Part shown: one piece after another, positions 1 to 46,807 of the stretch
How positions within the stretch are numbered: position 1 is the stretch's first letter
Layout: every line of letters starts with the position of its first letter
Source: a virus
IMG/VR virus record: IMGVR_UViG_3300007609_000035
Coordinates: 1-46,807 of that record
Direction: 5' to 3' (one strand)
DNA: 46,807 nucleotides
Position numbers and translations under genes: made by a program
Notes under the pieces: generated by a model
Seen by the model: the letters and a program-made list of their open reading frames with translations, nothing else
Database searches by the model: none
Told to the model about the DNA's origin: nothing

Positions 1-2
1 GA

Positions 3-215
3 CATTTTTCAGAAGCACATTATTATGCCTTTAAAATATCATTGAACAACCGATCTAAGATTTTAGGGGATATGAGATATGGAGAAGTTGTGGGTTATAT
101 ATACAATACACACACTGCAACCTCCACAGAAAACCCTTTCTCTAACCCCACCCCCTCTGGAATCTCTATCAGTGTACCCAAACTTTTTAGGTTTTTGCTA
201 GAGCTCTATACATAG
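3..215 (+). CDS. possible 3' end of a gene cut by the left edge
   Basis: A frame is open from the left edge to a TAG at 213-215, about 70 codons. The first part reads like ordinary protein (SEAHYYAFKISLNNRSK...). The last part is encoded by a pyrimidine-rich stretch and reads less convincingly. No start lies in the window upstream of the Met at 72. It could be the tail of a plus-strand gene, or a chance open frame in a control region. I do not recognise it. Confidence 0.22.
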   Translation, partial: HFSEAHYYAFKISLNNRSKILGDMRYGEVVGYIYNTHTATSTENPFSNPTPSGISISVPKLFRFLLELYT

Positions 216-368
216 GAGCTTAATAGCTTGTTATGTTCTGGAATATCTGTAAAGGTTTTACGTTTTATGGTGTATGTCTGGAGCTGTGTAATTATCCCCC
301 CTTTATATTTATTCTCGCATAGGTCTAAGCCCCTGAATATATGCCACCATAGTAAGAGCCCAGACAAT

Positions 369-407
369 AGGTTAAACCCCTTTAAACGTAGGGTATTAGC
401 TTAACCT
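369..407. repeat. inverted repeat / hairpin in the leader region
   Basis: The outer arms AGGTTAA (369-375) and TTAACCT (401-407) are perfectly complementary. Inside them ACCC (376-379) can pair with GGGT (391-394), giving a bulged two-part stem. There is no following T-run, so it does not look like a terminator. It could be an operator, an RNA structure or part of a packaging or origin site. Confidence 0.45.
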
Positions 408-473
408 CGACGAATACCGTCCAACGTAGTTAAACTGCATTTGGTCTATACATATTGCTTTGTTGTCGAATAT

Positions 474-507
474 TTTAGTCTAAACCAAAGCCCCCGATAT
501 ACATTTG
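474..507 (+). promoter_or_regulatory. candidate early promoter before the first gene
   Basis: TACATTTG at 500-507 matches the Bacteroidetes -7 consensus TAnnTTTG exactly. The -33 partner is poor: TTTA at 474-477 with a 22-base gap is the best nearby, and the true TTTG at 459-462 is too far. The site sits 43 bases before the first ATG. Confidence 0.4.
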
Positions 508-550
508 TATCAAACAAACAAACCAAAGTTTAATTTTAAATAACACACAC

Positions 551-787
551 ATGAAAACATTAAAAGATTTATTCGAATTAGTAGCACAAGCAGTAGAGCA
601 AAACAAAAAAGAAAGAAGAACATGGTTTATAGATTTCTCAGGTCATGTGAACCAAATAAAAATTCAATATTGGTATATAGGTTGGAAGCCTCAGTATCCA
701 GCATCCGAAGAATCATTAACCGAAGAATTAACAGAAGATGGCATACAGTCCGCCTATTGGTTTATTAAGACAAGATTAAACGAATAA
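551..787 (+). CDS. hypothetical early protein, 78 aa
   Basis: First gene of the plus-strand unit. The product is acidic and rich in Trp and Tyr in its middle (WFIDF, YWYIGWKP), with a predicted N-terminal helix and no signal peptide or membrane span. The ATG follows an A-rich leader with no Shine-Dalgarno site, as in the other genes here. I do not recognise a family. Its position suggests an early host-takeover or accessory role, which is inference only. A G5/C5 hairpin follows the stop. Confidence 0.7.
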   Translation: MKTLKDLFELVAQAVEQNKKERRTWFIDFSGHVNQIKIQYWYIGWKPQYPASEESLTEELTEDGIQSAYWFIKTRLNE

Positions 788-806
788 CAAAAAAACAATT
801 ATAAAC

Positions 807-824
807 GGGGGTGTAAAAGCCCCC
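807..824 (+). repeat. intergenic G5/C5 hairpin, copy 1
   Basis: GGGGG (807-811), loop TGTAAAAG, CCCCC (820-824). It lies between two genes, exactly 15 bases before the ATG at 840. No T-run follows, so it is not a standard terminator. The same stem and nearly the same loop recur at 1125-1142 (+) and 43795-43812 (-). Confidence 0.7.
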
Positions 825-839
825 ATAAATTAAAACAAC

Positions 840-1109
840 ATGGAAACAATAACAATGCACCAACAGACCTTTAGTAAGAATCCAAACACAAAAACAACGT
901 ACAACCTAGAGGAAGAAACAACGGAAACCATAACAAGGAAGCAATACAACAACATATGCAATGAAGATACTTTAAAATGGTTTAGAAGATTAGGAGGGAG
1001 CGAAACGGCACAAAGGGGATACACTTGCAGAGGCTACTTAATCACAAAGCTAACCAGTAAAAGCCCCTATGGAGATACCAAAGTAATAAGGAAATTTAAA
1101 TTCGATTAA
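840..1109 (+). CDS. hypothetical early protein, 89 aa
   Basis: A small Thr- and Lys-rich basic protein. The first 35 residues are dominated by Thr, Asn and Glu, and the C-terminal half is basic (RRLGGS, TKVIRKFKFD). It contains two Cys but no recognisable metal site. The start is the ATG in a TAAAACAACATG leader that recurs before other genes here. Not recognised. The reverse-strand frame over the same stretch is a shadow. Confidence 0.6.
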   Translation: METITMHQQTFSKNPNTKTTYNLEEETTETITRKQYNNICNEDTLKWFRRLGGSETAQRGYTCRGYLITKLTSKSPYGDTKVIRKFKFD

Positions 1110-1124
1110 AACAAAGTTTAACAC

Positions 1125-1142
1125 GGGGGCGTAAAAACCCCC
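1125..1142 (+). repeat. intergenic G5/C5 hairpin, copy 2
   Basis: GGGGG (1125-1129), loop CGTAAAAA, CCCCC (1138-1142). As with copy 1, exactly 15 bases separate it from the next ATG (1158). The arms are identical to copy 1 and the loop differs at two of eight positions. Confidence 0.7.
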
Positions 1143-1157
1143 AATAAAATAACAATC

Positions 1158-1298
1158 ATGAAAGGAATATATAAAAATTTAGAAGTAGAATATAGGGGTT
1201 TTAGCATAGATAATTATTACCTGTTCAATATCATAAAAACGGGAGAAACCATATACATAAATAAACAACAAATAAAAAACAATCTAATCAAAAACTAA
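1158..1298 (+). CDS. hypothetical early protein, 46 aa
   Basis: A short frame starting at an ATG 15 bases after the hairpin and filling the gap between two larger genes. The product is aromatic-rich and ends in NNLIKN, a tail shared with the next gene because a 21-base direct repeat covers both gene ends. Not recognised. Support is position, spacing and coding-like composition only. Confidence 0.55.
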   Translation: MKGIYKNLEVEYRGFSIDNYYLFNIIKTGETIYINKQQIKNNLIKN

Positions 1299-1548
1299 AA
1301 CAACATGGACACAATTACACTAGACTGGATAAGAGCAAACACGAAACAAAAATTTCAATACGATATACCAGTAATAGAATTTTTTAACAAGCAAAGAAAC
1401 GACAAGGAATATCTAAACAAAGTTAAAACAGAATTGACGAAAGATATTGAACGCTTCGAAACACACAAAGAAATTTTAGGAGCTGATTTTTTACAGAAGC
1501 GAAACGATGAATTAAAATACATTAATTATCTAATCAAAAACTAAAACA
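1282..1548 (+). repeat. 21-base direct repeat at two consecutive gene ends
   Basis: The same 21 bases, beginning ATCTAATC and ending AACTAAAACA, occur at 1282-1302 and 1528-1548. Each copy covers the last codons (LIKN, stop) of one small gene and the leader of the next. This points to a past duplication or recombination joining gene cassettes at their ends. Confidence 0.7.
1305..1544 (+). CDS. hypothetical early protein, 79 aa
   Basis: A charged, mostly helical protein (many Lys and Glu from residue 30 on) with no membrane segment or recognisable motif. The ATG lies 6 bases after the previous stop. Its C-terminus (NYLIKN) and following leader repeat those of the preceding gene at the DNA level. 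Unknown function. It belongs to the run of small early genes read as one operon. Confidence 0.65.
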   Translation: MDTITLDWIRANTKQKFQYDIPVIEFFNKQRNDKEYLNKVKTELTKDIERFETHKEILGADFLQKRNDELKYINYLIKN

Positions 1549-1550
1549 TC

Positions 1551-1769
1551 ATGAGAGAAACACTTTTATACGGATGCAAAATAGGAGAACCAAATTACAT
1601 GGAAGAAATCCTATACCAATGCAAAGGATACACCAACAAAGATGAATTAATTAACAAAGCAAAAGAATACGCAAATAAAAACGGATACGACAGAATGCGT
1701 GTAGTAGAATTAAATCTATTAAACAACAAAACAATAACAGAACAATTCATTGAATCAATTAATAACTAA
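1551..1769 (+). CDS. hypothetical early protein, 72 aa
   Basis: Starts 6 bases after the previous stop. The N-terminal half contains two Cys (CKIGEP, QCKGYTN) and the middle is a Lys/Glu helix (ELINKAKEYANKNGYDRMRVVEL). That layout resembles small alpha/beta phage proteins, but I cannot name a family. No signal or membrane segment. Confidence 0.65.
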   Translation: MRETLLYGCKIGEPNYMEEILYQCKGYTNKDELINKAKEYANKNGYDRMRVVELNLLNNKTITEQFIESINN

Positions 1770-1783
1770 AACAAATTAATATA

Positions 1784-1966
1784 ATGAGGACATTCGACAA
1801 GTACAAACAAAACCTAAGACAAGACCAAAACAGAATCATATCATATAGCACCCATGTAGCTACAATAGAAGGCGACACATTAAGGCAATTAGGTTACTGG
1901 AGCATGACAACACAGAAGCACATAAACTATGCCGCAAAAGAGCTGAATTTAACCCTAATAAAATAA
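1784..1966 (+). CDS. hypothetical early protein, 60 aa
   Basis: A short basic protein with a Gln/Arg-rich N-terminus and a C-terminal segment that could form a helix (TQKHINYAAKELNLTLIK). The segment TLRQLGYWSMTTQKHINYAAKELN faintly suggests a DNA-binding helix pair, but this is a weak impression. Co-directional with tight spacing. Confidence 0.6.
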   Translation: MRTFDKYKQNLRQDQNRIISYSTHVATIEGDTLRQLGYWSMTTQKHINYAAKELNLTLIK

Positions 1967-1978
1967 ATACCATAGATC

Positions 1979-2203
1979 ATGACAATTTACGAGATAAAGA
2001 GAAGAACAGAAGTAACTGCTCCAGAATTTTTCACAAGACAAACGCTAAAATTCTTTGGGCAGACATTAAAAGATTTTAGAGTGTACAAAATGGATAGTAA
2101 AAACTATTTAATTACTGCACCTATGAGAATGAGGGGAAAGGTAATAGGACACACCAGGAGACTATTCAATACAGACACGAACAAATTACAATTAGAAGAT
2201 TAA
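1979..2203 (+). CDS. hypothetical early protein, 74 aa
   Basis: A strongly basic small protein (RRTEV, MRMRGKVIGHTRR), possibly nucleic-acid binding on charge alone. Starts at an ATG after an A/T-rich leader. A 98-base gap with a short direct repeat follows it. No family recognised. Confidence 0.62.
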   Translation: MTIYEIKRRTEVTAPEFFTRQTLKFFGQTLKDFRVYKMDSKNYLITAPMRMRGKVIGHTRRLFNTDTNKLQLED

Positions 2204-2209
2204 AACAAT

Positions 2210-2241
2210 TCATTGAACGACATAAACAAGTCATTGAACGA
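2210..2241. repeat. direct repeat TCATTGAACGA, two copies
   Basis: TCATTGAACGA occurs at 2210-2220 and 2231-2241, 21 bases apart start to start, so two helical turns on the same face of the DNA. A 9-of-11 relative (TCATTGAACAA) is at 39-49. The pair sits in a non-coding gap before the next gene and could be a protein-binding site. Confidence 0.5.
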
Positions 2242-2301
2242 AAAGCAAAAGACAAAACAAACAAGACAATATAATTTTAATCTGAATTAAAACCAAACAT
2301 T

Positions 2302-2502
2302 ATGATAATAGAAACAATAAACGAGGGTGTTTTAAACGACGACATCATCTATATAGCAGATGAAAATAAATTCTTTAAAGGTAGATATAAAGCAATTATA
2401 GAGTATTACACTTTTTTAAATTCATGGAGCAACACAAGGAATGTAAGAAGGTTTAAAACATTAGAAAACGCATATAAATTTATAGAAAAAAACCTAAAAT
2501 AA
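2302..2502 (+). CDS. hypothetical early protein, 66 aa
   Basis: A small alpha/beta-looking protein ending in a helical segment (TLENAYKFIEKNLK). No metal site, signal or membrane span. The ATG follows an A-rich leader and the stop lies 2 bases before the next ATG. Unknown function. Confidence 0.62.
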   Translation: MIIETINEGVLNDDIIYIADENKFFKGRYKAIIEYYTFLNSWSNTRNVRRFKTLENAYKFIEKNLK

Positions 2503-2504
2503 TT

Positions 2505-3032
2505 ATGAGAACAATAGAAGTTAAATTGTATCAATTCGAGGAATTAAGCAATGAAGCAAAAGAAAATGCAATAGAAAAAAATAGGACAACTAATGTAGAG
2601 CATGATTGGTGGGATTGTACATATGAAAGCATGAAAGAAGTAGGGGTAAAAATCAATTCATTTGACATATATTACAGAAACATAAACATAACAATAGAAG
2701 ATAGCGAACACACTGCCAGTAAAACTATTGAGTATTATGGAGAAGGAATGGAAGTAGTTAAAATATCAAAACGATTTATAGCAGATGGAGATGCATTAAT
2801 CAAAAGACTAGGGGAAGGAAACGACATAGCGGGATATTCTGTTAAGGAGGAATTTATAGATGAATATGATGAAGAAATTGAATACCTAGAGGAAGAATAC
2901 AGAAAGGAAATGGCTGAAGAAATTTTAACATGGCTAAGAGATGAATACGAATACCTGCAAACAGATGAAGCAGTATCGGAAACCTTAATTGCCAATGATT
3001 ATGAATTTACAGAGGAAGGGGCAATATATTAA
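2505..3032 (+). CDS. conserved phage protein of unknown function, 175 aa
   Basis: An acidic protein that opens with a pattern I recognise from many unrelated phages: YQFEELSNEAKENAIEKNR, then a WWD near residue 35 (EHDWWDCTYESMKEVG). The middle is beta-rich and the C-terminal third is a very acidic helix (EYDEEIEYLEEEYRKEM). The family is widespread in phages and its function is unknown to me. It is the largest of the first early genes and is tightly packed with both neighbours. Confidence 0.75.
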   Translation: MRTIEVKLYQFEELSNEAKENAIEKNRTTNVEHDWWDCTYESMKEVGVKINSFDIYYRNINITIEDSEHTASKTIEYYGEGMEVVKISKRFIADGDALIKRLGEGNDIAGYSVKEEFIDEYDEEIEYLEEEYRKEMAEEILTWLRDEYEYLQTDEAVSETLIANDYEFTEEGAIY

Positions 3033-3036
3033 TATC

Positions 3037-3255
3037 ATGATAGAGCACAAAGAAATAATACCGCTAGGAAATTTAGAATACCATGTGTATTTTAATGAGT
3101 ACGAAGGAATGAAAGGAGACTATTTAAGCCCTCCAGACCCCTCAGAATTTGAAATTGATAGTATCTATTGTCCAGACTACAATAGAGATGTTACAAGACT
3201 TCTAAGTAGTGAAGCACAAAATGAATTATTAAGATTAGCAAAACAAAAATTATGA
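3037..3255 (+). CDS. hypothetical early protein, 72 aa
   Basis: I chose the ATG at 3037, 4 bases after the previous stop. The same frame is open from 2989 but there overlaps the previous gene for 44 bases. The product has a beta-rich N-terminal part, a Pro-rich turn (SPPDPSEF) and a C-terminal helix (SSEAQNELLRLAKQKL). Its stop overlaps the next start by 4 bases, implying translational coupling. Not recognised. Confidence 0.65.
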   Translation: MIEHKEIIPLGNLEYHVYFNEYEGMKGDYLSPPDPSEFEIDSIYCPDYNRDVTRLLSSEAQNELLRLAKQKL

Positions 3256-3677
3256 AGTATTTAATAGTAGACACATGGAACGGAGAAGGATATTCTCAAA
3301 GCGGAGTAATAAATAGAGCAAAAGATAAAGAGCAAGCGATTAAAATTATAATGAATGAATTCAAGGATAGGTATCTAAATTATAGCACCAAGTTTGAAGT
3401 AGAATGGTTAAACGAATTAACACTTTGTTTCAATGGAGAAAGTTATCAAGGTGCAGTACATGGAATTGAATTAGAAATTGATGATACGTTCCTAATTATA
3501 GAGCCCTCTATAAATAGTGTAGAAAAAACAAAAGTATCATATAATGTAGTTAAAATGAGACTTACAGAAAGCGGGTGCACTGAGGAATCAATAGATGAAT
3601 TGACAGAGGAATTGCTACAATTAGGGCATGGAATGATAGATACAGATGATGGGGAATATATAATCTATAAAATATAA
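3252..3677 (+). CDS. hypothetical early protein, 141 aa
   Basis: Begins MKYLIVDTWNGEGYSQSG, continues with a helix (DKEQAIKIIMNEFKDRY) and a beta segment, and ends in an acidic region (DTDDGEYIIYKI). The opening resembles small phage proteins with an alpha/beta fold, but I cannot assign a function. It overlaps the preceding stop by 4 bases and is followed 4 bases later by the next gene. Confidence 0.68.
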   Translation: MKYLIVDTWNGEGYSQSGVINRAKDKEQAIKIIMNEFKDRYLNYSTKFEVEWLNELTLCFNGESYQGAVHGIELEIDDTFLIIEPSINSVEKTKVSYNVVKMRLTESGCTEESIDELTEELLQLGHGMIDTDDGEYIIYKI

Positions 3678-3681
3678 AATC

Positions 3682-3984
3682 ATGGGATACAGAAGCACAG
3701 TTTACATAGGAATACAGAAAGAACAGAAAGAAGAATTTGAACAAGCGGATGAATACGGAGAATGCTTTGTATTCATGCAAGAAACAGACACGCACCTAGT
3801 GTATGAGGGAGAATATCTTAAATGGTATACAGACTATAAAGATGTTAAGAGATTTAACGAAATAGTTAGGTCTAATGAAGACAATTTTTGTGTAGCAGTT
3901 GGTGAAGACAATGAAATACATTCAGAAATAGGGGAATGGTATGATTATATAGGATTTTCAATGGAAGCATATATATATAATTAA
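3682..3984 (+). CDS. conserved phage protein of the MGYRS type, 100 aa
   Basis: The start MGYRSTVYIGI and the motif YLKWYTDYKDVKRF match a small protein family seen in many phages, in which GYRS begins the protein and a K-W-Y/F block lies mid-protein. The function of the family is not known to me. The rest is acidic and aromatic-rich. Sits directly upstream of a tiny zinc-ribbon gene. Confidence 0.75.
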   Translation: MGYRSTVYIGIQKEQKEEFEQADEYGECFVFMQETDTHLVYEGEYLKWYTDYKDVKRFNEIVRSNEDNFCVAVGEDNEIHSEIGEWYDYIGFSMEAYIYN

Positions 3985-4000
3985 TAAAAAATAAATAATT

Positions 4001-4102
4001 ATGGAGTCAAATTGTTGCGGAGCTCCCCCGCTATGGGAGACAGACCTTTGCTCAGATTGTAAAGAGCATGCGGAATTTTACACTGAAGAAGAACAAGAAT
4101 AA
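4001..4102 (+). CDS. tiny zinc-ribbon protein, 33 aa
   Basis: A 34-codon frame with an ATG after an A/T leader. The product carries CCGAPP near its start (Cys 5, Cys 6), then CSDC (Cys 17, Cys 20), followed by KEHAEF. This spacing of two Cys pairs followed by E-H is typical of minimal zinc ribbons found in many phages. The four Cys probably bind one zinc. Role unknown; RNA, DNA or protein binding are all possible. Confidence 0.8.
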   Translation: MESNCCGAPPLWETDLCSDCKEHAEFYTEEEQE

Positions 4103-4130
4103 ATAAAAATAAAACTAAAACAAAAATACA

Positions 4131-4721
4131 ATGGCAAATCACTGCATGAATTGGGTTAATATCTACGGAGAAGACAGAACCCTAAACAGAATAGTACAGA
4201 AATTAGAAACTTACCACGATCATAAAGGCTCATTCCTAAGCTGGGGGGATATGGTTTTAAATAGAGAACCAAAAGAAGGAGAAGAAGAAAGAGATTATCA
4301 TTACTATGGAACAAGGTGGTGGGATTTTGAGATACAAAGAGAAAGAGGAGAAATAATTATATCTGGAGATAGTGCTTGGGCACCACCTATTGAGCTCATT
4401 AGACAGATATGTATTGAATACAAGGTGTATGCCTCGATAGAATATGAAGAGTCAGGCTGCGACTTTGGAGGAAGATCAGAATTCAATGAGGCTGGAGAGA
4501 TTATAGAGGAAATTGAAATGCCTTATAATGAATGGAGATACTATTCAGACCCTGAGTATATAGTAAACTTGATAGAAGACATGGAGGAACACATAGAATT
4601 CTACAATTCAGAAGATGAAATGCTTAGAGACTTCCCATTCTTAAACAAACAAGACACTGAGTACATGATAAAAGAATATAACCAAATCAAAAACAAATGC
4701 AATGAAAAAACCAAAGTTTAA
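4131..4721 (+). CDS. Api92/DUF1281-like ferredoxin-fold protein, 196 aa
   Basis: The start MANHCMNWVNIYG, the W-D block (GTRWWDFEI), SAWAPPIELI, and the E-E-S-G-C-D-F-G-G segment near residue 105 follow the Api92/YubB-like (DUF1281) pattern known from phages and plasmids, which has a ferredoxin-like fold. The biochemical role of the family is unclear. The C-terminal 60 residues are an acidic helical extension. The last 20 bases overlap the next small gene. Confidence 0.75.
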   Translation: MANHCMNWVNIYGEDRTLNRIVQKLETYHDHKGSFLSWGDMVLNREPKEGEEERDYHYYGTRWWDFEIQRERGEIIISGDSAWAPPIELIRQICIEYKVYASIEYEESGCDFGGRSEFNEAGEIIEEIEMPYNEWRYYSDPEYIVNLIEDMEEHIEFYNSEDEMLRDFPFLNKQDTEYMIKEYNQIKNKCNEKTKV

Positions 4722-4872
4722 AATAACAAAAAAAGATGGCATGTTTGTTCTTACGCAAATAGGAACTCAAACAAGAACCATACACCCAAGCCTAACAAAC
4801 ACAATGAAAGCTATAAAAATTATAACTAGAATGTACGATAATAGGGATGTTAATGAAAAGTTAAAGAGCTAG
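4702..4872 (+). CDS. hypothetical basic protein, 56 aa
   Basis: A 57-codon frame beginning inside the end of the previous gene and ending in TAG. The product is strongly basic (MKKPKFKITKKDG, 11 Lys) with a C-terminal helix (MKAIKIITRMYDNRDV). It looks like a small nucleic-acid-binding or regulatory protein on charge alone. Not recognised. Confidence 0.5.
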   Translation: MKKPKFKITKKDGMFVLTQIGTQTRTIHPSLTNTMKAIKIITRMYDNRDVNEKLKS

Positions 4873-4928
4873 GATTTAATAACAAAATAAACTAATTTCA
4901 CAACAAATTATTAAACAATAAAAACAAA

Positions 4929-5048
4929 ATGAAAACAATTTTATACAAATTAATAAACTTCATATTTAGATTAATAGCGGTAGTAGTATTTGGTTTGTCG
5001 ATATACTCTATTATAAGACTAATTCTTGAAACGGCAAATTTAATTTAA
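4929..5048 (+). CDS. single-span membrane peptide, 39 aa
   Basis: A short N-terminal basic part (MKTILYK) is followed by a hydrophobic run from about residue 8 to 33 (LINFIFRLIAVVVFGL...). It would insert once in the inner membrane. Together with the similar peptide just downstream it could be a holin, a superinfection-exclusion factor or another early membrane factor. Sequence alone does not decide this. Confidence 0.55.
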   Translation: MKTILYKLINFIFRLIAVVVFGLSIYSIIRLILETANLI

Positions 5049-5088
5049 AAACAATAAAACAATAAATTTAACACCAATTAACTATGAA

Positions 5089-5199
5089 ATGAAAAATTTT
5101 CTAGCTTTTGCATACAAATTAGGGATGTTAATACTCACAATTTGCGGATTGTTAGCCTCTATGTTTTGCTTGATTTCAATGATTAAATTATTTATTTAA
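5089..5199 (+). CDS. single-span membrane peptide, 36 aa
   Basis: After MKNFLAFAYK comes a hydrophobic stretch (LGMLILTICGLLASMFCLI) of about 20 residues, ending in KLFI. I chose the ATG at 5089, since an ATG at 5084 is followed by a stop after one codon. It has the same general form as the preceding membrane peptide, so the two may work together. Function unknown. Confidence 0.55.
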   Translation: MKNFLAFAYKLGMLILTICGLLASMFCLISMIKLFI

Positions 5200-5206
5200 A
5201 AAAAAT

Positions 5207-5464
5207 ATGACAGAATTAGAACACGATTACTTTAAGTCTGGACTAACTATAAAAGAGATTGCTGAGAAGCATAATTTATCTAGGGAAATGGTTAGCTACC
5301 TTAAAAGTAAATACAAAGAACCAGAGCCTCCTAAGATAGTAAATAGGGTTTTAATCTTTGATGAGATAGATCAATTAAGAATTGAGGCACTACTAAAAGA
5401 ATTCAACATATCGTATGAGATGCCTTTCCAGGGAGTAGAAGTAAAAATAACAAGTAAATTATGA
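5207..5464 (+). CDS. small helix-turn-helix protein, 85 aa
   Basis: Residues about 12-35 (LTIKEIAEKHNLSREMVSYL) fit a helix-turn-helix, with an A-E-K turn and a recognition helix SREMVSYLKS. The C-terminal half is a short alpha/beta segment. Probably a DNA-binding regulator of phage or host genes. It overlaps the next gene by 4 bases (ATGA). Confidence 0.7.
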   Translation: MTELEHDYFKSGLTIKEIAEKHNLSREMVSYLKSKYKEPEPPKIVNRVLIFDEIDQLRIEALLKEFNISYEMPFQGVEVKITSKL

Positions 5465-5796
5465 AAACAAAAAAACTAAAAGTGTACGAGATTTCAGAGC
5501 AAGTATCTGCACTAGAAAAGACTTTAGGAACTTACAATGTTGGAGCTATAAACAACATAACTTATGGAGAGCTTGTAGAAATGCTTGGCGATCCTACCTT
5601 CCCCAGAATGAGTGATGATGAGAAAGTGCAAAAAGAATGGGTACTTGAATACAAGGGAGATGTATTTACAATATACGATTGGAAAACTTATAGTGAGCGA
5701 CACACAATGGAAGAGCTAACTAATTGGAATGTTGGGGGCAAAACATCTGCATTTGATTTTATAGATTATATAGAAAAAAAACAACGTAAATTATGA
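5461..5796 (+). CDS. conserved phage protein of unknown function, 111 aa
   Basis: The central part reads INNITYGELVEMLGDPTFP, then KEWVLEYKGDVFTIYDWKTY, then NWNVGGK. I recognise this order (Y-x-E-L-x-x-x-x-G-x-P, a strand-turn W-x-L-x-x-x-G-x-x-x-T-I-Y-D, and W-x-x-G-G) from hypothetical proteins in many phages. No function is known to me. Coupled by 4-base overlaps to both neighbours. Confidence 0.7.
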   Translation: MKTKKLKVYEISEQVSALEKTLGTYNVGAINNITYGELVEMLGDPTFPRMSDDEKVQKEWVLEYKGDVFTIYDWKTYSERHTMEELTNWNVGGKTSAFDFIDYIEKKQRKL

Positions 5797-6140
5797 ACAA
5801 TCACTTAAACTATTTAAAGGTTGTGCTTCTGTCGGAGCTCCTTCTGGAAGCTAACGAAGACCTTAAGGATAGCCAACAATATAAGCTGGGTTTAAAGCAA
5901 CAAGTATCTAGAACAAACATGATGCTTGATAGAATTGTAAGAAGCGAATACGATAAGGTTTATGGCGTAGATCCACAGATGGCTACTAATGTACTAAACA
6001 AAATAGACTCTCTCTTAAACTCAATTAGAGATGCCTCTATTCAAGACCTAATTATAATTGAGGGCATAGTAAAAAGATACAATGAAGACAAAGAAAAATT
6101 CAGAGAGTCTGAAGTCGTTTGGTTTGATAAAGTTAATTAG
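5793..6140 (+). CDS. hypothetical helical protein, 115 aa
   Basis: Almost entirely helical in prediction by eye, with Leu-rich and charged heptads (LLSELLLEANEDLKDSQQYKLGLKQQ) suggesting a coiled coil. No Cys and no membrane segment. The ATG overlaps the previous stop by 4 bases. Function unknown. Confidence 0.65.
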   Translation: MNNHLNYLKVVLLSELLLEANEDLKDSQQYKLGLKQQVSRTNMMLDRIVRSEYDKVYGVDPQMATNVLNKIDSLLNSIRDASIQDLIIIEGIVKRYNEDKEKFRESEVVWFDKVN

Positions 6141-6142
6141 AT

Positions 6143-6295
6143 ATGAAGAAGTTAAAAACAAATATATACACTGGATTAATTCCACTAAATGGTGCCATAA
6201 GAGTTGAGGTATTGACTCAAAAAGAATACAATGAAAAATATGAACACAATGTCTGGTGGAACAAAGTCAGAGATTATTTAAAGAATAAAATATAA
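6143..6295 (+). CDS. hypothetical protein, 50 aa
   Basis: A 51-codon frame starting 2 bases after the previous stop. The product (MKKLKTNIYTGLIPLNGAI...) has a basic start, a possible beta hairpin and a C-terminal aromatic helix (NVWWNKVRDYLKNK). Support is operon spacing and composition. Not recognised. Confidence 0.55.
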   Translation: MKKLKTNIYTGLIPLNGAIRVEVLTQKEYNEKYEHNVWWNKVRDYLKNKI

Positions 6296-6311
6296 CAAAA
6301 ATGTTATAATT

Positions 6312-6476
6312 ATGAAGCAACCTTACAAAATAACAATAGAGCAATACGGATATAAATATTCAGTAGAAGTAGATCACTCAGATATAAGTTTTACAGATTA
6401 TGTAGAGCTTTTAAGACAAATAAGTTTAGCTGCGGGGTGGGGCACGGATGCAGTAGAAGAATTTTTTAATGAGTAA
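6312..6476 (+). CDS. hypothetical acidic protein, 54 aa
   Basis: A 55-codon frame with an ATG after an A/T leader and a stop 11 bases before the next gene. The product starts with a beta hairpin (YKITIEQYGYKYSVEV), then a helix (FTDYVELLRQISLAAGW) and an acidic end (AVEEFFNE). It resembles other mini-proteins of phage early regions. Function unknown. Confidence 0.55.
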   Translation: MKQPYKITIEQYGYKYSVEVDHSDISFTDYVELLRQISLAAGWGTDAVEEFFNE

Positions 6477-6487
6477 ATTAAAACACT

Positions 6488-6823
6488 ATGAAAACAATAG
6501 CACTATGGGTTAGCGTGGTAGCAACAATCTACCATGCAGTCCCGGGACAAACAGACGATACCCCTAACATAACGGCTACGGGTTTCACTATCAACATGAA
6601 AGACCCTAGGAGCCATAATATTATTGCGGTATCCAGAGACCTTGAGGAAATAGGATTTACCATGAACTCAAAAGTATGTGTTACAAACGCAGGACCAATG
6701 AATGGGGTTTGGATAATAAGAGACAGAATGAATAAGAGATGGACAAAAAGGATTGATTTTCTTGTAGACACAAGTATTGTGGCTGGAAAATGGGATAAAG
6801 CAAAAATTAGATTACTTAAATAA
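6488..6823 (+). CDS. secreted 3D/RlpA-like double-psi beta-barrel protein, 111 aa
   Basis: The first 17 residues form a signal-like segment (MKTIALWVSVVATIYHA). The rest matches small double-psi beta-barrel (3D, RlpA/MltA-like) domains: TGFTIN (31-36), HNIIAVSRDL, V-x-x-A-G-P, G-V-W-I-I-R-D (Asp 79), then MNKRWTKRIDFLV (Asp 90, Asp 94). The Asp residues are those expected near the active site of lytic transglycosylase-type relatives. I infer a periplasmic role on peptidoglycan, in entry or lysis. It is the only recognisable cell-wall-related gene in the window. The catalytic claim is inference. Confidence 0.72.
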   Translation: MKTIALWVSVVATIYHAVPGQTDDTPNITATGFTINMKDPRSHNIIAVSRDLEEIGFTMNSKVCVTNAGPMNGVWIIRDRMNKRWTKRIDFLVDTSIVAGKWDKAKIRLLK

Positions 6824-6825
6824 AT

Positions 6826-6841
6826 GTTAAAATTCTTTAAC
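6826..6841. repeat. perfect palindrome GTTAAA-ATTC-TTTAAC
   Basis: Arms of six bases with a four-base centre lie 2 bases after the previous stop and overlap the -33 box of the following promoter. That position is suited to an operator. The short A/T stem is weak as a terminator. Confidence 0.5.
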
Positions 6842-6866
6842 ATTCAACCCTACTTTTATATATTTA
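6836..6866 (+). promoter_or_regulatory. promoter for the recombination/replication block
   Basis: TTTA (6836-6839), 19 bases, then TATATTTA (6859-6866), 4 bases before the ATG at 6871. The spacing equals the Bacteroidetes consensus (TTTG, about 19 bases, TAnnTTTG) with the last base of each box changed to A. A start about 5 bases after the -7 box would give an almost leaderless mRNA. Confidence 0.5.
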
Positions 6867-6870
6867 TGCA

Positions 6871-7269
6871 ATGAATAGACAAGATAAAATTGAAAAGATA
6901 TACAATTTATACAAAGATGATCACAAGGTTTATCAATTTGACAAAAACCAATCTGCCATATTCGACACTCTTTTAAAGATAGAGAGAACTATCACGGCAA
7001 AAAAAGAAGTCTATGAAGTATACTACACAGACTGCGAAGCATATATGCTAGTTGATGATGAGTTTTTAGACTTTATACTTATCAATGGATTAAAGGCTTC
7101 TGGAAAGAAAGTTTTGTTAGATAAAAAATACAATCAATTAGAGTCATTAGAGAGGTATCTAGAAAAATCTAATGCAAAGGAAAAAGACTTTTATAAAAAG
7201 AGAATAGAAGAAAAAATATCAGAAATAGAAATAGTAAAGCAAAAATTAACAGAGTATAATATAAATTAA
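6871..7269 (+). CDS. hypothetical coiled-coil protein, 132 aa
   Basis: First gene after the 6836-6866 promoter. The N-terminal half is a mixed domain (KVYQFDKNQSAIFDTLLKIER, ...YYTDCEAYMLVDDEF). From about residue 85 the protein is a long charged helix rich in Lys and Glu, a likely coiled coil. Its place ahead of the annealing protein suggests a role in recombination or replication, but nothing in the sequence proves this. Not recognised. Confidence 0.65.
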   Translation: MNRQDKIEKIYNLYKDDHKVYQFDKNQSAIFDTLLKIERTITAKKEVYEVYYTDCEAYMLVDDEFLDFILINGLKASGKKVLLDKKYNQLESLERYLEKSNAKEKDFYKKRIEEKISEIEIVKQKLTEYNIN

Positions 7270-7280
7270 AATCAAAAATC

Positions 7281-7733
7281 ATGAGTACAAACAGAGACAA
7301 AATCAAGGCGCTTTATTTAAAGTATGAACTAACCCCAGAAGACGTATTTAAACACCAGCACTTCACTATTATAACTCGTGCAGGTATTGATAAAATACAA
7401 GGCGTTGAGAAGATTAACATAACCTACGAGGTAATTAAATGCGAGGAAAACTTTGCAGTAGTGAAAGCTAAGTCAAAAAAAGATTCCGCTACAATAGAAA
7501 CATTTGGATCAGCACTAGTTTCTAGAGTTGATAACGAAAGAATATGGTCTAAGTCAAGCACTCAAGAAATAAAAGAAGATGTAAGAAGTGTTAGAGTTGG
7601 AAATTGCAACACATGGTATGTAATGGAGATGGCTGAAAAGAGAGCTATGTCCAGAGCAGTATTGAAGCTAACTGGATTCTATGAGTTAGGTGTATTTGGA
7701 GAAGATGAGTCAGATGATTTTAAAAGAAAATAG
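7281..7733 (+). CDS. ERF-like single-strand annealing protein candidate, 150 aa
   Basis: The segment at 112-130 (WYVMEMAEKRAMSRAVLKL) followed by TGFYELGVFGEDESDDF resembles the conserved core of ERF-type and related phage annealing proteins (A-E-K/T-R-A-x-x-R-A-x-L/K-L), and the N-terminal part is a small beta-rich domain. The family pairs complementary single strands during phage recombination. Context agrees: an exonuclease and an SSB-like gene lie just downstream. The protein is short for the family, so other ssDNA-binding roles are possible. Confidence 0.62.
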   Translation: MSTNRDKIKALYLKYELTPEDVFKHQHFTIITRAGIDKIQGVEKINITYEVIKCEENFAVVKAKSKKDSATIETFGSALVSRVDNERIWSKSSTQEIKEDVRSVRVGNCNTWYVMEMAEKRAMSRAVLKLTGFYELGVFGEDESDDFKRK

Positions 7734-7735
7734 TC

Positions 7736-8227
7736 GTGAATAATTTTAACAGACTTGAGGTAGTAGCAAATCAAAAAGGATATGTTGTTCTGGAGGACGG
7801 AACCGTAAATGGTCCCAATAAAAATGATATTGGAACTATACACAATGGGTATGTTTTTATAAACTTAAGAGTTGATGGTAAACGTAAAAATGTAAGGGCA
7901 CACAGATTGCAAGCTTATCAAAAATACGGAGAAGCCATATACAACAAAGGCATAGTAGTCAGGCACCTTGACGGCAATCCATTGAATAACTCAATAACGA
8001 ATATAGCTATTGGAAACAATAGCGATAATATGATGGACAAACCTAAAGAACAGAGGATGAAGGCTGCTCTGTACGCAACATCTTTTGTTAGGAAACATAG
8101 CCATGAAGAGATAATTTCCTACCATGAGAAGCATAACTCTTATAAAAAAACAATGGAGAAGTTTAATATATCTAGTAAAGGTACGTTGCACTTTATCTTA
8201 AAAAAAAGTATTGCAAATGAAAGTTGA
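7736..8227 (+). CDS. HNH homing endonuclease, free-standing, 163 aa
   Basis: Starts at GTG two bases after the previous stop. The HNH core is clear: AHRLQAYQKYG (His 56), VVRHLDGNPLNNSITNI (His 77, Asp 79, Asn 84-85), then NNSDNM. The C-terminal part (HEEIISYHEKHNSYKKTMEKFNISSKGT) looks like the DNA-binding helix-turn-helix repeat common in phage homing nucleases. It cuts a specific DNA site and promotes its own spread. It sits between the annealing protein and the exonuclease, splitting a recombination module, and overlaps the next gene by 11 bases. Confidence 0.9.
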   Translation: MNNFNRLEVVANQKGYVVLEDGTVNGPNKNDIGTIHNGYVFINLRVDGKRKNVRAHRLQAYQKYGEAIYNKGIVVRHLDGNPLNNSITNIAIGNNSDNMMDKPKEQRMKAALYATSFVRKHSHEEIISYHEKHNSYKKTMEKFNISSKGTLHFILKKSIANES

Positions 8228-8918
8228 TTTCTCAGATTATAAATTTAGGTGTAGTAGCTTAGGAAAGTTGATGGTTGATTCAAGGACTAAAAAAGATCCA
8301 CTATCTAAAACCACAATGACCTACCTACAAGAGATACACAAAGAGCAAGTGTTTGGAAGAAACAAGGAGATAACAAGCATGTACCTAGATAAAGGTATTC
8401 AGGCTGAGGATGAAGCTATAGAGATGTACAATAGGGTATTCAAAACTAATATATACAAGAATGAAGAGTTTTTTGAAAACGATTTTATATGCGGAACTCC
8501 AGATATTGTCAATCCACTAATAGACATAAAGTCTAGCTGGGACTTTAGTACATTCCCGCTTAATAGTATTCAAATACCAACCAAAGATTATGAATGGCAG
8601 CTCATAGGATATATGATTCTGACAAACAATGTTGATAGTGAACTCGCTTATTGTTTGGTGAACACTCCAGATATGCTAATTCAAGATGAATTAAGAAGAA
8701 TATCCTGGAAAACCGGTATGTTTGAATTGCCTTCAGATCTTGAGGAGGAGACTTTTAGAAACCACATGTACGAAGACATTCCAGAAGAACTTAGAATAAA
8801 GCGATTTAAGCTAGCTTTAGAACAACAATCAATAGATAAGCTATACAAAAGAATTGAAGATTGTAGAGCTTACTTAAACTCATTGTCAGAAGGTCTGGCA
8901 AGTATATTAAACAATTAA
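8217..8918 (+). CDS. PD-(D/E)XK exonuclease, YqaJ/lambda-exo-like, 233 aa
   Basis: I take the ATG at 8217; the open frame could also begin with TTG at 8211. Motifs are those of YqaJ-type viral recombinases: GKL near residue 16, an acidic helix (QAEDEAIE, 62-69), CGTPD (92-96) and DIKSSWD (103-109, Lys 105 catalytic), then a Gln-containing helix (EWQLIGYM). The enzyme would resect double-stranded DNA ends, feeding the annealing protein encoded upstream. The C-terminal 60 residues are helical. All catalytic residues appear intact. Confidence 0.85.
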   Translation: MKVDFSDYKFRCSSLGKLMVDSRTKKDPLSKTTMTYLQEIHKEQVFGRNKEITSMYLDKGIQAEDEAIEMYNRVFKTNIYKNEEFFENDFICGTPDIVNPLIDIKSSWDFSTFPLNSIQIPTKDYEWQLIGYMILTNNVDSELAYCLVNTPDMLIQDELRRISWKTGMFELPSDLEEETFRNHMYEDIPEELRIKRFKLALEQQSIDKLYKRIEDCRAYLNSLSEGLASILNN

Positions 8919-8929
8919 ATACAATTAAA

Positions 8930-9280
8930 ATGGCGAACAAATTATTAATTTCGATTGACGCTGAGAAAGCTAGGCAGTTAATTCAGACAAGATCCTACAA
9001 AAACAAGGATGGAGTTGATGTAACTGTCAAGGAAATTAAATTCGAATTAAGAGAAATGAAACAAGAAAGCAGAAAGGTGCTTCACGATGGAGACAAATTG
9101 CAAATGGTTAAGACACACTTTGCAGTTAAACCCCAATCAAAAGAAGAGAAAGACGCTAAACAAGAATTGGTTTATGTCGGAGAAGGCATAAGCTATGAAT
9201 TTAAAGGATCTCAAAACAAACAAGCAAGCTTTCAGCCAGTAACTGAATTAGCAGAACCAAAGGACGACCTGCCGTTCTAA
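8930..9280 (+). CDS. single-stranded DNA-binding protein with SSB-type tail, 116 aa
   Basis: A mostly beta-rich small domain ends in EPKDDLPF, nearly the DDIPF tip by which bacterial SSB proteins recruit partner enzymes. Upstream of the tip is a Gln/Pro-containing flexible linker. The body is not a textbook OB fold by eye, so the call rests on the tail, the size and the position between the exonuclease and the replication initiator genes. It probably coats single strands during recombination and replication. Confidence 0.65.
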   Translation: MANKLLISIDAEKARQLIQTRSYKNKDGVDVTVKEIKFELREMKQESRKVLHDGDKLQMVKTHFAVKPQSKEEKDAKQELVYVGEGISYEFKGSQNKQASFQPVTELAEPKDDLPF

Positions 9281-9330
9281 TCACTTTTAAATCAGTTGAA
9301 TTTAAAGGAAGTTTAAGTGTAATAAGATTG

Positions 9331-9352
9331 AGGGGGTTGTTGAATGCCCCCT
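9331..9352 (+). repeat. hairpin AGGGGG / CCCCCT between genes
   Basis: AGGGGG (9331-9336), a 10-base loop, CCCCCT (9347-9352), followed by a moderately T-rich stretch (TTATCTTCT). It may be a weak terminator or another member of the G5/C5 intergenic hairpin class, though its loop sequence differs. It overlaps an upstream in-frame ATG (9344), which argues for the later start of the next gene. Confidence 0.55.
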
Positions 9353-9373
9353 TTATCTTCTAAAAAAAATAAT

Positions 9374-9811
9374 ATGGCAAAACTAAAGAAAAACACCGTA
9401 ATTGATAGCATGTCAAAATTGATTATAAAGTGCGTTGAAGACTACTACAAAATAGACATGATGAATAATAAGAATTTAAAATCAAGAAAAAGAGACTTTG
9501 TAGAAGCTAGAAGTATTTCATTTAATCTAATAAATCTACACACTAATTTACCTTACTCTAAAATAGGCTCTTACTTTGGTAAAGATCATGCAACTGTTAT
9601 TTATGGAATTAATTTATGTAACAATTTGATGAGTATTGAGAAAGACTTTTTAGAGCACTATCAAAACATTACTAAAAACTTAGATAAACACCTTTCTTTT
9701 ATTAAGAAACTTAAAGATGATGTAAACGATGCTATATATGTAGATATTAAAAAATCTATCATAAGGGAAAAAATACATGAGTTAAGAAAGGAACTTTCAT
9801 TATTAGGCTAA
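9374..9811 (+). CDS. DnaA domain IV-like DNA-binding protein, 145 aa
   Basis: Residues about 20-85 match the DNA-binding domain IV of bacterial DnaA: VEDYYKID, KSRKRDFVEARSISFNL, then IGSYFGKDHATVIYGI, whose DHATV is the DnaA-box-recognition signature (residues 71-75). There is no AAA+ ATPase. The C-terminal 60 residues are a helical extension. It probably binds DnaA-box-like sites in phage or host DNA and acts in replication initiation or its control, in keeping with the initiator and primase-helicase genes that follow. Start chosen at 9374, since 9344 lies in a hairpin. Confidence 0.85.
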   Translation: MAKLKKNTVIDSMSKLIIKCVEDYYKIDMMNNKNLKSRKRDFVEARSISFNLINLHTNLPYSKIGSYFGKDHATVIYGINLCNNLMSIEKDFLEHYQNITKNLDKHLSFIKKLKDDVNDAIYVDIKKSIIREKIHELRKELSLLG

Positions 9812-9821
9812 ATCGTACATC

Positions 9822-10523
9822 ATGAATAACGGATTTATAACACTACACAGAAAAATTTTGGAATGGCAATGGTATGAAGATGCTAATGTTATGAGGGTTT
9901 TTTTGCACTTACTTTTGACTGCAAACCACAAAGATAAAAAGTGGAAAGGAACTACCATAAAAAGAGGTCAATTAGCTACATCATACGACTCAATATCAGT
10001 AAAATTAGGGCTTACATCTAGGCAAGTTAGAACTGCAATTAGTAAACTAAAAAATAGTGGAGAATGCGTCACCAGAAGGTCAGGACTTTTTCTTCTTGTA
10101 AGCATTGTAAAATATGATGATTATCAAAATAATAGAGTTGAAGAAGTCACGAGATCTGTCACCAGCAAGTCACGAGGAAGTCACGAGGAAGTCACGAGAA
10201 TGTCAATAAACAACAATGATAACAATGATAACAATGTAAACAATGATAACAATATTAGAACTATGGACATAAAAGTTCTAAAAGATGCCTATGTAAAAAA
10301 TGAAAGATTAGTTAAGGCAATATCAACAAACTACAAAATGGAAATTCCAGCATTGTTCAAAAGACTAGATGACTTCAATCAATACTTAGAGATGACTGGC
10401 AAGTTTGAAATGATTGAAACAGAATACAACAAATACTTTAGAAACTTTATCAAGAAAGGCAAAGACAATAAGTTTGAGAAGTACGGATACCTACCAAGAA
10501 ACCATAAAGACGTAGCATACTAA
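9822..10523 (+). CDS. phage replication initiator / helicase loader, winged helix, 233 aa
   Basis: The N-terminal ~95 residues fit phage replisome-organiser proteins: GFITLHRKILEWQWYEDANVMRVFLHLLL, then GQLATSYDSISVKLGLTSRQVRTAISKLKNSG, a winged helix. A low-complexity Asn/Asp linker (about residues 131-145) separates this from a C-terminal domain (about 150-233) likely to contact the helicase. The linker region carries iteron-like DNA repeats at 10146-10256, as in lambda gene O. The stop overlaps the start of the primase-helicase gene by one base (TAATG). Confidence 0.78.
   Translation: MNNGFITLHRKILEWQWYEDANVMRVFLHLLLTANHKDKKWKGTTIKRGQLATSYDSISVKLGLTSRQVRTAISKLKNSGECVTRRSGLFLLVSIVKYDDYQNNRVEEVTRSVTSKSRGSHEEVTRMSINNNDNNDNNVNNDNNIRTMDIKVLKDAYVKNERLVKAISTNYKMEIPALFKRLDDFNQYLEMTGKFEMIETEYNKYFRNFIKKGKDNKFEKYGYLPRNHKDVAY
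10146..10198. repeat. iteron array GTCACGAG, putative origin
   Basis: Four copies of GTCACGAG (starts 10146, 10169, 10180, 10191) and one variant GTCACCAG (10158) are spaced 12, 11, 11 and 11 bases. A further GTCACCAG is at 10068. Because 11 is not a multiple of three, the copies fall in all three codon phases, so the repetition is selected in DNA rather than protein. Probable binding sites for the initiator encoded by the gene that contains them. Confidence 0.7.
10212..10256. repeat. 9-base tandem repeat, AT-rich, next to the iterons
   Basis: Five 9-base units: AACAATGAT (10212, 10221, 10239), AACAATGTA (10230) and AACAATATT (10248). They encode the N-N-D/V/I linker of the initiator. In lambda-type origins an AT-rich stretch beside the iterons is where strands open, so this is a candidate unwinding element. 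Confidence 0.6.
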
Positions 10524-12340
10524 TGAAAAATATATTTGAATGGGATTTAATCGAGACAAATAAAACAAACGGGCAGATAAAAATAAATTGTCCAGTTTGT
10601 GATCACAAGAAAACAAAATCATTAAGCGTTAATTTAAACAAGGGCGTCGCTAAGTGCCACTACTGCGAGGCAATATCAATCAGAGATAAGGAAAGTATTG
10701 AAGACATAAAGCCAAACTATACGCTTCCAGAACAAAACTGGAGTAACTACACTGATATTTCAGATGCTGTTGTTAAATGGATTGAGAACGAAAGAAAAAT
10801 TCAGCAGTTCACTCTACAAGATTTAAGAGTAACACAAGAAGAATATTACCAGCCTCAATTAGGGAAGAAAGTAAACAATATTGTTTTTAATTATTTCGAG
10901 GGAGATGTTCTAGTAAATAAAAAATATAGATCTGGAGGGAAGCACTTTACTCAATCAAAGAATGGAAAATCAATATTCTACAACATAAACGCTGCTATTG
11001 GGGAGAGAGAAGTGTTTATTGTAGAAGGAGAGTTTGATGTATTAGCAATGCACCAGGCAGGATACAAAAACGTAATAAGCCTTCCCAATGGAGCAAACGA
11101 CAACGATGATGTGTGGATTAACTCAGAAAAGTATTTGTCTGATGTAGAGAAGTTTTACATAGCTACAGATAACGATTCAAAAGGAGAGTTAGTAGCAGAT
11201 AAAATAGTTCAGAGACTTGGGAAGTATAGATGCGTTAGAGTTCTATTCAAACACAAAGATGCAAACGAAACATTGATTCAGGACAATGAATCTGGACTAG
11301 AAAGAGATATAGCTAATGCTAAGAAGTACCCGTCAAGCGGAACATATACCATAGACGACCTTTACGATGGAATTTTAGAGCTCTACGATAATGGGACTCC
11401 AGAAACGATGTATCCAAAAAGAAGTTGCTTTGGCAACCTATCTGATCACTTCAAAGTTATGAGAGGACACCTGGTTACTGGAACTGGTATACCATCTCAT
11501 GGTAAATCAAACTTTACTGAGTGGTACATACTAAACCTTGTTCAAGACTACAACTTGAAAGCTTCATTCTTTTCTCCAGAACACCATCCGATGGAGTTGC
11601 ATCAATCCACATTCATTGAGAAGTTTCATGGGAAAAACTTTTGGATGGATAATCCAGGATGCCCAAGGATAAGCAAGGAGGATATATTAACTTATTCTAA
11701 CTGGGCAAAGGAAAAGATATATACTACTGCTCCAGAGAAAGGAGAGTTTCCAACATGGGATTGGCTTATCGAGAAGTTTAAAGAGCAAATGTTTATATAC
11801 GGCATAGATATATTTGTTGTTGATGCGTTCAACAAACTTGAGTTCAACAATAACAATGCTTCTGAGCTTTCAAACATAAAGAATGTACTGACTAAATTAA
11901 CAATGTTCGCTCAAATGAACAATGTGATCATATTCTTAATTGCTCATCCAACAAAAATGACAAAGAATCCTGATGGAGCATACAATCATCCAGACTTGTA
12001 CTCTGTTTCTGGGTCAGCAGACTTTAGAAATCAAACACACGATGGCTTTAGTGTATTCAGATACTTTGCAGAAACTATTGATCCAAACACAAATGAGATA
12101 ATTAAAAAGAATCAAGTCTCATTCAGAACAGAGAAAGTTAAGATGAAGTTTCAAGGAGAGATAGGAGCAAGCACCTACTTTAACTACCACCTGCCCAGCG
12201 GAAGATATTACGTTGGAAACAATGAGCCAACATTTAGGCTAGACCAAGAGCCTCAAAAATTTAGAGAAGAATATGCTCCAGTTTATGCTGCTCAACCAAA
12301 TGAGGCTTTTGATATTAACTCAGATGATGTTCCATTTTAA
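10523..12340 (+). CDS. primase-helicase, T7 gp4-like, 605 aa
   Basis: An N-terminal zinc ribbon (Cys 23, 26, 45, 48) recognises primer sites. A TOPRIM primase core follows, with VEGEFD at 167-172 and ATDND at 214-218. The RecA-like helicase has Walker A GTGIPSHGKS (320-329), a Walker B-like IDIFVVDAFN and an IFLIAHP motif. The C-terminus is acidic and ends in SDDVPF, a possible SSB-tip-like tail resembling the DDLPF of the phage SSB. The enzyme unwinds DNA at the fork and makes primers. No DNA polymerase gene accompanies it. All key motifs look intact. Confidence 0.95.
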   Translation: MKNIFEWDLIETNKTNGQIKINCPVCDHKKTKSLSVNLNKGVAKCHYCEAISIRDKESIEDIKPNYTLPEQNWSNYTDISDAVVKWIENERKIQQFTLQDLRVTQEEYYQPQLGKKVNNIVFNYFEGDVLVNKKYRSGGKHFTQSKNGKSIFYNINAAIGEREVFIVEGEFDVLAMHQAGYKNVISLPNGANDNDDVWINSEKYLSDVEKFYIATDNDSKGELVADKIVQRLGKYRCVRVLFKHKDANETLIQDNESGLERDIANAKKYPSSGTYTIDDLYDGILELYDNGTPETMYPKRSCFGNLSDHFKVMRGHLVTGTGIPSHGKSNFTEWYILNLVQDYNLKASFFSPEHHPMELHQSTFIEKFHGKNFWMDNPGCPRISKEDILTYSNWAKEKIYTTAPEKGEFPTWDWLIEKFKEQMFIYGIDIFVVDAFNKLEFNNNNASELSNIKNVLTKLTMFAQMNNVIIFLIAHPTKMTKNPDGAYNHPDLYSVSGSADFRNQTHDGFSVFRYFAETIDPNTNEIIKKNQVSFRTEKVKMKFQGEIGASTYFNYHLPSGRYYVGNNEPTFRLDQEPQKFREEYAPVYAAQPNEAFDINSDDVPF

Positions 12341-12601
12341 ATGAAAAGAAGACCAAGACATTTAGATAAGTTTTCACCAACAAAAGAGCACTACAAAGCC
12401 ATGAGCTGGTGTTTGAAGAACGGAATAAAGGTTTCACCATCTCCGGAAGATTGGGACGAGATAAGGCTTATAATTGAGTCTGGTGGAGAGAAAGTTATTT
12501 CACCTAAAACTTACAAGAATCACGAACTATCTAAGCCAGTTTATGAAATATATAAGCACTATTACGATAAATATCACTCAAAAACAAAAAAAAATCAATA
12601 A
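12341..12601 (+). CDS. hypothetical basic protein, 86 aa
   Basis: Begins immediately after the primase-helicase stop. A basic, aromatic-rich protein (MKRRPRHLDKF..., ending YDKYHSKTKKNQ) with a central segment EDWDEIRLIIESGGEKVISPKTY. No metal site or membrane span. Tight linkage to the helicase gene suggests a replication accessory, which is inference. Not recognised. Confidence 0.65.
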   Translation: MKRRPRHLDKFSPTKEHYKAMSWCLKNGIKVSPSPEDWDEIRLIIESGGEKVISPKTYKNHELSKPVYEIYKHYYDKYHSKTKKNQ

Positions 12602-12605
12602 AAAT

Positions 12606-12636
12606 TTTGTTAAATAAATAAAACGATTTAATTTTA
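12606..12636 (+). promoter_or_regulatory. internal promoter before the 12642 gene
   Basis: TTTG (12606-12609), 19 bases, TAATTTTA (12629-12636). The -33 box is perfect, the spacing is canonical and the -7 box departs from TAnnTTTG only in its last base. The ATG follows 5 bases later, so transcripts would be nearly leaderless. One of the two clear two-box promoters in the plus unit. Confidence 0.55.
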
Positions 12637-12641
12637 CAACT

Positions 12642-12929
12642 ATGAGTACTACAATAAACCAATACATAGAAGAATTACACTTCAGAATGTTAAATCCAGA
12701 TTTCGATTTAAACAGGGAATTAGATTATGTTTTCGATACATTTGATGAGCAACAAGAAATAACAGATAGAATGCTAGCTCTTGATGCCACAATCAATATG
12801 GGTATAGATGTAAAAAGTACTCAAGCGGATAAAGAAAGAGTCAAAAAGAACTCCAGAATAATCTATAGGAGGCTGAAGAAGATCGACAAACAACTAGGAG
12901 ATCTTCTGATTCAGCACCAAGACAAATAG
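12642..12929 (+). CDS. hypothetical helical protein, 95 aa
   Basis: First gene after the 12606-12636 promoter. A charged, predominantly helical protein with an acidic middle (DYVFDTFDEQQEITDRML) and a basic C-terminal helix (KERVKKNSRIIYRRLKKIDKQL). Possibly an adaptor or dimer-forming protein. It ends in TAG five bases before a frame in the +1 phase that continues with similar composition. Not recognised. Confidence 0.65.
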   Translation: MSTTINQYIEELHFRMLNPDFDLNRELDYVFDTFDEQQEITDRMLALDATINMGIDVKSTQADKERVKKNSRIIYRRLKKIDKQLGDLLIQHQDK

Positions 12930-12933
12930 AGGA

Positions 12934-13104
12934 TTGCATCGGATTAAGTACATAAACAATGTTTGCAAGGAGCTGAGAGAATCTGTCAGCGAAATATACG
13001 ACTCTCTATTTGAAACCGACAGGAACGAGATCATATCTTCAATACAGACCTTGATAGACAAGGCAAACAAATTACTTAATCAAATCAAACAAGATGAAAT
13101 CTAA
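12934..13104 (+). CDS. small helical protein with TTG start, or frameshifted extension, 56 aa
   Basis: A frame open from 12909 to TAA at 13102-13104, with AGAGGA right before a TTG at 12934 as the only plausible start. The product is helical and charged (KYINNVCKELRESVSEIYDSLFE...), without stop codons across a gap that would otherwise be empty. Its end overlaps the next gene's ATG by 11 bases. It could instead be a +1 frameshift extension of the 12642 protein, whose C-terminus is of the same type. Coding is likely; the mode of expression is uncertain. Confidence 0.5.
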   Translation: MHRIKYINNVCKELRESVSEIYDSLFETDRNEIISSIQTLIDKANKLLNQIKQDEI

Positions 13105-14239
13105 CAAAGAAATCAAAAGGATTGCTCTGGAGATTTATGATTCTACCGAAGAATCTCCTGCTTTTATAGCTAAACAAATAATATCTCAAGGATTATTTGA
13201 AGCAAGTGAATATGTAAACCTAAGAAAGTACATATCAGCATGGACAAAATCCATAAAAATATCTAAAGAAAATCCAGGACTAGCCAACGAGTGCGATGTA
13301 GCCGGAATACCAATAGACTCTGTAAAGCACGGATGGTATAAAGGAAAGCACTGGTCCATAGCATTTAGAGCAGACCAAGAAGAGGGTCCTACCTTTGAAG
13401 AGATGCTTAAGAATCATATCGAGGATGTAAAAAGTCACACATTCAAGTATGAACCTATAAAAAGAAATATTGATCCGACTGGTAGTTTGTTAGTTATTGA
13501 TCCGGCGGACATACACATAGGAAAACTAGCCTCATCCTTCGAGACGGGAGAAGATTACAACAATCAAATCGCAGTACAGAGAGTACTCGATGGCGTAGAT
13601 GGTATCCTATCAAAGTCTGCCGGCTTCAATATTGATCAGATTATTTTTGTTGCAGGAAACGATGTGTTGCATGTTGATTCCCCTAAAAGAATTACAACAT
13701 CTGGAACACCACAAGATACAGATGGTATGTGGTACGATAACTTCTTGATTGCTAAAAAGCTTTACATAGATGTTATTGATAGACTAATGCAGGTGGCTGA
13801 TGTGCATTTTATGTACAACCCATCTAACCACGATTACACTCATGGATTCTTCTTAGCTGATTCAATTAAGTCTTGGTACAAAGATTGCCAAAACATAACG
13901 TTCGATGTTAGCATAGCCCATAGAAAGTATTACACATACGGAACAAGTCTAATTGGAACCACACACGGAGATGGAGCTAAGTGGCAAGACTTAGGTAAGT
14001 TAGCAGCGGTAGAGTCTCCAGACTGGAGCAGCACAAAGCATAGATATGTTTATACGCACCATGTACACCACAAGATTGTCAAAGATGATATTGGAGTTAC
14101 AATAGAGAGTTTGCGTAGCCCTAGCGGTACTGATGGATGGCATCACAGAAACGGATACCAGCACGCACCTAAAGCTGTAGAGGGATTTATTCACAGCAAG
14201 GAGCACGGACAAGTAGCTAGATTCACACACTTATTTTGA
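13094..14239 (+). CDS. calcineurin-like metallophosphoesterase, 381 aa
   Basis: After a ~130-residue N-terminal region comes a metallophosphoesterase core: DPADIHIG (Asp 139, His 141), VAGNDVLHVD (Asn 189, Asp 190), YNPSNHDY (Asn 245, His 246), GTTHGDG (His 291) and a later YTHHVHHK. These residues bind two metal ions. In phages the family is often annotated as an SbcD-like nuclease or phosphatase acting on nucleic acid; the real substrate is unknown. The position among DNA-metabolism genes fits a nuclease role. Confidence 0.88.
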   Translation: MKSNKEIKRIALEIYDSTEESPAFIAKQIISQGLFEASEYVNLRKYISAWTKSIKISKENPGLANECDVAGIPIDSVKHGWYKGKHWSIAFRADQEEGPTFEEMLKNHIEDVKSHTFKYEPIKRNIDPTGSLLVIDPADIHIGKLASSFETGEDYNNQIAVQRVLDGVDGILSKSAGFNIDQIIFVAGNDVLHVDSPKRITTSGTPQDTDGMWYDNFLIAKKLYIDVIDRLMQVADVHFMYNPSNHDYTHGFFLADSIKSWYKDCQNITFDVSIAHRKYYTYGTSLIGTTHGDGAKWQDLGKLAAVESPDWSSTKHRYVYTHHVHHKIVKDDIGVTIESLRSPSGTDGWHHRNGYQHAPKAVEGFIHSKEHGQVARFTHLF

Positions 14240-14247
14240 TCCTAACA

Positions 14248-14517
14248 ATGAGTAGTATTAGAGAAAACGACTTAAGAGAATTGGGTTTTGAGCCTATACA
14301 CATTCATGATTTTGATTTAGGAGAGGAGCCATACTACTACTATGTATGGAAATGTAAAGAGAACTCCTTTAATTACTTAATATCTTGTGTTGATGATGAA
14401 GCCAAGAATGATAAGTGGGAGGTTTTTGATACTAATCACAATTACTTAATGAAGTTCACTAAGTTAGACGACTTGAGAAGTTATATAGACATATTAAAAA
14501 GAAATTTAGTTTTATGA
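14248..14517 (+). CDS. hypothetical protein, 89 aa
   Basis: I chose the ATG at 14248. The frame is open from a TTG at 14236 that overlaps the previous gene. The protein is acidic and aromatic-rich (HDFDLGEEPYYYYVWKCKEN), with a beta segment (KWEVFDTNHNYLMKF) and a C-terminal helix. Its stop overlaps the next start by 4 bases. Not recognised. Confidence 0.62.
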   Translation: MSSIRENDLRELGFEPIHIHDFDLGEEPYYYYVWKCKENSFNYLISCVDDEAKNDKWEVFDTNHNYLMKFTKLDDLRSYIDILKRNLVL

Positions 14518-14714
14518 AGGAGCAAGAGATTATAAAGGCAGTAAAGAAGATGGACAACATCGCTGGTCAGATGAATGCTGTAATTGGACAGATGAATAAC
14601 TTAAAAGACCTGACCATAGGAACCCTGGAGACTTTAAAGAGAATGCCTGGATACGATAAGGCTATTGAGAAGTTGAAGAAAGATATGTCTGAAGAACCTA
14701 AATTAGAAAAATAA
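14514..14714 (+). CDS. hypothetical coiled-coil protein, 66 aa
   Basis: A helical protein with repeated Gln-Met-Asn units (AGQMNAVIGQMNNLKDL) and a Lys/Glu-rich end, suggestive of an amphipathic or coiled-coil helix. Overlaps both neighbours (ATGA at its start, one base at its end), so it is translated in a coupled series. Function unknown. Confidence 0.62.
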   Translation: MKEQEIIKAVKKMDNIAGQMNAVIGQMNNLKDLTIGTLETLKRMPGYDKAIEKLKKDMSEEPKLEK

Positions 14715-14959
14715 TGCTAGACTATTGGGACCAAACATCTACATTTCCAACAGAAAAAACAGACCCCATTGTTGATTCTGTAGTGAAGCAATTTAAAGAA
14801 AGAAGTAGGATTGGTATTGAAAAGTATGGCAAGACTTTATCAGAAAATCCATTATCTTTGTTGGAGTGGTTAGAGCACCTTAAGCAAGAGCTCATGGATG
14901 CCACTTTATACATAGAAAGAGTTAAGCATGAAGTTAAATCAAAACAGAGTAGTATTTAG
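14714..14959 (+). CDS. MazG-like nucleotide pyrophosphohydrolase-type protein, 81 aa
   Basis: The pattern RSRIGIEKYGKTL followed by LEWLEHLKQELMDATLYIE matches small phage proteins related to the MazG all-alpha pyrophosphatase superfamily (E-x-x-x-E-x-x-D in the last helix). Such proteins hydrolyse nucleoside triphosphates or alarmones, but the full MazG metal site is not complete here, so activity is uncertain. Overlaps the next gene by 32 bases. Confidence 0.6.
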   Translation: MLDYWDQTSTFPTEKTDPIVDSVVKQFKERSRIGIEKYGKTLSENPLSLLEWLEHLKQELMDATLYIERVKHEVKSKQSSI

Positions 14960-15398
14960 TAGAGATTTAGATGAACAAAAAGCTTATCTTGTATACTCTT
15001 CTTTAGAAGATGTTTTAGATAAATACAATACCAACAACAACTATTTTTTTATTGACCTAGACATAGATTTCGGTGTAAGTATAATATCATACGATCCGGA
15101 TGAAATACAATGGCTGGCTCGCGAATTAGGCTGCACTGATCGAGAGTCGGTCATTTGTGTTTATTATTACGATGGATTCTTAGAGGATTTAAAGGACGTT
15201 CTCTACATAAATGGTATAAATGATTACAAAAGATATTATGTGGTCACTAAAGAGGAGCTATTGAGCGGAAAAGACATAGATTACGGAGATTATATTGGTA
15301 AATCAAAAGAAGATGCAATGTTTTACTTTGAAAATATAGTTGGAGCTCCAGAAATAATATCAATACAACAAGATTATGAGGAAGAAGAAGGGGAGTAG
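14928..15398 (+). CDS. hypothetical acidic protein, 156 aa
   Basis: A strongly acidic protein with many Asp and Tyr (YYYDGFLEDLKDVLYI) ending in DYEEEEGE. No motif I recognise and no signal or membrane span. The acidic surface suggests a DNA mimic or a binding partner of a basic protein, which is speculation. It overlaps the previous gene by 32 bases and the next by 23 bases. Confidence 0.62.
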   Translation: MKLNQNRVVFSRDLDEQKAYLVYSSLEDVLDKYNTNNNYFFIDLDIDFGVSIISYDPDEIQWLARELGCTDRESVICVYYYDGFLEDLKDVLYINGINDYKRYYVVTKEELLSGKDIDYGDYIGKSKEDAMFYFENIVGAPEIISIQQDYEEEEGE

Positions 15399-15825
15399 AC
15401 AGATAACTAGATCTACTAAAGTTAGAGAAGATGGGATTGAATTTGCATCTAAGTTGGAGCTGCACATGTATAGGCTTCTCAGGAAGAATGGAATACCCGC
15501 AATTTACGAAGGTAGGACTTTCACTATCATCAAGGGATTTGATTTCGACATGGCTTCCTATGAGAAGACTAAAACAAAAAAAGACTTACACGATAGAGGA
15601 AATAAAAAAGTTCTAGGCATAAAATATACTCCAGACTTTATAGATACTCAGGACCCTCCTAGGTTTATTATAGAGACCAAAGGAAACCCAAATGAAGCAT
15701 TCCCACTTAGATGGAAGCTATTCAAAATGCATTTAGTGGATGAAGGAATAAACACTAATCTATTTATGCCAAGGAATCAGAAAGATTGCGAAAAAGTAAT
15801 AGAAATACTTAAGGATATTTTGTAG
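15376..15825 (+). CDS. DUF1064-like PD-(D/E)XK endonuclease, 149 aa
   Basis: The order of motifs fits DUF1064-type phage nucleases related to Holliday-junction resolvases: an E-containing helix (EFASKLELHMYRLL, Glu 28), YTPDF (Asp 87), FIIETKG (Glu 100, Lys 102) and a helix with WKLFKMHL. A basic N-terminal tail may contact DNA. A branch-cutting role before packaging is plausible. It is the last plus-strand gene and a hairpin terminator lies about 75 bases after its stop. Confidence 0.82.
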   Translation: MRKKKGSRQITRSTKVREDGIEFASKLELHMYRLLRKNGIPAIYEGRTFTIIKGFDFDMASYEKTKTKKDLHDRGNKKVLGIKYTPDFIDTQDPPRFIIETKGNPNEAFPLRWKLFKMHLVDEGINTNLFMPRNQKDCEKVIEILKDIL

Positions 15826-15900
15826 AAACTAATACTATTGCTATATTTGATTGAAGATTTTTATTTGTCCATGATTCTTTAGTTAATTTTGTCAGAAAGA

Positions 15901-15929
15901 AAGGAGCTTTTTTAAGGCTCCTTTTTTTT
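15901..15929. terminator. terminator between the converging units
   Basis: AAGGAGC (15901-15907), a 9-base loop, GCTCCTT (15917-15923), then six more T on the plus strand. On the minus strand the stem is followed by TTTCTTTC. It therefore serves the early unit well and could also act on the virion operon that ends at 16029. The bases between it and 16029 hold a second weak inverted repeat (near 15990-16011) and no gene. Confidence 0.85.
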
Positions 15930-16028
15930 GTTCATGTCCCTGGAAGTTCTTACTTTTGTAACGATCAAATACAAATGTCAGTATTCCATGAGCCAGTCTC
16001 TGAGTGCTGACTTTTTTATTATCTATAT

Positions 16029-19000
16029 TTATCTTGGTCTTTCAGAGTACTCCTTGGCAATAAGGTACCTTCTTATGTCTCTATATATGGGGATTGCACC
16101 TAAAAAACCTAAACCATCAATAACGCTTCTTTTGGAGAAAATTTTACCATACTTTTCCTCTTTTGTTTTCATTGTCTTAGCTCTCTCCGCTTGAGCTACC
16201 AAATCAGCAACCCTCATTAAAGATTTCATTTGTGATTGATATGGTCCGCTTAAAGTTAATGCTGTTTTCTTAACTGGGTCTCTGTAAAAATCATCTAGAT
16301 CAAATGTATTATAAACTAAACTATGTTTATATTTATCATATTCATCTCCTCCTCTTAAATTTTGACCATGCTCTTCGTTATACTTTTCTATCAATATATT
16401 AATAGGAATTGTTGGAACATTCCCAAGAGTTCTTCTTGTTACTAATGAAATTCCAGATCCAACCATAGCTGAAACTGCTTTTTCTTTTAATTCTTGTTCA
16501 TCCTCCTCAATACCTAGAGCTGATAATGATGCTGCTGTAAATGTGCTAACAAGAGCTAAGTAAGCGGCCATTCTCGTATTAATAGCTAATAGCAATTTAG
16601 CACCTTCTTTTTTAGACATCCTTCCAGATCCAACCATAGAAGCAACGGCTTGCCTTGCTCCAGCATATTCATTTATGGAGAACCTAGACATTAATCCGTT
16701 TATTGCTTTATACACCTGTTTTGAAACTCCATCATCTGCATTTATTTGATTTTTAAGAATAACATCAAATCTACTATTAGTAGTTGCGGCCATTTGAATT
16801 AACTCATCAGCTTTTTGTCTAGCCTTTTCTATTTCATTTTTAAATTTTGACATGTATTCAACATCACCATTGCTTACTTTTTCAAAATCAATTTTTTCTC
16901 CAGTAAGTCTAGTGAATTCGTTTGAGAATGCGCCAAAAAACAACGGTCTGGATATGGCTTTATCCGGAGATGATATTAAAGCATCGTTTAATTCTAATGA
17001 AGCTTTTGCAGCAAATTTAAAAGGCCTAAAAGCAAGATCAAAAATTTCAGAGGCTTTTCCGGATGCTCTTTTTGGTTTGCTTCTAGAAATAATCCCTGTA
17101 GTTTCTGCTTTTGAAGATGAAATCTGTTCTTTCCCGTATAATTTTGTTATTGTTTTTGATTTAACATTCCTTACAAAATTCAATCCAGATTGACCGATTG
17201 ATTCGTTTGAGAAGTCTCTTACTCCAGTATATAAATCTTTCCCAGCGTAAATAATAGCAAAATTAGCATTACTAGCAAGTTCAGCAGCAGCTCTAGGAAT
17301 AGACGCAAGCATTCCCTGATAACCGATAGTTCTAGCTTTATCTAAGTAATAAACCGCAGGATCATATTGAGCAAAATTATTTAACAATATGTTCTCTATG
17401 ATTTCATTGTAAGCAGAGGATATTGCATTAGCAGCTTCTCTTTGATTTTTGTTGGAATTTTTGTTCAAAGACACAGCAGATTTTATGTCCCTTATAGTTT
17501 TATTAGATACTTTTACTTCATTTGTTAAGTGATAATCCATTAAAGTATATCTAGCCGACCTCATTAATGTTGATACTGGATCAAAATCAATAGGCTTTGC
17601 TCCAGAGGTTCTAGATATGGCAGCTTTCGATCTTGTGGATGGTTTTAATATACTCTCTGTTTGTTGCTTCATATCAATTTCTCCAGTATTTTTACTTACA
17701 GAAACTTTATGATGAACGTAGTTAACCCCAATATCTATAGGCTCGCCCCTAACTATTGTTGAAGCAATAAGAGCCTTGTCTTCTAGACTTGAGTAGGCAT
17801 CTTTAATAAGACTTATAGCTTTCTTTTCTTTTTTACTTAAAGAATTTAAAATTTCAGAAGATGATTTGCCTTTGTATTTAGAATCTATAGCTAATAATAT
17901 TTCTATGTCTTGTTCGTTGTAAATGGATTTTGTTGGATCATCATTGTAGTTTTCTATAGTTTTTTCCACAAAATCAGATCCACTTGCGGTTCCCTTTTTG
18001 TTTCCACTTCCTTCGAATTCATTTTGAAGTAAGTAATATGTAACAGTATATCTTCTTTCTACAGATTTATTGGACAACTCAATCGCTGAAGGACCTAAAA
18101 GATTTTCTACAGCATCAGTGATGGATGTAATTTTCATCATATCTCCCTCGTATCCAGCCATAGATGTTGTTGGTCCAGAGAAAATTGCTTCAGATATTTC
18201 CTTTCCCTTATAGTTACCCATAACATCATCTATAACGTTTAATGGGTTGGATCTAATTGTTTCGACTATACCACCCCTCTTGGTTCCTATAATTGGTGTT
18301 TTTGATTTGATTTCACCATAAACTCTTCCAAAAAAAGTTCCTGGAGTCCATTTTTTAAAGTTATTAATTATTGGTATAACATTTCTTGAGGCCTTACCTG
18401 ATTTTATTGTCCTAGCTAAATCATTAGCGGCATAAGTATAGAATCCGTTATTTATATTGTCTATATGTATTTGAGCCTGCTGAAGTTGCTTTCCAGTTAG
18501 CACAATTAAGTCTTCTTTTCCTATTTTATTATATATAGAAGCAAAATCTCTAAGCTCATTCTGTATTCTTTGAACGTTAGCTTTATTTGAAGATACATCT
18601 TTTATTAAAGAGTTTCTAGTATCAGCATAATCATTCAAAGATTTTATTAGGTCAGCATTTGCTTGTTTATTTGTTGCGTTAATTTTGTCAACTAAATTGT
18701 ATAGAGTAACAGAATCTATGTCTTCTAAGTCCTTTATTACTTCAGGTCCATATTCTTTAACAATATAATCTCCATCTATTTCTTTTGAATTTATATCATT
18801 CTTAAGTCTGCTTACTCTTTTTGACTTTGCTTCCTTTATTTCTAATGGCTCTTGCTCAATCTCCACATAAATTTTATCGTATAAATCATTAACTTCTTTA
18901 GTTAGATCATTTAATTCATCTAACTTTATAACCCTAGATCTATCCTTAAATTTAGATAGAAAATCATTATATACTTTTAAATCTTTAGGGGAAATAGATT

Positions 19001-21977
19001 CTATCGGTATATTTAATACTGCTTTTAATCCTGATGCGAGTGTGTTGTTAATTCCTAAATCACCTCTTCCTAAGTTTTTAGAAACAGATTTGTTTGATTT
19101 TTTGGCAACACTAAGATCTAGTGCATATTCAGCATTTTTGTAAACCTTGTCTATAAAGTCTATTGCTTTTTCTACTTGTAAATCATTATTTAGGTTTATA
19201 TTAGAAACCTTTGAAACTATAGCTGCGGACTGAGACGTTGATATTTTGCCCTTTGATACTAAATCCTTAACTCTTTCGGATATGTCTTTCCTAAGCCTTG
19301 TTTGATCTGCTTTAGCTTCCCTTGCAGCTCTAGCCTCTAGTTTTATTTGGTCTTTAAGAGCTTTCGCCTCGTCAACTTCTACTTTTTTACTTTCTTTTCC
19401 TAATAATTTATCAGGAGAAGGTCCTCTTTTTTTACCAAAAGTTCCTGGTTGATCTTCTATAGGAGCATCTTTCAATGATAATAGCCTCTCTTTGTCAGCT
19501 TGTTCAAGCATCTCTAACGGGGGTCTTTCCGGATCCACAGATAAAACCGCCTCTATGTTAGAAGGAGTTGGTTGTAGCCCCGTTAAATCAGTAAACTTAG
19601 ATTCTAACTCCATCAATTCAGGAGTTTTTTGAATCTGACTAGACAATCCTATAAATTTATTTAGTTTTGACTCAGTATTGTTTTCTTGTACAAACTCAAT
19701 AATATCTTGAACATCAACTCTAGATCCAACATCACTTGGCAGCTCTCCCTCTCTTGCCAATAAGCTCGTCCATCCGTCTTCTATAGATCCAGCATTAGGC
19801 TTTCCAGTTGTTTCATTTATAGAATCGTCTATCCAAAGCTTATCTATTTTACTTTCTTTTGGCGTTTTGCCGGTCATCCTTTCCCAGCTTTCGCTAGTGA
19901 ACTTAAAACCCTTTAGATTAGCAAGATTGTTTTCATCAAACATGTTTTTAGTCATATCTTGATTTTCTGCAATTTGACTCTTTTCAAAGTCGATAGCTTC
20001 TGCAATCTCTTTTACATTCTCACTCTCTCTAGCTATATATCTAGGTATTTCTCGTTCTGATAATCCTTGTGGCTGCGGAGCTTTTTTGCCTTCATTAACA
20101 TCAAATACGCTCTTTAGGAACTGCTTTTCAACTTCTCTAATAGAACCTGCGCTAGCTTGTTTTCCAGTTTTTACATTAACAACAGATTCTATTTTTCCTT
20201 CTGAATCAAAATTCACTTTTAAAGAGCCCTTTTTTCCTTTCTTAGTCTTAGCCATAAAAGGTTCCTCAATAGATGGCTTTGTCACAAAAGACACAGGTTC
20301 AACAGCAGGAATAGATTCCTTTTTAGTTGGCTCAACAGATATATCTTCTTCAGTTGGTTTGTTGTATTTTTCTTGAATGCTAGATATTTCTTTTTTTAAT
20401 ATCTTGATTCTTTGATTAGCACTAACACTATTCTTTGAAGACAGATCTTTTATTTCAAGCTCCATATCTATAACAGCCTCTCTATCTTTTGCGTCTGTTA
20501 TTTTTGGATCTATATCATCTTGCAGCTTAGCCTTAGCTTTTCTTATTTTAACTTCAGATATTAAAGGCTCATCTCCAACAATCTTAATATCCATATTTCT
20601 TATTTGCTCATCAGTAGCAGTCCTAAGTATAGTTGATATATCTTTCTTTGTAGCCTTAGAGTTGTTTACATTGTATTCAAAATCTTTATATGTTTTTGAG
20701 AATTTAGCAGAAGCGGCATCAAATTTAGCTTGAGGTCCAACTGCCTTGGCTAATGCTGTACCAGCTCCAAACATACCCTGAACAATAACCCTTCCAGCAA
20801 CTTCTGATGGATCTATTTCTGTTCCAGCAATAACACTACTACCAGCAGAAGAAACTCCGCCCAGACCAGCCCCAACAGCTGTTGTAGCTAAACCGGATGC
20901 AGTTTTCCCAAACTTAGCAGTAGCCTTTGCTACTTTACCCATTATGCCGAGAGTTAAAAAATCAAAAGCACCTATACTAATTCCTTTGGCTAAAGATTTA
21001 TTTCTTAGTTCGTTTCTTTTATCTTCGTCACTAAGAATTGATTTTACATTTTCCTCTGTTATGGGTTTATCTCCAAGCTCATCAATCAAAAGATCTTTAT
21101 ACGTTGAAACAGCAAACATAGTACCACCTGCCGCAGACATAGCTCCTCTTGCTGCATTTGAAACTCCGCTAACTAACGATCCTATTGGTCCGCCAGAAGA
21201 TCCCATTGCGGCTCCAACACCAAAACCCGCTCCGAGACCAGAAAGTACAGCGCCAGATGCTTCGTCTCCTCCAAGCGAAGCTCCAGACATTCCACCAACC
21301 ATACTTGAGGCTATTTCAGGTATTGCATTAGGATTTAAAGCCAACCCTTTTATCCAAGAAAAAGTAGCACTATCTCCGTTAGCTTGACTTTCCTGAAGAG
21401 TATCTATAAAGCCCTTCATATATTCGCTTGGCGGCCTTGATTGATCTTCTTGCAAAAGCTCTACTACTTGAGACACCTCTTCATCAGTATATTCTTTGCC
21501 TGATGTTATTTTAGGGAATATTAATTCGGTAGATTTTCCTTCAGCAACAAAAGATTCAGTAGCTGGAATGATAGTCATTTTTCCAAAGTCCTCTATAGCC
21601 GCAGACATTACCGGGTCAACTTGATCTTGGAAAAAAGTTTTGTTTTTATTTAGATTGGATTTCCAATCAAATTTAACCTCTTTTTTTGAGTCAACTAATT
21701 TTTGTGACCCCAAAGAAGAATCCTCTGATCCAGATTCCATAGACTCCACTTGAGAAGTAGATTGTGAATCTTCTTTTTTTTTTACTTGTTTATAATATTT
21801 GGCTTCAAAAGAATTAAAATCACTACTATAAAGACCTTCAGAAGAAACTAAATCATAAACTTTTTTTCTATAATCAGAATTCTCGTATTGAGCAACAAAA
21901 TCTTCATAGCTTTTGGTGTAATATTCGTTTTCGCTTAATACTTTATATAGTTTTTCTAATTCGTCCATGTTAATCAT
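16029..21977 (-). CDS. giant internal virion (ejection) protein, 1982 aa
   Basis: The opening (MDELEKLYKVLSENEYYTKSYEDF) is typical of giant internal proteins of Bacteroidetes podoviruses. Residues about 190-420 are Gly/Ala-rich with several hydrophobic stretches, suited to crossing or forming a channel in the envelope. A long charged helical middle follows. The C-terminal ~500 residues (GIISRSKPKRASGKASEIFDL..., YKAINGLMSRFSINEYAGAR) resemble the large polyvalent-protein-associated domains. I see no RNA polymerase active-site motif. Packaged in the capsid and ejected with DNA by analogy to T7 gp16. Start is ATG 21977 or 21968. It overlaps the upstream gene by 8 bases and ends the operon. Confidence 0.8.
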   Translation of the reverse strand: MINMDELEKLYKVLSENEYYTKSYEDFVAQYENSDYRKKVYDLVSSEGLYSSDFNSFEAKYYKQVKKKEDSQSTSQVESMESGSEDSSLGSQKLVDSKKEVKFDWKSNLNKNKTFFQDQVDPVMSAAIEDFGKMTIIPATESFVAEGKSTELIFPKITSGKEYTDEEVSQVVELLQEDQSRPPSEYMKGFIDTLQESQANGDSATFSWIKGLALNPNAIPEIASSMVGGMSGASLGGDEASGAVLSGLGAGFGVGAAMGSSGGPIGSLVSGVSNAARGAMSAAGGTMFAVSTYKDLLIDELGDKPITEENVKSILSDEDKRNELRNKSLAKGISIGAFDFLTLGIMGKVAKATAKFGKTASGLATTAVGAGLGGVSSAGSSVIAGTEIDPSEVAGRVIVQGMFGAGTALAKAVGPQAKFDAASAKFSKTYKDFEYNVNNSKATKKDISTILRTATDEQIRNMDIKIVGDEPLISEVKIRKAKAKLQDDIDPKITDAKDREAVIDMELEIKDLSSKNSVSANQRIKILKKEISSIQEKYNKPTEEDISVEPTKKESIPAVEPVSFVTKPSIEEPFMAKTKKGKKGSLKVNFDSEGKIESVVNVKTGKQASAGSIREVEKQFLKSVFDVNEGKKAPQPQGLSEREIPRYIARESENVKEIAEAIDFEKSQIAENQDMTKNMFDENNLANLKGFKFTSESWERMTGKTPKESKIDKLWIDDSINETTGKPNAGSIEDGWTSLLAREGELPSDVGSRVDVQDIIEFVQENNTESKLNKFIGLSSQIQKTPELMELESKFTDLTGLQPTPSNIEAVLSVDPERPPLEMLEQADKERLLSLKDAPIEDQPGTFGKKRGPSPDKLLGKESKKVEVDEAKALKDQIKLEARAAREAKADQTRLRKDISERVKDLVSKGKISTSQSAAIVSKVSNINLNNDLQVEKAIDFIDKVYKNAEYALDLSVAKKSNKSVSKNLGRGDLGINNTLASGLKAVLNIPIESISPKDLKVYNDFLSKFKDRSRVIKLDELNDLTKEVNDLYDKIYVEIEQEPLEIKEAKSKRVSRLKNDINSKEIDGDYIVKEYGPEVIKDLEDIDSVTLYNLVDKINATNKQANADLIKSLNDYADTRNSLIKDVSSNKANVQRIQNELRDFASIYNKIGKEDLIVLTGKQLQQAQIHIDNINNGFYTYAANDLARTIKSGKASRNVIPIINNFKKWTPGTFFGRVYGEIKSKTPIIGTKRGGIVETIRSNPLNVIDDVMGNYKGKEISEAIFSGPTTSMAGYEGDMMKITSITDAVENLLGPSAIELSNKSVERRYTVTYYLLQNEFEGSGNKKGTASGSDFVEKTIENYNDDPTKSIYNEQDIEILLAIDSKYKGKSSSEILNSLSKKEKKAISLIKDAYSSLEDKALIASTIVRGEPIDIGVNYVHHKVSVSKNTGEIDMKQQTESILKPSTRSKAAISRTSGAKPIDFDPVSTLMRSARYTLMDYHLTNEVKVSNKTIRDIKSAVSLNKNSNKNQREAANAISSAYNEIIENILLNNFAQYDPAVYYLDKARTIGYQGMLASIPRAAAELASNANFAIIYAGKDLYTGVRDFSNESIGQSGLNFVRNVKSKTITKLYGKEQISSSKAETTGIISRSKPKRASGKASEIFDLAFRPFKFAAKASLELNDALISSPDKAISRPLFFGAFSNEFTRLTGEKIDFEKVSNGDVEYMSKFKNEIEKARQKADELIQMAATTNSRFDVILKNQINADDGVSKQVYKAINGLMSRFSINEYAGARQAVASMVGSGRMSKKEGAKLLLAINTRMAAYLALVSTFTAASLSALGIEEDEQELKEKAVSAMVGSGISLVTRRTLGNVPTIPINILIEKYNEEHGQNLRGGDEYDKYKHSLVYNTFDLDDFYRDPVKKTALTLSGPYQSQMKSLMRVADLVAQAERAKTMKTKEEKYGKIFSKRSVIDGLGFLGAIPIYRDIRRYLIAKEYSERPR

Positions 21978-23709
21978 CTAAAATACCTTTTAGTTCATCT
22001 TTAGGCTTATTGAAACCACCTTTTTTCATTGATAAGGCAAGATTTGTTATTATTTTTATCTTATCATTTAATTCTTGGTTTTCACTTATAACTATTGTTT
22101 CTAGAACTTTTCCGTCAGAAAGAACATCTATTTCCATATAGTTATCTCCAATAAACAGTGGAGTTTTCTTTCTTATAGCTAAATTAGATGTATCTATTTC
22201 ATTTTCTTTCAATAAAGTTAAAACAGCATCTTCATATTTATTCGGATTATCTGAATCCAATAAATCTCTTAAAGTAAATCCAGAAAATTTTGAACTTTTA
22301 GATTCCAAATCATCTATCCCTTTCTTCAATAAAGCACTTCCAATATCGTTAAATTCAGGAATAAAGGTTTTTTGATCTATTCCATTTCTCTTATTATATC
22401 TTTGTTGAGCTTTTGTGGAAATATCTAAAGAGTTGCTAGATGAATTAGAGAGTATTTCTGCCGTTATAGATAAAGCTGCATCTTCTACGTTAAATCCTTT
22501 TTCTTCTAAATAAGGAAGAGATATAGATGTATCTGGTCTTTTAGTATCAACGTATTGAACGATTATTTTGTCTTTACCAGATCTAAATATTTTACTAATT
22601 TTATCACTACTATTTTGTAGATTCTGCAACGCAGTATTAGCAATCTGTGGATCTTCACTAAATAAAGATCTTGCGTTAGAATATACCTCATAAGATTGAG
22701 ACGCTTCTTTTCTTTCTTGAGCTGTCGATTCTGGAGTATCTATTTTACTTATAAATGGTACGCTAGATTGCTTTAACTTTAACTGTTCTTTAACAGTATC
22801 TATCATTCCCTGCTTAACTTCTGATTTCAGATCATTTAGCAGTTTTTCGTTGTTTAGGTTTTCAATAGTTATCTTACTAGAAGAAGGTGTTTTAAGCTTC
22901 TTAGCGGCATCTATTATTTGATTATCACTATAACCCTCAATGATAGCATCAAACCTAAGTGTAGTTGCTTGATCTAGCTTTCCTTCATCTTTAAGCCAAG
23001 ACTGTATCTTTGTGTTTCCTTGTATGTATACATCAGAACCAACTTCATCAACAATACTTTTTAAATCACCTTTCAAATCAGCTCCTTGACCGAAATTAAA
23101 CAAGTCATTAAAATCTGCCGCAGAAATATTGACTACCTTTTCAACTCCGTTCTCTACTGTTATTGTAGACATCTCAAGACCAACCTCTCCTGGACTTACT
23201 TTGAATTTTTTGAAAAAGTCTTCTAGAGCTTGTCTTTTTATATCGTTTGCAGCGCTTCCTTTTCCTTCGTTTTCTAGTCTTTCATATTCTTCCAATGAAG
23301 CCTTTGCCTTATCATATATTCCAGACATTTCTTTTATATGGCCAACGGTAACTGCATTTCTTCTTTTTGCTTCATTTTCAGATATTGCTCCGGAGTTGTA
23401 AGCAAACATATTCATCTCAAAAGAATCCTTAGCGCTTTTTCTTAAAAGCTCCCCAGCAGCGTCAAAATCTTTTAATCCAGTATCTACAAATTGATCCTCA
23501 TAGATAAAAGCTTTATTATCATCTAATTGCTTGCTCCTAAACTCTTCCCTAGCTTTATCAAATGCAGCTTGCCTTTCCCTACCTATCTTCTCTTGTTTCT
23601 TTACTTCATCAGAAATAGAAATCAATTTAGATCCCATTTCCTCAATACCTACTGGTTTTGAAGACCTATATCCTAAGCTAAATCCAGATTCGTAATTTCC
23701 CTGTGCCAT
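21970..23709 (-). CDS. internal virion protein, 579 aa
   Basis: A charged, mainly helical protein (KKQEKIGRERQAAFDKAREEF...) with no Cys and no membrane segments. It lies between two other internal-protein genes, in the position of T7 gp15-type proteins. By analogy it is carried in the capsid and helps move DNA into the cell. It begins 4 bases after the previous gene's stop and overlaps the start of the 1982-residue gene. Specific family not recognised; assignment rests on context and composition. Confidence 0.68.
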   Translation of the reverse strand: MAQGNYESGFSLGYRSSKPVGIEEMGSKLISISDEVKKQEKIGRERQAAFDKAREEFRSKQLDDNKAFIYEDQFVDTGLKDFDAAGELLRKSAKDSFEMNMFAYNSGAISENEAKRRNAVTVGHIKEMSGIYDKAKASLEEYERLENEGKGSAANDIKRQALEDFFKKFKVSPGEVGLEMSTITVENGVEKVVNISAADFNDLFNFGQGADLKGDLKSIVDEVGSDVYIQGNTKIQSWLKDEGKLDQATTLRFDAIIEGYSDNQIIDAAKKLKTPSSSKITIENLNNEKLLNDLKSEVKQGMIDTVKEQLKLKQSSVPFISKIDTPESTAQERKEASQSYEVYSNARSLFSEDPQIANTALQNLQNSSDKISKIFRSGKDKIIVQYVDTKRPDTSISLPYLEEKGFNVEDAALSITAEILSNSSSNSLDISTKAQQRYNKRNGIDQKTFIPEFNDIGSALLKKGIDDLESKSSKFSGFTLRDLLDSDNPNKYEDAVLTLLKENEIDTSNLAIRKKTPLFIGDNYMEIDVLSDGKVLETIVISENQELNDKIKIITNLALSMKKGGFNKPKDELKGILDD

Positions 23710-23713
23710 ACTA

Positions 23714-24421
23714 TTATCTTTTACTTACTGGTCTTTTACTTACTGGTATATATTTAGTTAATCCAGATAAATCTACTGGAGCAATGTAGCTAGCAGCATT
23801 GTTTGGGTCAGCAAGTTTTACGCCTGCACTACTTCCAGATAATTTTGGGATATCTTTCACTCTAGGATCTCCAGCTTCAGGAACCATGCTCCTGAATGAG
23901 GATGAAGCCACTCCAATCCCTTGCATCATTCTCTCTCTGCCAGATGCCTCTTCTCCAGCAAGAACTCCGATATTGAATTCTTCTCTAGACTCTTGCATTT
24001 CTCTTATCCTAGCTTGATCTTGAGCTCCCATCATTTCTATTTGCTGTTGTTGCCTATCTAGGTCAGCAGAAATTTGTTGCTGTTGAAATTGTTGCTGTTG
24101 CTCCACTTGACCAAGGCCACCAACAAGACCTCTAACGCCACCAGACCTAAGAGCATCTACTGATGTAGCAAATCTTCTTTGAGCTTCTTGAGTTTGAAGT
24201 TCAGCCCCTAAAGTAGAGACTCTCATTCCTTCAGTTATATTTCTTAACTCCTGTCTATTATCCATAAGAGCCTGCCTAGCTTCTCTAGCTTGTTTAGCTT
24301 GTTTAGCTCCCTTAAAAGCCTGAGCAATGCCTATTCCAGCACTAACAAAAGGAGATACGGATCCAGCAAGCTTACCTAATGATCCTGCTGCTCCGCTTAG
24401 TTTTTCAAAAAAACTTGCCAT
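23714..24421 (-). CDS. internal virion protein, Gln/Ala-rich, 235 aa
   Basis: The N-terminal ~45 residues are Gly/Ala-rich and amphipathic (GAAGSLGKLAGSVSPFVSAG), followed by an Ala/Gln/Arg helical region with a poly-Gln stretch near 105-125. This form is typical of small ejection proteins (T7 gp14-like). The C-terminus reads PVSKRPVSKR because of a 15-base tandem duplication in the DNA. A -7 promoter element lies 15 bases before the ATG. Confidence 0.7.
   Translation of the reverse strand: MASFFEKLSGAAGSLGKLAGSVSPFVSAGIGIAQAFKGAKQAKQAREARQALMDNRQELRNITEGMRVSTLGAELQTQEAQRRFATSVDALRSGGVRGLVGGLGQVEQQQQFQQQQISADLDRQQQQIEMMGAQDQARIREMQESREEFNIGVLAGEEASGRERMMQGIGVASSSFRSMVPEAGDPRVKDIPKLSGSSAGVKLADPNNAASYIAPVDLSGLTKYIPVSKRPVSKR
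23717..23746. repeat. perfect 15-base tandem duplication at a gene end
   Basis: The 15 bases at 23717-23731 are repeated exactly at 23732-23746. The duplication is in frame and adds a second PVSKR just before the stop of the Gln/Ala-rich internal protein. Probably a recent slippage event. Confidence 0.85.
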
Positions 24422-24436
24422 AATTTTTATTTGTTA

Positions 24437-24444
24437 CAAATATA
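24437..24444 (-). promoter_or_regulatory. late -7 element TATATTTG
   Basis: On the minus strand TATATTTG, a perfect TAnnTTTG, lies 15 bases before the ATG of the Gln/Ala-rich internal protein. No TTTG is present 19-21 bases further upstream. Same arrangement as at 25794, 34609, 38034 and (with one change) 43772. Confidence 0.5.
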
Positions 24445-24451
24445 CTAAATA

Positions 24452-25183
24452 TTAAGGGAAGCTCTTGCTAACCTCAGTGTTTACTGCGAATATCTCAACT
24501 GGAGATGATCCGCTATTTACAAGCCTTATGCTTGCATAGTACCCCTTTAATCCATAGCTTTCTGCTACACTATTCTTTGCTACAAAAATAAAGTCTCCGT
24601 TTGATGGTGATGAAAGGGATGATGATAATGTTATTGTTGTGTTTGTTTTTGAAACTATATTTCCTATCTTGGTGTATGCGCCTCCAGATGAAGAATACAA
24701 TACGTCTCCGATAGAAACGTTTCCTGGAACAGAAGAGAATGTGTAAACATTGCTAGAAGAACTAACTAAGTTTCCAACTCCTTGAACCGACAACAACTCT
24801 GTGTTGACTTCATCAGAAGCGTTTCTTCTTATGTAAGAATACTTGAAGCCTTCTTTGTTTTCAAAATCAGCCTTGTTTACATGCCCAGATTCTATGTCCG
24901 TAGCTACTGTTACGTCCCACTCTTTGGAATCCCCCTCTATTTCTATTGTCTTGAATATTTTAACTTCAGAAGGAGCATCATTTGCAACAAACTCTAGCTC
25001 AGTATTGTACGATTGACCGTAAAAAGTGTTTCTATTTCCTTCAGATTTGTTGTGAAGATATAGCTGTCCGTCTTTAAATGTATAAAACTCGTTATTCATA
25101 TTAACCATCATATCTGGTATATACGAATAAAAAGATGTCCATCCTTTTACTTTTTCATCGTAAGTTAAAGTGTATTCTGCCAT
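24452..25183 (-). CDS. conserved tail/virion protein, 243 aa
   Basis: The N-terminal half (YTLTYDEKVKGWTSFYSYIPDMM..., FYTFKDGQLYLHN, NRNTFYG, KIFKTIEIEGD..WDVTVATD) is a pattern I recognise from virion proteins of crAss-like and marine Bacteroidetes podoviruses. The C-terminal half is Ser/Gly-rich beta structure (SSSSNVYTFSSVPGNVSIGD). Probably a structural tail or surface protein; its exact place in the particle is unknown to me. It starts one base after the Thr-rich gene's stop. Confidence 0.75.
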   Translation of the reverse strand: MAEYTLTYDEKVKGWTSFYSYIPDMMVNMNNEFYTFKDGQLYLHNKSEGNRNTFYGQSYNTELEFVANDAPSEVKIFKTIEIEGDSKEWDVTVATDIESGHVNKADFENKEGFKYSYIRRNASDEVNTELLSVQGVGNLVSSSSNVYTFSSVPGNVSIGDVLYSSSGGAYTKIGNIVSKTNTTITLSSSLSSPSNGDFIFVAKNSVAESYGLKGYYASIRLVNSGSSPVEIFAVNTEVSKSFP

Positions 25184-25184
25184 G

Positions 25185-25778
25185 CTAAGCCTCTGTTACT
25201 GTTAGATTAAATGATCCGAAAGAAGAATCACACTCTATTCCGTAAATATACATTTTGTAATCTCCAGCAGTTAAGCTTACATTTAAGTCTGAGTCTGAAT
25301 CCGTAGGAGTTCCAGTGCTTGCTGAAACTTGTCCTTGACTATAAGATAAAGCTTGATCTATTCTTTCCACTCTAGAGAAGCACGAAACAGAAGATGGTCC
25401 AGTAGTAAAGTTGGCAGTCAATGTAATATCAAAGTTACCTGTAGTTGGAACAGTGAAGTTTCTAGTGGCATTTATAGAATACGTTGTTCCTCCAGTTATT
25501 ATAGTTCCTCCGGTGTTACTTGAGCAATTAGCTGATAAATATTGATTCTCAAAGTTTTGCTGAATAGTGGTTGATGTGGTTGTAGCCTCAGTAGTTGATG
25601 TGGTTGTAGCTTCTGTGGTGGTAGTAGTTTGCTCTCCACCAATAGGACAATCTATTAAATCTTGATAAGGAGCTATATAGTCTGGATCACCAGGAGAGTT
25701 TACTTTAGTCTCACTAGTGGCCTCTCCATTAACGTATTTCCTTAGAGTTAAGACTACTTTTGTGCCTGTATTAGCCAT
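25185..25778 (-). CDS. Thr-rich virion surface protein, 197 aa
   Basis: Residues 1-48 are a small domain (MANTGTKVVLTLRKYVNGEA...DLIDCPIG). Residues about 50-72 are a Thr-rich linker built of TEATTTST units. The remaining ~120 residues form a beta-rich domain with several Cys (SANCSSN, SCFSR, IECDSS) resembling a secreted or adhesin-like module. It probably sits on the particle surface. The Thr linker is the same kind as in the 1383-residue tail protein, and the modification cassette lies between the two. Product not recognised by name. Confidence 0.7.
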   Translation of the reverse strand: MANTGTKVVLTLRKYVNGEATSETKVNSPGDPDYIAPYQDLIDCPIGGEQTTTTTEATTTSTTEATTTSTTIQQNFENQYLSANCSSNTGGTIITGGTTYSINATRNFTVPTTGNFDITLTANFTTGPSSVSCFSRVERIDQALSYSQGQVSASTGTPTDSDSDLNVSLTAGDYKMYIYGIECDSSFGSFNLTVTEA

Positions 25779-25793
25779 AATATATTATTTATG

Positions 25794-25801
25794 CAAAGAT
25801 A
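25794..25801 (-). promoter_or_regulatory. late -7 element TATCTTTG
   Basis: On the minus strand TATCTTTG, a perfect TAnnTTTG, lies 15 bases before the ATG of the Thr-rich surface protein, in the 36-base gap after the second glycosyltransferase gene. No matching -33 box. Confidence 0.5.
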
Positions 25802-25814
25802 GTTAATTTAATAT

Positions 25815-26789
25815 TTACCTCATAGTAGAGTCTCTATTGAAGAAGAACTCATACAGCAGAGGCACAGGGCTTTCATGTCTTTTGTACCATAAATCTTCAA
25901 CGTCTTTTCTTTCTAATTGGGGTTCGTATGTAAGAGAATCTCCAACCATGTGATGCATTTTGCATGTTTTTATGACTCCAAAACTATCTTTAACACCAAC
26001 ATCTCCAGTAAAATGATAGAAATTTACTCTATTGCCTCCTTCGTTGTGAAGTGTAAGCTTGCCATCCACAACCTTTATTACTTTCTTTGGTTGTTTGTGC
26101 CAGCCCCATGTATTCATCCACTCTAGCTGCGGCAGCACAAATACATCTACATTATACATGTCTATTAAGAAATTCATATTGAATTGCTCTAGGTGCGATA
26201 TAGGATTGGTTTTTGCGTCAAAGCCGCTAGTTAATATTTCTATGCTTTTGTCAAGCAAAAACTTATGCTTCTTTCTTGATAACCCAAACAATCCAGCATT
26301 ATAAGTAATGGTTGTGTGGCCTTTCTTTAAGTTGTACGCCTTATCGCCTATGAAAGGTATTAAGTTGTTTACAATCCTTGCATGCTCCTGATCCCATTCT
26401 TCTGGATTACAGTAAGACTTATGAATTATATCAACCTCTTCTCTTGCTCCAACTAAGTATCCTTGTTCTAATTTTTCAAATAAATGGTCCATGTTAGATA
26501 GAAATATACAGTCTGCATCTAGTAAAATCTCATATTCATCCATATACCTAGACATCCCTATCCACTTAAATAAGTATTTACCATAGAAATGATGCTGGCT
26601 ATAGTGTTCAATATTAACATCTACAACCTTAACTTTCTTAGATAGCTTTTTTTTGTTGGTCTGACTAAGTCTACCATCGCAATAAACCTTTATTGGAACT
26701 TTGTTTTCGTAATACTCCCAGCTATTGTAAAGAGCTATAAAGTCTAAAAAATATTTATCATCTACAAATACTGAGTAACTTCTTTTCAT
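25815..26789 (-). CDS. glycosyltransferase, GT-A fold with DxD, 324 aa
   Basis: Follows the layout of GT8-like sugar transferases: a beta/alpha N-terminal half, then LLDADCIFLSNMDHLF with the metal-binding Asp 91 / Asp 93, an N-A-G-L-F-G segment near residue 175, and FYHFTGD near residue 265. It would use a nucleotide sugar and Mn/Mg ion to glycosylate an acceptor. It has no signal peptide, so it acts in the cytoplasm. Its ATG overlaps the radical SAM stop by 4 bases. The acceptor is unknown; I infer the Thr-rich virion proteins. Confidence 0.82.
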   Translation of the reverse strand: MKRSYSVFVDDKYFLDFIALYNSWEYYENKVPIKVYCDGRLSQTNKKKLSKKVKVVDVNIEHYSQHHFYGKYLFKWIGMSRYMDEYEILLDADCIFLSNMDHLFEKLEQGYLVGAREEVDIIHKSYCNPEEWDQEHARIVNNLIPFIGDKAYNLKKGHTTITYNAGLFGLSRKKHKFLLDKSIEILTSGFDAKTNPISHLEQFNMNFLIDMYNVDVFVLPQLEWMNTWGWHKQPKKVIKVVDGKLTLHNEGGNRVNFYHFTGDVGVKDSFGVIKTCKMHHMVGDSLTYEPQLERKDVEDLWYKRHESPVPLLYEFFFNRDSTMR

Positions 26790-27835
26790 TCTTCGAATTT
26801 AGCTGATGCGCAATTTCTACATATAGTATTGTAAGACTTCTCTATCATTTCAATGTGCTTATCATTACCCCAGAAATCTCTTATTTCCTGCCTTTCTAGG
26901 TTTCCAACAACGATTTCCATGTCGTAATCATTACAGCACAGGAAAGCGTCTCCTAGAGCATTTATATGCAGCCAACCAACAGGTCTTCCTCCGACCTCTA
27001 TTCCGTTGCCACATCCTATTACTCTTTTATCTCTGTTCTTTCGCATTAGGTTTTTCTCTATAGCATGTTTGTTGCTCATAACATGGTCTAGCAACCCAGC
27101 TCTATCTATTAAGTGAGGCATACCATAAACAGTCATTTTAGGGAACAGCTCTTTTGCTTTTATAACTTGCTGTGCATTTTCTCCGGTTTCTGGATCCATA
27201 TCTAAGTCTCTAGGAAACTCTTTTCCTATAGTAACCCAACCACCATTTTGATGCAATGAATTTAAGTTGACTCCATTTATTCCAATGCTAAATGATTTAT
27301 TCTCCACCATCTCAGGAAGCTTTTCAATAGCATAGTGTACGTTTCTAATCATATTGTCGAACATACCTTCCTTGAAGTTTGTTCTTTTTGCCCAGAGCTC
27401 TTTGCTTGTAAATATTGGTATATTTAAGTTTATTCCAGATATTACATCGCTAAACTCAGCAAGCAAGTCAGTTTTGTTAGGAGTCAATGTAGTTCCATTG
27501 GAAAGAATCATTGTTCTCATTTTAAACTCCCTTAGTATCTCAAAAAACTCCCTTAAGTAAGGATATAAAAGTAACTCGTTGTAATGAGACGTATAGAAAC
27601 CGCCAAAGTTTTTATCTACCAACCCATCTTCTCTATCTCTTTCTGCAACTATGTTTTCTATTATCTTTCTAAGCAGTGGTATTGGCATAGGCTTTTTTGC
27701 GTGTGCTGGATTACCTTGATAAGCCACAGGGCAAAACCAACACCCAGCATTACAGTGTCCATTTGGATCTAACTGCATCTGCGCTATTTTATGCTTATTA
27801 AATGAGTCTTTAATTATGTCTTTTAATGGAATCAT
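26786..27835 (-). CDS. radical SAM enzyme with SPASM-type C-terminus, 349 aa
   Basis: The N-terminus carries CNAGCWFC (Cys 28, 32, 35), the CxxxCxxC site that holds the SAM-cleaving 4Fe-4S cluster. Next come SHYNELLLYPYL and MILSNGTTL, typical of the radical SAM barrel. The C-terminal quarter has Cys in GCGNG, FLCCNDYD and ICRNC, which fit auxiliary clusters of a SPASM or twitch domain. Such enzymes often modify peptides, proteins or sugars. It is coupled by 4-base overlaps to a glycosyltransferase on each side, so it probably works with them. Confidence 0.9.
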   Translation of the reverse strand: MIPLKDIIKDSFNKHKIAQMQLDPNGHCNAGCWFCPVAYQGNPAHAKKPMPIPLLRKIIENIVAERDREDGLVDKNFGGFYTSHYNELLLYPYLREFFEILREFKMRTMILSNGTTLTPNKTDLLAEFSDVISGINLNIPIFTSKELWAKRTNFKEGMFDNMIRNVHYAIEKLPEMVENKSFSIGINGVNLNSLHQNGGWVTIGKEFPRDLDMDPETGENAQQVIKAKELFPKMTVYGMPHLIDRAGLLDHVMSNKHAIEKNLMRKNRDKRVIGCGNGIEVGGRPVGWLHINALGDAFLCCNDYDMEIVVGNLERQEIRDFWGNDKHIEMIEKSYNTICRNCASAKFEE

Positions 27836-28743
27836 GATAATGCTTGTTGAATTAATTTATAGTACTTGTAAGAACATGTGTTATCGTCAACCTGTAGATT
27901 TAAGTCAGGCATTTCGTTTATATACTTTCCCTTGAAAAACAATTCTGGATTCTTTTCGGTAACACCAGCATTGTGGTATATAGCATGCTTATGCCATAAA
28001 TCTTTACTACTTACAGACCAAGAAAAGTCTAGTTCTGGAATTACTTTAGTTTCTTTGTTTCTTTTCCATATATTCCAAAGTACAGCCCACATATCTGCGC
28101 ACCATATTTGCAATGGATTGTAATCTTCTTCGCTTTTAGAGATCATTTCTTTATTTAGCTCAGTTATTTCTTTAAATAACCTAGTGGAGTCATTCTCTAC
28201 ATCGTACCAAAAATACTTGTCAATTCCCTTTAGTATATACTGAGCACCACCAGAGTTTTTTTCATTTGCCTCTAAAGTCTCTTTATCTATGCCAACTATA
28301 TTACACATAGCGTCTAAAACCTCATCTCCTTTAGATTTTATGTAATCGTGGCCAATATAAGACACTGTGTCTGATAGATAGCAAATACTGTCTGTGAATA
28401 CGTTTTCAGGTAGCTTCAATGGCTTAGTGAAGGCAATATCACAGTCATGATACATTATAATCTCATCACTTAAGCTTGGGTAAGCAGCAAAATGTTTTCT
28501 GAGTATGTGTGGTCTTATGCTTGATATATACCCCTTATCGTGTCTTTCGTCTTCATAGAAAGAGAACAAAACTCCAGGATACTTCTGCATCAATTTGTCA
28601 AAGTATGGATCTATACCCCCATGAATAGCACAAACAATATGTACATTTTCTAGGTTTATACCTACATTCATAAAGCTGTGAAGCATTACATCAATCTGCC
28701 ATGCAAAGTATTGCGTGGAAGGTTGAGCGCATATATATTTCAT
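27832..28743 (-). CDS. glycosyltransferase-like protein with DxD, 303 aa
   Basis: A GT-A-like alpha/beta protein: MKYICAQPSTQYFAWQIDV, then IIMYHDCDIAF with Asp 100 / Asp 102 as the likely metal and nucleotide-sugar site, then a GGAQYIL segment near residue 165. The C-terminal part contains YHNAGVTEKN. I call it a sugar transferase from the DxD context and fold pattern; the sugar and acceptor are not evident. It is not close to the second glycosyltransferase, so this is not a tandem duplication. Start abuts a 43-residue gene (TAAATG). Confidence 0.75.
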   Translation of the reverse strand: MKYICAQPSTQYFAWQIDVMLHSFMNVGINLENVHIVCAIHGGIDPYFDKLMQKYPGVLFSFYEDERHDKGYISSIRPHILRKHFAAYPSLSDEIIMYHDCDIAFTKPLKLPENVFTDSICYLSDTVSYIGHDYIKSKGDEVLDAMCNIVGIDKETLEANEKNSGGAQYILKGIDKYFWYDVENDSTRLFKEITELNKEMISKSEEDYNPLQIWCADMWAVLWNIWKRNKETKVIPELDFSWSVSSKDLWHKHAIYHNAGVTEKNPELFFKGKYINEMPDLNLQVDDNTCSYKYYKLIQQALS

Positions 28744-28875
28744 TTAATTTAATTTTCCTAACCGAATAAATTCTTTAGCCTGTGAAATTACATTTTGTCT
28801 TTCTTCATCAGACATAGACGTAAATTCCTGAGCTGTTATCAAAGATAATTCTTCTTTTGTATATATCTTATTCAT
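28744..28875 (-). CDS. small hypothetical protein ahead of the modification cassette, 43 aa
   Basis: A 44-codon frame whose TAA directly touches the ATG of the first glycosyltransferase and whose start lies 12 bases after the 1383-residue gene. The product is acidic and helical (YTKEELSLITAQEFTSMSDEERQNVISQAKEF) with no Cys. It could be a small adaptor, a regulator or, less likely, a peptide substrate of the radical SAM enzyme. Confidence 0.6.
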   Translation of the reverse strand: MNKIYTKEELSLITAQEFTSMSDEERQNVISQAKEFIRLGKLN

Positions 28876-28887
28876 TTTTATATAATA

Positions 28888-31800
28888 TTATGGAAATCCT
28901 CCTCCTCCAGTACATTCTGTTGTGCTATACATGTATCCGAAAGATGTTATTCTAGTGCTGAAAGCTACTCCGTTTCCATCCATATCTATACCATACCACT
29001 GATCGCCACCGTTAAATGGAGTTTGAGCAGTAGAGTCTGTGTAAACCCTAGCTCCATCTTCTGGAGTAGGGGTTGCAAACCATACATTATCAAAGGCAAA
29101 TAAATTACAAGCATCGTCTGATGTTGATTGCCCAGATGTCCTAGCTCCAGCGTAAGTTACTATTGTAGTGGTTGTTGTAGTAGGTGCAACCGTTGTCGGA
29201 GCCGCTGTAGTCGTTGTTACAGGAGCCTGAGTAGTCGTTGTAGCTGGCGGCGTTGTAGTACTAGTAGTAGTAGTGGTTGGAGCAGCTGTTGTACTAGTAG
29301 TTGTAGGGGCCGCTGTTGTTGGAGCCACAGTTGTTGTTGTCGGAGCCTGAGTAGTTATAGGCTGAGTGGTTGTTGTAGCCGGTGGCTGAGTTGTAGGAGC
29401 TGACGTTGTTGTTGTTGTAGTTGGGGCAGGCGCCTTTGTTGTTGTAGTAACTATAGTTGTGCTTGTTGTAGTAGGTGGCTGCGTTGTTGGAGGTGGACAA
29501 GTTCCAGTAATATTATACTGACCGTCTGCTGTTGTCTGATCTCCAAGAGTCCAGCATTGTCCAGATCCATCGTTCAATGTAACCAAGTCATTTATTTGGT
29601 ATCCTTGCTGTAACCATACATAAGCGTATACTAATCCATCAAACCTTTCTGCTATCCAAGATTTATTTGGAACTGAAGTAGTTGTTGTCGCAACAGTAGT
29701 AGTTGTTGTTGTTGGAGGGGGTAAACAAGCGGAACAATCTGGGAATGCTTCACTCCAATCATTATTGTTAGAAGGAGCCCCACTAGCAATAACTTCGTAG
29801 CAAGTGCTATCTCCAGCAAACTTAAATGACTCACCGTTACTAAATGTAGTAACACTTCTCATCGTAACTGTTGTTCCTCCACCGCATGGTTGTGCGTAGT
29901 AGTAGTTATATCCTAAAGTTGTAGTCGTTGTTACTGGAGGTGGACATCCTGTTAATCCTGTATCAGAAACAAGACCTATATTTGTTCCTGATGTTGTTGT
30001 TCCAGTAACAATGTATATAGTAGGCCCACTTCCTTCTACCCTATCATTTACAGATAAAGATATTTCTTGAACCTCTTGTTGTGTTCTAAATCCAACGGCT
30101 CCATCACTACACCTTTCTAATGAGTAATAAGAAGGAGCGATTGTTGTAGGTGGTGGTGTTGTAGGTATTGTCGTGCTAGTTGTAGTCGCTACAGTTGTTG
30201 TAGTTGTAGTCGGACCTCCACTAGTTGTAGTAGTAGTAGTTGAAGCAGGTTCAGTTGTACTTGTAGTTGTTGTAGTGCTACTAGTTGTTGTTGTAGGCTC
30301 TGTTGTACTAGTAGTAGTTGTGCTGCTAGTAGTAGTTGTTGCTGCTGTAGTTGTGGTTGTTGTTGGATCACTTTCTTGTTGGCAAGTATAAGTGTCTTCT
30401 AACCATTCAGTTAATCCTCCTTCACAGCTATATTCATCCTCTTTCCATTCTACAAATCCATCTTTTAAAGAAACTACATAATGATCATTAATGGGATCAT
30501 AACCTCCAATAACAGATGTTTCGCTTGATGTATTTAAGTTGTCTATAAACCAATCATGCATTCCATAATCAGAAACTTCAAATATGCCGTTCTCAGTTAA
30601 TCTGCATATAGCTCCTCTTCTTTCATCAGCAAAAAACATATCATATCCCCATGACTGAAAAGATGCTGGAGAAAAGCTTATTCCATACTCTCCTTTGTAA
30701 GGAACTTCTTGACCTAATACATTTAAGTTTTGAGATACATTTCCAGTTCCATCTGCATTATAAAGAACAGACTTGTTAAACAACAACTTGTGTATTTTGT
30801 TTTCTTGGAAAACTATAACATCATTGTTTCTAGAATGAATTAGCTGTATAGATCCATACTGAGCATCCATATCCTTATAGTTAACTAAAGATAAGTTAAA
30901 CTCATTTAATCCATTAAAGTTAGTCGTAGAGTCGTAAACGTTACTGTATGTTAAAGATGATATTCTTTTGTTAGACCTGAAGCCATCAACCTCATCGTTT
31001 ACTCTAACGGCAATGTTTAATTTCTGCCCAGATATAGAGTCATTTATTCTATTGGATTCAGATCCATCCCCAAAACAATAAGCATTATACGCATTTAGAA
31101 CTGTTTGCGCATTTTGAGACGATGTTTGATCTTGAATCTCTCCTTTATGAAATCCATCAATTATATCGTAAGTTCCAGGAACTTCATAATAAACAGTTTC
31201 TATGGTCTTTTCTGGAAGGCTTTCAAATATTACAGAGAATGGTTCTGCTAGAGTTGTATCTAATATCGTAGTATTACCCTTTAATTTTATATAAGCACCA
31301 GCTTCTTGCGTTCCAGTTCCAATAAAATCAGCCTCTTTAGTTTGAACGCCAATTACTTCGTACTTATAAAGTGTTTCAGTAGGTCCTGCTCCGTTATTTT
31401 TTAAAATTAATGTATCACCATCAGCCACTTTATTTAGCTCCGTTTGAGCTGCTTTAATGTAGTAATAGTCAACATTATCTTCTTTGTCTCTATAGAAAGG
31501 ACCTTTAGTTCTTATTGTGTAGTAATCTAAGGCAGTTTCTCTAATTGCAAACTTGTATCTATCAGCCCAAAATGGTGGGTTATGAGATATATTGACTCTA
31601 ATCTTATTAGATAAATCATTTGTGTAGTGAGCAAAAGTAGCAGAATTAGATATTCCAGTTAGTACAGGAGATTTTCTTCCATACTTATCAAAGTAAACCA
31701 TACCTACATCGTAGGTTCTATTACTTTTTAGCGTTGGCTCCGCAATATATCTACCACAAGAACCGTTATCAACCTTAGTATAGTAAGATGTATTGTCTGT

Positions 31801-33039
31801 AACGTTGCCTAAGTTGTACCCACAAATAGTTATTGTCTCGTCTGGATCTAAATTAACCTGAACATTTTCTCCTTCACAGTTAGTGTAGAAAAATAAAGAT
31901 TGAGATCCTACTCTAGTTATTGTGTAAGAGTTTGATGTTTGACAAGACTCAGTTAAAGGAGTTGATAGCTTGTCTATTAAAAGATCAAAGTTTATAAGAT
32001 CTTCATTAGAATCTAATAAATCATAATTATCTTCGTAGTTTGCGTATACAAGCCTATTTCCAATGATCTCCTGGGACTTCGCCTTGTGAGGTACATTATC
32101 ATATATCCTGTTAAATTGAGTCTCTGAGAGGACCGTAAATAGCTTATCGTTAGAGAAATTAAACGAGCTCTCTGAGTTATCGGGAAGTGTTGCTTTGTTC
32201 CTATCTAAAGTATATGCTAGATATAGATTTTGAGAAGAAGCTTCTTTTGCGTATATCTCAACTTTTTCAACGTTTTTATCCCCTACATTAAAAGATACGC
32301 TTACAGATGTGTACTGGTTTAGCATGGCTGGATTATCAGCTGCCTCAATATCTATATCCCCTGGTTTAAATGCCCAGTCTGAAAATGGAGATAAAGCACT
32401 AAACTCATTATCAGCATACTTATATCTGTAAGAAAAAGAAAAAAAGCTCTCTCTAAGATTGCTTTCTTCTGGATTGCTTCCTTCCACCCCTTGTATTGAA
32501 GGCTCTTTTCTAGGCGGAGCTTTTATAACTGATATGTCGGAATCATTAAACCCATTTACATTATAAGACTTACCTTTAGAAACCTCAATTCTTCTTGGTG
32601 GATTTAAGTTGTCTGTCCAGTATATAAACACTTTATCATTGTCGTTATCAACAAAGATGTTTATTCCAGTAATTAAATGAGATTTACTGAAGTTTAAAAC
32701 ATTACTTCCATCTGGCCTAGTGTCAGTTAAAACAAAATCAACATCACCATTATCCTTGGAGTATTCCATTAGATAAGATCCAGTATCTGATTTAACAAAC
32801 CAGTATATTTTTCTGTTCTTATCGTCAGCAATAGTTCCAATACAAGAAGGATTAGCTCCAAAAGATACAGAAGACAAAGCTTCATTTGATAATGCATTTT
32901 CAATAGCACCAACACCTGATCCATCAGAGTTAGCAACTTTAACGTTTAACGCATCTCTATATTCTCCTTTAGGCACAAGTCTTTCATCGAAATCCTTGTT
33001 CATCTTTCCAGATGTAAATAAGTTTTTAACTTTCCCCAT
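28888..33039 (-). CDS. tail hub/stabilisation-like protein with Thr-rich modular C-terminus, 1383 aa
   Basis: Residues 1-880 begin MGKVKNLFTSGKMNKDFDERL..GEYRDALN, a pattern I know from tail-tube/stabilisation proteins of crAss-like and related podoviruses, and are beta-rich. From about 890 the protein is modular: a Thr-rich linker (890-956), then three short domains of 60-70 residues, each opening with aromatic residues and ending in Cys and C-P/L-P-P before another Thr tract (for example GCPPPVTTTTT). A long Thr/Pro/Ala stalk (about 1180-1293) precedes a terminal ~90-residue domain. The tail part probably extends from the particle as a flexible fibre. Confidence 0.8.
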   Translation of the reverse strand: MGKVKNLFTSGKMNKDFDERLVPKGEYRDALNVKVANSDGSGVGAIENALSNEALSSVSFGANPSCIGTIADDKNRKIYWFVKSDTGSYLMEYSKDNGDVDFVLTDTRPDGSNVLNFSKSHLITGINIFVDNDNDKVFIYWTDNLNPPRRIEVSKGKSYNVNGFNDSDISVIKAPPRKEPSIQGVEGSNPEESNLRESFFSFSYRYKYADNEFSALSPFSDWAFKPGDIDIEAADNPAMLNQYTSVSVSFNVGDKNVEKVEIYAKEASSQNLYLAYTLDRNKATLPDNSESSFNFSNDKLFTVLSETQFNRIYDNVPHKAKSQEIIGNRLVYANYEDNYDLLDSNEDLINFDLLIDKLSTPLTESCQTSNSYTITRVGSQSLFFYTNCEGENVQVNLDPDETITICGYNLGNVTDNTSYYTKVDNGSCGRYIAEPTLKSNRTYDVGMVYFDKYGRKSPVLTGISNSATFAHYTNDLSNKIRVNISHNPPFWADRYKFAIRETALDYYTIRTKGPFYRDKEDNVDYYYIKAAQTELNKVADGDTLILKNNGAGPTETLYKYEVIGVQTKEADFIGTGTQEAGAYIKLKGNTTILDTTLAEPFSVIFESLPEKTIETVYYEVPGTYDIIDGFHKGEIQDQTSSQNAQTVLNAYNAYCFGDGSESNRINDSISGQKLNIAVRVNDEVDGFRSNKRISSLTYSNVYDSTTNFNGLNEFNLSLVNYKDMDAQYGSIQLIHSRNNDVIVFQENKIHKLLFNKSVLYNADGTGNVSQNLNVLGQEVPYKGEYGISFSPASFQSWGYDMFFADERRGAICRLTENGIFEVSDYGMHDWFIDNLNTSSETSVIGGYDPINDHYVVSLKDGFVEWKEDEYSCEGGLTEWLEDTYTCQQESDPTTTTTTAATTTTSSTTTTSTTEPTTTTSSTTTTTSTTEPASTTTTTTSGGPTTTTTTVATTTSTTIPTTPPPTTIAPSYYSLERCSDGAVGFRTQQEVQEISLSVNDRVEGSGPTIYIVTGTTTSGTNIGLVSDTGLTGCPPPVTTTTTLGYNYYYAQPCGGGTTVTMRSVTTFSNGESFKFAGDSTCYEVIASGAPSNNNDWSEAFPDCSACLPPPTTTTTTVATTTTSVPNKSWIAERFDGLVYAYVWLQQGYQINDLVTLNDGSGQCWTLGDQTTADGQYNITGTCPPPTTQPPTTTSTTIVTTTTKAPAPTTTTTTSAPTTQPPATTTTQPITTQAPTTTTVAPTTAAPTTTSTTAAPTTTTTSTTTPPATTTTQAPVTTTTAAPTTVAPTTTTTTIVTYAGARTSGQSTSDDACNLFAFDNVWFATPTPEDGARVYTDSTAQTPFNGGDQWYGIDMDGNGVAFSTRITSFGYMYSTTECTGGGGFP

Positions 33040-33899
33040 TATTTAATCCACTTGTTTCTACCCCTAAGCGCTTGAATCATGTCCATTGGATGAATGTCCA
33101 TCATTCTTATTTTAGTGTTCTTAAGAGCAGCAAACGCCTGTCTTCTAACTCTATTTACGATGTACTCTTGAACACCAAATTTGTTCTTTAGCACTTCGTG
33201 TAATATGTATTTATAAAGGTAATCTTCTGCTTGTTTGTGTACTTTAAGGTCAGACTCATCTGTGTTAGAAAGTCCATCTGTTATGTATTCTAAAACTATA
33301 AGCTTGCCAGCTGAATCAGAACTAAATCTAATTACTCCCAAGCTTTTGTTTATGTTGTATGTTCCGTTAATAGTGGCATTCGCAGTATCCATACCATATC
33401 TGCCTCCATAAGCAAAACTATATGCCGAATCATTTAGCGTGTCTTGAGTTTCAGACGTTTGCATGTTTCTAATATCCATAAGAGGAGTACCTTCCAGTCC
33501 TTGTCCTGTTTCAGAAAACAATATGTTTCCTTGGTCATCCTGTAGATATGCTTTATTAACTGATGTAGTGTAGTTTCCATTAACCATAGGATGAAGTTTT
33601 CCTTCTCCGTCTACCCATGATACTCTAACCATTCTCACATAGTTCCTAGGAAGCGTTATCTGCAACGTATCAGGCATCTCTAACTCTAACCCTTGTATTT
33701 CATTTAAAGCATCGTAATGAAGCTCTTGTAGCCCTCTTTTAGCGTGAAAGATTACATCAAATCTAGATATATCGTTAATTAACTTATTATCTCCAACATT
33801 AAAGAGCATAAAGTTGTTTATAATGTCAGACATTAAAACATATTGGTCCTCTCCCCAGTTAGTTGAACTTTGATAGTATTGCTGATCTGTTGTTGCCAT
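33039..33899 (-). CDS. head-to-tail connector / tail tubular protein, 286 aa
   Basis: The start WGEDQYVLMSDIINNFMLFN and the end (VNRVRRQAFAALKNTKIRMMDIHPMDMIQALRGRNKWIK) are the conserved parts I associate with a connector family of crAss-like and related podoviruses, comparable in position to P22 gp4 or T7 gp11. Its stop overlaps the start of the tail hub gene by one base. It probably forms a ring between portal and tail. Confidence 0.7.
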   Translation of the reverse strand: MATTDQQYYQSSTNWGEDQYVLMSDIINNFMLFNVGDNKLINDISRFDVIFHAKRGLQELHYDALNEIQGLELEMPDTLQITLPRNYVRMVRVSWVDGEGKLHPMVNGNYTTSVNKAYLQDDQGNILFSETGQGLEGTPLMDIRNMQTSETQDTLNDSAYSFAYGGRYGMDTANATINGTYNINKSLGVIRFSSDSAGKLIVLEYITDGLSNTDESDLKVHKQAEDYLYKYILHEVLKNKFGVQEYIVNRVRRQAFAALKNTKIRMMDIHPMDMIQALRGRNKWIK

Positions 33900-33902
33900 T
33901 TA

Positions 33903-34592
33903 TTAAGAATTTTCTTTTTGAAACTCAGCTGTATCCAAACCAATAGCTGCCTGAGTAATTTCTGGCTCTCTAATAGTAAGTCCTGCTAGTTTAAGTATTT
34001 CTAGAACTAAGTTTGGTTCATCTTCTGGAGCTATCTCAAAATCTTGGTAATCACCAGCACTTGGATTAAATATAGGGTTATCTGCCACCATATTGTAAGT
34101 CCACTTTGGATCTGCAACATTTCTAACATAAACCAAAGTCATATCGTCTGTAAGAGTATCTGGCTTAATATAGTAGTAGTTGTTTTTATCTATGTAAACA
34201 GGAAAGTTCGCTGTAGGCGCAGTTAAATTTGAGCTATACAGAAACATTTCTTTGTTTTTTGGAACCATATCTAGCTCCTTTGAGCCATATCTTAAGGATA
34301 TTGGCTGATACATATTAGATGGTTTTACATAGTACCCAGATGTTTGAGGTATATCCGACTCAATAACAAATCTTTCTATGTTTGATCTAAGCGCATTAAG
34401 TCTGTCCCCATATTCAGAGCTTAATCTTCTAGCGTTCTTAAGAGCTGTGAGTTTAGCGTACTCACTAAAATACTGATCAAATATTAACTGTTGTGCGTGT
34501 TTCGCATACAAGTTAAACTGCTCAGGTGTTAAATAACCCCTATTCTCTTTGTTGAGAGCAGTAAGTACAGTATTTCTAACATGGTTTATCAT
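33903..34592 (-). CDS. virion connector/ring protein, 229 aa
   Basis: I take ATG 34592 (MINHVRNTVLTALNKENRGYLTPEQF). The frame extends to 34619, but that start lies in the T-run of the preceding terminator. The opening, with AKHAQQLIFDQYFSEYAKL, recurs in structural proteins next to the connector in Bacteroidetes podoviruses. The rest is beta-rich, ending in an acidic helix. A ring or adaptor role is likely. A -7 element lies 16 bases upstream. Confidence 0.68.
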   Translation of the reverse strand: MINHVRNTVLTALNKENRGYLTPEQFNLYAKHAQQLIFDQYFSEYAKLTALKNARRLSSEYGDRLNALRSNIERFVIESDIPQTSGYYVKPSNMYQPISLRYGSKELDMVPKNKEMFLYSSNLTAPTANFPVYIDKNNYYYIKPDTLTDDMTLVYVRNVADPKWTYNMVADNPIFNPSAGDYQDFEIAPEDEPNLVLEILKLAGLTIREPEITQAAIGLDTAEFQKENS

Positions 34593-34608
34593 CCTAAAAT
34601 CTTTGATA

Positions 34609-34616
34609 CAAAAATA
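34609..34616 (-). promoter_or_regulatory. late -7 element TATTTTTG
   Basis: On the minus strand TATTTTTG matches TAnnTTTG and lies 16 bases before the ATG at 34592, directly after the T-run of a terminator. This would restart transcription for the connector and tail genes. No -33 TTTG at the usual spacing. Confidence 0.5.
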
Positions 34617-34650
34617 CAAAAAAAAAGGGAAGACTATTTTGTCCTCCCCT
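34617..34650 (-). terminator. intrinsic terminator after the 252-aa structural gene
   Basis: Read on the minus strand: GGGAGGAC, a 6-base loop (AAAATA), GTCTTCCC, then at least nine T. The 8-base stem has one G-T wobble. A second small hairpin (arms AGTGTT/AACACT) is at 34661-34678, over the stop codon of the gene. It separates the capsid block from the connector block. Confidence 0.85.
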
Positions 34651-34676
34651 CTTTCAAAGCAGTGTTAGTGTAAACA

Positions 34677-35435
34677 CTATAGTTTATTCGTAAGTGACTG
34701 GAGCACATCCAATCCTTCGTCTGTTTTAAAATAAGACGCTAATGCAGAAAATACATTCTCACCATAAGGTACAGTAATTATTTTTGTTTTCTTAGCATCA
34801 TTCCAACAAACTGTTCTGTTATCATCTTTAATAAATATTAACCCCATTTCGTTAGCCCTAACAGCTACGTTTCTAAGTTTAATGTTTTCATCATTAGTTA
34901 GACTCAAGAACTCTTGTGGATTCTTTCTAGCAAATAAAAGCATATCTCTTCTGATTTCGTTAGAAGCCATATCAGATACTCTAGACTTTAAAACTACCCT
35001 AGCGATAGCTTCAAGGTCCTCTATTTGCATTTCTCTAGCAGCATTCATTGCTTCTAGTTCTGCTTCAACATTATCTATCTCTGCTTGCGCTGATTTCTCT
35101 GGATCAAACTCAACATACACCTTGTCCCTGTCTGGGTGGTATAGAGATAAAAACTGTTGTAGTAATACGTTTTCTTTGTTTACGATAAGCTTACCGTCTC
35201 TAAAGATTACTGCTGGAAGCGTAACATCTCCGTATTGCTCATCCTCAAACACAGAAGTTTGATTGGTAGCATACCTAAGAGATCTGTTCATTGTTCCGTC
35301 AAAATATTGTAAGGGTTTGTTTAGGTGGTGTCTAGAACGTAAGATGTAGTTCACAGGTGTTGCACCTCCTTTTAAGACATAGACTCTGTCTTTCACCTCC
35401 CACTTAGGGGCGGCTGCTGTTTTTTTTGTTGCCAT
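34677..35435 (-). CDS. virion structural protein downstream of the capsid gene, 252 aa
   Basis: Basic N-terminus (MATKKTAAAPKWEVKDRVYVLKGG), a beta-rich first half (NYILRSRHHLNKPLQYFDGT), a charged helix near 115-150 and an alpha-helical end. This arrangement next to the major capsid gene is seen in crAss-like and marine Bacteroidetes podoviruses, where the protein is part of the particle. A decoration or head-completion role is possible. Terminators flank the gene on both sides, so its level may differ from its neighbours. Confidence 0.65.
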   Translation of the reverse strand: MATKKTAAAPKWEVKDRVYVLKGGATPVNYILRSRHHLNKPLQYFDGTMNRSLRYATNQTSVFEDEQYGDVTLPAVIFRDGKLIVNKENVLLQQFLSLYHPDRDKVYVEFDPEKSAQAEIDNVEAELEAMNAAREMQIEDLEAIARVVLKSRVSDMASNEIRRDMLLFARKNPQEFLSLTNDENIKLRNVAVRANEMGLIFIKDDNRTVCWNDAKKTKIITVPYGENVFSALASYFKTDEGLDVLQSLTNKL

Positions 35436-35470
35436 TATAATTAAAATTAAATTAGATTAAAAAGTAAGAG

Positions 35471-35497
35471 TTACCCCCGTTGTTATAACGAGGGTAA
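35471..35497 (-). terminator. terminator after the major capsid gene
   Basis: On the minus strand TTACCCTCGTT, 5-base loop, AACGGGGGTAA forms an 11-base stem with one wobble, followed by CTCTTACTTTTT. It lies 16 bases after the capsid stop. The following T-run is interrupted, so partial read-through to the 252-aa structural gene is likely. Confidence 0.75.
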
Positions 35498-35512
35498 TTC
35501 CTACAATAAATA

Positions 35513-36850
35513 TTACTTCATTAAGATGAAGTTGTTTGCACCGTGTACACAAAGAGCTCTTTCAGATAAGAAGTGAACGCTCATTGCATCCAAGTCAGTG
35601 TTAGAAGCTCCACCAGCAGAACCAACAACCCAAGACTTATACTTTCTGTCTTCAGCTTCTGATTTTCTGTATTTAATGTGTAAGAAAGGACGAGTTGCAT
35701 TCTTTCCTAAGATTTGATCGTATACAGTAGTTGTACCAGCTGGAACGATAACTCCGTCAACACCAGCAGTTAATCCTCCTGTAGTTGCATCGTTTAAGTA
35801 TTTCCAGTCAGTCTTGTAGAAATCATATCCTAAGTTGAAGCCCATGAAACCTAAGTTTAATGCCATAGACTCATCGTTGTCAAATAAACCGTAAGAAGCA
35901 GTAGAAGCTCCACTGTTGTTTTGAGCAGCAAGTACGTTGTCAATCTCGAAAGATTTAGTTCTGTTAACGAACATTACGTTTTCTTGGATTGCTCCTTCTT
36001 TGTCAAGAACTTTGATTAATTCTTCTAAATCTCCTCTAGAAGCGATAGAGCCAGTAGCAATATTTCCTCTGTTTTCTATTTCGTAGAATAAACCTTTTGT
36101 TCCTTTGTATCCTGCTGATTCAGCACCAGAAGATGTAGCAGCTGGACGTCCTTCGATCAAAGATAACTCTAAGTAGTCTTCGAAACGTAATCTTGTCTCA
36201 TGCTCAGATTTTAAGTACCATAAGTATCCGGTTGCACCGTTCTCAGTAGTTACTTCAATCCATCCGATTTGAGCCATATCTGAACCATTAACCTCGTATT
36301 TATCTTTGATGATAATTGGGTTGTTAGTTAAGATGTCTTTTGGAGCCTCTAAAGATCCAGCCATTCCAGCAGTTCCTTTTTTGAATTCAGCACCGAAAGC
36401 AAAAACTTTTAATCCAGTTGTGTCTAAAGCAGCAGCCAAGTTAGCGTTCTCGTAAGAAGCAACCGTGAAAGTGTCAGTAGTTACACCAGTAATTAAAGCT
36501 TTCTCTTGTGTTCCGTCGCCATCAGTAATAACTACTGTTTGGTTAACACGGAATGGGTGTCCAGCAGAAGTAATTACATCAGCAGATCTGGTAGCACCAG
36601 TTACAGCTAAATGTAAACGTCCTTGCTCTGCCCATTGGATTACGTCAGAAGCGAAAGGCATTTCAGCTCCGACCATTCTTAAAAAAGAAGATACAGATCT
36701 GTTTCCGTATTTTTCAAATTCTTTTTCGTAAACGTCTGGTAAGTACTGAGAAGTGAACTCGATGTCAGATCCCAAGTAGTTACTTGATAATGTTGATTTT
36801 GATGGAGCAGGGATTAATGATCCTTGTACTCCAGAAATAGTTACACTCAT
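35513..36850 (-). CDS. major capsid protein, 445 aa
   Basis: Length, position after a scaffold gene, and the conserved features (LPDVYEKEFEKYGNRSVSSFLRMVGAE early; WIEVTTENGATGYLWYLKSEHETRLRFEDYLELSLIEGR in the middle; LSERALCVHGANNFILMK at the end) fit HK97-fold capsid proteins of Bacteroidetes podoviruses. Residues about 90-155 look like an inserted beta domain (TSAGHPFRVNQTVVITDGDG). Arg is often encoded by CGT, unlike the AGA-rich neighbours, as expected for a very highly expressed gene. A terminator follows it. Confidence 0.85.
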   Translation of the reverse strand: MSVTISGVQGSLIPAPSKSTLSSNYLGSDIEFTSQYLPDVYEKEFEKYGNRSVSSFLRMVGAEMPFASDVIQWAEQGRLHLAVTGATRSADVITSAGHPFRVNQTVVITDGDGTQEKALITGVTTDTFTVASYENANLAAALDTTGLKVFAFGAEFKKGTAGMAGSLEAPKDILTNNPIIIKDKYEVNGSDMAQIGWIEVTTENGATGYLWYLKSEHETRLRFEDYLELSLIEGRPAATSSGAESAGYKGTKGLFYEIENRGNIATGSIASRGDLEELIKVLDKEGAIQENVMFVNRTKSFEIDNVLAAQNNSGASTASYGLFDNDESMALNLGFMGFNLGYDFYKTDWKYLNDATTGGLTAGVDGVIVPAGTTTVYDQILGKNATRPFLHIKYRKSEAEDRKYKSWVVGSAGGASNTDLDAMSVHFLSERALCVHGANNFILMK

Positions 36851-36869
36851 TTTTGTAAGTTTTTAAGTT

Positions 36870-38012
36870 TTAGCGTTTTCTAATTTTAAATGAGAAATCC
36901 TCGCCAGAATCAACTACTCTAAACTTAGTACCTTTTACATCTACAGTTTTGTTATCTCTAACAGACATGTCTATGTTTTTAGTTTCTTTTACTAATCCTC
37001 CTGTTGCGTCTGCTACACCTTGCTCATAAAAGTGCTTGGCTATAGCATCTGCATTAGAGGCAGCAAAGATTGCCTTGTGGTACTGGTTAGCGTCTTTAAT
37101 GATACCTTTTTCATCTAAGTGCTTGCTAAAAAAGTTGGAAATATCCGATTGTTCTTCTTTAACTTGACCTACATCTTTTGGCTTGAACACCTGCTTTTTA
37201 TCTCCCAAGTTAAATTCAAAACCTTTGAATTCTTGGCTAAATAAACCATCAGTCTTCTCACTAAAGGCACGAGACCTTAGTTCTTGTAATTGAGCTTCTT
37301 GTTCAGATTGCTCCTTGTATTGACTATAGAAGTTAAAAGCCTCTTTGTAATCTTCAGGAATAGAGGTTACACTTGACTCAAGTGGTGCCTTGTATTTTTC
37401 CTTCAAACTTTCAAAGTGATTCCTAGCTTTGTATAGTTCTTCTTTAAAGGCTAACTTCTTTTTCCTAATGTCAGAAGGGTCATCCAACTCTTCATCGTAA
37501 GAGAAATCCTCAGATAATATTAAATTAATATCCTCTTCATCAAGATGTGGTTTAGTTTCCTTGTAGTACTCAGTCAAAACAGATGTGTCGTTTACTTTTG
37601 TCCAATCTTTTTGTAGATTAACAAAATCATCAAAACCACGACCAGTTTCTTTTTTGTACTGCAAGAACTTTTCTACATCTTCAGTTAGCTCTTGTTTTTC
37701 AGTTTGTTTAAGATCGTCTATAGAGCCTAGCTCTAAGCTGTGTCTTTCTTTTAAGTATGATAATATACTATTATCGTCTAACTCAAATTGTTGAGGCTTT
37801 TCAATCGCCTCCTCAGAAACTTCTAGCTCCTTTGCAATCTCTTGCTCAGAAACTAATTCTGCTTCTTGTTCTGGTTGCTCTTGAATTACTTGCTCTTGTT
37901 GAACAACCTCCTCTTGAACTACCGGCTCTTGAACTTGTTCTTCTTGAACTTGTTCCTGCTTTGGTTCAACTGGATTACCATCGGCATCCAATTCCCTTAG
38001 TTTCCATTCCAT
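36870..38012 (-). CDS. capsid scaffolding protein, 380 aa
   Basis: A Glu/Gln-rich acidic N-terminal third (EPKQEQVQEEQVQEP...) leads into a long charged coiled-coil region and a basic C-terminal end (KFRVVDSGEDFSFKIRKR), the usual form of phage scaffolds, and the gene lies between portal and capsid. It would guide capsid assembly and leave or be removed before packaging. No protease signature is visible. A -7 promoter element lies 21 bases before the start. Confidence 0.75.
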   Translation of the reverse strand: MEWKLRELDADGNPVEPKQEQVQEEQVQEPVVQEEVVQQEQVIQEQPEQEAELVSEQEIAKELEVSEEAIEKPQQFELDDNSILSYLKERHSLELGSIDDLKQTEKQELTEDVEKFLQYKKETGRGFDDFVNLQKDWTKVNDTSVLTEYYKETKPHLDEEDINLILSEDFSYDEELDDPSDIRKKKLAFKEELYKARNHFESLKEKYKAPLESSVTSIPEDYKEAFNFYSQYKEQSEQEAQLQELRSRAFSEKTDGLFSQEFKGFEFNLGDKKQVFKPKDVGQVKEEQSDISNFFSKHLDEKGIIKDANQYHKAIFAASNADAIAKHFYEQGVADATGGLVKETKNIDMSVRDNKTVDVKGTKFRVVDSGEDFSFKIRKR

Positions 38013-38033
38013 ATAATTAAATTTAATTTAGCG

Positions 38034-38041
38034 CAAAGATA
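38034..38041 (-). promoter_or_regulatory. late -7 element TATCTTTG
   Basis: On the minus strand TATCTTTG lies 21 bases before the scaffold ATG, in the short gap after the portal stop. It could raise expression of scaffold and capsid above portal and terminase. No -33 TTTG at 19-21 bases. Confidence 0.5.
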
Positions 38042-38051
38042 CAAACATTAA

Positions 38052-40472
38052 TTAAATGCCTACCATTCCTTCGATTCCAGACCCTAGTGAGTCTTGACCG
38101 TCAAAATCTATAGGATCCAAATCCTGTTGTCTTTGCTGTATTAATTTCGATTGTTGAGTCGCTTGTTTAGCTGTTCTCTTGTCTTTTCTATCCTCTTTGT
38201 AAGCTTCTTTGCTTAGTTGAGATTGTATTTCAGCTCCTTTAATCTGACCATCCATACTTTTCTGTAGTTGAATAAGTCTAGCCTTAAGCTCAAACTCCAT
38301 CTGCATTCTTTGAACCTCTATTTCAGACTCAAGCTGCATAAGTTTAGCTTTAGCTTCCATTTCAGTTAAAGAAGTTTGTTGTTTTGCTTGTTCAGCCACT
38401 AAAGCTGCCTGTTGATTAGACTCCGCTTGAAGAGCAATGTTTTGCTGTTGCCTCTTCTGGTCCATCTTTTCTTTTCTTCTTTTTCTAACCTTTAGTAATT
38501 GAGAGGCTATTTTAACATTTTTAACTCCTCTAATATCAATAGCATCATCAATATCAATTTTACCAGCACTCAAAGAAGTTTGAATGTTTTGCTCCAACAT
38601 ATTTCTCTCTTCCTCGTCTGGATGAAGCTCTATGTATATTCCAAAATCATGTAAGTGAAGCTCGCTAATTTCATCAAGAATATCTACGCTGTTTCTACCA
38701 ATATTTTTAATAAAGTCCTCTCTCATATCAGAGTACTCCAAAACATCAGAAACTCTGTAGCTAATACACTCAGCAATTCTTTGTGTCAAGAACAATCCAG
38801 CTTTTAGTACATGCCTTGTAGCTGTGTTAGAATTCAATGCAGCTAATTTCTGAACACCAACTAAAGCACTTGGATCTGGAGTACTACCGTCTCTCGCTTC
38901 ATTTAAGCCCGTTACAGAGCGGATCATGTTTAAGTTGTAGTTGTACATGTTTATCAATGAAGAAATCTTTGCGTTGGCTCCTGAAGAGGTTAACTCTTGA
39001 ATAGGAATTTTACCGTGATTATATTCCCCTTCTTCATTATAAGACCTACCTATAACAGATCCTGTTTGGAAATACAAGTTTAACGCTTCCTGCGGGGTAT
39101 ATGATGCTCCATTTCCTAAGTTAATGGAAGAAAGCCCATCAATATCCATATAAACACCATCAGGCATCATTTTAGATGTAACTTGCTGTAGTTTTAAATG
39201 TAATAATTGTATTTGATCAGCAAAAGGAATCATTCTTTTAACCAAAGAATCAATTTGACCCCTATACATTCTAGGTGCTGTAACTACAAAAGGAGCATAT
39301 ACTCTTTGTATAGAAGATTTTGGTCTAACCATATTCTTCATTACATCCCACTTTAATATGTAGTTGGTTCCCAAAACAAGAACCCCCTCATACCAAACAT
39401 CTATTTTTTTAGAAAGCTTTTCAAATCTAGCTTCTTCAGTTTTAGGAGGATTAAACGAATCGTCTTTTCTTAGTACCTTTTCTCCACCTGTTGTAGTTAC
39501 TTTCTTTTTGTATACGATTGTTTTATCTGTCTTGTAAGAGAAATATAACAATGTAGCTGTGTTGTGATCAAAGTTGTCTACTTGATAACCACCTCTAATT
39601 CCTTGATATGCATCCCACTTGCTAGATAATTTAGATATTTCTTTTATATCTTCAACAGTCAAGCTAGGATCAATCTTCTTGAGTTCAGTTATATTTACGT
39701 TTTTAACCTCACCAAAGTAATAGCAATCCTCAAAGTTAGGATCTTCAGTAGGACTCCATATTAAGTTAGCTGGATCTACATAATCAATTTTGATGCCATC
39801 GTGTAAGTTGAAAGAGTGTCTTAAAGCAGATATACCTAGTACAGTAGCATCCTCATCTACTTGCCTTTTAATAAGCTCGTAGTTGTTTTGATTCATTACG
39901 GTTTGAATAACTTTCTCCTCAGCTATTTCAATATCATCCTTATAATCAATCTGCATGTGCAACTCAAGCTCATCTTGATTTTCTGGAAGAGAATCTATGT
40001 CTTGAGAAAACATATCTTTACCAAGAATCTCCCCAACTTCCATGAGTTCATTCTTGCTAAACATTTCTGTCTCTATGCGATTCTTATAAAGTGCCTTTTT
40101 ATTTGAAGAAATTGAATCAACAGCTTCTGCCTTAACATCGAATAGTCTGTTAGACATTCCGTTAACTACTATGTCAACAAACTTTGGTATAATAGGAACT
40201 GGAGTCCAATCTAAGTTTAGATAAGATATATCTCCATTTATAGAAAGCTCGTTCTTGTACTTCTGTACAGACTGCTCTCCCATTGCATAAGTTCTTAATT
40301 TATGATATGTATCACGGTTGTTATAAAACCTTGAAGTTCCACTTTCTTTCCTGAACCATTCAGACTCTATTGCCCTTCCAACTATGAGTCCATAGTCCTT
40401 AGAAGACTTCTCAGAATCAGATGCTAATTGATCAGGGAATCCAATGGCGTAATTCACTGGAGATTTATCCAT
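38052..40472 (-). CDS. portal protein, 806 aa
   Basis: Large, of the crAss/Bacteroidetes podovirus portal type: WFRKESGTSRFYNNRDTYHKLRTYAMGEQ near the start, then DWTPVPIIPKFVDIVVNGM, a middle domain with MIPFADQIQLLHLKLQ, and TGLNEARDGSTPDPSALVGVQ. The last ~150 residues are a Gln/Lys-rich coiled coil with an acidic end. Twelve copies form the DNA channel at one capsid vertex. It begins 4 bases after the terminase stop. Confidence 0.9.
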   Translation of the reverse strand: MDKSPVNYAIGFPDQLASDSEKSSKDYGLIVGRAIESEWFRKESGTSRFYNNRDTYHKLRTYAMGEQSVQKYKNELSINGDISYLNLDWTPVPIIPKFVDIVVNGMSNRLFDVKAEAVDSISSNKKALYKNRIETEMFSKNELMEVGEILGKDMFSQDIDSLPENQDELELHMQIDYKDDIEIAEEKVIQTVMNQNNYELIKRQVDEDATVLGISALRHSFNLHDGIKIDYVDPANLIWSPTEDPNFEDCYYFGEVKNVNITELKKIDPSLTVEDIKEISKLSSKWDAYQGIRGGYQVDNFDHNTATLLYFSYKTDKTIVYKKKVTTTGGEKVLRKDDSFNPPKTEEARFEKLSKKIDVWYEGVLVLGTNYILKWDVMKNMVRPKSSIQRVYAPFVVTAPRMYRGQIDSLVKRMIPFADQIQLLHLKLQQVTSKMMPDGVYMDIDGLSSINLGNGASYTPQEALNLYFQTGSVIGRSYNEEGEYNHGKIPIQELTSSGANAKISSLINMYNYNLNMIRSVTGLNEARDGSTPDPSALVGVQKLAALNSNTATRHVLKAGLFLTQRIAECISYRVSDVLEYSDMREDFIKNIGRNSVDILDEISELHLHDFGIYIELHPDEEERNMLEQNIQTSLSAGKIDIDDAIDIRGVKNVKIASQLLKVRKRRKEKMDQKRQQQNIALQAESNQQAALVAEQAKQQTSLTEMEAKAKLMQLESEIEVQRMQMEFELKARLIQLQKSMDGQIKGAEIQSQLSKEAYKEDRKDKRTAKQATQQSKLIQQRQQDLDPIDFDGQDSLGSGIEGMVGI

Positions 40473-40476
40473 ATTG

Positions 40477-42759
40477 TTACTTAAGTATTGAGCTAACTAA
40501 ACCGTTATTATTATACTTTGCAAAGTTAACATTTATTATTTTATTAGTTTTTTCAGGTTTAACTAGGTACTTTTGGTTAGCCATAAGCGCTAAACCCGAG
40601 GAAACAGTGGCATCAAACTTGGTACGTTTTGCTATATCGTAGTTTGCCCAGTCAAGTAAAGTTCTCGTAAAGTACATGTTTCCAGAGCCTTGATCAGTAT
40701 ATCCTACATTCTGCTCTATATAGGACTCGATAGCTTCTGCGTGTATTGATATAACAGCAGTAGAAGATGGTATACCACCTAGTTCTTTTTCAGCCTTAGA
40801 CAAGTCATTTTTGTGTTTGTCAGGTCTATTTATGCTCCATTTTCTATATCCTCTGTTCTTTAAGTGATACAAAAGCCTTGGCTTGTTGTTCTCTGCAAGT
40901 ATTGGCATACCATAAAAAACCATAGCCATAAGAACATCTTCATAGAATAACTCTGCTGTCTGAGGTCTTGATATGTACTCCAAGAAGAACATATTGGATG
41001 GTCCTTCAAAGTTTATTTTGGTTACTCCATGTAAAGCACCATTAGATCCACCACCACCTACAGTTCCCGATATATCATAACTATCACATCCAAAAGCTCC
41101 AATGTGCTCATTACCAGGCAGTTTAACTCCATTACTAGTTATAACTCTATTTCTAAGCTCAGGTTTAGGTATCCATGTAACAAAAAATCTACCTCTACTA
41201 TCTGGAGTCCATATAACCTCCGTATCTTTCTTTCCATCTTTCCAGGAAAAGCTTCCACGCATTACAGCTCTCTGCCCCTCTAATCCATCGTTGTAATCAA
41301 TCTGCTCATATATTCTTTGCAGGTTAAATAAACTATTGTTTGCTTCATCTCTAAAAGCATGACCTTCTGTTCTAGGAAATTGCCTATAAAACTCATTTAA
41401 AGCGTCTGGGTCGTTTTTAAGCGACTTTACTTCGTTTTCCCAGTAATCTATCACACCACCAGAGATAACGTCTCCAAAGGCGTCAAAAACAGGATTCTCG
41501 GAGTTTCTGAAGACTGGCTGTCCATATCTATCTATATATCCTTCAAAGTTCCATTCCATAGGAATGAAAAGCGAATACATTCCACTTTTAGTTTGACCAT
41601 TGTCGTTTCTTTCTAAAACATCAGAGTCTTCGTAAAGCTTCTTAAAGTTTGCCCCTCCTTTATCTAAAGCATTAGAAGTGGACCCCATCATGCACTTACC
41701 TACAATTCTTCTACCGAGCCTCAACGTTGTTTTAACTACTCTCCAGTTATTTAATATGTTGTCTGGAGGCAACCATTTCCCAGATTCATCTTCAACTAAC
41801 AATCTTAGTTTTTCACCATCATATGAGTTGTCTCCTGTGTTTTTCCAGTCAATAGTCGTGTCTAATCCACTTATCTCTTCTAAGTTTTCTGAAGCTGACA
41901 TTGATTTCCTTGTAAGCTTTGATGCTGGCACACGATAAGCGAGCTCTGTCTTTGGCCTATCCATACCATCCTGTATTGGTTTAAAAAAGAACGGATAGTT
42001 TATAGATATAGGAACAACTTTGTCTGTAAACATTTTTTTAGCATCTGCTCCAGTCTTAGATAGTATTCCAAACCTACCATCTGAAGTTATAGTTGCCTGA
42101 TGAACAGTCTCAGCAGAAGACATAAAAGAAAAACCTGAACGTCTATTTTTTAAATAACACATGCCATAGCATCTATTATCCGCTTTACAAGCCTCCCAGA
42201 ATATAAAGAACAATCTGTTTGCCTCTCTAAAGTCAGGTTGACCAACATCAATCTTGGTCCACTGCAAGTACATATAATGAGATCCAGTTATGTAAGTAGG
42301 GGTTCCATTGTTTTGAAACCAAAAACCTTCATCTCTTTTTGTGAATTCATCTTCAATGTAATCAACCCAATCACTCTTAAAAGAGTTAGGCATACTATTC
42401 CAATCAAAGATTGTTTTTATTAATCTAAGTTCTTTTGGATATTCTAAGGTTTCCCAGTATTGCTCAGATTGTTTATTGCTTCTTTTATGTACGTTATTAG
42501 GTACAGATGGAAGTGCTATTTTTAAATTCTGTATCTCTACTATATCACCTATAGTTCCGTCTTTAGATATAACAACAATATCATAGTCTGAGTTATATCC
42601 ATAATCCCAGGCTTTCTTTTTGTTCCTATTTTTTAAGACGGTTTCAGATACTACTCCAGAAAGAACATTACAAAGCCTAAGACTTTCTACTTCTTCTTTC
42701 TGCAAAGCTTTGGAATCCTGTATCTTTTCCTTTACTTGTTTCAGATTCGTCCTCGCCAT
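40477..42759 (-). CDS. terminase large subunit, 760 aa
   Basis: ATPase motor: an atypical Walker A-like segment YLKNRRSGFSF (Arg/Ser/Gly in place of the usual G-K-T loop, residues 204-211), Walker B LRLLVEDESG (Asp 324, Glu 325), and a C-terminal nuclease part with GAFGCDSYDISG and later Asp residues. The overall pattern fits crAss-like and marine Bacteroidetes terminases. It packages DNA through the portal and cuts it. Starts within the last 83 bases of the small-terminase candidate. Confidence 0.93.
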   Translation of the reverse strand: MARTNLKQVKEKIQDSKALQKEEVESLRLCNVLSGVVSETVLKNRNKKKAWDYGYNSDYDIVVISKDGTIGDIVEIQNLKIALPSVPNNVHKRSNKQSEQYWETLEYPKELRLIKTIFDWNSMPNSFKSDWVDYIEDEFTKRDEGFWFQNNGTPTYITGSHYMYLQWTKIDVGQPDFREANRLFFIFWEACKADNRCYGMCYLKNRRSGFSFMSSAETVHQATITSDGRFGILSKTGADAKKMFTDKVVPISINYPFFFKPIQDGMDRPKTELAYRVPASKLTRKSMSASENLEEISGLDTTIDWKNTGDNSYDGEKLRLLVEDESGKWLPPDNILNNWRVVKTTLRLGRRIVGKCMMGSTSNALDKGGANFKKLYEDSDVLERNDNGQTKSGMYSLFIPMEWNFEGYIDRYGQPVFRNSENPVFDAFGDVISGGVIDYWENEVKSLKNDPDALNEFYRQFPRTEGHAFRDEANNSLFNLQRIYEQIDYNDGLEGQRAVMRGSFSWKDGKKDTEVIWTPDSRGRFFVTWIPKPELRNRVITSNGVKLPGNEHIGAFGCDSYDISGTVGGGGSNGALHGVTKINFEGPSNMFFLEYISRPQTAELFYEDVLMAMVFYGMPILAENNKPRLLYHLKNRGYRKWSINRPDKHKNDLSKAEKELGGIPSSTAVISIHAEAIESYIEQNVGYTDQGSGNMYFTRTLLDWANYDIAKRTKFDATVSSGLALMANQKYLVKPEKTNKIINVNFAKYNNNGLVSSILK

Positions 42760-42979
42760 TTAGTTTAGCTCTTTCTAATTCTATTCTATTTAGTATTTCA
42801 AATGCATCAAATATTGCAAGCTTTTTAGTTGCCGCAGCATTCTTTAGTCTATCAGCAGCAATATCTTCGTTTGGATCATCTGTAATAATCTCATCATGAG
42901 CAACCTTAATAAGCTCCTCTACGGCCTTTTCTCCTGCTGCAATAACTCTTTCTATCGTTTGCTTTATATCTCTAGGCAT
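42677..42979 (-). CDS. small terminase subunit candidate, 100 aa
   Basis: A helical, Ala/Glu-rich protein (AAGEKAVEELIKVAHDEI; DRLKNAAATKKLAIFDAFEIL) directly upstream of and overlapping the large terminase gene. Size, helical nature and position fit the DNA-recognition subunit. I see no clear helix-turn-helix, so the call rests on context. The C-terminus is basic (AERRSRKS). Confidence 0.55.
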   Translation of the reverse strand: MPRDIKQTIERVIAAGEKAVEELIKVAHDEIITDDPNEDIAADRLKNAAATKKLAIFDAFEILNRIELERAKLNGEDESETSKGKDTGFQSFAERRSRKS

Positions 42980-43530
42980 ATGTCTCTTGTTTGCATTCTA
43001 TATAGCTTCTTGCCCTCTATATTAAATTCATATTCGCTATTCTTAGTAAATCCAATCTTAGTGCCTTTTGTAACACCTTTTGATTCGAGATACTTGTTAG
43101 AGACTTCTATAAGTCCCACATGGTCTTCCTTTTCTTTGTTTCGAAGTATAGCGCTATCCTGAGTATAATCGACAGGCAGAACAAAGCAAAACGCTTTAAG
43201 AGCTTTCCAATCATCTTTTCTTTTGTATAAATAAATTCTTTCTAATGGAACTATGTAGGAGTTGCCTCTAAAGTATTCGTTGCTCTTAGTCTTTCTCCCT
43301 TTCATATCTAGATATGTTCTAAATACGTTATGGTGGACCACAACTATATCTCCAACTTGAAGCTCAGTATCGTTGTCTGTAGTAGGCAATCCTTTAACTA
43401 TGCCAATGCGATTCACAAAAGAAGCATCCTCGATAGTTGTGTTAACTACAAGATCTACTCCTCCTACATTCTTTGTATTATTGTATTCGCCTCCTAGAGG
43501 CTCTATAAGGTATCCGTATCTAGGTCTCAT
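42964..43530 (-). CDS. GroES-like co-chaperonin, 188 aa
   Basis: Two parts resemble GroES. Residues 20-90 read GGVDLVV...NRIGIVKGLP...ELQVGDIVVVHHN, comparable to the G-G-I-x-L, G-x-V, V-G-D-x-V strands. The C-terminal ~50 residues (VGLIEVSN...GVTKGTKIGFTKNSEYEFNIEGKKLYRMQTRDICLEI) resemble the GroES end (V-K-V-G-D-x-V-x-F ... D-I-L-A-V-I). The protein is longer than GroES (about 95 aa). It may help the host GroEL fold the capsid protein, as T4 gp31 does. The role is inference. Confidence 0.6.
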   Translation of the reverse strand: MRPRYGYLIEPLGGEYNNTKNVGGVDLVVNTTIEDASFVNRIGIVKGLPTTDNDTELQVGDIVVVHHNVFRTYLDMKGRKTKSNEYFRGNSYIVPLERIYLYKRKDDWKALKAFCFVLPVDYTQDSAILRNKEKEDHVGLIEVSNKYLESKGVTKGTKIGFTKNSEYEFNIEGKKLYRMQTRDICLEI

Positions 43531-43751
43531 TAGATAAGGTTTATGTCGTACTCAATTACACATGGAAGCCTGTCAAAAAACTTCCATTGAAAAGCCTCTC
43601 CCTTATCGTTTATAACCCATATTGCGTAGCCATCATCATCCTTTACTATCTCGTGTATCGTATGAGAGCCACCCATAGCTGTATTGCCAACTATGTAGTG
43701 CATAGCGTTCTTATAATCAGAACCTACACTAATCTTTCTAATGTAACTCAT
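43530..43751 (-). CDS. small conserved phage protein, 73 aa
   Basis: Reads MSYIRKISVGSDYKNAMHYIVGNTAMGGSHTIHEIVKD..., a beta-rich miniprotein of a form I associate with small genes next to terminase operons in Bacteroidetes phages. The end has W-K-F-F-D-R-L-P. Function unknown. It overlaps the next start by one base and is preceded by a -7-like element and a G5/C5-type hairpin. Confidence 0.65.
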   Translation of the reverse strand: MSYIRKISVGSDYKNAMHYIVGNTAMGGSHTIHEIVKDDDGYAIWVINDKGEAFQWKFFDRLPCVIEYDINLI

Positions 43752-43771
43752 TGTATTTAATTTAATTACCG

Positions 43772-43779
43772 TAAAGATA
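43772..43779 (-). promoter_or_regulatory. late -7-like element TATCTTTA
   Basis: On the minus strand TATCTTTA differs from the perfect TATCTTTG of the other late sites in its last base. It lies 20 bases before the ATG of the 73-aa gene and just after a hairpin, so it may be a fresh start for the packaging and capsid operon. Confidence 0.4.
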
Positions 43780-43794
43780 ATGATTTTTATAATT

Positions 43795-43812
43795 GGAGGC
43801 TTTTACACCCCC
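43795..43812 (-). repeat. intergenic hairpin, copy 3, minus strand
   Basis: Minus strand: GGGGG, loop TGTAAAAG, CCTCC. The loop is identical to copy 1 (807-824) and the arms differ by one wobble-tolerant base. It lies 6 bases after the fibre gene stop. The bases after it are A/T-rich without a clean T-run. Confidence 0.65.
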
Positions 43813-43818
43813 TTTTAT

Positions 43819-46485
43819 TTAAAATTGATTAGCAAATGCCATATAAATGTAATTGTGAATAGTTCCATTAGTCCAAGCGTTGTTGTCATTAAAAGAAAAC
43901 CCAGTTGACGTAAAATTAATTATTGGGGAACCATTATCATCATATTCAGCAAAATTTGCGTAAGGATATAATCTTTTATCTGTTCCTCTCACATTGTCAA
44001 ACACAAGCCATCCTGCTGCGGAATTAGTTGAACTTTTAATGATAACAAACGCAGGCTCAAATCCACAATCTTGAAAGTTAGGAGTTACCGCTCCACTATA
44101 ACTACCAAACTTGCTGAATCCTGCAACCTCTGCGAAACAGTAGGCTATTACATTCTGACCATTAGTAGCGGTAGTAAAGTCCTTTATAGTAGTACTCGTT
44201 AAAGAATTAACCCAACCTGCACTTACATTTTGATTAAATACAGTTTCATTTAACTTTAAATAATCATCGCTTCCATCTAAAATTGTATGTTGAAACCACC
44301 AAGTCTCTGCTGCGGAACGATTTTTCCATATAACAACATCTGGAGCAACATCTAATCCGTGTCCTATTGTTCCCGCTGCACCATTTGAAGTAAAACTAAC
44401 AATACTAAACCCAGCAGCAGGATTCGCACTAACAACAGAAGTAATACTACCGTTACTGTTTATAGCAGGTATTTCTGCTCCTTTCCAGTTCCAAGCAACG
44501 TAGTCTTCTCCATTGGTGTTTACGGTATTAGCGGAACCAAGAGTAAAACCATTTGCATCAAAAGACGTTATTTGGTTTGACGAATATTGTTCAGCATTAG
44601 TAGTGTTAGGCTCTAAGAAATAACCAGCAGACCTTATTGAATCGTGTATTCTATGGTTATCCGCTGCATCTCTATTCTTTATCCAAACCATATTTGGCTC
44701 AAAACCTACGCCTGTTATTTGATTTGTACTACTATTACCTGTATACAAAACAGTATTAAAACTATCTTCTAAAGTAGGTTCTACTGCGGTAGGGTCAGCA
44801 GCAAATGCCATATAGATGTATGAAGCACCGCTTGCGTTAGCATTAGATGTAGTTGTTTGCATTTGAAAACCATTCTCTAAAAACGCAACATCATAACCAG
44901 TTCCACTTTCCGCAGTACTTGTATTTGCAAATAATTCGTGTTTTTCGTTTCCTGCTGCAACTCTTTTGTTGTCCACCATCAACCAACTATTCCCCGATGC
45001 ATCGGTTCTTTTTACCATAACAAACGCAGGCTCAAATCCTGTTACAACAACATTTCCGCTTGTAGTTCCTGTACCAACATACGAACCAAAGTTAGAGAAA
45101 CCTTCTACTGAATGGAAGGCATAACATATATATTCGTTATTTAAAATATTAAGAGAACTTGTACCCCCTATATAAAATATACTTGAATTAGGTAATGGTC
45201 TACCTGAATCTGCTTTTGCATCAGTTTTGTTTAAATAAAGAACATCTTGAGAGCCGTCAATAATGTCTGTATAAAAATACCAATCTACAGGACTTGTTCT
45301 ATTTTTTATAATAACAATTTCTGGAGGCAAGTTTAATCCGTGTCCAACTTCTCTTTGCGAACTTCCACTTGTATAATCTCCTGTATAACTAACAACACTA
45401 AACCCTGCCTCTGTATTAGCAGACACTTGACTTGTTATTGAACCATCTGTGTTTGTTACTGCATCGCCTCCAGCTTTCCAGCACCAAGCTACGAAATCGT
45501 CATTATTTGAATTTGTTGTAGTAGCTGAACCCAAAGTAAACCCACTTGAATCAAAAGAAGTTAACGATGTTGCTGCAACTTCTTCTTCATCAGTATTGTT
45601 TGATTCTAAGAAATTAGTTGCACCTCTTACTGAATCATAAAGTCTGTTATTTTTAGGTTGATTTCTACATTTAATCCAAACTAAGTCTGGCTGAAATCCT
45701 ACATCTGTTCTTGGATTGGTTGTTCCATTGCCTGTATAAGTAACAGTATTAAAATGCTCACTTGGCACAATAGTAGGTGTACAATATTCTTCTGTATATA
45801 ATGCTTCTACTTCGTAAGGTCTTAATGCTCTGTTGAAGAATCTAACTTGGTCTATTTCGCCATTAAAAGGATATGAAACAATGCCAGGAATATCACCAAA
45901 TACATTTCCATTCGCTATATTTATTGTTCTTGTAGTTGATTGTAATATTCCGCTTACTTCAAAATTACCGTTTACATATATACTACAATTACCACTTAAA
46001 CCTGCTGAAGATATAACAATGTGATTCCAAGAATTTGCATCTAAAGGCGCGGATGTGGTTCTTATTGAATAAGCTACATTTGAAGAATTAGAAAAAGCAG
46101 CGATTGCATTATTAGATTCTACCGTAAATCCAAAGTAAGACCCATCAAAGTTTAAATAAACTGTATTTGATACGGATGAAGCAATTTGCGAACCTTTAAT
46201 CCATATACTTAAAGAAAAATTAAGATTAACTGGAATTATGCTTGGAGTGGGTAAAACAATCCTACTTCCTGAAACACTAAAATTAGCAGCCGTTCCAAAT
46301 TGACCTGCACCACCCCAAGTAACATTTGTAGCAGAGCCATCATAGTTACCGCTAACATCAGTAGCATCGCCATTTAATTGATATAAAGCTACACCACCTC
46401 CATCTGGAAATGGGTTGTATAAATCTACTGTATTAGTGCAACCACCGCCAGCATCATTTGATTTGATTAATCTCTTAGCTAACAT
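43819..46485 (-). CDS. receptor-binding tail fibre with LamG-like domain and internal repeat, 888 aa
   Basis: N-terminus (MLAKRLIKSNDAGGGC) then a LamG/concanavalin-like lectin domain at about 30-235 (VALYQLNGDATDVSGNYDG; FSLSIWIKGSQ; YINVNGNFEVSG-type strands; GEIDQVRFFNRALRPYEVEALY). Two homologous ~310-residue halves follow (about 240-550 and 560-888), each with FNTV-x-YTGN, VGF-x-P-x-x-VWIK, the D-S-x-R block, SFD-x-x-GFTLGSA, VAW-x-WK, GHGL, and a closing Y-I-Y-M-A-F-A. This repeat occurs in many marine phage fibres. It probably binds host glycan or outer-membrane receptors. A chaperone-like gene lies directly upstream. Confidence 0.82.
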   Translation of the reverse strand: MLAKRLIKSNDAGGGCTNTVDLYNPFPDGGGVALYQLNGDATDVSGNYDGSATNVTWGGAGQFGTAANFSVSGSRIVLPTPSIIPVNLNFSLSIWIKGSQIASSVSNTVYLNFDGSYFGFTVESNNAIAAFSNSSNVAYSIRTTSAPLDANSWNHIVISSAGLSGNCSIYVNGNFEVSGILQSTTRTINIANGNVFGDIPGIVSYPFNGEIDQVRFFNRALRPYEVEALYTEEYCTPTIVPSEHFNTVTYTGNGTTNPRTDVGFQPDLVWIKCRNQPKNNRLYDSVRGATNFLESNNTDEEEVAATSLTSFDSSGFTLGSATTTNSNNDDFVAWCWKAGGDAVTNTDGSITSQVSANTEAGFSVVSYTGDYTSGSSQREVGHGLNLPPEIVIIKNRTSPVDWYFYTDIIDGSQDVLYLNKTDAKADSGRPLPNSSIFYIGGTSSLNILNNEYICYAFHSVEGFSNFGSYVGTGTTSGNVVVTGFEPAFVMVKRTDASGNSWLMVDNKRVAAGNEKHELFANTSTAESGTGYDVAFLENGFQMQTTTSNANASGASYIYMAFAADPTAVEPTLEDSFNTVLYTGNSSTNQITGVGFEPNMVWIKNRDAADNHRIHDSIRSAGYFLEPNTTNAEQYSSNQITSFDANGFTLGSANTVNTNGEDYVAWNWKGAEIPAINSNGSITSVVSANPAAGFSIVSFTSNGAAGTIGHGLDVAPDVVIWKNRSAAETWWFQHTILDGSDDYLKLNETVFNQNVSAGWVNSLTSTTIKDFTTATNGQNVIAYCFAEVAGFSKFGSYSGAVTPNFQDCGFEPAFVIIKSSTNSAAGWLVFDNVRGTDKRLYPYANFAEYDDNGSPIINFTSTGFSFNDNNAWTNGTIHNYIYMAFANQF

Positions 46486-46486
46486 A

Positions 46487-46807
46487 CTATTCAGTTAATG
46501 GTTCAACTTCATCTAAACTTGGCTGCGGATAAAATGCGTGCGTGTATCTTAGTACTTCTTCTACGGTTGTTAATGCGTTAATTTCTGTTTCAAATGTATC
46601 TGACTTTGTTACTATGTCAAGTCTTTCGTCTTTTATTTCTTGTGGTATCTCAACTGCTCTTTCAGCAAGTCTTGTAACATACCAATCAGTAGGTGATAAT
46701 AATTTACCAGCTTCTGTTTTAATAGCTTGTATCTTGCTTGCTTTTAACTCTGCAATGTCATAGTTAGGTTTTGTTTCAATAACATTTCCTTCCTCATCTA
46801 ATACATC
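46487..46807 (-). CDS. tail fibre assembly chaperone-like protein, 5' end cut by the right edge
   Basis: 106 codons run to a TAG at 46487-46489, one base before the fibre ATG. The middle (KLLSPTDWYVTRLAERAVEIPQEIKDERLDI) resembles the L-L-x-x-T-D-W-Y-V-x-R-x-x-E...I-P-x-x-I...R segment of phage tail-fibre assembly proteins. The C-terminus is Pro/Glu-rich. No start codon is visible before the edge. It probably helps fold or attach the adjacent fibre. Confidence 0.65.
   Translation of the reverse strand, partial: DVLDEEGNVIETKPNYDIAELKASKIQAIKTEAGKLLSPTDWYVTRLAERAVEIPQEIKDERLDIVTKSDTFETEINALTTVEEVLRYTHAFYPQPSLDEVEPLTE

Follow-up and report, generated by a model that had tools for sequence, protein, structure and literature searches.

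The stretch of DNA analysed here (the window) is a 46.8-kb IMG/VR record in which a late operon on the minus strand encodes, in order, a pair of virion proteins, the tail protein (1383 aa), a 43-aa ORF, a glycosyltransferase (GTa), a radical SAM enzyme (rSAM), a second glycosyltransferase (GTb), a 197-aa Thr-rich protein and a protein with a crAss muzzle C-terminal domain (Table 1). The cassette genes lie where the initial annotation had placed them, all on the minus strand, and the 4-base overlaps that it reported are present between GTa and rSAM and between rSAM and GTb but not at the 43-aa ORF, which abuts GTa (overlap 0) and lies 12 bases downstream of the tail gene. The last protein of the series (24452-25183, 243 aa) matches the C-terminal domain of the crAss-phage muzzle (Pfam, 4.9e-17), so that this small phage has a tail part in common with crAss-like phages.

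Table 1. Features of the cassette region, with positions in the window and the basis of each assignment
Feature	Position	Strand	Basis
Tail (virion structural) protein, 1383 aa, proposed acceptor	28888..33039	(-)	PHROG 14478, 9.7e-224
Thr linker 1 of tail protein, aa 888-966	30142..30378	(-)	segmentation
Thr linker of tail protein between two small domains, aa 1105-1124	29668..29727	(-)	segmentation
116-aa Thr/Pro linker of tail protein, aa 1183-1298, before terminal 85-aa domain	29146..29493	(-)	segmentation
43-aa ORF, orphan	28744..28875	(-)	no relatives in 28,053 small ORFs from all the loci fetched
GTa, 303 aa, HDCD motif, proposed Thr-tract O-glycosyltransferase	27832..28743	(-)	PHROG 4417
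rSAM, radical SAM/SPASM(twitch)-type enzyme, 349 aa, CNAGCWFC, proposed sugar-tailoring enzyme	26786..27835	(-)	Pfam
GTb, 324 aa, LDAD motif, proposed glycan-extending enzyme	25815..26789	(-)	Pfam Mannosyl_trans3
197-aa Thr-linker protein of virion operon, possible second acceptor	25185..25778	(-)	N-terminal type and Thr
Thr linker of 197-aa protein, aa 51-71	25566..25628	(-)	read from translation

As had been claimed, of the 52 non-overlapping ORFs in the window that are 60 aa or longer, only those of the tail protein and the 197-aa product are Thr-rich; the MCP of the window has no Thr tail. The tract of the tail protein is far beyond chance, reaching 68% Thr over 40 aa when none of 1000 composition shuffles exceeded 45%; that of the 197-aa protein is modest at this scale (40% Thr, reached by 27 of 1000 shuffles). 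Thr codons in the tracts form a normal mix of ACA, ACT, ACG and ACC, the same as outside them, which rules out an origin as a DNA microsatellite. The tail protein combines a conserved body (aa 1-887) with a C-terminal extension of about 500 residues (aa 888-1383), in which Thr linkers alternate with small domains, the 85-aa domain standing at the end. Homologs of the body in Cellulophaga phage phi18:3, Maribacter phage Panino and Flavobacterium elemo phages make a Flavobacteriia-type host likely. Their match ends near residue 880, ahead of the Thr region, and the phi18:3 homologs are virion proteins confirmed by MS. For two of the small domains in the extension, the fetched loci contain relatives; the nine matches all fall within other Thr-linker proteins, some of them from unrelated phages. 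Similarly, the N-terminal type of the 197-aa protein (..DYIAP..DL..CP..) recurs together with Thr runs in locus L002 and in Chryseobacterium phage MA9V-3, two genes of which begin in this manner and continue with Thr runs.

GTa matches the PHROG 4417 profile over its full length (4.2e-70, residues 1-301 of 303), and its AF2 model (pLDDT 96.8) has a confident GT-A fold, with Foldseek matches of low similarity to WbbM, UGGT, LARGE1, LgtC, COLGALT1 and the Skp1 galactosyltransferase. An invariant DxD (HDxD) and a conserved C-terminal HNAG that contains the His of the metal site are the motifs of the family. GTa is predicted to be a soluble metal-dependent GT-A enzyme, the donor sugar of which is not readable from the fold. 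Homologs of PHROG 4417 were found in 74 records of named phages, mycobacteriophages gave no match to GTa by tblastn, and in several contigs GTa and rSAM are fused into one protein of 659-665 aa.

The idea that GTs and Thr-rich tail genes go together is borne out for GTa in related phages. A Thr run was defined as 7 Thr in 10 aa, and 103 GTa genes in viral contigs were grouped at 85% identity into 43 clusters. The gene immediately preceding GTa contains such a run in 31 of the 43, compared with 12 of 375 at the other positions within six genes (Fisher, 2e-27); clustering at 70% gives 18/26 directly upstream versus 7/234 elsewhere (p=2e-16). This criterion was adopted after the data had been seen, the controls with tail relatives being zero under both it and the first threshold (40% Thr over 40 aa), which yielded 12/22 clusters and understated the association since the Thr linkers of many partners are short. 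A GTa that follows a gene without Thr runs was found in a few loci (L103, L108, L130, L131, L171 and L176). Among 400 sampled Firmicutes genomes, the only one with GTa, a Bacilli genome in which it presumably belongs to a prophage, again has it directly after a Thr-tailed protein. A search in the reverse direction, with the T6-AP-T6 DNA pattern and no GT criterion, returned 44 stretches in 43 records, 12 of which carry GTa (control tail-relative records, 0/39). GTa or a GT2-family enzyme above cut-off is present in 19 of these records (again 0/39 in the controls) and neither in the other 24, many of which are fragments.

Isolated phages present the same picture. In each of 13 isolates sampled from the named phages with PHROG 4417 homologs, GTa lies among the structural (head-tail) genes, mostly directly after a Thr-tailed one, which is the MCP or the MTP gene in phages of Gram-positive bacteria. 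These include Lactobacillus iLp84, Enterococcus phiFL1A and 4995_1, Lactococcus CHPC836 and CHPC971, Staphylococcus SA2 and PT1-4, Arcanobacterium TPWB06, Lacticaseibacillus R3.3 and Chryseobacterium MA9V-3. By the strict criterion a Thr run is present in 11 of the 13; in the exceptions, 9183 and Planchet, two phages of one genus, the tail protein bears a weaker Thr tail, ATTTDPVTTTSTTRQ. MCP and MTP both have poly-Thr C-termini in iLp84, phiFL1A, CHPC836 and R3.3, and CHPC971 has two Thr-tailed structural genes, both ending in ..RHD. Capsid and tail protein also have like endings in iLp84 (..TTTTTTTSK), CHPC836 (..HA) and R3.3 (..SHA), as expected if one enzyme serves both. No Thr run occurs in the GTa-less phages with related capsid or tail proteins, namely 4268, DT1, Javan47, 315.6, ATCC8014 and three others. 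Lactococcus phage 4268 has the gene order of CHPC836, an MCP 92% identical to its counterpart and a closely similar MTP, and is missing GTa together with both Thr tails: the CHPC836 endings ..APTTTTTTQATTTTTSHA and ..STTTTTTTHA are ..KTTTSTAV and ..GVGV in 4268.

The 677 genes of 71 contigs that encode a relative of the tail body include none with a Thr run. On a tree of the tail protein from 39 contigs with enough downstream sequence, Thr linkers are present in all 8 with GTa and in none of the 31 without it; the GTa-positive rows were partly recruited via GTa, the Thr trait not being a selection criterion. Both GTa and the Thr linkers have undergone three changes on this tree, which coincide in every case, with a sign test on these three changes alone (p=0.25) falling short of significance. 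One family member that was not placed on the tree, L163, combines GTa with a weak Thr/Pro tract only. L261 and L302, also of this family, repeat the arrangement of the window, Thr linkers included. A further relative, L222, has a Thr tract, its locus ending just past the tail gene.

The radical SAM enzyme scores above the Pfam cut-offs for Radical_SAM (1.3e-10) and SPASM (1.4e-8). Alignment of 19 sequences revealed invariant cysteines at C28/C32/C35 (CxxxCxxC), C275, C300, C301, C339 and C342 and a subfamily signature, FLCCNDYDME, common to all. The C-terminal cysteines would fit a single auxiliary cluster like that of BtrN. BtrN is also the closest PDB sequence (8.8e-9), and DesII, BtrN and BlsE are the best Foldseek matches, with the peptide-modifying SuiB, anSME and EpeE not far behind, while the best match to a named radical SAM maturase in NCBIfam scores 26 bits against a cut-off of 250. 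rSAM is encoded by at least 210 viral contigs, nucleotide and protein searches yielded no close relatives in named phages, and 84,980 bacterial and archaeal species genomes gave remote core matches only (24-31%), on which a cellular origin was rejected. By these comparisons, rSAM is a phage-restricted family. Grouped into 41 clusters, it has a GT within four genes in 28, and Thr linkers in 14, all of which have a GT nearby. The other 27 are without Thr tracts, though usually beside another GT, and the link between rSAM and Thr is therefore indirect. Absence of Thr tracts was common around rSAM, and of the cassette proposed in the initial annotation the conserved core is the Thr tract with the first GT, rSAM and the second GT being optional. 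GTb is above the cut-off of Mannosyl_trans3 (Mnn1-like, 3.6e-7), and some of the loci have a homolog of it adjoining rSAM (L010, L013, L017, L293, L295, L300 and L302). The 43-aa ORF probably lies outside the conserved system; a role as RiPP precursor was rejected because no fetched locus has a conserved precursor.

In other loci, GTa or rSAM is accompanied by different enzymes. In L005 (2501-6948), a GTa-rSAM adjoins a TIGR04414 protein O-heptosyltransferase (4.7e-82, 275.9 bits versus a cut-off of 200), the kinase and adenylyltransferase parts of HldE and a 724-aa GT/methyltransferase fusion. Homologs of this operon in L007, L009 and L011 extend what is apparently, from homology, a phage route of protein O-heptosylation; the GTs of the window gave no match to TIGR04414 above cut-off. 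In L024 (4400-7319) and L025, rSAM lies between a 2OG-Fe(II) oxygenase (prolyl-hydroxylase-like) and a PF11397-type GlcNAc transferase, and L278 and L280 have these three enzymes in one operon. Other partners of GTa or rSAM are sialyltransferase-like and DXD-type GTs. The presence of protein-glycosylation enzymes beside GTa favours protein, and not LPS, as its target. Upstream of the GTa-rSAM in L012, a subtilisin-like protease with a C-terminal Thr linker (5705-7597) lies between two Thr-rich genes. Not far downstream of a structural gene that has no Thr tract, Microcystis phage Mel-JY01 encodes a 1226-aa protein annotated as methyltransferase FkbM that contains a TibC-like O-heptosyltransferase domain (L223:4750-8430), and directly before this GT/TibC fusion lies a 43-aa ORF (L223:4601-4732) unrelated to that of the window.

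From the co-occurrence of GTa with Thr tracts and from the matched isolates, we infer that virion proteins are O-glycosylated on Thr, and GTa is very probably the enzyme that does so. The original suggestion of a phage decorating Thr-rich proteins of its own virion hence finds computational support in gene position, tail relatives, the search from the Thr side and the isolate pairs. GTa would be made with the late proteins, immediately after the tail protein, and would initiate O-linked glycosylation of its Thr runs while still in the cytoplasm, either ahead of virion assembly or in the course of it; the 197-aa protein is a probable further substrate. rSAM might then alter the sugar by oxidation, epimerisation or deoxygenation, as do its nearest characterised relatives, and GTb might extend the glycan chain. 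Glycosylated Thr/Pro linkers of the mucin type are extended and protease-resistant. The Thr runs, once glycosylated, could be stiff mucin-like linkers that hold the small domains away from the tail, and the phage might benefit from extended receptor-binding arms or from protection against proteases, host binding or antibodies. In this scheme, the gene order, the domain families, the predicted folds and the close association of GTa with Thr tracts in unrelated phages are shown directly, whereas the linkage through the Thr oxygen, the identity of the sugar, the sequence in which the enzymes act and the advantage to the phage are inferred. That rSAM acts on a sugar rather than on a peptide is close to an even bet. 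It is a tentative thought, somewhat short of even chances, that phages of several bacterial phyla have in common a portable Thr tag with its dedicated GT, which can be placed on capsid, tail-tube or fibre proteins, and that the phage-only rSAM of the more elaborate versions edits a protein-linked sugar. Such editing would be a form of glycoprotein processing without described precedent.

Several other explanations must be weighed. The GTs could modify LPS or capsule late in infection, blocking superinfection or re-adsorption, the Thr tracts being unrelated linkers. Host-surface modification is the usual published reading of GTs in tail-fibre regions, one applied to the tail-fibre islands of pelagimyophages, which have GTs, rfaE and radical SAM cassettes and in which the GTs are taken to modify the host O-antigen (PMC7029224), and HldE-type heptose genes serve LPS too. 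This is nevertheless improbable for GTa, which tracks Thr tracts gene by gene, be it on capsid, tail-tube or fibre proteins, and phage 4268 is without tails exactly where it is without GTa. Moreover, ten cassette-region proteins scanned include no gtrA-type flippase or bactoprenol GT, and the heptosyltransferase relative falls into the family of O-heptosyltransferases that act on proteins rather than into an LPS one. Glycosylation of phage DNA against restriction, a known role of some phage GTs, is very improbable since the cassette genes lie in the late virion operon, a partial scan of early genes found no base-hydroxylating partner and the Thr association would be left unexplained. There is equally little chance that Thr-rich low-complexity linkers are simply common beside GTs in such phages. 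Although no GT was detected alongside some Thr tracts, their peak is at position -1 only (p below 1e-15), and both the tail-relative loci and the matched isolate pairs argue against coincidence.

A different alternative concerns rSAM, which might modify the polypeptide itself, for instance on Thr side chains, giving a doubly modified, RiPP-like tail protein. SPASM enzymes are often peptide modifiers, the fold matches to SuiB, anSME and EpeE and the fusion of rSAM with GTa would fit this possibility, and the oxygenase and GlcNAc transferase that flank rSAM in L024 and L025 are both of protein-modifying types. On balance it is the less likely reading, as the best matches in both sequence and fold are sugar or cyclitol enzymes, the fetched loci have no conserved precursor, and many rSAM relatives adjoin GTs without any Thr protein.

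O-glycosylation of Thr tracts by GTa, the preferred reading, has partial parallels elsewhere. Mycobacteriophages are described as carrying out phage-encoded O-glycosylation of their virions, at the C-termini of capsid and tail-tube proteins (PMC12619734, citing Freeman 2023). On that account, the likeness lies in phage-encoded GTs and in the MCP and MTP C-termini, the very proteins that are Thr-tailed in the Gram-positive GTa phages, whereas the window has a Thr-linker tail protein as acceptor, a radical SAM partner and a glycan predicted from genomic association. The same Thr tag was not found in mycobacteriophage Che8, the MCP and MTP of which have C-termini that are not poly-Thr. In Aah/TibC O-heptosylation (TIGR04414), a dedicated protein O-glycosyltransferase likewise adjoins its own surface-protein substrate, but the acceptor is an autotransporter rather than a Thr tract, and TibC matches GT9 when GTa is GT-A. 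rSAM resembles BtrN, DesII and BlsE in sequence (BtrN), fold, CxxxCxxC and SPASM/twitch-like C-terminal cysteines, but is only 12-16% identical to them and phage-restricted, with a signature of its own. L024, L025, L278 and L280 recall the hydroxyproline glycosylation of Skp1 by a prolyl hydroxylase and a PF11397 GlcNAc transferase, an analogy only, as neither enzyme is present in the window. Finally, secreted bacterial cellulases and mucins have O-glycosylated Thr/Pro linkers separating small folded domains; the linkers of the window differ in being on a phage tail and accompanied by a phage-encoded enzyme.

The statement of the initial annotation that it knew of no described system of this form stands for the pairing of a Thr-rich tail or capsid protein of a phage with a GT, which was not found described in the open-access literature searched, but not for virion glycosylation as such, given the mycobacteriophages. 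Four elements look new: the Thr-tag acceptor, the GT family to which GTa belongs, the accompanying radical SAM module and the wide occurrence of the association. To our knowledge, only a handful of mycobacteriophages have been shown to glycosylate their virions. GTa relatives adjoin Thr-tagged shell or tail proteins in phages from three or more bacterial phyla, which suggests that glycosylated virions are much commoner than recognised. The combination of Thr tag and GT would be a signature predicting virion glycosylation in large aquatic phages as well as in those that infect Firmicutes, Actinobacteria and Bacteroidetes. If this is true, PHROG 4417, annotated as of unknown function, would be re-annotated and many GTs labelled as modifying host LPS would be read differently, with a bearing on antibody recognition and stability of therapy phages; a new radical SAM family beside glycosyltransferases adds to this. 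The prediction is directly testable in a cultivable dairy phage that has a near-identical untagged sister (CHPC836 and 4268). In Sextaecvirus-type phages (L318:3117-3930, L320:3164-3926 and L324:2508-3210), the product of the major tail gene has a short C-terminal Thr tail, and an ORF that overlaps this gene in a different frame carries on with a Thr/Pro tract of much greater length. Programmed frameshifting may be at work here, in which case a minority of subunits would be long-tailed.
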